This document shows positions 1 to 40,633 of a stretch of DNA of 40,633 bases, one piece after another. Within the stretch, counting starts at the first letter, position 1; each line of letters starts with the position of its first letter. The stretch comes from Verrucomicrobiota bacterium. GTDB taxonomy: Bacteria > Verrucomicrobiota > Verrucomicrobiia > Opitutales > Opitutaceae. The stretch lies in contig JANYJB010000063.1 of assembly GCA_025361935.1 (NCBI GenBank), positions 1 to 40,633 on the forward strand. The letters are read 5' to 3'. The notes under the pieces were generated by a model, which saw nothing but the letters and a program-made list of their open reading frames with translations, was not told the DNA's origin and made no database searches. The translations under genes were made by a program, and so were the position numbers.

Positions 1-626
1 ACGACCTCGATGCCGAGGGGGATGGCGCGGGTTTTGACGATGTCGATGGTCTGCGGGTGGCAGGCGGCGGAGACGAAGAACGTGCGGTGGGCGGAGGCGT
101 CGCCTTCCTTGAGGCGGTGGCACATCATCATGGCCTCGGCAGCGGCGGTGCCCTCGTCGAGCATGGAGGCGTTGGCGATTTCGAGGCCGGTGAGATCGGT
201 GACGAGCGTCTGGAAGTTGAGGAGGGCTTCGAGGCGGCCTTGGGAAATCTCGGCCTGGTAGGGGGTGTAGGCGGTATACCAGCCGGGGTTTTCCAAGATG
301 GTGCGCTGGATGACGCCGGGAGTGACGGTGTCGTAATAACCGAGGCCGATGTGGCTGCGGAAAATGTGGTTGCGGGCGGCGAGGGCGCGCAGTTCGGCGA
401 GGGCGGCGGATTCGCCGGCGGCGGCGGGGAGATTCATCGCTTCGCGGCGGATGTGGGGCGGAACGGTGGCGTCGATGAGCGCGTCGAGCGAGGACTGGTT
501 GAGGAGAGCCAGCATGGCGGCCTGTTCGGTGGCATCGGGGCCGTTGTGGCGGCGGGCAAAGGTGTCGGTCGGAGCAAGGAGGTCCGAGAGGGAGGTTGCA
601 GCGGAGGCAGGCGCGGAAGCGGGCAT
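1..626 (-). CDS. gcvP: Glycine dehydrogenase (decarboxylating), P protein of the glycine cleavage system, N-terminal part
   Basis: This minus-strand frame is open from an ATG at 624-626 to the window edge, so only about the first 208 residues are present. P protein is the pyridoxal-phosphate enzyme that decarboxylates glycine and passes the aminomethyl group to lipoylated GcvH in the cytoplasm. Recognition rests on family motifs read directly: [10 protein letters not shown] near residue 21, [14 protein letters not shown] near residue 88, [19 protein letters not shown] near residue 113, and [20 protein letters not shown] followed by [11 protein letters not shown]. The PLP-lysine region lies outside the window. 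There is no Shine-Dalgarno sequence: the ATG directly follows a six-T run and a strong hairpin. The gene lies downstream of, and in the same direction as, the PEP-CTERM gene. Identity is very sure; the exact start is fairly sure. Confidence 0.95.
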
Positions 627-657
627 AAAAAAGGACGGTAGGCTGGGCCTACCGTCC
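627..657 (-). terminator. Rho-independent terminator of the PEP-CTERM gene, abutting the gcvP start
   Basis: Read on the minus strand, a perfect 10-bp stem (648-657 with 633-642) closes a 5-nt loop and is followed at once by six T residues (632 down to 627). This is a textbook intrinsic terminator 31 bp past the stop codon of the PEP-CTERM gene. The next base begins the ATG of gcvP, so the structure could also act as a leader or attenuator for gcvP. Confidence 0.85.
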
Positions 658-688
658 GGCAAATGGTTTTTGGGGTTTGCGCGGGATA

Positions 689-1504
689 TTAGCGGCGAAG
701 GCGGGTTTTACGGCGATAGGCTACTAGGCCGAGGACGGCGACACCACCGAGGAGGGCGCAGGCGGAGGGTTCGGGGATGGCGGTAATACTAAAATTATCC
801 ATCGTGATTGTTCCAGAGCCGACTGTGAAAGCGAACTTAAGGTCGGTCATGGTTTGCGCTACAGTTTGGATGGCCACGTCGTTAAGAACTAAAGTCGTTC
901 CAACCCAGAGATCTGCTGTATCGTTTGCCAAAGCAGAACTAGATACGGACGGATCGGTGTAATTTAGCGATGAACCGGAATTGTTTAATATCCAAGTGAT
1001 CGTCTGCGTTCCGGAGAAATTCGAACTACTTGTTCCATTCGTAACATCTCGGATGCTGAATGTCCCGTCGGTGGTGGTGAAATTAATTCCAAATCGGCCA
1101 TAGGTATTAGCAGTCGATTCAGCAGCGTTAGTGGTGCCGAATCCACTGCCAACTTGCCATACGGCGGCGGTTGTTTGCGCAGCGGTATTTCCTGAAATAG
1201 TCAGATCAAAAACGTATTTTATGGCGTCAGGCGTAGGAGAAAAATCTGTGGTTCGAGAAAATGAACCGACGTTTGCTGTGCTGCGGGTGAACGAGAGGTT
1301 GTTTGCGGCCACAGAGATAGTAACTCCTGCTCCACTCGTGCCGATGGCATTCCACTGGCTAGAGGTGGGTGTTGATGCTGAAATATAGTCAGATAGGGTG
1401 GTGGTGCCGAAGCTCTGGGAAAAAATCGTCTGTGCGTTGATTTTGGTGGCAGTTGAGATGACCATCAATGCCAAGAAAATGAGTTTTTTGAATGAAGATG
1501 ACAT
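689..1504 (-). CDS. PEP-CTERM sorting-domain protein
   Basis: A 271-aa exported protein of unknown function. Residues 1-25 form a signal peptide (SSSFKK, then a hydrophobic core ending near NAQ). The mature part is rich in Thr, Ser and Asn with alternating beta-type sequence, as in surface or extracellular proteins. The C-terminus has the tripartite PEP-CTERM signal: IPEPS, a hydrophobic helix ([14 protein letters not shown]) and a basic tail RRKTRLRR. In known systems this signal directs processing by an exosortase and release or anchoring at the surface, often with exopolysaccharide. The body of the gene is clearly more AT-rich than its neighbours. It is flanked by nth (divergent) and gcvP (downstream, same strand), and its own terminator suggests it is a single-gene unit. 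No exosortase gene is in this window. Confidence 0.85.
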
Positions 1505-1570
1505 TTTTGTAATCTAGCATGAATGATGCCTCGCCCCTAACGACGTTCAGGTTACTTCAGTAACATTTCC

Positions 1571-2221
1571 ATGACGTCTTTTCGCGATCTTGCTGCCCTG
1601 ATTGACCGTCGTCTCGCCGGGCTTTATCCGGAGACGCCCATCCCGCTCGATCATACGAACCCTTACACGTTGCTAGTGGCGGTTTTACTTTCCGCGCAAT
1701 GCACGGATAAGCGCGTGAATCTCCAGACGCCGGGGCTCTTCGCCAAGGCCGACAATCCGCGCGACATGGTGAAACTTTCGGTGGCTGAAATTAATTCATA
1801 CGTGCGTCCGTGTGGACTCGCGCCGCGGAAGGCGCAGGCGATTCGGCGGCTGTCGGAGCTTTTGCTCGAAAATCACGGGGGCGAGGTGCCGCGCACGTTT
1901 GCTGAACTGGAGGCGTTGCCGGGCGTCGGGCACAAGACGGCGTCGGTGGTAATGGCGCAGGCGTTTGGCGTGCCGGCGTTCCCAGTCGATACGCATATCC
2001 ATCGGCTCGCGCAGCGTTGGAAACTCACGAATGGCCGGAGCGTCGAGCAGACGGAGCGCGACCTGAAGCGGCTGTTTCCGCGCGAGCATTGGAACGCGCT
2101 GCATCTAAGAATTATTTTCTACGGACGGGAGCATTGCACGGCGCGCGGGTGCGACGGGACGGTGTGCGGGCTTTGCCGCGAACTTTTCCCGGAGCGCAGG
2201 CGGGCGGTGCGGGTGAGGTGA
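1571..2221 (+). CDS. nth: Endonuclease III (DNA glycosylase/AP lyase)
   Basis: A 216-aa base-excision-repair enzyme that removes oxidised pyrimidines and nicks at abasic sites. The helix-hairpin-helix LPGVGHKTASVV carries the catalytic Lys, and FPVDTHIHRL carries the catalytic Asp. LLSAQCTDKRVN near residue 40 is also typical. The length matches the family (E. coli 211 aa). The C-terminal iron-sulphur motif is odd: cysteines at 189, 194, 199 and 202 give C-x4-C-x4-C-x2-C instead of the classical C-x6-C-x2-C-x5-C, and no cysteine follows the CxxC. The ATG start has no obvious ribosome-binding site. It is divergent from the PEP-CTERM gene across a 66-bp AT-rich gap that must hold both promoters. 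Confidence 0.93.
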   Translation: MTSFRDLAALIDRRLAGLYPETPIPLDHTNPYTLLVAVLLSAQCTDKRVNLQTPGLFAKADNPRDMVKLSVAEINSYVRPCGLAPRKAQAIRRLSELLLENHGGEVPRTFAELEALPGVGHKTASVVMAQAFGVPAFPVDTHIHRLAQRWKLTNGRSVEQTERDLKRLFPREHWNALHLRIIFYGREHCTARGCDGTVCGLCRELFPERRRAVRVR

Positions 2222-2294
2222 CGAGCGCGGCGCGCAACAGCGCGAAAACGGTGTTGATTCGCGCAGGGGAGGCATTCAGGTTGCGCGTTCTTCG

Positions 2295-2371
2295 GGACGC
2301 TTAGCTCAGTTGGTTAGAGCACCTGCTTCACACGCAGGGGGTCTGCGGTTCGAGTCCGCAAGCGTCCACCA
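2295..2371 (+). tRNA. tRNA-Val (anticodon CAC)
   Basis: A complete cloverleaf: acceptor GGACGCT pairs with AGCGTCC (2295-2301 with 2361-2367), discriminator A2368, and an encoded CCA at 2369-2371. The D arm is GCTC...GAGC. The anticodon stem CCTGC/GCAGG encloses loop TTCACAC, giving anticodon CAC, which reads GUG (Val). The T arm is TGCGG-TTCGAGT-CCGCA. Length is 77 nt with CCA. Confidence 0.96.
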
Positions 2372-2375
2372 TTTC

Positions 2376-2402
2376 AACCGCCTCGTCGCAGGCGGTTTTT
2401 TT
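2376..2402 (+). terminator. Rho-independent terminator of tRNA-Val
   Basis: An 8-bp stem AACCGCCT/AGGCGGTT with a 6-nt loop is followed by seven T residues, 4 bp after the tRNA CCA. It also separates the tRNA from the convergent glcF gene ending at 2412. Confidence 0.85.
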
Positions 2403-2411
2403 GCGGGCAGA

Positions 2412-3710
2412 TCAGGCGGGCGTCTTTTCGGCGGCGTAGGCGCGGGCGAGGAGGACGATAGGGTGGACGACTTCGGTGGAGGCGTGGCCGCTGTTGGCGA
2501 GTCCGCCTTGAATCTGGAGATGGCAGCCGGGGTTGGCGGTGGCGACGACTTGGGCGCCGGTGGCGGCGAGGTGGCCGATTTTGCGGTGCTGGAGCCACGC
2601 AGAGGTGTCGGGCTGGGTGAAGTTGTAGATTCCGGCGCTGCCGCAGCACCACTGGGCTTCTGCGCATTCGCGGAGCTCGACGCCGGGGAGCGAGCGGAGG
2701 ATTTCACGGGGCTGGGCGCTCACTTTCTGGCCGTGGCAGAGGTGGCAGCTTTCGTGATAGGTCACCGTGGACGCGGCGGCGGTGGAGGCGGGTTTGCGGA
2801 AACCGATTTCGACGAGGTATTCGTGGATGTCGCGGAGTTTTTTGGACCACTCGGCGGCGCGTGCGGCGTAGGCGGGGTCGTCGTGGAGGAGGTGGCCGTA
2901 GGCGCGCAGGTGGGAGCCGCAGCCGCCGGCGTTGCTGATGATGGCGTCGAAGTCGGCGGGGTTGACGAGGTCGAGCTGGCGGCGGGCGAGGAGGCGGGCG
3001 GTGTCGGTGTCGCCGTTGTGCGCGTGGAGCGAGCCGCAGCAGGGCTGGACGGGCGGGGTGTGGACTTCGCAGCCGTTGGCGAGAAGGACGTCCACGGTGG
3101 CGCGGTTGACGTCGGAGAAGGCGAGATCTTGCACGCAGCCGGTGAGGACGAGGACGCGGTGGCGGGGCGCGGCGGGTTTCTCGACGGGGCGGATGAGCTG
3201 GTGGGAAAATCTCGCGCGGATCGCCGGCGTCTGGGGTTCGAGACGGCGGAGGTTATCCGGGAGGAGGTTGATGAGGCCGGCTTCGCGGGCGAGGGTTTGC
3301 AGGCCGGAGGACTGCCAGAGCCGGAGCGCGCGGCCGACGAAGCGGAGGAGGCGCGGGCGGGTGAAGAGGACGCGCAGCGCGGCCCAGCGGACGAAGTCGC
3401 GTTTGGGCGAGGCGAGCACGCCGGCTTTCTCGACGTCGGCGCGGGCGGTTTCAAAAAGCTCGGCGTAGTTGACGCCGGCGGGGCAGGCGGTGGTGCAGGC
3501 GAGGCAGCCGAGGCAGTAATACATTTCCTCGCCGAAGGCTTTGGTCACCTCGAGTTCAGCGTCGGCGATGGCGCGCATGAGGGCGATGCGTCCGCGCGGG
3601 GAGTTGCGCTCTTCCTTGGTCTCCACGTAAGTCGGGCAGGTGGGCAGGCACAGGCCGCAGTGGATGCACTGCTGGAGCACTGAATAATCGAGATCGCGCA
3701 GGGTTTTCAT
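2412..3710 (-). CDS. glcF: Glycolate oxidase iron-sulphur subunit
   Basis: A 432-aa protein that carries electrons from the flavin subunit during oxidation of glycolate to glyoxylate. The N-terminus has two 4Fe-4S ferredoxin motifs: CIHCGLCLPTCP (Cys 15, 18, 21, 25) and CLGCLACTTACP (Cys 66, 69, 72, 76). The rest contains two cysteine-rich CCG domains, with VQPCCGSLHAHNG and QWCCGSAGIYN as core motifs and NPGCHLQIQGG near the C-terminus. Length fits GlcF (about 407 aa in E. coli). It starts 14 bp after glcD, so the two are cotranscribed. No glcE gene lies nearby, so this would be a two-subunit arrangement unless GlcE is encoded elsewhere. A related (S)-2-hydroxy-acid oxidase acting on lactate is the main alternative. 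Confidence 0.9.
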   Translation of the reverse strand: MKTLRDLDYSVLQQCIHCGLCLPTCPTYVETKEERNSPRGRIALMRAIADAELEVTKAFGEEMYYCLGCLACTTACPAGVNYAELFETARADVEKAGVLASPKRDFVRWAALRVLFTRPRLLRFVGRALRLWQSSGLQTLAREAGLINLLPDNLRRLEPQTPAIRARFSHQLIRPVEKPAAPRHRVLVLTGCVQDLAFSDVNRATVDVLLANGCEVHTPPVQPCCGSLHAHNGDTDTARLLARRQLDLVNPADFDAIISNAGGCGSHLRAYGHLLHDDPAYAARAAEWSKKLRDIHEYLVEIGFRKPASTAAASTVTYHESCHLCHGQKVSAQPREILRSLPGVELRECAEAQWCCGSAGIYNFTQPDTSAWLQHRKIGHLAATGAQVVATANPGCHLQIQGGLANSGHASTEVVHPIVLLARAYAAEKTPA

Positions 3711-3724
3711 ACGGCGCGGGGCGT

Positions 3725-5131
3725 TCAGTCGAAGATTTTGCCGGGGTTCAGCAGGGCTTCGGGGTCGAGGGACTTTTTGACGAGGCGGAGCAGTTCGTAG
3801 GACGCATCGCCGAGCTGACGTTTAAGGAAAGGTTTTTTGGCGAGGCCGACGCCGTGCTCGCCGGTGATGGTGCCGCCGCGTTTGAGGGTTTCCTCGAAGA
3901 TCTCGGCGAGAGCGAGTTCGACGCGGTGCATCTCGGCGGCGTCGCGTTCGTCGGTGAGGATGGTGGGGTGGAGGTTGCCGTCTCCAAAGTGGCCGAAGGT
4001 GGCGATGGTGAGGGCGTGTTTTTGGGCGATGATCTCGACCGCGCGGATCATGCTGGCGAGTTCGCTGCGGGGCACGGTGACGTCTTCGAGGATCGTGGTG
4101 GGGCGCAGGCGGGCGAGGGCGGAGAAGGCGCTGCGGCGGGCGGTGGCGAGTTGGGCGGCCTCGGCGTCGGTGGCGGCGAGACGGACGGAAGTGGCGCCGT
4201 GCGCGCGACAGAGTTCACCGATCTTGGCGGCTTCGTCGGCGACGGCGGCGGGGTGGCCGTCGGTCTCGACGAGGAGGATGGCAGCGGCGTCTCGCGGTAG
4301 GCCGACCTTGGCGAAGTCATCGACGCAGCGGAGGGTCTTCTGGTCGAGGAACTCCAATGTGCAGGGGATGATTTTGGCGGCGATGATGGCGGAGACGGTT
4401 TCGGCGGCGGCGTCCATCGTGGTGAAGCTTGCGAGGAGCGTCTGGCGTGCGGCGGGTTTAGGGAGAAGTTTGAGCAGGACTTGGGTAACGACGCCGAGGG
4501 TGCCTTCGCTGCCGATGAAGAGGTCGCGGAGGTTGTAGCCGGCGACGTCTTTCACGCATTTGTTGCCGAGCCAGCAGATGGTGCCGTCGGCGAGGACGAC
4601 CTCCATGCCAATGACGTAGTCGCGGGTTACGCCGTATTTGAGGCCGCGCAAGCCGCCGGAGTTTTCGGCGACGTTGCCGCCGATGGTGGAGATTTTCATC
4701 GAGCCAGGGTCGGGCGGATAAAAGAGACCGACGGCGTCGGCGGCGTCGTAAATTTTCTGGGTGATGGCACCGGCTTCGGCGCGGAGGGTGAGGTTGGCGG
4801 AGTCAACTTCGAGGATGCGATCCATCTTTGCGAGGCACAGGACGATCGCGCCGGGAAGCGGCACGCTGCCGCCGGAGAGCCCGGTGCCGCTGCCGCGGGT
4901 GACGACGGGGGCGCGGTGCTCGCGGGCGAGTTTGAGGACAGTTGAGACATCGGCGGCGTCGCGCGGGAAGACGACGCAGGCGGGAAGTTGCTTAAGCGTG
5001 GCGGTGCCGTCGAAGCCGTAAGGCAGGATGTCTTCGCGCGCGGTGAGCACGCGTGCGGCGCCGAGGCGGGCGGTGAGAGATGCGATCAAGGAGTCCACTG
5101 GATGGGTTATATGAAGACGCGGGCAGTCCAC
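3725..5131 (-). CDS. glcD: Glycolate oxidase FAD subunit (FAD-linked 2-hydroxy-acid oxidase)
   Basis: A 468-aa flavoprotein. The FAD-binding PCMH domain has RGSGTGLSGGSVP at about residues 79-91 and PPDPGSMKISTIGGNVAENS plus GLKYGVTRDYV further on. The C-terminal FAD-oxidase domain has HFGDGNLHP and GEHGVGLAKK, followed by DPEALLNPGKIFD, the standard end of GlcD and D-lactate dehydrogenase-type enzymes. It oxidises glycolate (or D-lactate) and passes electrons to GlcF. The first start is GTG at 5131; another GTG at 5098, eleven codons later, gives an N-terminus closer to the usual family start, so the start is uncertain. Downstream glcF follows after 14 bp. The glycine-cleavage gene gcvP about 3 kb away could act in the same C2 metabolism. 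Confidence 0.9.
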   Translation of the reverse strand: MDCPRLHITHPVDSLIASLTARLGAARVLTAREDILPYGFDGTATLKQLPACVVFPRDAADVSTVLKLAREHRAPVVTRGSGTGLSGGSVPLPGAIVLCLAKMDRILEVDSANLTLRAEAGAITQKIYDAADAVGLFYPPDPGSMKISTIGGNVAENSGGLRGLKYGVTRDYVIGMEVVLADGTICWLGNKCVKDVAGYNLRDLFIGSEGTLGVVTQVLLKLLPKPAARQTLLASFTTMDAAAETVSAIIAAKIIPCTLEFLDQKTLRCVDDFAKVGLPRDAAAILLVETDGHPAAVADEAAKIGELCRAHGATSVRLAATDAEAAQLATARRSAFSALARLRPTTILEDVTVPRSELASMIRAVEIIAQKHALTIATFGHFGDGNLHPTILTDERDAAEMHRVELALAEIFEETLKRGGTITGEHGVGLAKKPFLKRQLGDASYELLRLVKKSLDPEALLNPGKIFD

Positions 5132-5281
5132 GGGAAGACCGATGTTTGGAGGGCGTGAGACGGGCTGGCGCAGATTGTCGCCGCTCTTGGACGTTGTGGC
5201 TCAAAAAGCAGTCCGGGTTTGGCCCGTCCCTAGATGAATTCCCTTGTTGGCGGTGGTCCGATGTATGCGTAAGCTTAAATC

Positions 5282-7867
5282 ATGGATATGAACCAACTCA
5301 CCCAAATGTCCCGCCAGGCTGTGACCGATGCGCAGTCCGAGGCGCGCCGTCGCGGCAACAACGAGGTGGAGACCTGGCACCTGCTGCACGCGTTGCTCGC
5401 CCAGGAAAACGGCATCGTGCCCGCGTTGATCGGAAAACTCGGGCTAACCGTGAGAGCCCTGCAACTTGCCGCCGAGCGTGAACTCGACCGCATCCCAAAA
5501 ATCTCCGGCAGCGTGGACGCCTCCAAGATTTACGTCACGCAGGCGATGAACGAAGTCCTCACCCGTGCCGAGGCCGAGGCGAAGTCGCTCAAGGACGATT
5601 TCGTTTCCGTCGAGCATCTCTTCTTCGGACTGATCGACGTGGCCAAGCCCGATGGCCTTGCGAAATATTTTAAATCCTTCGGCATCGAGCGCGCCAAAAC
5701 CCTCGCCGTCCTTAAAACCTTGCGCGGCGCCCAGCGCGTGACCACCGACAATCCCGAGGCCACCTACGCCGCGCTCGAAAAATACGGTATCGACCTCGTG
5801 GCGCAGGCGAAAAAGGGCAAGATGGACCCGGTGATCGGCCGCGACGACGAGATCCGCCGCACCGTGCGCATCCTTTCGCGCAAAACCAAAAACAACCCCG
5901 TGCTCATCGGCGAACCCGGCGTCGGCAAGACCGCCATCGTCGAGGGTCTCGCGCAGCGCATCGTGCGCGGCGACGTGCCCGAGGGGATCAAGGACAAGAC
6001 CATCTTCTCCCTTGATATGGGCGCGCTCGTCGCCGGCGCGAAATACCGCGGTGAATTCGAGGAGCGCCTCAAGGCCGTGCTCAACGAGGTGAAGCAGGCC
6101 GAGGGCCGCATCATCCTCTTCATTGACGAACTCCACACCATCGTTGGCGCGGGAAAATCCGAGGGCGCGATGGACGCGGGCAATCTCCTCAAGCCCATGC
6201 TCGCGCGCGGCGAACTCCACTGCATCGGCGCGACCACGCTCGACGAATACCGCCAGCACATCGAAAAAGACGCCGCGCTCGAGCGCCGCTTCCAGCCCGT
6301 GCTCGTCGAGCCGCCTTCCGTCGAGGACGCGATTTCAATCCTACGCGGCATTCGCGAGCGGTTTGAACTGCACCACGGCGTGCGCATTCAGGATAACGCG
6401 CTGGTCGCCGCCGTCACCCTTTCCAACCGTTACATCAGCGACCGCTTCCTGCCCGACAAAGCCATCGACCTGATGGACGAGGCCTGCGCGATGATTCGCA
6501 CCGAGATGGATTCCGCCCCGCAGGAACTCGACGCGCTCCAGCGCCGCGTGCTCCAACTCGAAATTGAAGAAGCCGCGCTCAAGCTCGAAAAGGACGACGC
6601 CTCGAAACATCGCCTGGAAGCCCTCCGCAAGGAGCTCGCCGACGCGCGTTCGCAGACCGCCGGCTTGAAGGCGAAGTGGGACAAAGAAAAAGCCTCCGTA
6701 AACGCAGTGCGTGCCGTCCGCGAACAGCTCGACGCCGCCCGTATCGAACTCGAAAAAGCCGAGCGCGCCTACGACCTCAACAAACTCGCCGAGCTTCGCC
6801 ACGGCAAGATTCCTCAGCTTGAGGCCGAGTTGAAGAAATCCGAAACCACCGCCGCCAAGACCGAGCTCTTCAAAGAGGAGGTCTCCGCCGAGGAGATCGC
6901 CGAGATCGTTTCCAAGTGGAGCGGCGTGCCCGTGACGCGCCTCATCGAGGGAGAAAAGGAAAAGCTCCTCCGCCTCGGCGAAGTGCTGCACGAGCGCGTG
7001 ATCGGGCAGGAGGAAGCCGTGCAACTCGTGACCGACGCCATCCTCCGCGCGCGCGCAGGCATCAAAGACCCGCGCCGCCCCGTCGGCAGTTTTCTTTTTC
7101 TCGGTCCGACCGGCGTGGGCAAAACCGAGCTGGCGAAGACGCTGGCCGAATCCCTTTTCGACACCGAGGCGGCGATGATCCGCATCGACATGTCCGAATA
7201 CATGGAGAAGCACAGCGTTTCGCGTCTCATCGGCGCGCCTCCCGGCTACGTCGGCTACGACGAGGGCGGCCAGCTTAGCGAGGCCGTGCGCCGCAAACCT
7301 TACGCAGTCGTCCTCTTCGACGAGGTCGAGAAGGCGCATCCGGACGTTTTTAATGTTCTTTTACAAGTGCTCGATGACGGCCGAATTACTGACTCCCAGG
7401 GCCGCACCATCGACTTCAAAAATACCATCATCATTCTCACGTCCAATCTCGGTTCGCGCCACCTGCTTGAAGGCGTCGCGGGCGACACGATTCCCGAAAG
7501 CGTGCGCGAGAGCGTGATGGCGGAGCTGCGGAAGACCTTCCGGCCGGAATTCCTCAACCGCATCGACGAGACCATCCTCTTCAAGCCGCTCACGCTGGAC
7601 GAAATCACGCAGATCGTAGATCTGCTATTGGCCGACCTAAATGCCCGTATGGCAGAGAAAAGAGTCACGGTGGTCCTCGACAAAAAAGCCAAGGAATGGG
7701 CCGCCGAAAAAGGCTACGATCCCGTCTTCGGCGCGCGTCCGCTCAAGCGTTTCCTGCAACGCCAGATCGAGACGAAACTCGCGCGCGCTCTCATCTCGGG
7801 CGACGTCAAGGAGGGCGCGACCGTTACCTTTAAGATCAGGGAAAATGAACTCGTTATGGCGACCTGA
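5282..7867 (+). CDS. clpB: ATP-dependent disaggregase ClpB (Hsp100)
   Basis: An 861-aa hexameric AAA+ chaperone that threads aggregated proteins and works with DnaK. The N domain occupies about residues 1-145 (two Clp-N repeats). NBD1 has Walker A GEPGVGKT near 210 and Walker [11 protein letters not shown] long charged coiled-coil M domain follows (roughly 405-525), and it separates ClpB from ClpA/ClpC. NBD2 has Walker A GPTGVGKT near 608, the pore loop [13 protein letters not shown] and Walker B VVLFDE. The C-terminal D2-small domain ends near residue 861. No IGF/LGF ClpP-docking loop is seen. There is no clear Shine-Dalgarno; a second in-frame ATG lies two codons in. The 150-bp upstream region shows no CIRCE element and no convincing sigma-32 promoter. 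Confidence 0.97.
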
Positions 7868-8053
7868 TGGATTCGTTCCGGAGTGAAATTCTTCTAAAAT
7901 CCGGTCACTTTTAAGGATTGGTTTCTGTTCTCTTTCACGTCCGAGTGTCGTGTGCGTTGTTCCTGAGAGTGATTTTTATATTGCGACTACTTTCCGGCCG
8001 ACATCGTTTAGATATGCGTTTTTGACCCCAAGCGCTTAACCCCTCCCATTTCT

Positions 8054-11038
8054 GTGTCCGCTAGAATTCTTCTGGTAAAAACAGGTGACGCCGCCGCGTC
8101 TTTTCAAGCCAAGGCAGTCGTGGTTGTGCCGTCGGGTCTTTACGCACGGATAATCAGGGACGCGGCGGAACTCGATGCGGTGGTCCAGTCGGAGAAGTTT
8201 GATCTCATCGTTCACGACGGCCGTTTAGTTTCGGGTGCGCCGCTGGCTTTTATCGAAAAGATCAGGTCGCACCAGTCCGTCGCGCCCATCATCCTCGTCT
8301 GCGCCAAGCCGGAACTGGATGTGATTGTGAAGGCGATCCGTCTCGGTGTGCGCGACTTGTTTCACCCGCCGGTGAACCTGAGCGGGCTCTTCACTTGCGC
8401 CACCGAGCTTCTGCAGGCGCGTTTTGAGGGTAATTCCTCCGCCATGATGCAGTCCTGCCGGTCGGAGCTGACGCATTTCCTGTCGGACGCGCCGCCGGCC
8501 GCCGGTTCCGCGCCGGCTGCGGGAGCCGCCGCCGGCATTGGCCAGAAGGAGCTTCAAGCGCTTCACAAAGAGTGCGACCGCCTTGCCTCGCAGTTTCGGG
8601 AAGAAAATGAAAAACGCCTCGCCGCCGAGGCTGCGGTCGGAACCCGTCTGGCGGCGTTGGATGAGAGGGAGAAACAGCTTGTCGAAACAGAGACGGAGTT
8701 AGTCGCCGGACAAGCCCGCGTCGTTGCAGAGCGCGAGGCCGTCGCCAAGCACATGGCGTCTTTGGAGCAGGAGCGCCAACGCCTAGCCGAGGCAGCTGCC
8801 CAGCTTGAGGAGCAGGGCAAATCCCTCGATCCCGCCCGTGAAGAACTCGCCAAGGCCCAGCAAGCTCTCGAAGGAAAGCTGGCGCAGCTCGAGGCTGACA
8901 AAGTCGCCTTCGCCAAGCGTGAAAGCCAGTTTTCAAAAACGATCAAGGGCCTTGATTCGCGCGAGGCGGTATTGGCCGAAACAGGCGCCCGCCTCGCTGC
9001 CGAGACCGCCGAGCTGGAGAAATCGCGGCAGGCACTCTCCGCCGAGGAGGCCGACCAGGCTGCGACGCGCGCGAAACTCAAATCCGAGCTGGCGACCTTT
9101 GAGAAGGAGCGCGCCCGGCTTGCCGAGTCGCTGGCCGAACTCGCCCGCCGCGAGCAATCCCTCGCTCCCGCTCGGGAGGAGCTCGACCAGGCCCGTCAGG
9201 AAACCGAGGAAAAACAGGCGCAGCTCGAGGCCGAGACGGCGGCGCTGGCGATGCAAAAGTCCCAGATCGCAAAAACCTTCAAGGGTTTCGAGGAACGCGA
9301 AGCCGCGCTGGCCGCAAAAGACGTAAAAATAAACGAAAAAGCCGCCGAACTGGAGAAATCCCGGCAGGCGCTTTCCGCAGGTGAAGCGGAACAGGTTTCG
9401 TTGCGAGCCAAGGTCACGGCGGAGCTGGCCGCGCTTGAAAAAGAGCGCGGACGCCTCGCCGGTGTGACCGCCGAGCTCGAACGCCGCGAACAAGCCCTGG
9501 CCCCGATGCGGACGCAGCTCGACAAAGCCCTGCAGGACGTCGAAGGGAAACAGGCGCAACTCGAAGCCGACACGGCGACGCTGGCGAAGCAAAAGGCCCA
9601 GATTGAAAAGACGGCCAAGGGCTTCGAGGAACGCGAAGCCACGCTGGCCACAAAGGACGCGAAAACGAACGAGAAGGCCGCCGAGCTTGAAAAAGCCCGC
9701 AAGACCTTTGCCGCCGAGGAAGCCGCTCAAGCGGCGGCCGGCGTAAAAATCAAGGCGGAGGTGACTGCGTTGGAAAAAGAGCGCGAGCGTCACTCTGGCG
9801 TGACCGCCGAACTCGAACGCCGCGAGCAAGCTTTGACCCCGATGCGGGCGCAGCTCGACAAGGCTTTGCGGAACGTCGAGGGCAAACAGGCGCAGCTCGA
9901 AGCCGATGCGGCGGCGCTGGCGAAGCAAAAGTCCCAGATCGAAAAAACCGTCAAGGGTTTCGAGGAACGCGAAGCCGCGCTGGCCGCAAAAGACGCGAAG
10001 ACAAACGAAAAAGCCGCCGAGCTGGAAAAAGCCCGTCAGGCGTTTGCCGCCGACGATGCCGCCCAAGCCGCCGCCCGCTCCCTCTTGAAGGCTTCGGAAG
10101 CCGCCTTGGAAAAGAAGAAATCGCAGTTTGAAGCCGATGCCGCCGGCTTTGACGCCGCGCAAGCCGAGGTGGCGTCCTCGCGTGCGGAACACGCCAAGCG
10201 CGAAGGCGTTTTGTCCCAGCGCGAGCGCACCCTTGCCGAGCGCGAAAAGGCGCTTTCCGTCGAGGAAGCTTCGGTTCGCGCGGCGGTTGCCGAACAGGAA
10301 AAAGCCCTCGCCGACGTGCGCGCCCGGCTGGCTTCGGAAACGGCCCGCCTGGAGAAGTTGCAGGAAACGCTTGCCGCCGAGGAAGCCTCCATGATGCAGG
10401 CGCGCACCGCGCTGAAGGCCGAGACTGCCGCTTTGGCCAAGGAGAAGGCACGTTTGGAGGCGGATGCAGCCGGGTTCGAGGCCGAGCGCGCCGCCGCCGC
10501 CGATTCGCTCAAAGCCGCCGTTCGTCGCGAAGCCGAACTGGCCGCCCGCGAGAAAACCTTGGCGGGTGCGGAGAAAAAGATCGCCGAGGAGGAAGCGCGC
10601 CTTCGTCAGGCGTCCGCCGATTTGGTTGCCAAAACACGTGCGGTCGAGAGTCGCGAGCTGACTCTGGGCACGACGGAGGCGCAGATGAAGGACGCCCAAC
10701 GTAAGCTGGCAGTCGAGCGCGCCGAACTCGACGCCGAGAGCGCCAATGTGGCGGACATTCAAAAGGCGCTTGAGAAATCCGAGGCGCAGTTTCGCAAGCA
10801 GTCCGCCGAACTTGACCAGCGCGAGAAGGCCGTCGAGGCGGCGGAGGCCAAACACACGGCCGCGATGGCCAAGCTCGCCAAGGAACAGGCGTCGCTCCAG
10901 AATACCCGTGCTCAGATGGAGGCCGAGCAGACCGCGCTAGAAGCCGAGGCGGCCGCGTTCGCCGAAAAAGAAAAAGAATTTGAGTCGAAGCGCCGGCAGT
11001 TTCAGGACCATATGAAAACCCTTTTGAACGTCGGCTAA
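8054..11038 (+). CDS. Pseudo-receiver domain fused to a very long repetitive coiled coil
   Basis: A 994-aa protein with no family name that I recognise. Residues 1-125 look like a CheY-type receiver: a beta-strand ILLV, then FDLIVHDGRL with a phospho-acceptor-like Asp55, PIILVCA, and GVRDLFHPP. The acidic pair after beta-1 is replaced by KT, the conserved Thr is Cys83, and the conserved Lys is replaced by Pro, so it is probably a non-catalytic pseudo-receiver. After an Ala/Gly linker (about 150-170), almost all of 170-985 is Ala/Glu/Lys/Gln/Arg-rich coiled coil. From residue 275 it contains at least three full tandem units of exactly 112 residues (16 heptads) plus partial ones on both sides. 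It starts with GTG, without a Shine-Dalgarno. There is no signal peptide or membrane helix, so it is cytoplasmic. The PilM-like gene follows after 18 bp, so the two products probably work together. A filament-forming or scaffold role is inference. Confidence 0.75.
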   Translation: MSARILLVKTGDAAASFQAKAVVVVPSGLYARIIRDAAELDAVVQSEKFDLIVHDGRLVSGAPLAFIEKIRSHQSVAPIILVCAKPELDVIVKAIRLGVRDLFHPPVNLSGLFTCATELLQARFEGNSSAMMQSCRSELTHFLSDAPPAAGSAPAAGAAAGIGQKELQALHKECDRLASQFREENEKRLAAEAAVGTRLAALDEREKQLVETETELVAGQARVVAEREAVAKHMASLEQERQRLAEAAAQLEEQGKSLDPAREELAKAQQALEGKLAQLEADKVAFAKRESQFSKTIKGLDSREAVLAETGARLAAETAELEKSRQALSAEEADQAATRAKLKSELATFEKERARLAESLAELARREQSLAPAREELDQARQETEEKQAQLEAETAALAMQKSQIAKTFKGFEEREAALAAKDVKINEKAAELEKSRQALSAGEAEQVSLRAKVTAELAALEKERGRLAGVTAELERREQALAPMRTQLDKALQDVEGKQAQLEADTATLAKQKAQIEKTAKGFEEREATLATKDAKTNEKAAELEKARKTFAAEEAAQAAAGVKIKAEVTALEKERERHSGVTAELERREQALTPMRAQLDKALRNVEGKQAQLEADAAALAKQKSQIEKTVKGFEEREAALAAKDAKTNEKAAELEKARQAFAADDAAQAAARSLLKASEAALEKKKSQFEADAAGFDAAQAEVASSRAEHAKREGVLSQRERTLAEREKALSVEEASVRAAVAEQEKALADVRARLASETARLEKLQETLAAEEASMMQARTALKAETAALAKEKARLEADAAGFEAERAAAADSLKAAVRREAELAAREKTLAGAEKKIAEEEARLRQASADLVAKTRAVESRELTLGTTEAQMKDAQRKLAVERAELDAESANVADIQKALEKSEAQFRKQSAELDQREKAVEAAEAKHTAAMAKLAKEQASLQNTRAQMEAEQTALEAEAAAFAEKEKEFESKRRQFQDHMKTLLNVG
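8876..10090 (+). repeat. 336-bp in-frame tandem repeats inside the coiled-coil gene
   Basis: Units begin at 8876, 9212, 9548 and 9884, each 336 bp, with the fourth diverging after about 200 bp. Each starts with codons for KxAQLEA and contains the sequence for KGFEERE or a variant. Units 2 and 4, which are not adjacent, share long identical stretches (for example around 9286-9321 and 9958-9993), suggesting unequal exchange or gene conversion. A partial, older unit precedes 8876. Confidence 0.85.
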
Positions 11039-11056
11039 TTTTTCCCCTCCACCGCC

Positions 11057-13093
11057 ATGTCCACCGTCAATCGTGTATTCGTAGAGATTTCCCCGCATTC
11101 CCTGCAGCTTGCGGTCATCGCCGGCCGCCGACTAGTCGCCTGCGGCGATTATGCCTTTGATGAAAAAGAGGCGCTCGCCGCGTTTATCGCCGTGAACGGC
11201 GTGAAAAATATCGCCCTCGCCCTTGTGTCGCCACGGCAGCCGTTCGCACGTCTTTCCGGCGAGGAAGCCGTGACGGTGCGCTCCGAAGAGGGGCTTCTGG
11301 CCTGCGCGCAGGCCACGTTCACGGGACTGGATTCTCCGTTTTCCGCCGTGGCTTGCGATGCGGCCACCGGCAAGCCGGTGGATCCAGCCGGACAGGAGCC
11401 TTGGTTGCTTGCAGGAACGACGACGGAAAGCCTGACGGCTGCGCGCGATCAGCTCGCCGCGCTTGGCCTGCCGGCGCCGGCTTTGACGGCGCTCGCGCTG
11501 CCGGCGCAACTGGGCACCGTAGTCGCGGCGTTGCAAGACATGCCCGAGTCCGCCCGGGTGGCGGTGCTGGCAATGGGGGAAAATGATTCCGTGATCGGCC
11601 TGGTGTCTGCTGGCGGGGTCGAGGCTGTGCGGTCGGTGGCGGTTGGTTATATGCAGATTTTTGATGCGGTGCAGGTTGAGCTTGGCCTCAAGTTCCGGGC
11701 TGCCGCCCCGAAGTTGTTTTTCAACTCCTCCTACGACTTTGGCGACGCGGCCGACAAGATCGCCGCCCGTCTCGCGGTCACGATGCAGGGTGCGCTCGCG
11801 GAGTTTTCCTCCCGCCCTGAAATCTTGCATGTCGTTGGTTTTCCCGAAAAGCAGGAGTGGCTGGCGGTGGCGATGGGGCGGGCGCTTGGCATGACGGCGT
11901 GGACCCCGGATGCGGCAAAGATTTGTTCGCAGCTTGAGATGGAGGTCGCCGGGGAAATCGCTCCGAGGGCCAATACGCTCCGGCTCATCCAGTTGGCCGC
12001 AGTCAACGACGCCACCAAGGCCGCTTGGCTTCCCTTTTCGCTCGGGAATCGTCCGAAGCCCGAGGCCGCGGCACCCAAGAAACCCGTGGCGGCGTCTCCC
12101 GTCGTGAAGCCGCCGGTCTCGGCGGCAAAGCCGGTTGCACCCGCGCAGTCCCGCCCAGCGCCCAAGCCTGCGCCGGCCGCCGCCCCGGTAAAATCGCCCG
12201 TGGTGAAGGCTCCGGTTGCCACGGTCCCGTCTTCCGAAAGTCCGGCTCCGGAGCCGACTGAGGCTGAGGCGGTTTCCGCCAAGCGTCCATGGGCCATTTA
12301 TGGGGTCGTGGCCCTCATGGTTATCATAGCCGCCGTGGCGGGCGTGAAGTTTTACTCTTACAGTCAGGCTCAGGCCAAAGAGCTCGCCTTGCGCCAGATC
12401 GCCGAAAAAGCCCGCCAGGATGCCGAGCGCGCTCACCAAATCGCGGTGGAGAAAGCCGAGGCCACGTTGAAAATAAACCCTGCGACCGGATTGCCCGCCA
12501 ACTGGGTTTCTGCGGATATCGGCTCCACGATGTTCGCCGGTTCGTCGGGTTTTAAACAGGGAGCATTTCGCATGAACGGCTTCGGTCGCAATATCGGCAA
12601 CTTCAAGGACAGCTTTCTATTCAACTATGTGCCGCTGGCGGGTGACGGGGAGATCACCGCCCGGGTGATGTCTCTGACGGGCGCGACTCGCGTCGCCAAG
12701 GTCGGCTTGATGATGCGGGGAGCCTTGGATGACGGGGCGAGCCATGTTGCCCTGCTGGTCGAAAACGATGGCCGGGATCTGAAGGTGGCCTGGCGCGAGA
12801 AGGTCGGCGTGTATGCGGCGACCATCAATGTTGCGGGGGACACGGTGTCGATCGTGCCGATCTGGCTGAGGCTCGTGCGCGCGGGCAACACGATCACGGC
12901 CTACCAATCTTCCAACGGGAAGGCTTGGCGAATCGTGCCCGGCACACCGTTAACCGTGCAAATACCCGGTGTAATCTACGTCGGCATGGCCGCATGTTCG
13001 CGTGAGGATACGCCCACGATTGCCACGTTCGACCATGTGAGTGTGCCGGGCTGGGACTCCTTGCCGCCAATCCTGGCGGGCATCGAGAAGTAA
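11057..13093 (+). CDS. PilM/actin-like domain, membrane helix and DUF1349-type ConA-like domain in one protein
   Basis: A 678-aa protein with an unusual architecture. Residues 1-330 resemble the actin/Hsp70-like ATPase fold of PilM-type proteins: a first phosphate-loop-like segment VFVEISPHSLQLAVIAG, a second around VAVLAMGENDSVIGLVSAG, and a later HVVGFPEKQEWLAVAMG segment like the adenosine motif. These motifs are degenerate, so ATP binding is unproven. Residues 333-408 are a Pro/Ala/Lys-rich linker, followed by one transmembrane helix at about 412-431 (YGVVALMVIIAAVAG) and a short charged coiled coil. Residues 475-670 resemble the DUF1349 concanavalin-like family (LPANWVSADIG, GDGEITARVMS, VGLMMRGAL, WLRLVRAGNTITAYQSSNGKAW, ATFDHVSVPGW). 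The topology would link a cytoplasmic actin-like domain to an extracytoplasmic, possibly glycan-binding domain. It lies 18 bp after the coiled-coil gene, so an operon is likely. Confidence 0.72.
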   Translation: MSTVNRVFVEISPHSLQLAVIAGRRLVACGDYAFDEKEALAAFIAVNGVKNIALALVSPRQPFARLSGEEAVTVRSEEGLLACAQATFTGLDSPFSAVACDAATGKPVDPAGQEPWLLAGTTTESLTAARDQLAALGLPAPALTALALPAQLGTVVAALQDMPESARVAVLAMGENDSVIGLVSAGGVEAVRSVAVGYMQIFDAVQVELGLKFRAAAPKLFFNSSYDFGDAADKIAARLAVTMQGALAEFSSRPEILHVVGFPEKQEWLAVAMGRALGMTAWTPDAAKICSQLEMEVAGEIAPRANTLRLIQLAAVNDATKAAWLPFSLGNRPKPEAAAPKKPVAASPVVKPPVSAAKPVAPAQSRPAPKPAPAAAPVKSPVVKAPVATVPSSESPAPEPTEAEAVSAKRPWAIYGVVALMVIIAAVAGVKFYSYSQAQAKELALRQIAEKARQDAERAHQIAVEKAEATLKINPATGLPANWVSADIGSTMFAGSSGFKQGAFRMNGFGRNIGNFKDSFLFNYVPLAGDGEITARVMSLTGATRVAKVGLMMRGALDDGASHVALLVENDGRDLKVAWREKVGVYAATINVAGDTVSIVPIWLRLVRAGNTITAYQSSNGKAWRIVPGTPLTVQIPGVIYVGMAACSREDTPTIATFDHVSVPGWDSLPPILAGIEK

Positions 13094-13180
13094 ACGATCG
13101 CAGCTTGATGCCGGGGCTTTTTCCGCCGAGGTGAGGATTCTTCTTTGCCTCGCTGCGGGCGAATGTGAAAGGCTTCGGCC

Positions 13181-14080
13181 ATGATTGCCGAGCCCATCCG
13201 TTTTTTCAACCGTTACACCGCTTCCGTCGAGACCGAGCAGATATATGGGGAAAAGTGGCTGCGCTGGGCCTACGAAACCCCGGCGGGCCGTCTGGCGGTG
13301 GCGGCGCTGTTCAAACGCGCGTGGTTTTCCCGCTGGTATGGCTGGCGCATGGACAAGCGTGCAAGTGCGTCGAAGGTGCTACCCTTCATCCTCGATTACG
13401 GCCTCGATGTGGATGAGTTCGCGGGCAAGCCGTCCGACTTTGCATCGTTCAATGAGTTTTTCTACCGCGCTCTTAAAAAAGAGGCGCGGCCCATCGCCGC
13501 CGGCGACGACACGGCCGTGCTGCCGGCCGACGGACGGCACCTGGTGCTTCCCGACGTGGATGCGGCCGGCGGATTTTACGTGAAGGGCGCGAAGTTTACG
13601 CTCGCCGCGTTGCTTGGAGACGAGGCGCTGGGGAGGGAGTTTGCAGGCGGCGCCATGGTGATCTCGCGGTTATGTCCGGTGGATTATCACCGGTTTCATT
13701 TTCCGGTGGCGGGGACGCCGGCGGTGCCGAGGTTGATCAACGGAGTTCTGTTTTCGGTGAGCCCGATCGCGCTGCGGCGCAACGTGGGTTACCTCGTGCA
13801 AAACAAACGGGCCGTCACGCTGATCGACGCGCCGCGTTTCGGTCGGGTGGCCATGCTGGAGGTCGGCGCGACTTGCGTGGGCAGCATCAAAAATCTGTTT
13901 CCCGAAGGCCGGCCGGTGGAGAAAGGGGCGGAGAAAGGTTACTTCACGTTTGGCGGGTCATGCGTGATCACGGTTTTTCAAAGGGGGCGTATTCGCTTTA
14001 CGGATGACTTGGTGGCGCAGAGCGCGCGGCATATCGAAACCTACGCCAGGATGGGCGATCAGCTTGGCATGGCGCGGTAA
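13181..14080 (+). CDS. psd: Phosphatidylserine decarboxylase proenzyme
   Basis: A 299-aa pyruvoyl enzyme that makes phosphatidylethanolamine from phosphatidylserine at the inner membrane. SFNEFFYRALKKEARPI, VLPADGRHLV and the catalytic-site segment SRLCPVDYHRFHFPVAG are present. The self-cleavage motif is FGGSC with Gly259-Ser260; Ser260 would become the pyruvoyl group. This GGS form occurs in the Clostridium/Chlamydia-like subgroup instead of LGST. INGVLFSVSPIAL and VGATCVGSI also match. The ATG at 13181 gives a full-length family N-terminus (AEPIRFFNRYT). The 87-bp gap after the ConA gene shows no terminator with a T run, so co-transcription with the genes upstream is possible. A phosphatidylserine synthase gene is not in the window. 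Confidence 0.93.
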   Translation: MIAEPIRFFNRYTASVETEQIYGEKWLRWAYETPAGRLAVAALFKRAWFSRWYGWRMDKRASASKVLPFILDYGLDVDEFAGKPSDFASFNEFFYRALKKEARPIAAGDDTAVLPADGRHLVLPDVDAAGGFYVKGAKFTLAALLGDEALGREFAGGAMVISRLCPVDYHRFHFPVAGTPAVPRLINGVLFSVSPIALRRNVGYLVQNKRAVTLIDAPRFGRVAMLEVGATCVGSIKNLFPEGRPVEKGAEKGYFTFGGSCVITVFQRGRIRFTDDLVAQSARHIETYARMGDQLGMAR

Positions 14081-14132
14081 TCCCTTCGGTCTTGCAAGAG
14101 GGGAGCGGTCGGTTGCACCATCGTCAGGCTGA

Positions 14133-14216
14133 GCTCGGGTGGTGGAATGGCAGACACGAAGGTCTTAGAAGCCTTTGCCGTAAGGCGTGCAGGTTCAAGT
14201 CCTGTCCCGAGCACCA
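14133..14216 (+). tRNA. tRNA-Leu (anticodon UAG)
   Basis: Acceptor GCTCGGG (14133-14139) pairs with CCCGAGC (14206-14212), with discriminator A14213 and encoded CCA at 14214-14216. The anticodon stem AAGGT/GCCTT closes loop CTTAGAA, giving TAG (UAG), which reads CUA. A long variable arm (TGCCGTAAGGCGT) is as expected for class II tRNA-Leu. The T arm is GCAGG-TTCAAGT-CCTGT. Length is 84 nt. Confidence 0.95.
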
Positions 14217-14328
14217 ATCAGAATCGGTCGGTGAATTTCCTCCGTGCTTTGCAGCGGGTCATTGCCGTAAAAATCCAAGGGTGAAAAATGTCCGCGTCTA
14301 TTCTTGAATTACGAAGATGATTTATCGC

Positions 14329-14353
14329 AGATTACGTTGACGTAATCTTTTTT
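14329..14353 (+). terminator. Intrinsic terminator or attenuator between tRNA-Leu and the TPR-ExbB-ExbD operon
   Basis: An 8-bp stem AGATTACG/CGTAATCT with loop TTGA runs directly into six T residues. It lies 112 bp after tRNA-Leu and only 27 bp before the ATG at 14381. No convincing promoter fits in those 27 bp, so it may terminate the tRNA transcript partially, or attenuate transcription into the operon. Confidence 0.75.
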
Positions 14354-14380
14354 AACATTTTTTGTGATAGAAATTCCCCA

Positions 14381-17293
14381 ATGCGTTTAACCCCAAGACG
14401 CCCGCTCATCCGTGCAGTATTGTCATCCCGTTTCGCGTGCGGCCTCTGCTTTTTCTTGATCTCAGGCTTGGCCGCAAACGCCCAGCAGGTTCAGGTGCCG
14501 ATCGCACAGATTCTGTTTGAGGCCGAGGCCAACGTGAAGGCGAAAAAACCGGGGGATGCGGCCCCGTTGTTCGACATGGTTTTGTCGCGGGTGGACAAGG
14601 GCGAGACGCTTCGCAGCGGCCAGTCTCTGGACCGAATTGAGTTTCAGGCGGCCGCGGCGTTCTTTCAGGTTGAAAACTACGAACGTGCGATTTCCATCGC
14701 GCAAAAATCCCTCGGACGTGTCTCCTCCGGAACCGTCGCATCTGACATCCGTCTCGTGCTCGGCCTCTCCCTTGCGCTTCAAAAAAAATACACCGAAGCC
14801 GTGACAGTTTTTGCCGAGTTGGAAAATTCGCCGAAGTATAGGGAAAAGGCGCTTCTCTACCGTGCCATGGCCGCACAGGCCGCCGGCCAGCCGGACGTCG
14901 CCATTGACGCGCTTACCCGCACCCTAAAGTTTTCCGCCCACAACGGAGATTGGGCCGATGCGGTTCTCAGTCTCATCGCGCTTCAGCTTCAGCAGAAAAA
15001 TCTTCCCGAGGCCCGCGCCGGACTGGAGGCGCTCAGGGGCAGCTTGGACTTGGTGGACAACGTCGTCGGTTTGAACGCCCTGAGCTTGCAGCTTGGTGAT
15101 ACCTTGATCGAGGCCAACGATATCCCCGGCGCACTCACCGCCTACCGCACGGTTTTCCCCCGTGAGACCGTGTTGAGCCGTCAGAAAAAACAAAACGCCC
15201 GCATGGAGGCCTTGCTCGCCCAGCGCAGGGCGATCGCCGGCGCGGGCGCCGACGATGCCGACTCGGTGCGCCGCTTGGACGAGCGCCTGAAGGCCACCAA
15301 GGTTGCGATGGCCGAAATCGAGGCCAGGGCCGATTACAATGCTTTCCTGTATTACCGGCTTGGAAACGCCTTTTATCAGCGGGGCGGCACATGGGAGGCG
15401 GCCTTGTTGTTTGAGCGTTTGTTGGACGAGTTCCCCATCTGCGATGACCGGGAACGTGCTTACCTGGCAATGGTCCGCTCCTACGCCGAGTCCGGTCGCG
15501 TGGCCAAAATGTCCGACGCGATCAATCGGTTCGCGCGCGCGGCCCCCAACAGCGAACTTCTCGCCCAAGCCCTCTTTGTGGGCGCCCAATCCGCCTCCGA
15601 CGGCGGTCGCGTGGACTTGCAGATGAAGTTTCTTGAAACGGGCGTAAACCAGTTCGGCAAATCGCCTCTGCGCGAGTTCATGCTGATCATGCAGGCAAAC
15701 GCCCATTTTACTGTCGGGCATTTCGATCAAGCCCGCACCTCGGTGGAAAATTATCTGGTTTCATATCCGGAAGGCCGTTTTGCCGAAGATGCCCTCTATT
15801 TGCGCGCGATGAGTTCGCTAGTAACAGGCAGCAATAAACAAGGCATCACGGAGATCGGCGAGTATCTTAAAAAATATCCCGAGGGGCGTTTCGTTTCAGA
15901 CGCCCGCTTCCGCATCGCCTCGGCCGAATTTGCCCTGCAAGACTATGACGCCGCTTCCAAGCACGTTTCCGAGTGGCTTGCCGATTACCCTGACAATTCC
16001 CAGCGAGGGGAGGTCTTGTCGCTCCAAGGAGACATTTACGCCGGCCAGCAGTTGATCGACCAAGCCATCAAGAGCTACCGTGCGGCGCTGTCGCTTCCTC
16101 TTTCCGATGACTTGCTCGGCTATGTGCTCGATGAGCTTACCAAGCACTACCAGGCTCGCCGCGAATTCAATGAGGCCGTGCTCATGTGGAAGGATTTTGC
16201 CCGCGAGAAACCCGACCATCCCTTCGTTGTAAACGCCGCCTACTGGATCGGTCGCCTGCGCGCTCGCGAGGGCAAGACAGACGAAGCCATCGCGCAGATG
16301 AGCGCTATCGCCATCCGTTATGTTGGCGACCCCAGTCGCGATTCTTTGGAGCGCCTGTTGAGCCAGATCGCCGCGTTTGTCGCCAAGCCCGCCAAGTCAA
16401 ATGCAGGGGGAAAGCGCTCACCTGTCCCAACCATGTCTGAAGTCGAGCAGCGGATCGCCGGCCTTTTTTTGGCTCCGGTTCCAACCGCGTCCAAGTCCGA
16501 CAATTCCAATGAAAACGACGTGAACGCCCTAGCCAAGGCGACCACCGAAGCCCGCGTGCTATTCACCACCGCCGAGGTGGCCTCGTTCCGCAAAGACAAA
16601 ACATACCGTGACGCCTTGTTGACGCGCATAGCGGAAAATCCTCCCGAAGCCTTGCCGCCGGGCATCCTTGGGAGCGTGGCCGATCTCCTTTACGAACAAG
16701 GCAAGGTTGAGCAGGCCAAATCGTTTTATGATTATTTGGTGACCCGCTATTCCAAGTCGATTTACGCGGATTTCGGTTATGTGGGACTCGGTGAGATCGC
16801 CTACGCCGCCGGCAATTACGACACCGCATACACCCAATTCTCCAATGCCATCGACCGGGCTGGAGCCCGTTTCAAGTTGATGGAGGCGACCCTCGGCCGC
16901 GCGAAGACGCTTTTCGCCCAAGGCAAGCTTGACCAAGCCAAGGAACTCTTTGAGCAGGTGGCGAGCAACCGCCAGTGGCGCGGCGCCTCGACCGCCCAGA
17001 GTGTTTACTCGCTTGGTGCGATCCTCGAGAAGCGTGGCGGCTCCGAAAACCTTGCCCAGGCGCAGGCCCACTTCCAGCGGGTTTATCTTTCTTATCGGAA
17101 ATTCACCCCTTGGGTTGCGCGTGCCTACCTAAGCAGCGGCGAAACCTTTGAAAAACTCGGCCAGCTTAAAGAAGCCCTCGCCACCTACCAAGAAATGCTG
17201 CGCGACGAACGCCTGGCCGGGTTTCCAGAAACCGAAAAAGCCCGCGCCCGCGCCGATGAGCTGGCCAAACAGTTGAAAGGAGGTTCGGCATGA
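14381..17293 (+). CDS. Large exported TPR-repeat protein, first gene of an ExbB/ExbD-type operon
   Basis: A 970-aa periplasmic protein with no specific name. Residues 1-34 form a signal peptide (basic RLTPRRPLIR, hydrophobic core, ANA then QQ at the cleavage site). The rest is almost entirely helical tetratricopeptide or YbgF/BamD-like repeats, for example FDQARTSVENYLVSYPEGRF near 450 and QGITEIGEYLKKYPEGRFVSD about 40 residues later, and further units up to the C-terminus (KLGQLKEALATYQEMLRDE). A disordered, Ser/Asn-rich stretch near 680-720 divides the repeats into two arrays. TPR arrays of this kind bind partner proteins. Its stop overlaps the next start by 4 bp (ATGA), and ExbB, two ExbD and a TonB-like anchored protein follow. 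I infer a structural, substrate-recognition or cell-wall-linked role in that machine. Confidence 0.82.
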   Translation: MRLTPRRPLIRAVLSSRFACGLCFFLISGLAANAQQVQVPIAQILFEAEANVKAKKPGDAAPLFDMVLSRVDKGETLRSGQSLDRIEFQAAAAFFQVENYERAISIAQKSLGRVSSGTVASDIRLVLGLSLALQKKYTEAVTVFAELENSPKYREKALLYRAMAAQAAGQPDVAIDALTRTLKFSAHNGDWADAVLSLIALQLQQKNLPEARAGLEALRGSLDLVDNVVGLNALSLQLGDTLIEANDIPGALTAYRTVFPRETVLSRQKKQNARMEALLAQRRAIAGAGADDADSVRRLDERLKATKVAMAEIEARADYNAFLYYRLGNAFYQRGGTWEAALLFERLLDEFPICDDRERAYLAMVRSYAESGRVAKMSDAINRFARAAPNSELLAQALFVGAQSASDGGRVDLQMKFLETGVNQFGKSPLREFMLIMQANAHFTVGHFDQARTSVENYLVSYPEGRFAEDALYLRAMSSLVTGSNKQGITEIGEYLKKYPEGRFVSDARFRIASAEFALQDYDAASKHVSEWLADYPDNSQRGEVLSLQGDIYAGQQLIDQAIKSYRAALSLPLSDDLLGYVLDELTKHYQARREFNEAVLMWKDFAREKPDHPFVVNAAYWIGRLRAREGKTDEAIAQMSAIAIRYVGDPSRDSLERLLSQIAAFVAKPAKSNAGGKRSPVPTMSEVEQRIAGLFLAPVPTASKSDNSNENDVNALAKATTEARVLFTTAEVASFRKDKTYRDALLTRIAENPPEALPPGILGSVADLLYEQGKVEQAKSFYDYLVTRYSKSIYADFGYVGLGEIAYAAGNYDTAYTQFSNAIDRAGARFKLMEATLGRAKTLFAQGKLDQAKELFEQVASNRQWRGASTAQSVYSLGAILEKRGGSENLAQAQAHFQRVYLSYRKFTPWVARAYLSSGETFEKLGQLKEALATYQEMLRDERLAGFPETEKARARADELAKQLKGGSA

Positions 17294-18099
17294 AATTCTT
17301 CCCCTGCATCATTCTCGCGCTGGTCTGCGTCGCTCCTCTGAGCGCGCAACGATATCTCCTTAAGGACGGCAAGGTTCTCAACCAAGCCGATGTCGTCCTG
17401 CGCGACAACAAACTCGTGCAATCCATCGGCAAGGCAGAATCCGGCGGCGCTGAAATAAGCTACGCACTGACCGACGTCGTGCGTCTTGACTGGCCCGAGC
17501 CCGCTGAGATCGACGCGGCTCGTAAGCTCCTCGACTCAGGCAAGGCCGCCGAGGCCGAGGTCCTCGTCACCCCGATCGTCAATCAGTTTGCGATATTCCC
17601 TAAGCAGCCCGGTTCTTGGTTCGCATCAGCCGCCTTGGTGCGCGCCCGCGCATTGGCCGCCCAGACGAAGACGGACGCCGCCGAGCGCGCTGCCAAGGAC
17701 ATCATTGCCGTTTCCGTTGATCCCGATATCGTGGGTTTGGCGCAGATCGTCCTCGCTGAGCAGCAAATCCGCCGTGGCAAGCCGGTCATCGCCGACGCCA
17801 TGCTCAGCGAAATCCTTCGGCGGCACAGCTCGGACGAGGCCGAGGCCCGTGCCGCCCTTCTGCGCGGGGATCTTGCCCTGGCCCGCAAAGACTACGAAGC
17901 CGCCCTTGGTTTTTATCTCCAGATACCGTCGTTTTATGGCTCTCTTGACAGTCTTATGCCGGCCGCTCTCCTAGGCAGCGCCCGGGCCTATCGCGGCTAT
18001 GGTGATTCCAACAAGACCGAGCGTGCTTTCCTTGAATTGATGAACACCTATCCAGCCTCGGCGGAAGCAGCGCTGGCCAAGCGCGAATCCGGCCTTTGA
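17290..18099 (+). CDS. Small exported helical-repeat (TPR-like) protein
   Basis: A 269-aa protein with an N-terminal signal peptide (KFFPCIILALVCVAPLSA, cleavage near residue 19). Residues 20-75 form a short beta-rich segment (RYLLKDGKVLNQADVVLRDN, then a TDVVRLDWPEP strand) resembling a small SH3-like or PDZ-like lead domain. After it come helical repeat pairs: LLDSGKAAEAEVLVTPIV, then ALARKDYEAALGFYLQIP, then YGDSNKTERAFLELMNTYP, which look like TPRs. The gene is translationally coupled to the large TPR gene by an ATGA overlap and lies 40 bp before the ExbB-type gene, so it very likely acts in the same periplasmic complex. Function is not recognised. Confidence 0.75.
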   Translation: MKFFPCIILALVCVAPLSAQRYLLKDGKVLNQADVVLRDNKLVQSIGKAESGGAEISYALTDVVRLDWPEPAEIDAARKLLDSGKAAEAEVLVTPIVNQFAIFPKQPGSWFASAALVRARALAAQTKTDAAERAAKDIIAVSVDPDIVGLAQIVLAEQQIRRGKPVIADAMLSEILRRHSSDEAEARAALLRGDLALARKDYEAALGFYLQIPSFYGSLDSLMPAALLGSARAYRGYGDSNKTERAFLELMNTYPASAEAALAKRESGL

Positions 18100-18139
18100 T
18101 TTTCACACTGCAATCTTCCTTTACGCCCTCCCCACACTT

Positions 18140-18934
18140 ATGAACACCACTCGTTCCCGCATCCTCCCGCTGTTGTGCGCCGCCTTCCTCGCACTGCCTG
18201 CGACCATCTGGGCCGCCGATACGACCGCTCCCATCGTCGTCAAAAAATCCCTCATCCAAGAGCTGAACATGCCCGCGATCTGGTTCCTCCTGATCTGCAG
18301 CATGCTCATCGTATGGTTTGTCCTCGATGTGTTCATGAAGAGCTCGCCAAAGCTACTTCTGGCTCCGGCCAATCTGGAAGCCCTGCGTGATTTCTTCCGC
18401 AAAGGTGATTACCAAGGCGCGCTCAACTACTGCGTCGAGAATCCCAGCACCTTGACCAACGTCGTGCATGCCGGCCTCAAATACTCCCCCGGCGGCCTCC
18501 AAGCCACCGAAGACGCAATGGCTAACGCCATCGTTCGTGAAAACTCCAAGTTTCAAAACAAGATCGCATACCTTTCCGTCATCGGCGTCATCGCCCCCAT
18601 GGTCGGCCTTACCGGCACCGTGCTCGGCATGATCTCGGCCTTCTCGGTGATGGGCCAGGCGGGTGCAGCTGATCCCTCCAAACTCTCCGGCGCCATCGGC
18701 CATGTGCTCCACGCCACCGCCGGCGGTTTGATCGTCGCCATTCCGGCCTTCGTCTTTTATTATCTCCTGCGCAATCATATCTCCCACAAGATGCACGACC
18801 TTTCCGTCACGGTGTCTGATCTTTTTCGCAAGTTCCCCTACGCCCAGCTGGCCGATGTCGAGTTCGACGGTGGCGAATCCTACGCCGCCGCTCCGATTTG
18901 GAACTCCTCCCCGGCGCCTGAAAACCAAGCCTGA
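18140..18934 (+). CDS. ExbB/TolQ/MotA-family proton-channel protein
   Basis: A 264-aa inner-membrane protein. It starts with a probable cleavable signal peptide (1-25), an extension that E. coli ExbB and TolQ lack. TM1 is at about 44-65, then a cytoplasmic domain with LTNVVHAGL, then the conserved TM2/TM3 unit: VIGVIAPMVGLTGTVLGMISAF (about 148-169, with the channel Thr of GLTGTVLG) and HATAGGLIVAIPAFVFYYLL (191-210, with the second channel Thr). These are the hallmarks of the ExbB/TolQ family, which forms the pentamer around an ExbD dimer and uses the proton gradient to drive a partner. The order ExbB-ExbD-ExbD in an operon with an anchored protein supports this. I do not assign it to TonB or Tol, since TonB, TolB and Pal are absent here. 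Confidence 0.92.
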   Translation: MNTTRSRILPLLCAAFLALPATIWAADTTAPIVVKKSLIQELNMPAIWFLLICSMLIVWFVLDVFMKSSPKLLLAPANLEALRDFFRKGDYQGALNYCVENPSTLTNVVHAGLKYSPGGLQATEDAMANAIVRENSKFQNKIAYLSVIGVIAPMVGLTGTVLGMISAFSVMGQAGAADPSKLSGAIGHVLHATAGGLIVAIPAFVFYYLLRNHISHKMHDLSVTVSDLFRKFPYAQLADVEFDGGESYAAAPIWNSSPAPENQA

Positions 18935-18985
18935 GCGCCTCTGGTCCTATTAACCCGCACAGTTTAAACTCAACCCCTTCTTAAC

Positions 18986-19411
18986 ATGGCTGGTGGTGGT
19001 GCCGGAGGTGATGGCGAGCCCGAATTCCAAATCGCCCCGATGATCGACGTGCTCCTGGTGCTGCTCATTTTCTTCATGAGCATCGCCATGACGGCTGTGA
19101 CGCGCTATGATCCGACGATCCAGTTGCCCGCCGCCCCCGATGCGAATAAGAAGGAAGATTCCGTGGGTGAGCTCGTTTTTAACATCGCCTGGCGCTCAGC
19201 CGAAAACCGCGCCGTCACCACGTTTGAAGAGAACGAGGTAAATCTTGACGCCGTCGTGCCCGTCCTAGTGGCCCGCCAGAAAGCCGAGCCCGGCGTCCGT
19301 GTTCTCGTGCGCTGCGACGGCATGACGCCTGTGCGCTATGTTTCCGCCGTGGTCGATGCCGCCGCCAAGGCGGGCATCATCGACGTCACCTTCGCCGCCC
19401 TCAACCGCTGA
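18986..19411 (+). CDS. ExbD/TolR-family protein, first copy
   Basis: A 141-aa protein with a Gly-rich cytoplasmic start (AGGGAGGDGEPE), one membrane helix and a periplasmic domain. FQIAPMIDVLLVLLIFFM contains the essential proton-carrying Asp (Asp21) of the ExbD/TolR family. The periplasmic part ends with VRYVSAVVDAAAKAGIIDVTFA, the standard C-terminal alpha/beta unit. It follows the ExbB-type gene by 51 bp and precedes a second ExbD by 8 bp. A pair of distinct ExbD proteins suggests a heterodimer inside the ExbB ring. Confidence 0.92.
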   Translation: MAGGGAGGDGEPEFQIAPMIDVLLVLLIFFMSIAMTAVTRYDPTIQLPAAPDANKKEDSVGELVFNIAWRSAENRAVTTFEENEVNLDAVVPVLVARQKAEPGVRVLVRCDGMTPVRYVSAVVDAAAKAGIIDVTFAALNR

Positions 19412-19419
19412 CCTGCACC

Positions 19420-19863
19420 ATGAAAATACCCGTGCAACAAGCGAATGCCGACATGGGCTTCCAGATCGCGCCCATGATCGACGTCGTGTTCGTCATCCTG
19501 ATTTTTTTCATGGCGCTGGCGTCGCAGATTCGGATCGAGCAGGTCCTGCAAACCAAGCTTCCCGGTGTGGCGGTCGCCTCCGGCCCCACTGCATTTATTG
19601 ATGAACAAATCATCATGGTGGCCGAAGACTGCGAAGTTACGCTCAACGACGACGCCTACGACTCTCCCCAAAATCACGAGCTGCCCCAGCTCACCGCGAC
19701 TCTGCTCCGGCTCAAGGCCTCGAGTGACGCCGCAAAGAGCAAGGTTGTCGTCACCCTCATCAGCAACCCCGATTCCCCCTACTATCGCACGATCGACGTC
19801 CTAGACGCGCTTGCGGTGGCCGGAATCACCAACGTCACCTTTACCTCCGACGCGGATTTCTAA
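19420..19863 (+). CDS. ExbD/TolR-family protein, second copy
   Basis: A 147-aa paralogue of the preceding gene. GFQIAPMIDVVFVILIFFM holds the conserved Asp21 in the single membrane helix. The periplasmic domain is more acidic and ends in YYRTIDVLDALAVAGITNVTF. Sequence outside the helix differs clearly from the first copy, so this is an old duplication and not a recent one. The next gene begins 4 bp after the stop codon, so translation is closely coupled. Confidence 0.92.
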   Translation: MKIPVQQANADMGFQIAPMIDVVFVILIFFMALASQIRIEQVLQTKLPGVAVASGPTAFIDEQIIMVAEDCEVTLNDDAYDSPQNHELPQLTATLLRLKASSDAAKSKVVVTLISNPDSPYYRTIDVLDALAVAGITNVTFTSDADF

Positions 19864-19867
19864 TCGC

Positions 19868-21379
19868 ATGCCCGAGACTCCCCGTTCCAGCCTTTTCCGC
19901 AAAATTACCGGCAGCGTTCCGCTGCTCATCAGCGTGATTTTGCACGCGATCATCATAGCGTTGGTTGGTTATTTCGTGGTTACGGAGACCATCATCGGCA
20001 AAAAAAAGAAGTTTGAGGCGACACCCCCAGCCGATACCGCATCCCAAAAGCAGCTCGAGCACCGGCTCCAGATCGCCCGCAAAAGCGGCGGTGCCGCGCC
20101 CGTTTCCCCGGTTAACCCACAGCGCATTTTCGCTAACTCAAAGGACGCCTTGCAAATGCCCGAGCTTTCGGAGCTGCCCCAAGTGGGTAAAAGCGCCCTT
20201 GGTGGTGGCTTCGGCGCGGGCGCCGGCATGGCCGGGGCCGGCACGGGTTACGGCACGGGTCTGGGTAATTCCAATGTCAACGGCGCCGGGTTCATGAGCA
20301 TGAGTTTCCTCGGAGCCACCAGTGCGCGCGCCAAAAAAGTCGTGTTCGTGGTTGATGTGGGGCTCCGCCTTCTTGACATCAAAAAGGGCGGGTTTGAGGC
20401 CTTCGCCATCATCCGCGACCAGATGATGCGCCTCGTCAGCAATCTTCCGCCCTCGGCGGAATTTGGCGTCGTGCTCTTCGATTCCGGCGGCGACGACTGG
20501 CTAAAAACTGAACAAAGCACTGGCGATACCATCATCCGTGCCAGCCTTTTCAGGACCACGCTGCTTCCCGCCACCGTAAACAACAAAACCACCTTCACTG
20601 ATTGGATGAGGCCGATCAACGCCAACCCCACCAACTTTGGCATGGCTTCGATCAAGGACGTGACTTCTTGGAAACGCACCGTTCCACCCAATTCCGGCCT
20701 GAAACCCGACTATCGGCCGACCGCCTGGGTCAACGCCGTTCATGCCGCCTTGGAACTCAAGCCCGACACGGTGTTTGTCATTGCGGGCGTCACCTCTTTG
20801 GGAACCTTTCCGACCGACCCAGCCGAGATCGCCAAACGCGAAAAAGAACACGAACGGTCCGTGGCCGAATACAAGAAGCTCGGTTTTGACTTGGAGGAGG
20901 TCGGAAAAGCGCGTCGAGCCGCCCTCGACAAGGCCCGCGCCGAGCTGGATGCGATCAATGCCAAACGCATAGCCCAGGGAAAACCGCCCTTCATCATCAC
21001 CCGCAACCAGCGCATTGTTGATAAAGATTTTCAGACGGAACTCAAAAAGAACGGGACGCCCATAGTCGTGGATGGCAAGGGGTGGACGCTTAAGGATGGC
21101 AAATATATCTGGGCCGTATTTGGGGCCGATAACATTCATAAATGGGAACCCGGCACTGTGCAGGACATGCAGAGCCATATCTCCCGCTTGCAAGCCGCCC
21201 TATTGAAGGATCGTGCTACCCTTAACATTTTCCTTTTCGTGGGCCCCGATGAAAAGCGCGAGAACGATGCCGATGCGCTCGCGCGCATCGCCCGCGCCAA
21301 CGGCGGCCGCTTCGAGCTGCTGACCACCAAGCGACTCCAGGAAATCAAGGCCCGCACCGACGAAGAGGACAAAAAATAA
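19868..21379 (+). CDS. Membrane-anchored protein with Gly-rich linker and degenerate von Willebrand A-like domain
   Basis: A 503-aa protein, last in the ExbB/ExbD operon. I chose ATG 19868, 4 bp after the ExbD stop; a longer open frame from 19811 lies inside exbD and its extra 19 residues look non-coding. Residues 18-38 are one membrane helix after a short basic N-terminus, the same topology as TonB/TolA. A charged segment (44-75) and a Gly-rich linker (111-141) follow. From about 157 there is a VWA-like beginning, KKVVFVVDVGLRLLD, with QMMRLVSNLPPSAEFGVVLFDSG after it. The MIDAS motif DxSxS reads DVGLR, so metal binding is probably lost. A long charged helical insertion (near 320-370) precedes LNIFLFVGPDE and an ANGGRFELLTTKRL ending. 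No TonB C-terminal domain is seen. By position it is the likely energised effector. Confidence 0.78.
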   Translation: MPETPRSSLFRKITGSVPLLISVILHAIIIALVGYFVVTETIIGKKKKFEATPPADTASQKQLEHRLQIARKSGGAAPVSPVNPQRIFANSKDALQMPELSELPQVGKSALGGGFGAGAGMAGAGTGYGTGLGNSNVNGAGFMSMSFLGATSARAKKVVFVVDVGLRLLDIKKGGFEAFAIIRDQMMRLVSNLPPSAEFGVVLFDSGGDDWLKTEQSTGDTIIRASLFRTTLLPATVNNKTTFTDWMRPINANPTNFGMASIKDVTSWKRTVPPNSGLKPDYRPTAWVNAVHAALELKPDTVFVIAGVTSLGTFPTDPAEIAKREKEHERSVAEYKKLGFDLEEVGKARRAALDKARAELDAINAKRIAQGKPPFIITRNQRIVDKDFQTELKKNGTPIVVDGKGWTLKDGKYIWAVFGADNIHKWEPGTVQDMQSHISRLQAALLKDRATLNIFLFVGPDEKRENDADALARIARANGGRFELLTTKRLQEIKARTDEEDKK

Positions 21380-21433
21380 GGGCAGTCGCAGGCCGGTGCC
21401 CGGCTTGGGCGCGGCTGAGCTTGGGGCGCTATT

Positions 21434-21826
21434 ATGATTATGCCTGTTAATAAACTCCTTCACACACGGATGCGGGTGAATGACATCGAGCGCACGGCGA
21501 AATTTTATCAGGATGCACTGGGTCTTGCCGTGTCACGCCGCCACACATCGCCTCGCGGAGCGCAGCTTGTGTTTCTGGCCACGCCCAACAGCGAAGAGGA
21601 AATCGAAATCTGCCAGATGCCACCCGGTGCGCCGGCGGTCCAGGTGCAGCCTGATCTCATGCATCTGGCGTTCGAGGTGGACAATCTCGATGCGTTTGCG
21701 GCGGAACTGAAGGCGAAGGGGTATGCGCTGAGTGACGGTCCGACGGTTACGGGCAGCGGCTCGGTGATCGCCTTCATTGACGCTCCCGAGGGTTACGAAG
21801 TGGAATTGATTCAGCGTTCGCGCTGA
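21434..21826 (+). CDS. Glyoxalase I-type VOC protein (lactoylglutathione lyase family)
   Basis: A 130-aa vicinal-oxygen-chelate protein, probably converting the hemithioacetal of methylglyoxal. The four metal ligands of glyoxalase I are in place: His in LLHTRMRV, Glu in EEEIEIC, His in MHLAFEV and Glu in YEVELIQ. RTAKFYQDALGL is the family's first helix. Two ATG codons lie six bases apart at the start (21434 and 21440); either may be used. The 3' end overlaps the convergent DNA-glycosylase gene by 16 bp. A different VOC activity cannot be excluded. Confidence 0.85.
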   Translation: MIMPVNKLLHTRMRVNDIERTAKFYQDALGLAVSRRHTSPRGAQLVFLATPNSEEEIEICQMPPGAPAVQVQPDLMHLAFEVDNLDAFAAELKAKGYALSDGPTVTGSGSVIAFIDAPEGYEVELIQRSR

Positions 21827-22731
21827 GCGGAGGCGCGTTCGTAGGCGAAGAGATATTGCTGCGCGAGGCCGGCATGGGCGCCGAAGTGAGTGCGGCCAAA
21901 GTGGGCGATCTGCGCTGGTGTCCAGCCGTCGAGGCCGTAGCGGCGGGCCATGGCTTTTATGATCCAGGTGTCCACGGGGAAGGCTTCGAGTTTTCCTGCG
22001 CCGAAGAGGAGGACGCAGTCGGCGACTTTTTCGCCGACGCCGGGGAGTTCGATGAGGCGGGCTTTGGCGGCGGCGTAGGGGAGGCGTTCGGTTTCTTCAA
22101 GCCAGCCGGGATGCGCGGAGAGGAATTCCGCGGTCTGGTGGATGTAACGGGCGCGAAAGCCGAGGAGGCAGGCACGGAGGTCAGCTTCGGGGATCGCGGC
22201 CAGTTCCGTCCAAGTCGGGAGACGCCGGTATTGACCCGTGATTGGGGTGCCGTGGCGTTCGGCGAGGAGGGCGATCATCTGCTTGATTTGCACGATTTGC
22301 TTGGTCGCGCTGCACAGAAACCCAAGGAGAGTTTCTCCAAAGGGCTGGCGTAGGATGGTGAGGCTAGGGAAGGCGGCGAGGCAGCGGGCGAGGTGCGGGT
22401 CGCTGCGCCAAGGGAGTGCGTCGAGCGCGGTCGCGGTGTCGTGTCCGAAGAGATAACGGGGCAACGCCGTTCCTGTGTGTTTGGCCTGTGGAGTGGGCGC
22501 GGACCATTCGAGGACGCCAGAGGAATTGAGGCGAAGGCGGGCGATGTAGTCGGACCAGAGGCCGAGCCAAACGCCGCCGGGTTCACTGTGCCAACGAAAG
22601 GCTTGGCCGCCGTCGATCAACTCGGCGAGCGTGGCGGAGGTGAAGGGCGGCGCGCCTTTCAGGGGAGTCCAATCACTCCAAAGCAGGTGCGAGGGCATGA
22701 GCGTCGATAAAGACGCGGCCCGCCGGATCAT
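21811..22731 (-). CDS. OGG1-like 8-oxoguanine DNA glycosylase/AP lyase
   Basis: A 306-aa HhH-GPD enzyme. The N-terminal OGG domain has GQAFRWHSEP, like the GQSFRW segment of eukaryotic OGG1. The helix-hairpin-helix LPGVGEKVADCVLLFG carries Lys235, and FPVDTWI carries Asp254, the catalytic pair, in the same spacing as OGG1 (GVGTKVADC...VPVDVHM). A CSATKQIVQIKQMI helix also fits OGG1. It removes 8-oxoguanine opposite C. The ATG at 22731 overlaps the alpha-E stop by 4 bp (ATGA), so translation is coupled; a second ATG at 22698 is possible. Its position at the end of an ATP-grasp/alpha-E operon is unusual. AlkA-type activity is the alternative but less likely. Confidence 0.88.
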   Translation of the reverse strand: MIRRAASLSTLMPSHLLWSDWTPLKGAPPFTSATLAELIDGGQAFRWHSEPGGVWLGLWSDYIARLRLNSSGVLEWSAPTPQAKHTGTALPRYLFGHDTATALDALPWRSDPHLARCLAAFPSLTILRQPFGETLLGFLCSATKQIVQIKQMIALLAERHGTPITGQYRRLPTWTELAAIPEADLRACLLGFRARYIHQTAEFLSAHPGWLEETERLPYAAAKARLIELPGVGEKVADCVLLFGAGKLEAFPVDTWIIKAMARRYGLDGWTPAQIAHFGRTHFGAHAGLAQQYLFAYERASAQRER

Positions 22732-23720
22732 GCCAGCACTTTGGCGCCGGTGGTGGGATACTCGACGAAGGTGACTTGAACCGCCTGATGGATGGCGGAA
22801 ATTTTATTTTGCACGTCGTCGAGGAACTCGTGGAGGCCCTCGGCGATCACGGCGGGGATGTCGATCATCTCCAGTTCGGCGGATAATTCGCCGACGAGAC
22901 GACTGGCGGGATTATCCGCGAGATGCGTGGCATCGGCGGAGATTCGCTGAAGCGCTTTGCCTGCCTCGTTGACCGAGAAAAGGATGCTGCGGGGGAATTC
23001 TTCGTCGCGGAGCAGATAATCGACAACGCGGTCCAAGTTGAGCTGTCCGCGACGACTGCGGCGGAAGGCTTCAAACCCGGAACACGAACGGAGCACGGAG
23101 GCCCACTGGATCATGTCGAGGGCGGAGCCGACGGCGTGGATGTCAGGCAGGAGCATGTAATACTTCACGTCGAGGATGCGCGAGGTGTTGTCGGCGCGTT
23201 CGAGGGAGCGACCCAGTTGGAAAAACCACCAGAGGGAGGTGCGAGGAACCATGGAATCGGCCACTCCGTAGAAGAGCTGGATATGGGCCTTGATGCGGCT
23301 GAGGTATTCGATGGAGCCGATCTGGGCGTAGCGGGTGTAGTCGTCGTTTTTGAGCTTCAGGTAAAAGGTGTTGAGCGTCTCCCAGACCTCGGTGGAGAGC
23401 TGGTCGCGGATGCAGCGGGCGTTTTCGCGGGCGAAAGAAACACAGGAGAAGAGCGAGCTGGGATTGCGGCGGTCGAAGAGCATGAACTCGACGACGGCGC
23501 GTTCGGTGACGGGAACGTCCTCGCCGTGGAGTTCGAAGAATTTTTCGTTGTCACCGGTGACGTAAACGAGGGGTTCCCAGGACTTGGGATCATCGGCGGC
23601 TTGGCGGGACTGGAGGTCGAGGACGAGCTGCGCATTCACATCAACGATGCGTGCGGTGTTTTCGGCGCGCTCGAGGTAGCGGGCCATCCAGTAAACAAGA
23701 TTTGCGACGCGGGAGAGCAT
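22728..23720 (-). CDS. Alpha-E domain protein (DUF403)
   Basis: A 330-aa all-helical cytoplasmic protein of the alpha-E family. Typical signatures are LSRVANLVYWMARYLERAEN at the N-terminus, ARENARCIRDQLSTEVWETLN, and a second LGRSLERADNTSRILDVKYY. The family is nearly always encoded beside a circularly permuted ATP-grasp protein, as here, and the pair is thought to form or modify a peptide-like bond; the substrate is unknown. It starts 2 bp after the ATP-grasp stop and overlaps the DNA-glycosylase start. The transglutaminase-like gene that often completes this cluster is not present. Confidence 0.92.
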   Translation of the reverse strand: MLSRVANLVYWMARYLERAENTARIVDVNAQLVLDLQSRQAADDPKSWEPLVYVTGDNEKFFELHGEDVPVTERAVVEFMLFDRRNPSSLFSCVSFARENARCIRDQLSTEVWETLNTFYLKLKNDDYTRYAQIGSIEYLSRIKAHIQLFYGVADSMVPRTSLWWFFQLGRSLERADNTSRILDVKYYMLLPDIHAVGSALDMIQWASVLRSCSGFEAFRRSRRGQLNLDRVVDYLLRDEEFPRSILFSVNEAGKALQRISADATHLADNPASRLVGELSAELEMIDIPAVIAEGLHEFLDDVQNKISAIHQAVQVTFVEYPTTGAKVLA

Positions 23721-23722
23721 GG

Positions 23723-25213
23723 TTAGACGATGATTTTTTCCGGCACGGGCACGGGCGGGTTGGTGATGTCGTCGTTGAGGACCCAGGTGTCCTTGGAGCC
23801 GCCGCCTTGGGAGGAGTTGACGACGAGGGAGCCCTTGCGGAGGGCTACGCGGGTGAGGCCGCCGGGGGCGATCTTGATGGTCTCGCCGTTGAGGATGTAG
23901 GGGCGCAGGTCAATGTGGCGGCCTTCGATCGTGGTGTTCTCGCACACGCTGGGGGCGCGGGAGAGGCCGATGGTGGGCTGGGCGATAAAGTTGCGGGGGT
24001 TGCCGAGGATCTTGGCGCGGAATTCCTCGATCTGCGCCTGCGTGGAGTGCGGTCCGACCAACATGCCGTAGCCGCCGGCTTCGTTGACGCTTTTGACGAC
24101 GAGCTTGGGGAGGTTTTCGAGGATGAACTTGAGGTCGGTGGCGTTGCCGGAGAGGTAGGTGTCCACGTTCGGCAGGATGGGGTCTTCGCCGAGGTAAAAC
24201 TTGATGATCTTCGGAACGTAGTAGTAGAGGGCCTTGTCGTCGGCGACGCCTGTGCCGATGGGGTTGCAGAGGGCGACGTTGCCCTTGCGGTAGGCGTTCA
24301 CGAGGCCGGGGACGCCGAGGAGCGAGTCTTTGTTGAAAACGGTGGGGTCGAGGAAGCTGTCGTCGATGCGACGGTAAATGACGTGGACGGGGGCGAGGCC
24401 GTCGGTGCGGCGCATGTAAACTTTGTCGTTTTCGACGAGGAGGTCGCTGCCTTCGACGATCTCGATGCCCATCTGGCGGGCGAGGAAGCTGTGTTCAAAG
24501 TAGGCGGAGTTGTAAACGCCGGGCGTGAGCAGGACGACGGTGGGCTCGGGAACGTGCTCGGGGGCGAGGTGGAGGAGCAGGTTGAGCAGGTCACTGGTGT
24601 AGGTCTCGATCGGGCGGACGCGGTAGTCGCGCACCATGTTGGGGAACACTCGCTTCATGACCTGGCGGTTTTCCAGCATGTAGCTGACACCGGAGGGAGT
24701 GCGGAGATTGTCTTCGAGCACGCGGTAAACGCCTTCCTCGTCGCGGATGAGGTCGGAGCCGTTGATGTGGACGTAGAGGTCGCGGGCGATTTTGCAGCCG
24801 AGCATCTCGGGGCGGAAGTCCTTCGAGGTCTCGACCATCTCGCGGGGGACGACACCTTCCTTGAGGATGCGCTGGTCGGTGTAGATGTCCTTCAGGAAGA
24901 GGTTCAGCGCGGTCATGCGCTGGGTCAGGCCTTTTTCGAGGTGCGCCCATTCGTGCGAGGGCACGATGCGGGGAATCAGGTCGAAGGGGAAAATCTTCTC
25001 CGTGCCGGCGGTGTCCGAATATACGGTGAACGTGACGCCGCGGTCGATGAAGGTCTGGTCGGCGGTGCGCTGGCGGTCCAGCAGGTCGCCCATGTTTTCC
25101 ATGAGGCCGAATCGCTCATGCAAACGCCGGTAGTGGGGACGCGGTTTGCCGGGAGCGGCAAACATCTCGTCATAAAAGCGGCCGTGTTCGTAGTTCGCGA
25201 ATAGATCGGGCAT
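23723..25213 (-). CDS. Circularly permuted ATP-grasp protein
   Basis: A 496-aa cytoplasmic protein of the DUF404/DUF407 (CP_ATPgrasp) family. Read motifs: [18 protein letters not shown] at the N-terminus, a GVTFTVYSD strand, [30 protein letters not shown] with [16 protein letters not shown], and GGSKDTWVL near the C-terminus. These proteins are predicted peptide ligases that use ATP, working with the alpha-E protein encoded immediately downstream (2-bp gap). The upstream exported 163-aa protein is 18 bp away, so it may belong to the same transcript. The biological product is unknown. Confidence 0.92.
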
Positions 25214-25231
25214 GAGAGTGGACGGAGTAGG

Positions 25232-25723
25232 TCACTTCGCCGCGATGGCGGGACCGGGAGGTTTTGACCAGAGGAAACTTTGTTCTGTGGCCAGTTCTTT
25301 ACCGTCGGCGGCGAGCAGGCGGAGTTTCCATGCCACGGGGACGGCCTTGGGAGACGGCCAGTCGGTGCCGGTGAGGCCGATTTTGATCACTTGGCTGCCG
25401 GCCTTGGGCAGGGAGATGGCGAAGCTGTCGGTGCGTGGCTCCGGCGAGGTGGGGGTGATGACCTGAGCCTCGACCCAGGCGACTTCGATGGCAGCGGTGG
25501 TTTTGACGCGGACGAGAAAGTAGTAGCCTTCGCGATGGGCGGGCTGGGTGCGGAGAATGGTCGCGCCGCCGGTGTTTTCTTTGCTGTTAAAATACTCGGA
25601 GATGCGCACGAAGGAGTCGGCCGTCTGGTAGTCGGGCATGACGCGCACGATTTTAATATCGGCGGCGCTGGACGCGGTGACTCCGAGGGTAAGGAAAAAC
25701 AGGATTGAGGCTATGGAACGCAT
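25232..25723 (-). CDS. Exported protein of unknown function upstream of the ATP-grasp/alpha-E genes
   Basis: A 163-aa protein; I chose ATG 25723 because it puts a clean signal peptide at the N-terminus (RSIASILFFLTLGVTASSA, cleaved before AD). A longer frame from 25801 would put 26 poorly hydrophobic residues in front. The mature part is about 140 residues of beta-type sequence (IKIVRVMPDYQTADSFVRISEYF, REGYYFLVRVKTTAAIEVAWVEAQVI, VPVAWKLRLLAADGKELA), reminiscent of a single immunoglobulin-like sandwich. It is 18 bp before the ATP-grasp gene on the same strand. I do not recognise the family. Confidence 0.7.
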   Translation of the reverse strand: MRSIASILFFLTLGVTASSAADIKIVRVMPDYQTADSFVRISEYFNSKENTGGATILRTQPAHREGYYFLVRVKTTAAIEVAWVEAQVITPTSPEPRTDSFAISLPKAGSQVIKIGLTGTDWPSPKAVPVAWKLRLLAADGKELATEQSFLWSKPPGPAIAAK

Positions 25724-25817
25724 GCAAAAATGCTTACGCGGCCGTCCGGCGCAGCACAAGGCAAGTCGCAGATTGTGTGCCAAGGTGTGAGTTTGATTCA
25801 TGGATGGGAAAATAGGC

Positions 25818-27428
25818 TTATCGCTCCAAACTAATGGTTTGATAGCGGTGAACCCCGAGCAACGAGGGAATCCAGCCCTTTACTTCGGGGCGTATGAGGT
25901 AAGTGCGGGCACCGTAAAAAATCGGGGCGATCGGGGCGTCGTCGAGCAGGAGAGCCTCGGCTTGTTGGAGGAGGGCGAAGCGGCGGGCGGTGTCCTGCTC
26001 GTTGGCGGCGTCGGCGACGAGGCGGTCGTAGGCGGGGTTTTTCCAGCCGGTGTTGTTGTTGCCGCTTGTGGAGGTGAAGAGGTCGGTGAACGTGGTGGGG
26101 TCGTTGTAATCGCCGACCCAGCGGGAGCGGAGCATGTCAAAGGATAGCGACTGCATGCTGTCGATATAGACGCGGTATTCCTCGGTGGTGAGAGCGACGT
26201 CGATGCCGAGTTCCTTGCGCCACATCTGCTGGACTGCCTCGAAGATCTTCGTGTTGACGGGGTCGGCGTTCATTTTGACTTCGACTTTGGGGAAGCCCTT
26301 GCCGCCGGGATAGCCGGCCTCGGCGAGCAGGCGGCGGGCGGCGTCAAAATCCGTGGGCGAACTCGCGGTGGAGGTGTAGCCGGCGGTGTTGGGCGGGACG
26401 AGGCTGTGGGCGGGCAGGCGGCTGCCGCGCATGACGGAGCGGGCGAGCGCCTCGCGGTCGATGGCGCGGGCGAGGGCTTGGCGCACGCGTTTGTCGGTGA
26501 AAGGTGCGCGGGTGACGTTGAAGCGCAGGAAGAACGTTTCGAGAAACGCATCCACGCGGAGTTTGCCGGGGGCTTCGCGGCGCCAGGCGTCGAGACGGTC
26601 GGGCAGCACGTCGTAGGTGATGTGGATCTGACCGGCGCGAAAACTATTTTCATCCACGGCGAGATCGGCGACGGGGTAAAAGATGATGCGTTCGAGCCGG
26701 TTGGTCGCGGCGTCGTGGTGACGAGGGTTTTTCTTAACGATGAGGCGCTGGTCGGGCGACCATTCTTCGAGTGTGAAAGGGCCGTTGCCGACGAAGTTTT
26801 CGGGACGGGTCCAGCGGGTGCCGCGTTCGTGAGCCTTGCCGAATTTCAGGATCACGGCCTGCGGGACGGGCATCCAAGTCTGGTGCGCGGCGAGGGAGAG
26901 GAGATAGGAGCAGGGGCGTTCCAACGTGAGTTGCAGGGTGCGCGCGTCGAGGGCCTTCGCGCCGACTTGGGCGAAATCGGCGAGCTTGCCCGCGTTGTAG
27001 GCCTCGGCGTTTTTGAGGGCGAAAAGCATGTTGGCGTATTCTGCGGCGAATGCCGGCGACAGGATGCGCTCGAACGAAAACACAAAATCCTGCGCGGTGA
27101 GCGCGGTGCCGTCGGACCAAGCGGCGTCGGCGCGGAGATGGAAGGTGTAAACAAGGCCGTCGGGCGAGATGTCCCATCGCTCGGCCATGCCGGGGAGCGG
27201 CTTCGAGGTGGCCTCGTCAATCACGGTGAGGCCCTCGAAGAGTGCGACGAGGATGTTGTAGTCGGTGTAGGCGACGTCCACGTGCGGGTCGAGGTCGCGC
27301 GGCTCGGCACCGTTGCCCACGAGAAGTGTGCGGGTGCGCACGCCGACTTCGGCAGGCGTCTCGCGTTTATGGCAGCCGGTGAATAGCAGGGTGGCTGAGA
27401 CGAAAACCGTTAAAAAACGCAGCAACAT
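25818..27428 (-). CDS. Peptide-binding lipoprotein (OppA/DppA family, SBP_bac_5)
   Basis: A 536-aa periplasmic solute-binding lipoprotein. The ATG at 27428 gives a type II signal peptide LLRFLTVFVSATLLFTGC with the lipidated Cys at residue 19; the frame is open further upstream but that part looks non-coding. Family signatures include EPRDLDPHVDVAYTDYNILVALFEGLTVID, DISPDGLVYTFHLRADAAWSDG, GNGPFTLEEWSPDQRLIVKKNP and the DMLRSRWVGDYNDPTTF segment typical of OppA. It captures oligopeptides for an ABC importer. No permease or ATPase genes are adjacent, so it is an orphan. It is divergent from the GYF_2-RDD gene. Confidence 0.92.
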   Translation of the reverse strand: MLLRFLTVFVSATLLFTGCHKRETPAEVGVRTRTLLVGNGAEPRDLDPHVDVAYTDYNILVALFEGLTVIDEATSKPLPGMAERWDISPDGLVYTFHLRADAAWSDGTALTAQDFVFSFERILSPAFAAEYANMLFALKNAEAYNAGKLADFAQVGAKALDARTLQLTLERPCSYLLSLAAHQTWMPVPQAVILKFGKAHERGTRWTRPENFVGNGPFTLEEWSPDQRLIVKKNPRHHDAATNRLERIIFYPVADLAVDENSFRAGQIHITYDVLPDRLDAWRREAPGKLRVDAFLETFFLRFNVTRAPFTDKRVRQALARAIDREALARSVMRGSRLPAHSLVPPNTAGYTSTASSPTDFDAARRLLAEAGYPGGKGFPKVEVKMNADPVNTKIFEAVQQMWRKELGIDVALTTEEYRVYIDSMQSLSFDMLRSRWVGDYNDPTTFTDLFTSTSGNNNTGWKNPAYDRLVADAANEQDTARRFALLQQAEALLLDDAPIAPIFYGARTYLIRPEVKGWIPSLLGVHRYQTISLER

Positions 27429-27533
27429 GATGGGGGCAAGCCAAGCCGTCAGGCGAACGCTGGGCAAGGCCGGTCGGGGTCGGTCGCAATTTCGTTGCCA
27501 GCGGAGGGGAGGACGGTTGAACACGACTCACGT

Positions 27534-28265
27534 ATGCAATGGTATTATGCAATCAACGGGGAGCGTAAGGGACCGGTCAACCAGGCCGAGTTCGAGCGGT
27601 TGGTGCAGAGCGGCGTGATCACCCCAAACTCGCTCGTCTGGCGCAAGCCGATGGCCGACTGGCAATCTTTGGCCGACGTGCTGGCCGCAGATCCGGCGGC
27701 GGTCGCCCCGGTGGCTCCGATCTTTCCGTCCTTGCCGGATACTTTTGTCGATGCGTGCCATGTGCCGCTCTTGGATTCGGATCTGCCCGAGGGGGTGATG
27801 CTTTATGCTGGATTTTGGCGGAGGTTTGCTGCGCGGTTAATAGACACGGTGATTTTGTGGTTTGCCGGACAGCTTATCATCGGCGTGGTCGGCGCGCTGT
27901 TTTTTGGCGAAACCATCAAGATGCTAGAAAAGCTCAGGGGGCATCAACCAACGCCGGAGCAGGCGATCGCGATGCTCGGTTTTATTGGCACCGCGGTGGG
28001 GATCAGCCTGATACTCGGCGTGGTCTACGACTGTTTTTTCCTGCGCAAATACTCGGCGACGCCGGGAAAGCTGGCCTTGGGGCTAACAATCTGCCGCAGG
28101 GATGGTTCGCCGCTTTCCGTCGGCCGGATCGTCGGACGATATTTTGCGCTGGGGCTGAACACCTTCACGCTTGGGCTGAGTTATCTCGTAGTGGCGTTTG
28201 ACGATGAAAAACGCGGCGTGCACGACTACGTTTGTGATACGCGTGTGGTGCGGACGGAGCGGTGA
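27534..28265 (+). CDS. GYF_2 domain plus RDD-family membrane protein
   Basis: A 243-aa protein starting at ATG 27534 (QWYYAINGERKGPVNQAEFE); an upstream in-frame ATG at 27495 would add 13 residues outside the domain. Residues 1-55 are a GYF_2 domain (WYYAxxGERKGPV, LVQSGVITPNSLVWRKPMADW), a small module thought to bind proline-rich peptides. Residues 95-240 are an RDD domain: FWRRFAARLIDTVILWF, two further helices (IGVVGALFFG, AMLGFIGTAVGISLILGVVYD) and SATPGKLALGLTICRRDG. It is an inner-membrane protein with its GYF_2 domain in the cytoplasm. Function unknown; some RDD proteins affect ion exchange. Confidence 0.88.
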   Translation: MQWYYAINGERKGPVNQAEFERLVQSGVITPNSLVWRKPMADWQSLADVLAADPAAVAPVAPIFPSLPDTFVDACHVPLLDSDLPEGVMLYAGFWRRFAARLIDTVILWFAGQLIIGVVGALFFGETIKMLEKLRGHQPTPEQAIAMLGFIGTAVGISLILGVVYDCFFLRKYSATPGKLALGLTICRRDGSPLSVGRIVGRYFALGLNTFTLGLSYLVVAFDDEKRGVHDYVCDTRVVRTER

Positions 28266-28316
28266 GTCCGCTTTCGCCCTTGCGCGGGGCGGGGCGGGTT
28301 TGGGATGGTTTGATTC

Positions 28317-28793
28317 ATGAGCCGAAACGTCGTTACCTTTCATTATACGTTGCGCGATCCGCAGGGACGCATGCTGGATACGTCGGCGGGTGGCCAGCCG
28401 ATCAGTTATCTCGAAGGTGCGGGGCAGATCATCGACGGGCTTGATGAGGCGTTGCGCGGCGTGGCTTCAGGCGTGAAACAATGCGTCGAGGTGCCGGCGG
28501 CCAAGGCCTACGGCGAGCGCGACGACACGCAGGTCCAGCGCGTGCTCAAGGCGTTGCTGCCCGTCGAAGGCGATCTGAAGCCGGGTGATCAATTCAAGGC
28601 GGGCGAGGACGCTTTCGCTCCCATCGTCACCGTGGTGGATGTCGAGGGCGACGAGGTCGTGCTTGATGCCAATCATCCGCTCGCCGGAGTGGATCTGGTG
28701 TTTGATGTCGAGTTGATTGACGTTCGCAGTGCCAGCGCAGACGAACTGGAACACGGTCACGCCCACCAAGGCGGCGGCTGCGGCTGCCGATAA
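28317..28793 (+). CDS. slyD: SlyD-like FKBP-type peptidyl-prolyl isomerase
   Basis: A 158-aa cytoplasmic proline isomerase/chaperone. The split FKBP domain surrounds an insert-in-flap domain: VTFHYTLRDPQGRMLDTS, GQIIDGLDEALRGVASG, VPAAKAYGERDD, then the IF region and DANHPLAGVDLVFDVELIDVR. The His/Cys-rich tail HGHAHQGGGCGCR matches the metal-binding (nickel) tail of SlyD, shorter than in E. coli. It lies 51 bp after the RDD gene and 8 bp before the FAD oxidoreductase gene, so the three may share one transcript. Confidence 0.92.
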   Translation: MSRNVVTFHYTLRDPQGRMLDTSAGGQPISYLEGAGQIIDGLDEALRGVASGVKQCVEVPAAKAYGERDDTQVQRVLKALLPVEGDLKPGDQFKAGEDAFAPIVTVVDVEGDEVVLDANHPLAGVDLVFDVELIDVRSASADELEHGHAHQGGGCGCR

Positions 28794-28801
28794 GCCGCAT
28801 C

Positions 28802-29785
28802 ATGTCCGCTCCCATTCTAATCGTCGGCCAGGGGCTCGCAGGGACGGTGCTCGGGTGGACGTTTGAGCGGGCGGGCATTGCTTTTGAAATCGCTGATTCG
28901 GGCCACGCCGGCGCGGCGTCGCGGGTGGGCGCGGGCATCATCAATCCGATCACGGGGCAGCGCATCGTGAAGAGCCGCGGCGTGGACGCGCTGCTGCCGC
29001 GCGCGCTGGAGGTTTACCGCGCGATGGAGGCGGAGTGGGGCGTGCCGCTCGTGCGGGCGATGCGGGTGCGGCGGTTTTTCAACGACGACCGAGAGCGGCG
29101 GGTGTTTGCCGAAAAAAGCGCGACAGGTGAACTGGCACCTTATGCGGGCGAGGCGGATGCCGACGGGTTCTGGATCGAGGGTGCGGCGCGCGTGGACACG
29201 GCGGCGCTCATCGCGGCGGCGCGTGCGCGGTGGCGGGCGGACGGACGTCTGCGTGAGGAGCGGGTCGATCTCACGGCGGCGCTGGGGCGATATGACGTGG
29301 TGATTCTCTGCACGGGTGCGAATGACTGCGGCGGGTTGGCGTGGGGCGGCGTGGGTTGCGCGCGAGCGACCGGGGAAATCCTCACGCTGGCGGTCGGCGG
29401 GTTGGCGCCGGAGGTGATTTTGAATCGCGGACACTGGGTGCTGCCGACGGCGGCGGGCGTGGCGAAGGTGGGTGCCACGTATGCGCGCGAGGGCGCGGAG
29501 TCAGCGGCATCGGTGGCGAGGGATGAGCTGATACTGAGCGCGTCGCGGTTGCTGGACGGACGGGGGTTTTCCGTTACGGCGCAGGAAGCGGGCGTGCGGG
29601 TGACTTCGCCGGATCGTTATCCGGTCGTGGGGCGAAATCCTCGCGAGCCGAGGCTGGGCGTCTTCAATGCGCTCGGCTCCAAGGGCGCGTTGCTGGCTCC
29701 TTGGCTCGCGCACCAATGGTTCAACCACCTCACGGAAGGGATTCCCTTTGACCGCGAGGTGGCGGCGACGCGGTTTGCGCGTTAG
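28802..29785 (+). CDS. FAD-dependent oxidoreductase (DAO/glycine-oxidase-like)
   Basis: A 327-aa flavoprotein of the D-amino-acid-oxidase superfamily. The N-terminal dinucleotide fold has ILIVGQGLAGTVLGWTFERAG. A GIINPITGQRIVKS segment follows, as in the FAD-binding region of MnmC and related enzymes. The C-terminal DRYPVVGRNP and GSKGALLAPWLA complete the flavin site. The substrate is unclear; at 327 aa it is shorter than glycine oxidase (about 370). It is 8 bp after slyD. Its stop codon overlaps the stop of the convergent kinase gene (29782-29785). Confidence 0.82.
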   Translation: MSAPILIVGQGLAGTVLGWTFERAGIAFEIADSGHAGAASRVGAGIINPITGQRIVKSRGVDALLPRALEVYRAMEAEWGVPLVRAMRVRRFFNDDRERRVFAEKSATGELAPYAGEADADGFWIEGAARVDTAALIAAARARWRADGRLREERVDLTAALGRYDVVILCTGANDCGGLAWGGVGCARATGEILTLAVGGLAPEVILNRGHWVLPTAAGVAKVGATYAREGAESAASVARDELILSASRLLDGRGFSVTAQEAGVRVTSPDRYPVVGRNPREPRLGVFNALGSKGALLAPWLAHQWFNHLTEGIPFDREVAATRFAR

Positions 29786-31020
29786 TTGCCGCGGCGGATT
29801 TCCGAGCCGCTGAAGCGGATCTGGATGCGGAAGACTTTCTTCGTGCGACACCGAATCTGGCCGGTCTTCAGATCAAAAGATTCCGGGATCTCGATGCGGT
29901 GCAGATCGACGGCGGCGTGGTAACCGCGCTCGGAGAAGACGTCGATCAACATGGCCAGCGCGAGCGGATCGTCGAGGATGGCGTCCTCGGTGTTGACGAG
30001 GGCGACGCCGGTGATCGCATGGCGGAGCACGATGGGGACGACCTTTTTGTCGATGAAGCCGACCACGCGGGCGAAGAGATCGGCGTGTTCAAAGGCGTAG
30101 GCGTCGAGGCGTTTTACCATCTCCTGACGGGCGTGGATGACGATCTCGCTGGCGACGGGCACGACGCGCAGGATGTCGTGGGTGCGGGAGTCGAGCTCAA
30201 GGGTGCTCTGGTATTGGAGCTCCTTGATGATGTTCTGCTCGACCTCGCGAATGTCGCCTTGGGCGTTGATGAAATGATAATGGAAACGCTCTTTAAGCGA
30301 CTGGAGCGCATCCCAAGTCTGCTCCTTGAAAACCAAGTAACGGCGTTTTGCGAGGGCGGCGTCGTAGTCGGTGGCGCGTTCCTCGAGGAGTTCGCCGACG
30401 CCGGTGCGGCGGACTTCGTCGTTGTGAGTTTTGACTTCTTTGCCGCGGTAGAGCTGGCGCTCGACCGAGGTGTGCTCGTCCACAAAGAGCACCATGATGT
30501 GGATGGTCGTCTGACGAAAATGGATGCCGAGCGGCGTGTGGTAGAATTCGCGACGCAGGCCCTGGATTTTTTCGACGAGGAGTTTGAGGCATTCGACCTG
30601 AACCTTGGTGCGGGGGAAGCCGTCGAGGATGACGCCGTCGCGGAACTGGGGTTCGAGCAGGCGGCGGAATAGCAGGCTGATGACCTCGCGGTCGCCGACC
30701 ATGCCGCCGGAGTCCTTGATGCGTTTGGCTTCCGGAGTGGCGAGCAGCGCGCTGACGACGATGGGTTCGCAGGTAAGGCCGCGGGCTTTCAGGATAAAGT
30801 CGGTGTTGGTGCCTTTGCCAGAGCCGGGCGCACCGCCGAGGAGGATGATTTCCTTGGGGAAACGAAGAGCGGGCCGGCCTAGTTCGGCTTCGAGCGCCGT
30901 CCAGACGGAGCTGAAAATCAGGTGTGCATCCTTGATTTCAAGGTCCTGATGATTCGCTCCCGCAGTTGTGGAGGCGGCCGGTTTGGGCTTCTGGGTGGTG
31001 AGGGCTGCGGGAATATCCAT
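29782..31020 (-). CDS. Adenylate-kinase-like nucleoside monophosphate kinase with a large C-terminal extension
   Basis: A 412-aa protein, almost twice the length of adenylate kinase. After a flexible 30-residue start, the P-loop GGAPGSGKGT is at 62-71, and the signature VILDGFPRTKVQ (near 110) is the classic adenylate kinase motif. A LID-like RGKEVKTHNDEVRRTGVGELLEER segment follows. About residues 235-412 (THDILRVVPVASEIVIHARQ, the VALVNTEDAILDDPLALAMLID part, and a beta-rich ending) match no domain I recognise. It may phosphorylate AMP or another NMP; whether a standard adk exists elsewhere decides if it is the main enzyme. A 366-bp non-coding region lies upstream. Confidence 0.85.
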   Translation of the reverse strand: MDIPAALTTQKPKPAASTTAGANHQDLEIKDAHLIFSSVWTALEAELGRPALRFPKEIILLGGAPGSGKGTNTDFILKARGLTCEPIVVSALLATPEAKRIKDSGGMVGDREVISLLFRRLLEPQFRDGVILDGFPRTKVQVECLKLLVEKIQGLRREFYHTPLGIHFRQTTIHIMVLFVDEHTSVERQLYRGKEVKTHNDEVRRTGVGELLEERATDYDAALAKRRYLVFKEQTWDALQSLKERFHYHFINAQGDIREVEQNIIKELQYQSTLELDSRTHDILRVVPVASEIVIHARQEMVKRLDAYAFEHADLFARVVGFIDKKVVPIVLRHAITGVALVNTEDAILDDPLALAMLIDVFSERGYHAAVDLHRIEIPESFDLKTGQIRCRTKKVFRIQIRFSGSEIRRGN

Positions 31021-31386
31021 AAAATGATGAGAAGAGCTTTAGATGGATTCTGGCGCTCAACTCGACACTAGAATAATTTTTGCGTAAATCGCTCTCATTG
31101 CAGGGGCGTAGGCTGGGATATTGCGGATGGCAGGAATTTTTTGATGCCGGTGGAACCTTGGCGGCTGGTGCCAGTCTATCGGGGGGGTGATTGGTGTTAG
31201 GTTTTGGTGTTCGTTTTAGACTTCCCGGAGGTGCGACTTCCGGGGTTGTTAGTTGAAGCTGGACCTAGCGGGGTCGCCTTTACCGGCGGCCCCGCTTTGG
31301 TTTCAGGGCAATTAAGCAGCCGCAATGGGCGGTGCGAGTCGATTGCCTGATTTGCTCTTGTTGAGATTATCTCTTCAATCCCAGTT
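31021..31386. other. 366-bp intergenic region with two hairpins
   Basis: No open frame here looks coding. It separates the divergent kinase (minus) and DUF3185 (plus) genes. It contains AT-rich sequence at 31065-31085 next to the kinase start, a G-run at 31180-31186, and two hairpins: 31224-31244 (CCCGGA/TCCGGG) and the stronger 31268-31295. No clear sigma-70 promoter was identified by eye on either strand. Confidence 0.6.
31268..31303 (+). terminator. Strong GC-rich hairpin, possible terminator of a small RNA
   Basis: An 11-bp stem (31268-31278 with 31285-31295, with one G-U pair) closes a 6-nt loop and is followed by TTTGGTTT. The T tract is imperfect. No plus-strand gene precedes it for 1.5 kb, so it would end a short RNA starting in this intergenic region, or form a leader structure ahead of DUF3185. 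A second hairpin at 31224-31244 lies 23 bp upstream. Confidence 0.5.
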
Positions 31387-31617
31387 ATGAATAAAATTAT
31401 CGGTATCATCATCATCGCCGTCGGCGGCGTTCTCATCTTCAAGGGTGCCGCGCGCAAAGACTCCTTGGTGGGCGGCGTGGCGGAAGTAAGTGCGGATGTA
31501 GCCAACAAGGTCGATGGCGGCGCGCGTATCCCCGAGCATTACTATTACATCATCGGCGGCGTGGTGGTCGCGGCGGCTGGTCTGGGTATGGCCGTTCGCG
31601 GCGGTTCCAAGAGCTGA
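31387..31617 (+). CDS. DUF3185-type small membrane protein
   Basis: A 76-aa protein with two membrane helices: NKIIGIIIIAVGGVLIFKG at the N-terminus and YYYIIGGVVVAAAGLGMAV near the C-terminus, joined by a soluble loop (DSLVGGVAEVSADVANKVDG). The layout and the start resemble DUF3185 proteins, small membrane proteins of unknown role. The start has no Shine-Dalgarno. A REP-like pair follows 14 bp after the stop codon. Confidence 0.75.
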   Translation: MNKIIGIIIIAVGGVLIFKGAARKDSLVGGVAEVSADVANKVDGGARIPEHYYYIIGGVVVAAAGLGMAVRGGSKS

Positions 31618-31630
31618 AGGCTTTCCGGAG

Positions 31631-31694
31631 TAGGAGCGCATTTATGCGCGATGGCCGACTTGTGGCTTACAAATCGCGCATAAATGCGCTCCCA
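31631..31694. repeat. REP-like inverted pair (BIME-type element)
   Basis: Two 20-bp copies in opposite orientation (31633-31652 and 31673-31692) are perfectly complementary, with a 20-nt spacer. Each copy also contains its own palindrome (GCGCAT..ATGCGC). The ends read TAGGAGCGC and, on the other strand, TGGGAGCGC, which strongly recalls the GTAGGAGCG / GTGGGAGCG heads and CGCGA tails of Pseudomonas REP elements. It sits between convergent genes (DUF3185 and the U32 gene), a usual REP location, and could act as a bidirectional terminator. Confidence 0.8.
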
Positions 31695-31713
31695 CGTTCG
31701 ATCTAAAGTCCTG

Positions 31714-34350
<2,637 letters not shown>

Positions 34351-34403
34351 CAGCGGACACGATGCGCCGAGGTGGGGCCGGGGCAAGCTCTCGGAGGTTT
34401 CAA

Positions 34404-36056
34404 TTACTTGTGCCGGCCGTGGCGGAAGATGTCGAAAATGACGTAGAAGCCGAGGAGGGCGGAGAGCATGTAGCCGACCATGCCGAGGGCGGGATAGCCA
34501 AAGAGGTAGGGGCCCACGTTGGTGTGGATGATGAGCGAGGAGCCCATGATGAGCGAACCGATGATGACGCCCAGCGTGATGCGGTTGGCGGCCGAGGTGA
34601 CCGCATCGTCGAGTTGTTCCAGTCCCTTGTGCTGGAACTTGATCGTGAGGTCGTCGTGTTCGATGCGGCGGATGATGCGGAAGATGTCGCCGGGCAACTC
34701 GCGCGCGCCGGCCAGCAGGGAGCGGAGGAGCGAACGGCTTTCGCGTATCATCGCGCGGGGGCCGGTGCGGTCGCGTTGCAATTCGAGGAAAACGGGGCGG
34801 GCGACGGTGCGCAGGTCGAACTCGGGGTCGAGGGTGCGCGACACTTCTTCGATGGAGAGAAGGGCTTTCGCCATGAGCGAGTAGTCGCGGGTGATGTTGA
34901 TGCCGTTCTGGCCGAAGATGAAGAGGAGCTTGAGCATCGCGCGGCCGAGCTGGATGCGGCCGATGGCGCGGTTGAAATCCTCGCGCAGGGCGAGGGTGAC
35001 GTCGCGCTCCATGGCGCGGAGGTCGGCGCGTCCGCTGGGGCTGCCGAGGTCGGCGGCGATCTGCACGATGCGCTCGGCGTCCTGATCGACGGCGGCGAGG
35101 AAGAGGTCGGCGAGGCCGAGGCGCATGCGGCGCGTGAGGTTGCCGGCCATGCCCCAGTCGAGGAAGCAGAGGCGACCGTCGGTGGTCACGAGGACGTTGC
35201 CGGCGTGGGGGTCGGCGTGGAAAAAGCCGGCGATGAGCACCTGATGAACAAGCGAGGTGGCGCCGTTGGCGGCGATGCGTTTGCTTTCGGCGGGGGAAAG
35301 TCTGGAGGAGCCGACGGGCGCGCCGGTGACGCGCTCCATGACGAGCACGCGTTCGCTGGACAACTCGTCCACGACGTAGGGCGCGAAGACGCGGTCGGGG
35401 TGGGGGTTGAGGGCGTTGAAATACTGCTGGTTGCGGGCTTCGTGGCGGAAATCGAGTTCGCGGAGGAGGTTGACCTTCACCTCTTCGACGACGGCGGGGA
35501 GATCGTAGGGCTGGAGGGCGGCGACTCGCTGGTGGATTTGGTGGGCGAACCAGGTGAGCAGGTCGAGGTCGGCCTCGACGGTTTTGCGCAGGTCGGGGCG
35601 CTGGATCTTGACGGCGACTTCACGACCGTCGTGGAGTTTGGCAAAATAAACCTGGGCGAGCGAGGCGCTGGCGATGGGGGTTTCGCTGAACTCGGCGAAC
35701 GACTGTGAGATGTCGGCGGGGAGTTCCTCCATGAGCACAGCGCGCATCTCGGAGAAGGGCAGCGGGCGGACGGAGTTTTGCAGTTTGCGCAGCTCGTAGA
35801 TGAGCGCGTGCGGGAAGGCGTCGGGCCGCATGCTCATGAGCTGGCCGGCCTTCACGAAGGTGGGGCCGAGTTCCTCCATGGCCAGTCGCGTGCGCTCCCA
35901 GAGGGTGCGGTTTTCCTTGGGCTGGGGAACGAGGCGCTGCCACCAGCCGCCCTGCGGGTCGATCTGGTTGAGCAGGTTTGCAAAGCCGTGTTTCGCGAGG
36001 ACCGTGAAGATGTCCTTCGCGCGGACGGCGTTGCTGAGGAAATCGAACGGTCTCAC
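34404..36056 (-). CDS. ubiB: UbiB/ABC1 (ADCK) family atypical kinase
   Basis: A 550-aa protein-kinase-like ATPase that supports quinone biosynthesis. The KxGQ motif is in GPTFVKAGQLMSMRPD, the Ala/Ser-rich loop is TPIASASLAQVYFA, and the Lys/Glu pair lies in REVAVKIQRPD and the ELDFRHEARN segment. HADPHAGNVLV and LCFLDWGMAG give the catalytic loop and metal-binding Asp. Two C-terminal membrane helices (ITLGVIIGSLIMGSSLII, ALGMVGYMLSALLGFYVIFDIF) match UbiB. The start is GTG and overlaps the stop of the upstream coiled-coil gene (GTGA, 4 bp), so translation is coupled. No other ubi or men gene is near. Confidence 0.92.
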   Translation of the reverse strand: MRPFDFLSNAVRAKDIFTVLAKHGFANLLNQIDPQGGWWQRLVPQPKENRTLWERTRLAMEELGPTFVKAGQLMSMRPDAFPHALIYELRKLQNSVRPLPFSEMRAVLMEELPADISQSFAEFSETPIASASLAQVYFAKLHDGREVAVKIQRPDLRKTVEADLDLLTWFAHQIHQRVAALQPYDLPAVVEEVKVNLLRELDFRHEARNQQYFNALNPHPDRVFAPYVVDELSSERVLVMERVTGAPVGSSRLSPAESKRIAANGATSLVHQVLIAGFFHADPHAGNVLVTTDGRLCFLDWGMAGNLTRRMRLGLADLFLAAVDQDAERIVQIAADLGSPSGRADLRAMERDVTLALREDFNRAIGRIQLGRAMLKLLFIFGQNGINITRDYSLMAKALLSIEEVSRTLDPEFDLRTVARPVFLELQRDRTGPRAMIRESRSLLRSLLAGARELPGDIFRIIRRIEHDDLTIKFQHKGLEQLDDAVTSAANRITLGVIIGSLIMGSSLIIHTNVGPYLFGYPALGMVGYMLSALLGFYVIFDIFRHGRHK

Positions 36057-36373
36057 GGCTCGCCGGAGCGGGTGGGGGGATGGGCGAGTTTGCTTTCGAG
36101 GACGCGGATGCGCTCTTCGAGGGCGGCGATGTGGGCCTTGGTCTCGGCGTTGGAGTGGTGGGTGAACTCCTTGATTTTGGCACCGAGGGTCTGGCTCATC
36201 TCGTCGAATTCCTTGCGGCCTTGTTCGGCGATTTTTTCGGCGATGATGCGGGCGTCGTCGGCCTTGACCTTGCCCTGCTTAACGTAGTCGCCGAGGGCGT
36301 CCTCGACTTTTCCCTTGGTGATGACGGCGGCGCCGACGCCGGCGAGGAGGGTTTTTTTGATGACATCGATCAT
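36053..36373 (-). CDS. Phasin-like / UbiK-like small coiled-coil protein
   Basis: A 106-aa helical protein: a hydrophobic start IDVIKKTLLAGVGAAVITKG, a middle helix ARIIAEKIAEQGRKEFDEM, and a C-terminal coiled coil HIAALEERIRVLESKLA. The first two thirds resemble phasin-type proteins (PhaF/PhaI family). The end resembles UbiK/YqiC, an accessory coiled-coil factor of ubiquinone synthesis. The GTGA coupling to ubiB favours a role beside UbiB, but family assignment is uncertain. The 59 bp upstream of its ATG must hold the promoter of the ubiB-U32 unit. Confidence 0.7.
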   Translation of the reverse strand: MIDVIKKTLLAGVGAAVITKGKVEDALGDYVKQGKVKADDARIIAEKIAEQGRKEFDEMSQTLGAKIKEFTHHSNAETKAHIAALEERIRVLESKLAHPPTRSGEP

Positions 36374-36432
36374 AGTGTGGAAAAGTTAATCCCATCGTAT
36401 GACACGGGCAACCGCAAAGGGTTGCGTGGAGA

Positions 36433-37695
36433 TCAATCCGCCACGACCGCCATGGCCATGCCTCCCGGGTGGCCGGGTTTCGCGGCGTGCGGGGCGGCGG
36501 CGCGCAGCCACCACGCAAGCAAAAGGGTGAGCGCAAACGCGCTGGTCGCGAGATAGCTGACGCGTTCGTAGCCGGCCAAGCGTCCGGAGGCGGCGCGTGT
36601 GACGAGCAGGCCGGATATCAGGTTGGCGATGCCACTGGATGCCTGCTGGACGGCGGAATTCACGCTCATGAAACCGCCTCGGTAGCGCGCTTCGACCGAG
36701 TTGGTGATCATGGCCATTGTCGGCGTGAAACGGCCGGACATGGTGATGAAAAACAGCGAGGTAAGCGTGAGAGTTGCGGCGATCGGCGTGGTGCCGAGGC
36801 GTGTGAGCATAGTCACAGCCACGATGGCTCCTGCGGTGACCCAGGCGAGGACATGCAGTTTGTCATGACGGTCCGAAAGACGGCCGAGAATCGGTGTTGT
36901 GACTAGCGTCGCCAAGCCGCCGCACAGGTAAACGTAGAACAGGTGCGGTTCGCTCAAGCCAGTGTTAGCAACGAGCGAGGCTGATAGGAACGGGATGACG
37001 GAGGCGCCTGCAAATACGAGCGCGGCCGTGAGCAGGAAACCTCGTCCGTGGATGGGGTGGGTAAGGATTTCCCACATCTGACGTCCCGGATGCGTGCGGA
37101 CCGGCGATGGCGGCATGGCGGGTAGAAACCGCGAGGCGACCAGCCAGATCGGCACGCTTAATCCGGCAAGCAGCACAAAAGGCGCGTGCCACTGAAAGGC
37201 GTTGGCCAGAAAAAGACCGACCGGAATGCCGACCACCGAGGCGATGGGGAAGGCGGTCATCACCATGCCCATGCCATAGCCGCGCCGCGCCGGCGGCACG
37301 ACGTCGCCCACGGTTGCCATGACCAGCGAACCGGCAACGCCGCCGAACGCCCCGGCGGCCAGACGGGCGATCAAGAGCCAGTGGTAATCGGGCGCGAGGG
37401 CGCAGCCCAGAGTCGCGATTCCGAAGCCGGCGTAGAGGGCCAGCAGGGTTTTTTTACGGTCGAGCCGGTCTATAAAAAATCCACCGAGAAAACCGGATAC
37501 GGCCGCGGCCAAACCGTAGGCTGCGACCAGATGGCTGAATTGCGCCGGAGATATTCCGAATACGCGCATGAGACTCGCGCCCAGCGGCATCATGATCATA
37601 AAATCCATGATGTGGGTGAACTGCACGGCGGCCAACGTGAAGAGCACGGTCCGCTCGGGGACGACGCGCGACCGGGTGGTCTTGGGAGAAATCAT
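36433..37695 (-). CDS. MFS transporter (drug/sugar efflux type)
   Basis: A 420-aa membrane protein with 12 expected helices. I chose ATG 37695 (ISPKTTRSRVVPERT); the frame also has an upstream TTG at 37713. The MFS signature is DRLDRKKTLLALYAGFG in the loop between helices 2 and 3, and AGAFGGVAGSLVMATVGDVVPP follows in the N-half. The C-half has GRLSDRHDKLHVLAW. The layout resembles the AraJ/YdhP-type proton antiporters; the substrate cannot be told. A weak GC hairpin without a T run (36408-36425) lies just past the stop codon. Confidence 0.88.
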   Translation of the reverse strand: MISPKTTRSRVVPERTVLFTLAAVQFTHIMDFMIMMPLGASLMRVFGISPAQFSHLVAAYGLAAAVSGFLGGFFIDRLDRKKTLLALYAGFGIATLGCALAPDYHWLLIARLAAGAFGGVAGSLVMATVGDVVPPARRGYGMGMVMTAFPIASVVGIPVGLFLANAFQWHAPFVLLAGLSVPIWLVASRFLPAMPPSPVRTHPGRQMWEILTHPIHGRGFLLTAALVFAGASVIPFLSASLVANTGLSEPHLFYVYLCGGLATLVTTPILGRLSDRHDKLHVLAWVTAGAIVAVTMLTRLGTTPIAATLTLTSLFFITMSGRFTPTMAMITNSVEARYRGGFMSVNSAVQQASSGIANLISGLLVTRAASGRLAGYERVSYLATSAFALTLLLAWWLRAAAPHAAKPGHPGGMAMAVVAD

Positions 37696-37741
37696 GGCTG
37701 TTATCGTGGTCAATTTTTGACCATTCGCAAACGAGGCCGAT

Positions 37742-38053
37742 TTAAACGCGCGGCAGTGTCTCGGGCGGCGGTTCCTGCGTTGGCGGCAGGGCGGGCGAGG
37801 GCGGTAAAGCGGCTATTTCCGGGTCCATTGGCTTGATCGCGTGACGGCTGGGCGGGGGCGGTTCGGCGAGGACGCGCTTGAGTTCGTCTTCAACGCCAGA
37901 GGTCGCTTTTTTTAATTCGCGGATGGTTTTGCCGATGCCGCGGGCGAGCTCAGGCATACGCTCGCCGCCAAAGAGAATCAGCACCACGATCAAAACCAGC
38001 ATGATCTCGCCGCCGCCGAAGCCTCCCAAGAATGCGAACAATGTGAGCATCAT
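37742..38053 (-). CDS. tatA: Twin-arginine translocase subunit TatA/TatB
   Basis: A 103-aa protein with one N-terminal membrane helix (GGGEIMLVLIVVLILFGGERMPELARGIGK is read in two parts: the helix, then the FGGERMPELARG hinge) and an amphipathic helix TIRELKKATSGVEDEL, the Tat pattern. The tail from residue 65 is Pro-rich and probably disordered. In the family TatA forms the pore for folded proteins. TatC is not in the window. Two ATG codons open the frame (38053 and 38050). TatB is the alternative assignment. Confidence 0.88.
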   Translation of the reverse strand: MMLTLFAFLGGFGGGEIMLVLIVVLILFGGERMPELARGIGKTIRELKKATSGVEDELKRVLAEPPPPSRHAIKPMDPEIAALPPSPALPPTQEPPPETLPRV

Positions 38054-38071
38054 TGTGGTGGTTTGAGGATT

Positions 38072-38992
38072 TTACTTCACGGCGACCTCAATCACGAAGC
38101 TTTGCGACTGTCCGGGCTGCACCCAATGCAGGCCGATCTTTGTTTCCGGGGCGTTGGGCGGCCCCATCCAAGGCTCCACGCAATAATAGGGCGCCGTGTC
38201 GTCGGGGCTCCAAGTGACAAATGTCGCCTCGGGCGGGGGGGAGGCGGCGGTGCCGTTGCGCACGGCGACATGACCGGGGGCACCGGTGGGGCCGAACATC
38301 ACGGTGTTGCTTTTCAAACCGAGGTGAAACGTGTCCACGAGGGCTTTGTTGTTAAGCGGTTCCTCTGGTTTGAGCGCGGGGCCAGTCACAAGCTGGCCGG
38401 TGGCATCCTGACGGAGCGTGCGGGTGGACGGGATGCGGATCGCGTAATCGGCCCGCGTGAGTCCCTCTCTCCAGGGCACGGTAAAATAAAAATGGTGTCC
38501 TGCGCTCCAGGGGATGGGCAGGGAGTCGAAATTCCGGAGGGTGAATTCGCATGCGAGCCCGAGTTCGGAAAAACGGTAGGCCACGGTGAACTCGTAATTG
38601 AACGGGTAGGCTGCCTGAGCCTCGGCGTCGGGCACGAGCACGGCATTGAAGCCGCGGGGGTTCATCTGGGTGATTTTGAACGCGCCTTGCCTCGCGAAGC
38701 CGTGCATCGGCATGGGGCGACGTCCGCCCGCGGGGTCGTTCCAGAAGCCGAGTTCGCCGCGGTCGAAGGTGCGGGCGTTGAACGGGAATAGGATCGGGTT
38801 GCCGCCGCGGACCTTGTGGAAATCGTCGAGTGTCTTGAGTTCCGGCCAATAAACGATGTCGCGCACTGAGCCGTCTCCGAGCGTGAGGTGCCAGTTCATC
38901 AGGCGGGCGCCTCGCTCGGGCATGGCGAGAAAGGTCGAGTTGCCGACCTGCCAGCGTGTGAGCGTCTGCCCGAGATAAGGGACTTTTTCCAT
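38072..38992 (-). CDS. Aldose 1-epimerase (mutarotase) family protein
   Basis: A 306-aa beta-sandwich protein of the galactose-mutarotase superfamily. Substrate contacts are visible as PERGARLMNWHL, GGNPILFPFNAR, the catalytic-type His in MPMHGFARQGAF, a second His in SAGHHFYFTVPW, and the Glu in YYCVEPWMGPPNA. It interconverts sugar anomers, perhaps free or phosphorylated hexose. The catalytic residues appear complete. It lies 18 bp before the TatA gene on the same strand, so both may be cotranscribed. It is divergent from nfeD across a 158-bp gap. Confidence 0.88.
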   Translation of the reverse strand: MEKVPYLGQTLTRWQVGNSTFLAMPERGARLMNWHLTLGDGSVRDIVYWPELKTLDDFHKVRGGNPILFPFNARTFDRGELGFWNDPAGGRRPMPMHGFARQGAFKITQMNPRGFNAVLVPDAEAQAAYPFNYEFTVAYRFSELGLACEFTLRNFDSLPIPWSAGHHFYFTVPWREGLTRADYAIRIPSTRTLRQDATGQLVTGPALKPEEPLNNKALVDTFHLGLKSNTVMFGPTGAPGHVAVRNGTAASPPPEATFVTWSPDDTAPYYCVEPWMGPPNAPETKIGLHWVQPGQSQSFVIEVAVK

Positions 38993-39150
38993 GTGGACTG
39001 TTAGTAAGTGACGGGGGGTGGCGTGCGTAAAGTTTTTCCGTTGAGTTCGGAAGATATGGAAACGCCGACCGGATTTCCAACCGGTTAACGCTTGTGAGTT
39101 TTAGGGCTGAGTGAGAACCTTCCGTCCTTTCCGAACAAGCCAGTCTTCCC

Positions 39151-39618
39151 ATGACTACCATCCTACTTCTGTTTGTTCTCGGCACCGTGCTGCTCGTGCT
39201 CGATCTGTTCGTGCCGGGCTTTATCATGAGTGCGGTCGGCGTCATGGCCATGCTCGCGGGCACTTCGCAGGCGTTTAATCTTTACGGTGTCGGCGGCGGG
39301 CTGGTGGCGTTTGTCATCGGCGCGGCTCTTCTCGGCATAGCCCTCTATGTCGAATACGGCCTCCTGCCCAAGACGGCGTTCGGGAAACGCTTTTTCCTGC
39401 ATGCCGCGGTGCACGGCACCAGCCAGGCGCCCGCCGCCGACACCTCTTCGCTCACCGGTCGCGAATGCGTCGCGCTCACCCCGCTCATGCCGACGGGGCA
39501 GGTCGAGGTCGACGGACGCCGCCATGAGGCGCTGTCCCTCGACGGTCATGTCGAGCGCGGCGCGCGGCTTAAAATCACGGGCGCGCAAAACTTTTCACTA
39601 ACCGTCACAAAATTATGA
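39151..39618 (+). CDS. NfeD-family membrane protein, partner of FloA
   Basis: A 155-aa short-form NfeD: two or three membrane helices ([54 protein letters not shown]) and a C-terminal OB-fold domain starting [29 protein letters not shown]. The clear [14 protein letters not shown] motif is typical. NfeD proteins anchor or assist flotillin-like proteins. Its stop overlaps the floA start by 4 bp (ATGA), which is strong evidence that they act together. The serine-protease domain of long NfeD is absent. Confidence 0.92.
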
Positions 39619-40631
39619 GTCCTGGAAATATTGTTTTTATCATCATCGTCGTCTTCGCCGTCGTTGTTGCGGCGATTGTCTTCTCGTTCTTCAGCGTGTG
39701 GCTGCGCGCCATGTTGGCGGGCGCGCCCGTCGGCATGCTCAACCTCCTCGCGATGAAGCTGCGGCAGGTGCCGTTCAGCCTGATCGTTGATGCTCGCGTC
39801 ACCGCCAAGAAGGCCGGCATCGAAATCCCCATCGACGACATCGAGGCCCACTACCTCGCGGGCGGCAACGTCGTTCCCACCGTGCAGGCGCTCATCGCCG
39901 CGCAAAAGGCCGGCATCGAGCTTAACTGGAACCGCGCCTGCGCCATCGACCTCGCGACCAAGGGCTCCGGCAAATCCGTGGTCGAGGCGGTCCGCACTTC
40001 GGTCGATCCCCGCGTGATCGACTGCCCCAATCCCGCCAGCGGCCGCACGACCATCGACGGCGTGGCGAAGGACGGCATTCAAGTTAAAGTGAAGGCCCGC
40101 GTCACCGTGCGCACGCATCTGGAGCGTTTCGTCGGTGGAGCGAAGGAAGAGACGATCATCGCCCGCGTGGGCGAGGGCATCGTCACCACCATTGGCTCGG
40201 CCGCGAGCTACAAGAGCGTGCTCGAATCCCCCGACAGCATTTCCAAGACCGTGCTCGCGCGCGGTCTCGACGTGGGCACGGCCTACGAGATTCTCTCCAT
40301 CGACATCGCCGACGTGGACGTGGGCGAGAACGTGGGCGCCAAGCTTCAGGAAGCGCAGGCCGAGGCCAACAAAAACATGGCGCAGGCCCAGGCCGAAATC
40401 CGCCGCGCCGCCGCCGTGGCGCTCGAGCAGGAAATGAAGGCCCGCGTGCAGGAGATGCAGGCGAAGGTCGTCGAGGCGCAGGCCCAGGTGCCGCTCGCGA
40501 TGGCCGAGGCGTTCCGCGCCGGCAACCTCGGCATCATGGATTACTACAAGATGAAGAACGTGCAGGCCGACACGAATATGCGCGACAGCATCGCCGGCGG
40601 CGGCAGCGGCGGGCCGTCGAAGCAGGGCTGA
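39615..40631 (+). CDS. floA: Flotillin-like protein FloA
   Basis: A 338-aa protein that organises functional membrane microdomains in bacteria. An N-terminal membrane helix ([20 protein letters not shown]) is followed by [22 protein letters not shown], the FloA signature. The SPFH-like domain contains [34 protein letters not shown] and [17 protein letters not shown]. After it comes a Glu/Ala/Gln-rich coiled coil ([23 protein letters not shown]). The [17 protein letters not shown] ending and length match the family (about 330 aa in B. subtilis). The stop codon is at 40629-40631, so the gene is complete at the window edge. Confidence 0.96.
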
Positions 40632-40633
40632 AG

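Follow-up and report, generated by a model that had tools for sequence, protein, structure and literature searches.

At positions 8054-13093 of the window (the whole 40,633-nucleotide stretch analysed here, one contig of an incomplete 2.5-Mb genome), two open reading frames lie on the same strand with 18 bases between the stop of gene 1 and gene 2, which bears out the two-gene unit of the original prediction (Table 1). ClpB (5282-7867) lies upstream of the pair, and phosphatidylserine decarboxylase (PSD, 13181-14080) lies downstream. Scans for promoters and terminators at the locus gave hits at chance level only. Named relatives are nearly all Opitutaceae/Opitutia of the Verrucomicrobiota; the Opitutaceae are a family of soil and freshwater bacteria. 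We also observed a same-strand cluster downstream of the pair (window 13181-21379) made up of PSD, two TPR proteins, ExbB, two ExbD and a VWA-like protein with an SxxxH motif (SVILH) in its membrane helix; the ExbB/ExbD/ExbD genes lie 5-7 kb from the pair. In a genome of the same genus (G041, locus L033), a second copy of gene 2 sits between PSD and a TPR gene.

Table 1. Features of the gene pair, in window coordinates
Feature	Position	Strand	Description and basis
Gene 1 (RCC)	8054..11038	+	994 aa, pseudo-receiver plus long coiled coil, cytoplasmic; ORF, Pfam/PDB receiver matches, heptad period, no membrane helix
Pseudo-receiver domain, about residues 1-120	8054..8413	+	Alignment of 34 receivers
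Coiled coil, residues 166-985	8549..11008	+	Heptad signal, composition; ~120 nm if fully helical
In-frame tandem repeat, 336 bp x 2.8 (112 aa = 16 heptads)	9134..10077	+	TRF, 78% matches, 0% indels
Conserved C-terminal tail of gene 1, FESKRRQFQDHMKTLLNVG type	10961..11035	+	C-termini of about 30 orthologues
Gene 2 (PMC)	11057..13093	+	678-aa PilM-like membrane protein; ORF
Actin-like PilM-type head, residues 1-330	11057..12046	+	AlphaFold2, Foldseek, profile match to stand-alone PilM
Pro/Ala-rich linker, residues 332-410	12050..12286	+	51% P+A
Single membrane helix, residues 412-430	12290..12346	+	Hydropathy 2.43
Outer DUF1349/ConA-like domain, residues 471-678	12467..13090	+	Pfam sub-threshold; replaced in relatives

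The start of gene 1 agrees with the MSAKILL start of its homologues. Its N-terminal domain scored 29.6 bits against Pfam Response_reg, slightly below the 30.2 cutoff, and the aligned family profile matched many solved receivers in the PDB, down to 5e-11. Across 34 aligned receivers of the family the acidic pair is missing, Asp55 is retained as D in 32, and the canonical Lys position is occupied by Pro in 25 and by Lys in none; the response-regulator residue set (acidic pair, Asp, Thr/Ser, Lys) is thus incomplete. R96, G98, F103 and P106 are conserved, and the output face is nearly invariant across its R-x-G and F-x-x-P region. The remainder of the protein has a hydrophobic period of exactly 3.50 (power 12.7 versus a maximum of 1.26 in 300 shuffles), and the coiled coil of about 820 residues contains 16.5% E, 24% A and 0.5% P, with Pro and Gly nearly absent. 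Membrane helix prediction returned none. The receiver matches, heptad period and lack of a membrane segment agree with the cytoplasmic pseudo-receiver coiled coil that had been proposed. Orthologues span about 480 to 1500 aa, and many keep an FExKRxQFQExMKxLL-type tail at their end. Another pseudo-receiver coiled-coil family, longer at about 1500 aa and with FNKPDD or similar replacing HPP, adjoins ClpB divergently at L093:5426-10000, L095:2647-7257 and L103:4358-9022 (genomes G013, G036 and G029).

The closest analogues of gene 1 are FrzS and AglZ of Myxococcus xanthus, which likewise join an N-terminal receiver devoid of phosphorylation residues to a long coiled coil. In the FrzS receiver the output face is needed and Asp phosphorylation is not (PMC1974792). 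FrzS, a pseudo-receiver coiled-coil protein involved in controlling type IV pili, interacts with the pilus regulator SgmX (PMC11580455), and AglZ has an atypical receiver in a similar domain plan (PMC1974792). Gene 1 differs in that its receiver mostly keeps the Asp while lacking the acidic pair and the Lys; the likeness drawn here is one of domain plan.

For gene 2, AlphaFold2 predicted the head at pLDDT 93.5, and Foldseek matched it to PilM (3.7e-15), FtsA (2.5e-11) and GspL (4.8e-9). The ten best PDB matches were PilM without exception; FtsA came next, and the matches after it included GspL cytoplasmic domains. A PDB search with the single head sequence gave no match and a family profile was required; a profile built from gene 2 heads alone retrieved the stand-alone PilM of the same genome at 1.4e-33. 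Homology to PilM of type IV pili (PDB 5eq6, 2ych, 3jc8) is therefore statistically clear, and the PilM/FtsA-type actin-like fold anticipated for residues 1-330 was recovered. PilM is soluble and encoded with pilN/O/P/Q, whereas gene 2 has no such neighbours and adds a linker, a membrane helix and a periplasmic domain; its nucleotide motifs are also degraded.

This degradation extends to all 12 aligned gene 2 sequences: Glu replaces Asp and Gly is mostly lost in the phosphate-1 motif, and the Gly pair (GG) of the adenosine motif is degraded. In the stand-alone PilM of this genome, too, the motifs are largely degraded. Nucleotide use by gene 2 is therefore doubtful and, judged from their residues, both switch domains (the gene 1 receiver and the gene 2 head) look catalytically dead. 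These losses bear on an FtsA-like alternative, in which the head would be a genuine actin-like ATPase forming polymers at the membrane and the gene 1 product would bundle them. FtsA is indeed the second-best structural match, but the best is PilM, and as both motifs are degraded in every family member aligned, we regard this explanation as highly improbable. Without nucleotide-binding motifs in the head, an ATP-driven actin-like filament is unlikely, and a static scaffold is the better reading. Two further observations concern the integrity of gene 2: a head-only protein of 355 aa (L092:7159-8226, genome G050) lacks the membrane helix and lies downstream of a gene 1 homologue, and frameshifts, which may be assembly errors or mark pseudogenes, break gene 2 in the MAG loci L063, L064, L074 and L082.

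Beyond the head, the periplasmic end proved exchangeable. DUF1349 (PF07081) scored 25.3 and 28.5 bits on gene 2, below the curated/gathering cutoff of 32.4, with the last 60 residues matching the end of the profile. Across 48 de-duplicated loci, one head family carries three different ends: a coiled coil with PEGA repeats and TonB_C, a supersandwich, or the DUF1349/ConA-like domain, the last at only three loci (the window, L052 and L053). The supersandwich end, roughly 200 aa long and without a Pfam match, has a predicted fold at pLDDT 94.9 that resembles the galactose-mutarotase-like supersandwiches of carbohydrate enzymes, at TM-scores of only 0.4-0.55. A PilM-like membrane protein with an outside ConA domain had been predicted; the head and the single helix stood, but the ConA domain did not hold up as a defining feature, and a sensor role for it found no support.

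In the head-domain tree, the ConA group forms one clade (100/100) within a larger clade, also 100/100, that unites supersandwich and ConA types, with the TonB_C types outside. The window, L052/L053 and supersandwich relatives such as L061 have the same ClpB-RCC-PMC-PSD neighbourhood, which argues that the outer end was replaced in place. The DUF1349/ConA-like end is thus a late local swap on a constant head and coil. We also noted tandem copies of the window's ConA-like domain in relatives, where they lie within very large frames of about 2000-5700 aa (G041:C2:295669-298374, G013:C1:169255-172323 and G035:C125:57702-62222); the gene 2 end may therefore have been acquired from repeat proteins of this kind. 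At four loci with the supersandwich end (L066, L070, L071 and L072), opgG (MdoG) and an opgH-like glycosyltransferase gene lie just upstream of the pair; these calls come from Pfam for L072 and from cluster membership for the other three.

The two genes keep company across the family. By strict BLAST, gene 1 adjoins gene 2 in 33 of 48 loci, and cluster membership adds two at contig edges (L065 and L067). After we left out three loci that end too soon (L041, L057 and L059), the pair was adjacent in 35 of 45 informative loci, in agreement with the expectation that the genes would stay together in most relatives. With this adjacency and an actin-like fold, neither of the outcomes named in advance as telling against the prediction, a different fold or genes separated in most relatives, was found. 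The 10 loci without an adjacent gene 1 include a clade of unlinked second copies of gene 2 (L033, L056, L058 and L064) and L035, L036, L039, L044 and L077; at L074, a gene 1 fragment lies 2.6 kb from gene 2. In G006 and G007, two of the genomes with such loci, a search at E<=1e-18 found no relative of gene 1, and G059 has gene 1 with no gene 2 detected, so the pair is not strictly obligate. The genes run in the same direction in some lineages and divergently in others, and the linkage has therefore outlived rearrangement.

This persistence through changes of orientation, neighbourhood and outer domain is also what speaks against a merely historical adjacency, in which the products work separately and gene 2 is an envelope glycan-binding protein. 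Such a separation would suit the loci without gene 1 and the unlinked second-copy clade, and a glycan-binding role would suit both the likeness of the supersandwich end to carbohydrate-enzyme domains and the opgG/opgH-like genes, which act in periplasmic glucan synthesis. Weighing these points, we consider the explanation quite unlikely. The recurrent neighbours (ClpB, PSD, HAD, LacAB/rpiB, LptD_N and MdoG) pointed to no shared pathway.

In the neighbourhoods examined, no pilus or secretion gene was consistently linked to the pair, and we found no gspE/F/G/M or pilN/O/P/Q genes. No pil genes adjoin the pair in the window, which upholds the earlier remark on PilN, PilO and PilQ; a pilM-N-O operon encoding a canonical-length PilM lies on a separate contig of the same genome. 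Elsewhere, this genome encodes five full-length PilB/GspE-type ATPases and several PilT-type ATPases. One alternative is that gene 2 encodes a platform subunit of the GspL/PilM type in one of this genome's secretion or pilus machines, where it would recruit the machine's GspE/PilB-type ATPase, and that gene 1 regulates the same machine. GspL of type II secretion (PDB 1w97, 4pht) has the same plan of an actin-like cytoplasmic domain, one membrane helix and a periplasmic part, and its cytoplasmic domains are among the Foldseek matches of the head. By fold score, however, the head is nearer PilM than GspL, and GspL has a ferredoxin-like periplasmic domain and sits in a gsp cluster, whereas gene 2 ends in PEGA/TonB_C, supersandwich or ConA-like domains and has no gsp neighbours. 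As the genome already holds a canonical-length PilM with PilN/PilO, we find a platform subunit of this kind fairly unlikely.

MglA regulates type IV pili and gliding in M. xanthus. An MglA-sized Arf/Ras-like GTPase was not found in 22 genomes, where matches lie in frames of 364-900 aa, which we take to be the sizes of IF2 and EngA/Der; gene 1 thus departs from FrzS/AglZ in not co-occurring with MglA. The same result weighs on the possibility that the pair serves gliding or polarity in the manner of the Myxococcus Agl-Glt system, with gene 1 AglZ-like, gene 2 a GltG/GltJ-like TonB_C linker and an ExbBD/TolQR-type motor. GltG of the Glt gliding complex is an envelope linker with a cytoplasmic domain, a membrane helix and a C-terminal TonB_C, and offers a precedent beside the pseudo-receiver protein AglZ (PMC3169522). 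The PEGA/TonB_C relatives of gene 2 follow that plan, and GltG, with PilM and GspL, is among the closest analogues of gene 2; TonB_C in divergently arranged relatives, the atypical receiver and FrzS-like plan of AglZ, and the nearby ExbB/ExbD/ExbD genes would also fit. Yet GltG has an FHA head where gene 2 has a PilM-like one, the window's gene 2 product lacks TonB_C, and its Pro-rich stretch lies ahead of the membrane helix, presumably in the cytoplasm.

The motor itself fares no better. SxxxH, the motif through which TonB energy transducers couple to ExbBD, is missing from the membrane helix of gene 2 in all 44 homologues, yet is present in the VWA-like protein that the ExbBD operon of the window encodes, and linkage of the pair to ExbBD is not conserved among relatives. 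An ExbBD-powered TonB role for gene 2 was rejected on these two counts. With no MglA-sized GTPase and no SxxxH, an Agl-Glt-like gliding motor is disfavoured, and we judge it very unlikely.

We tentatively favour a static role: the pair would form an Opitutaceae-specific transenvelope scaffold in which a rod docks on a pseudo-PilM head, plausibly with a pilus or secretion client, a proposal that we put at somewhat less than an even call. Gene 1 would supply a long cytoplasmic coiled-coil rod whose pseudo-receiver cap serves protein binding, not phosphotransfer. Gene 2 would be its membrane receptor, with the PilM-derived pseudo-actin head in the cytoplasm (a topology that the positive-inside comparison, at 2 versus 2 basic residues, neither favours nor disfavours). 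A flexible Pro/Ala arm and one membrane helix would join this head to a periplasmic end, which may grip cell-wall, glycan or outer-membrane partners. Head and rod would be the constant core and the periplasmic end its exchangeable part. Once docked on the head, the rod could cluster or position further machines of the inner membrane, with type IV pilus or type II secretion-like ones the likeliest, modelled on an FrzS-like polar beacon for gene 1 and on PilM/GspL for gene 2. The many PilB/PilT-type ATPases of the genome make such a client plausible, but no pilus or secretion gene is consistently linked to the pair. A bolder extension, which we think on balance unlikely, is a new class of bacterial envelope anchor: a dead actin fold as the membrane-spanning receptor for an FrzS/AglZ-like coiled-coil cytoskeleton, with plug-in periplasmic ends changing its grip, in a family where no MglA was found.

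The two-gene module appears undescribed; its component folds are known. Neither the Pfam and NCBIfam descriptions nor the papers searched contained a combination of a PilM-like head, a membrane helix and an exchangeable periplasmic end with a pseudo-receiver rod, and literature searches gave no paper on PilM with PEGA, TonB or Verrucomicrobia. Here the PilM/GspL actin-like fold has been put to use away from pilus and secretion operons: it forms a head that is tethered to the membrane, apparently without nucleotide, and paired with a pseudo-receiver rod. Should the two products bind each other, they would offer a testable transenvelope scaffold for Verrucomicrobiota and a natural experiment in which the periplasmic end alone is swapped. 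The survey took in 289 genomes from across the phylum, and strong matches came only from the window's family. A record titled Akkermansia muciniphila (L067) carries an Opitutaceae-type locus and is probably a mislabelled MAG.
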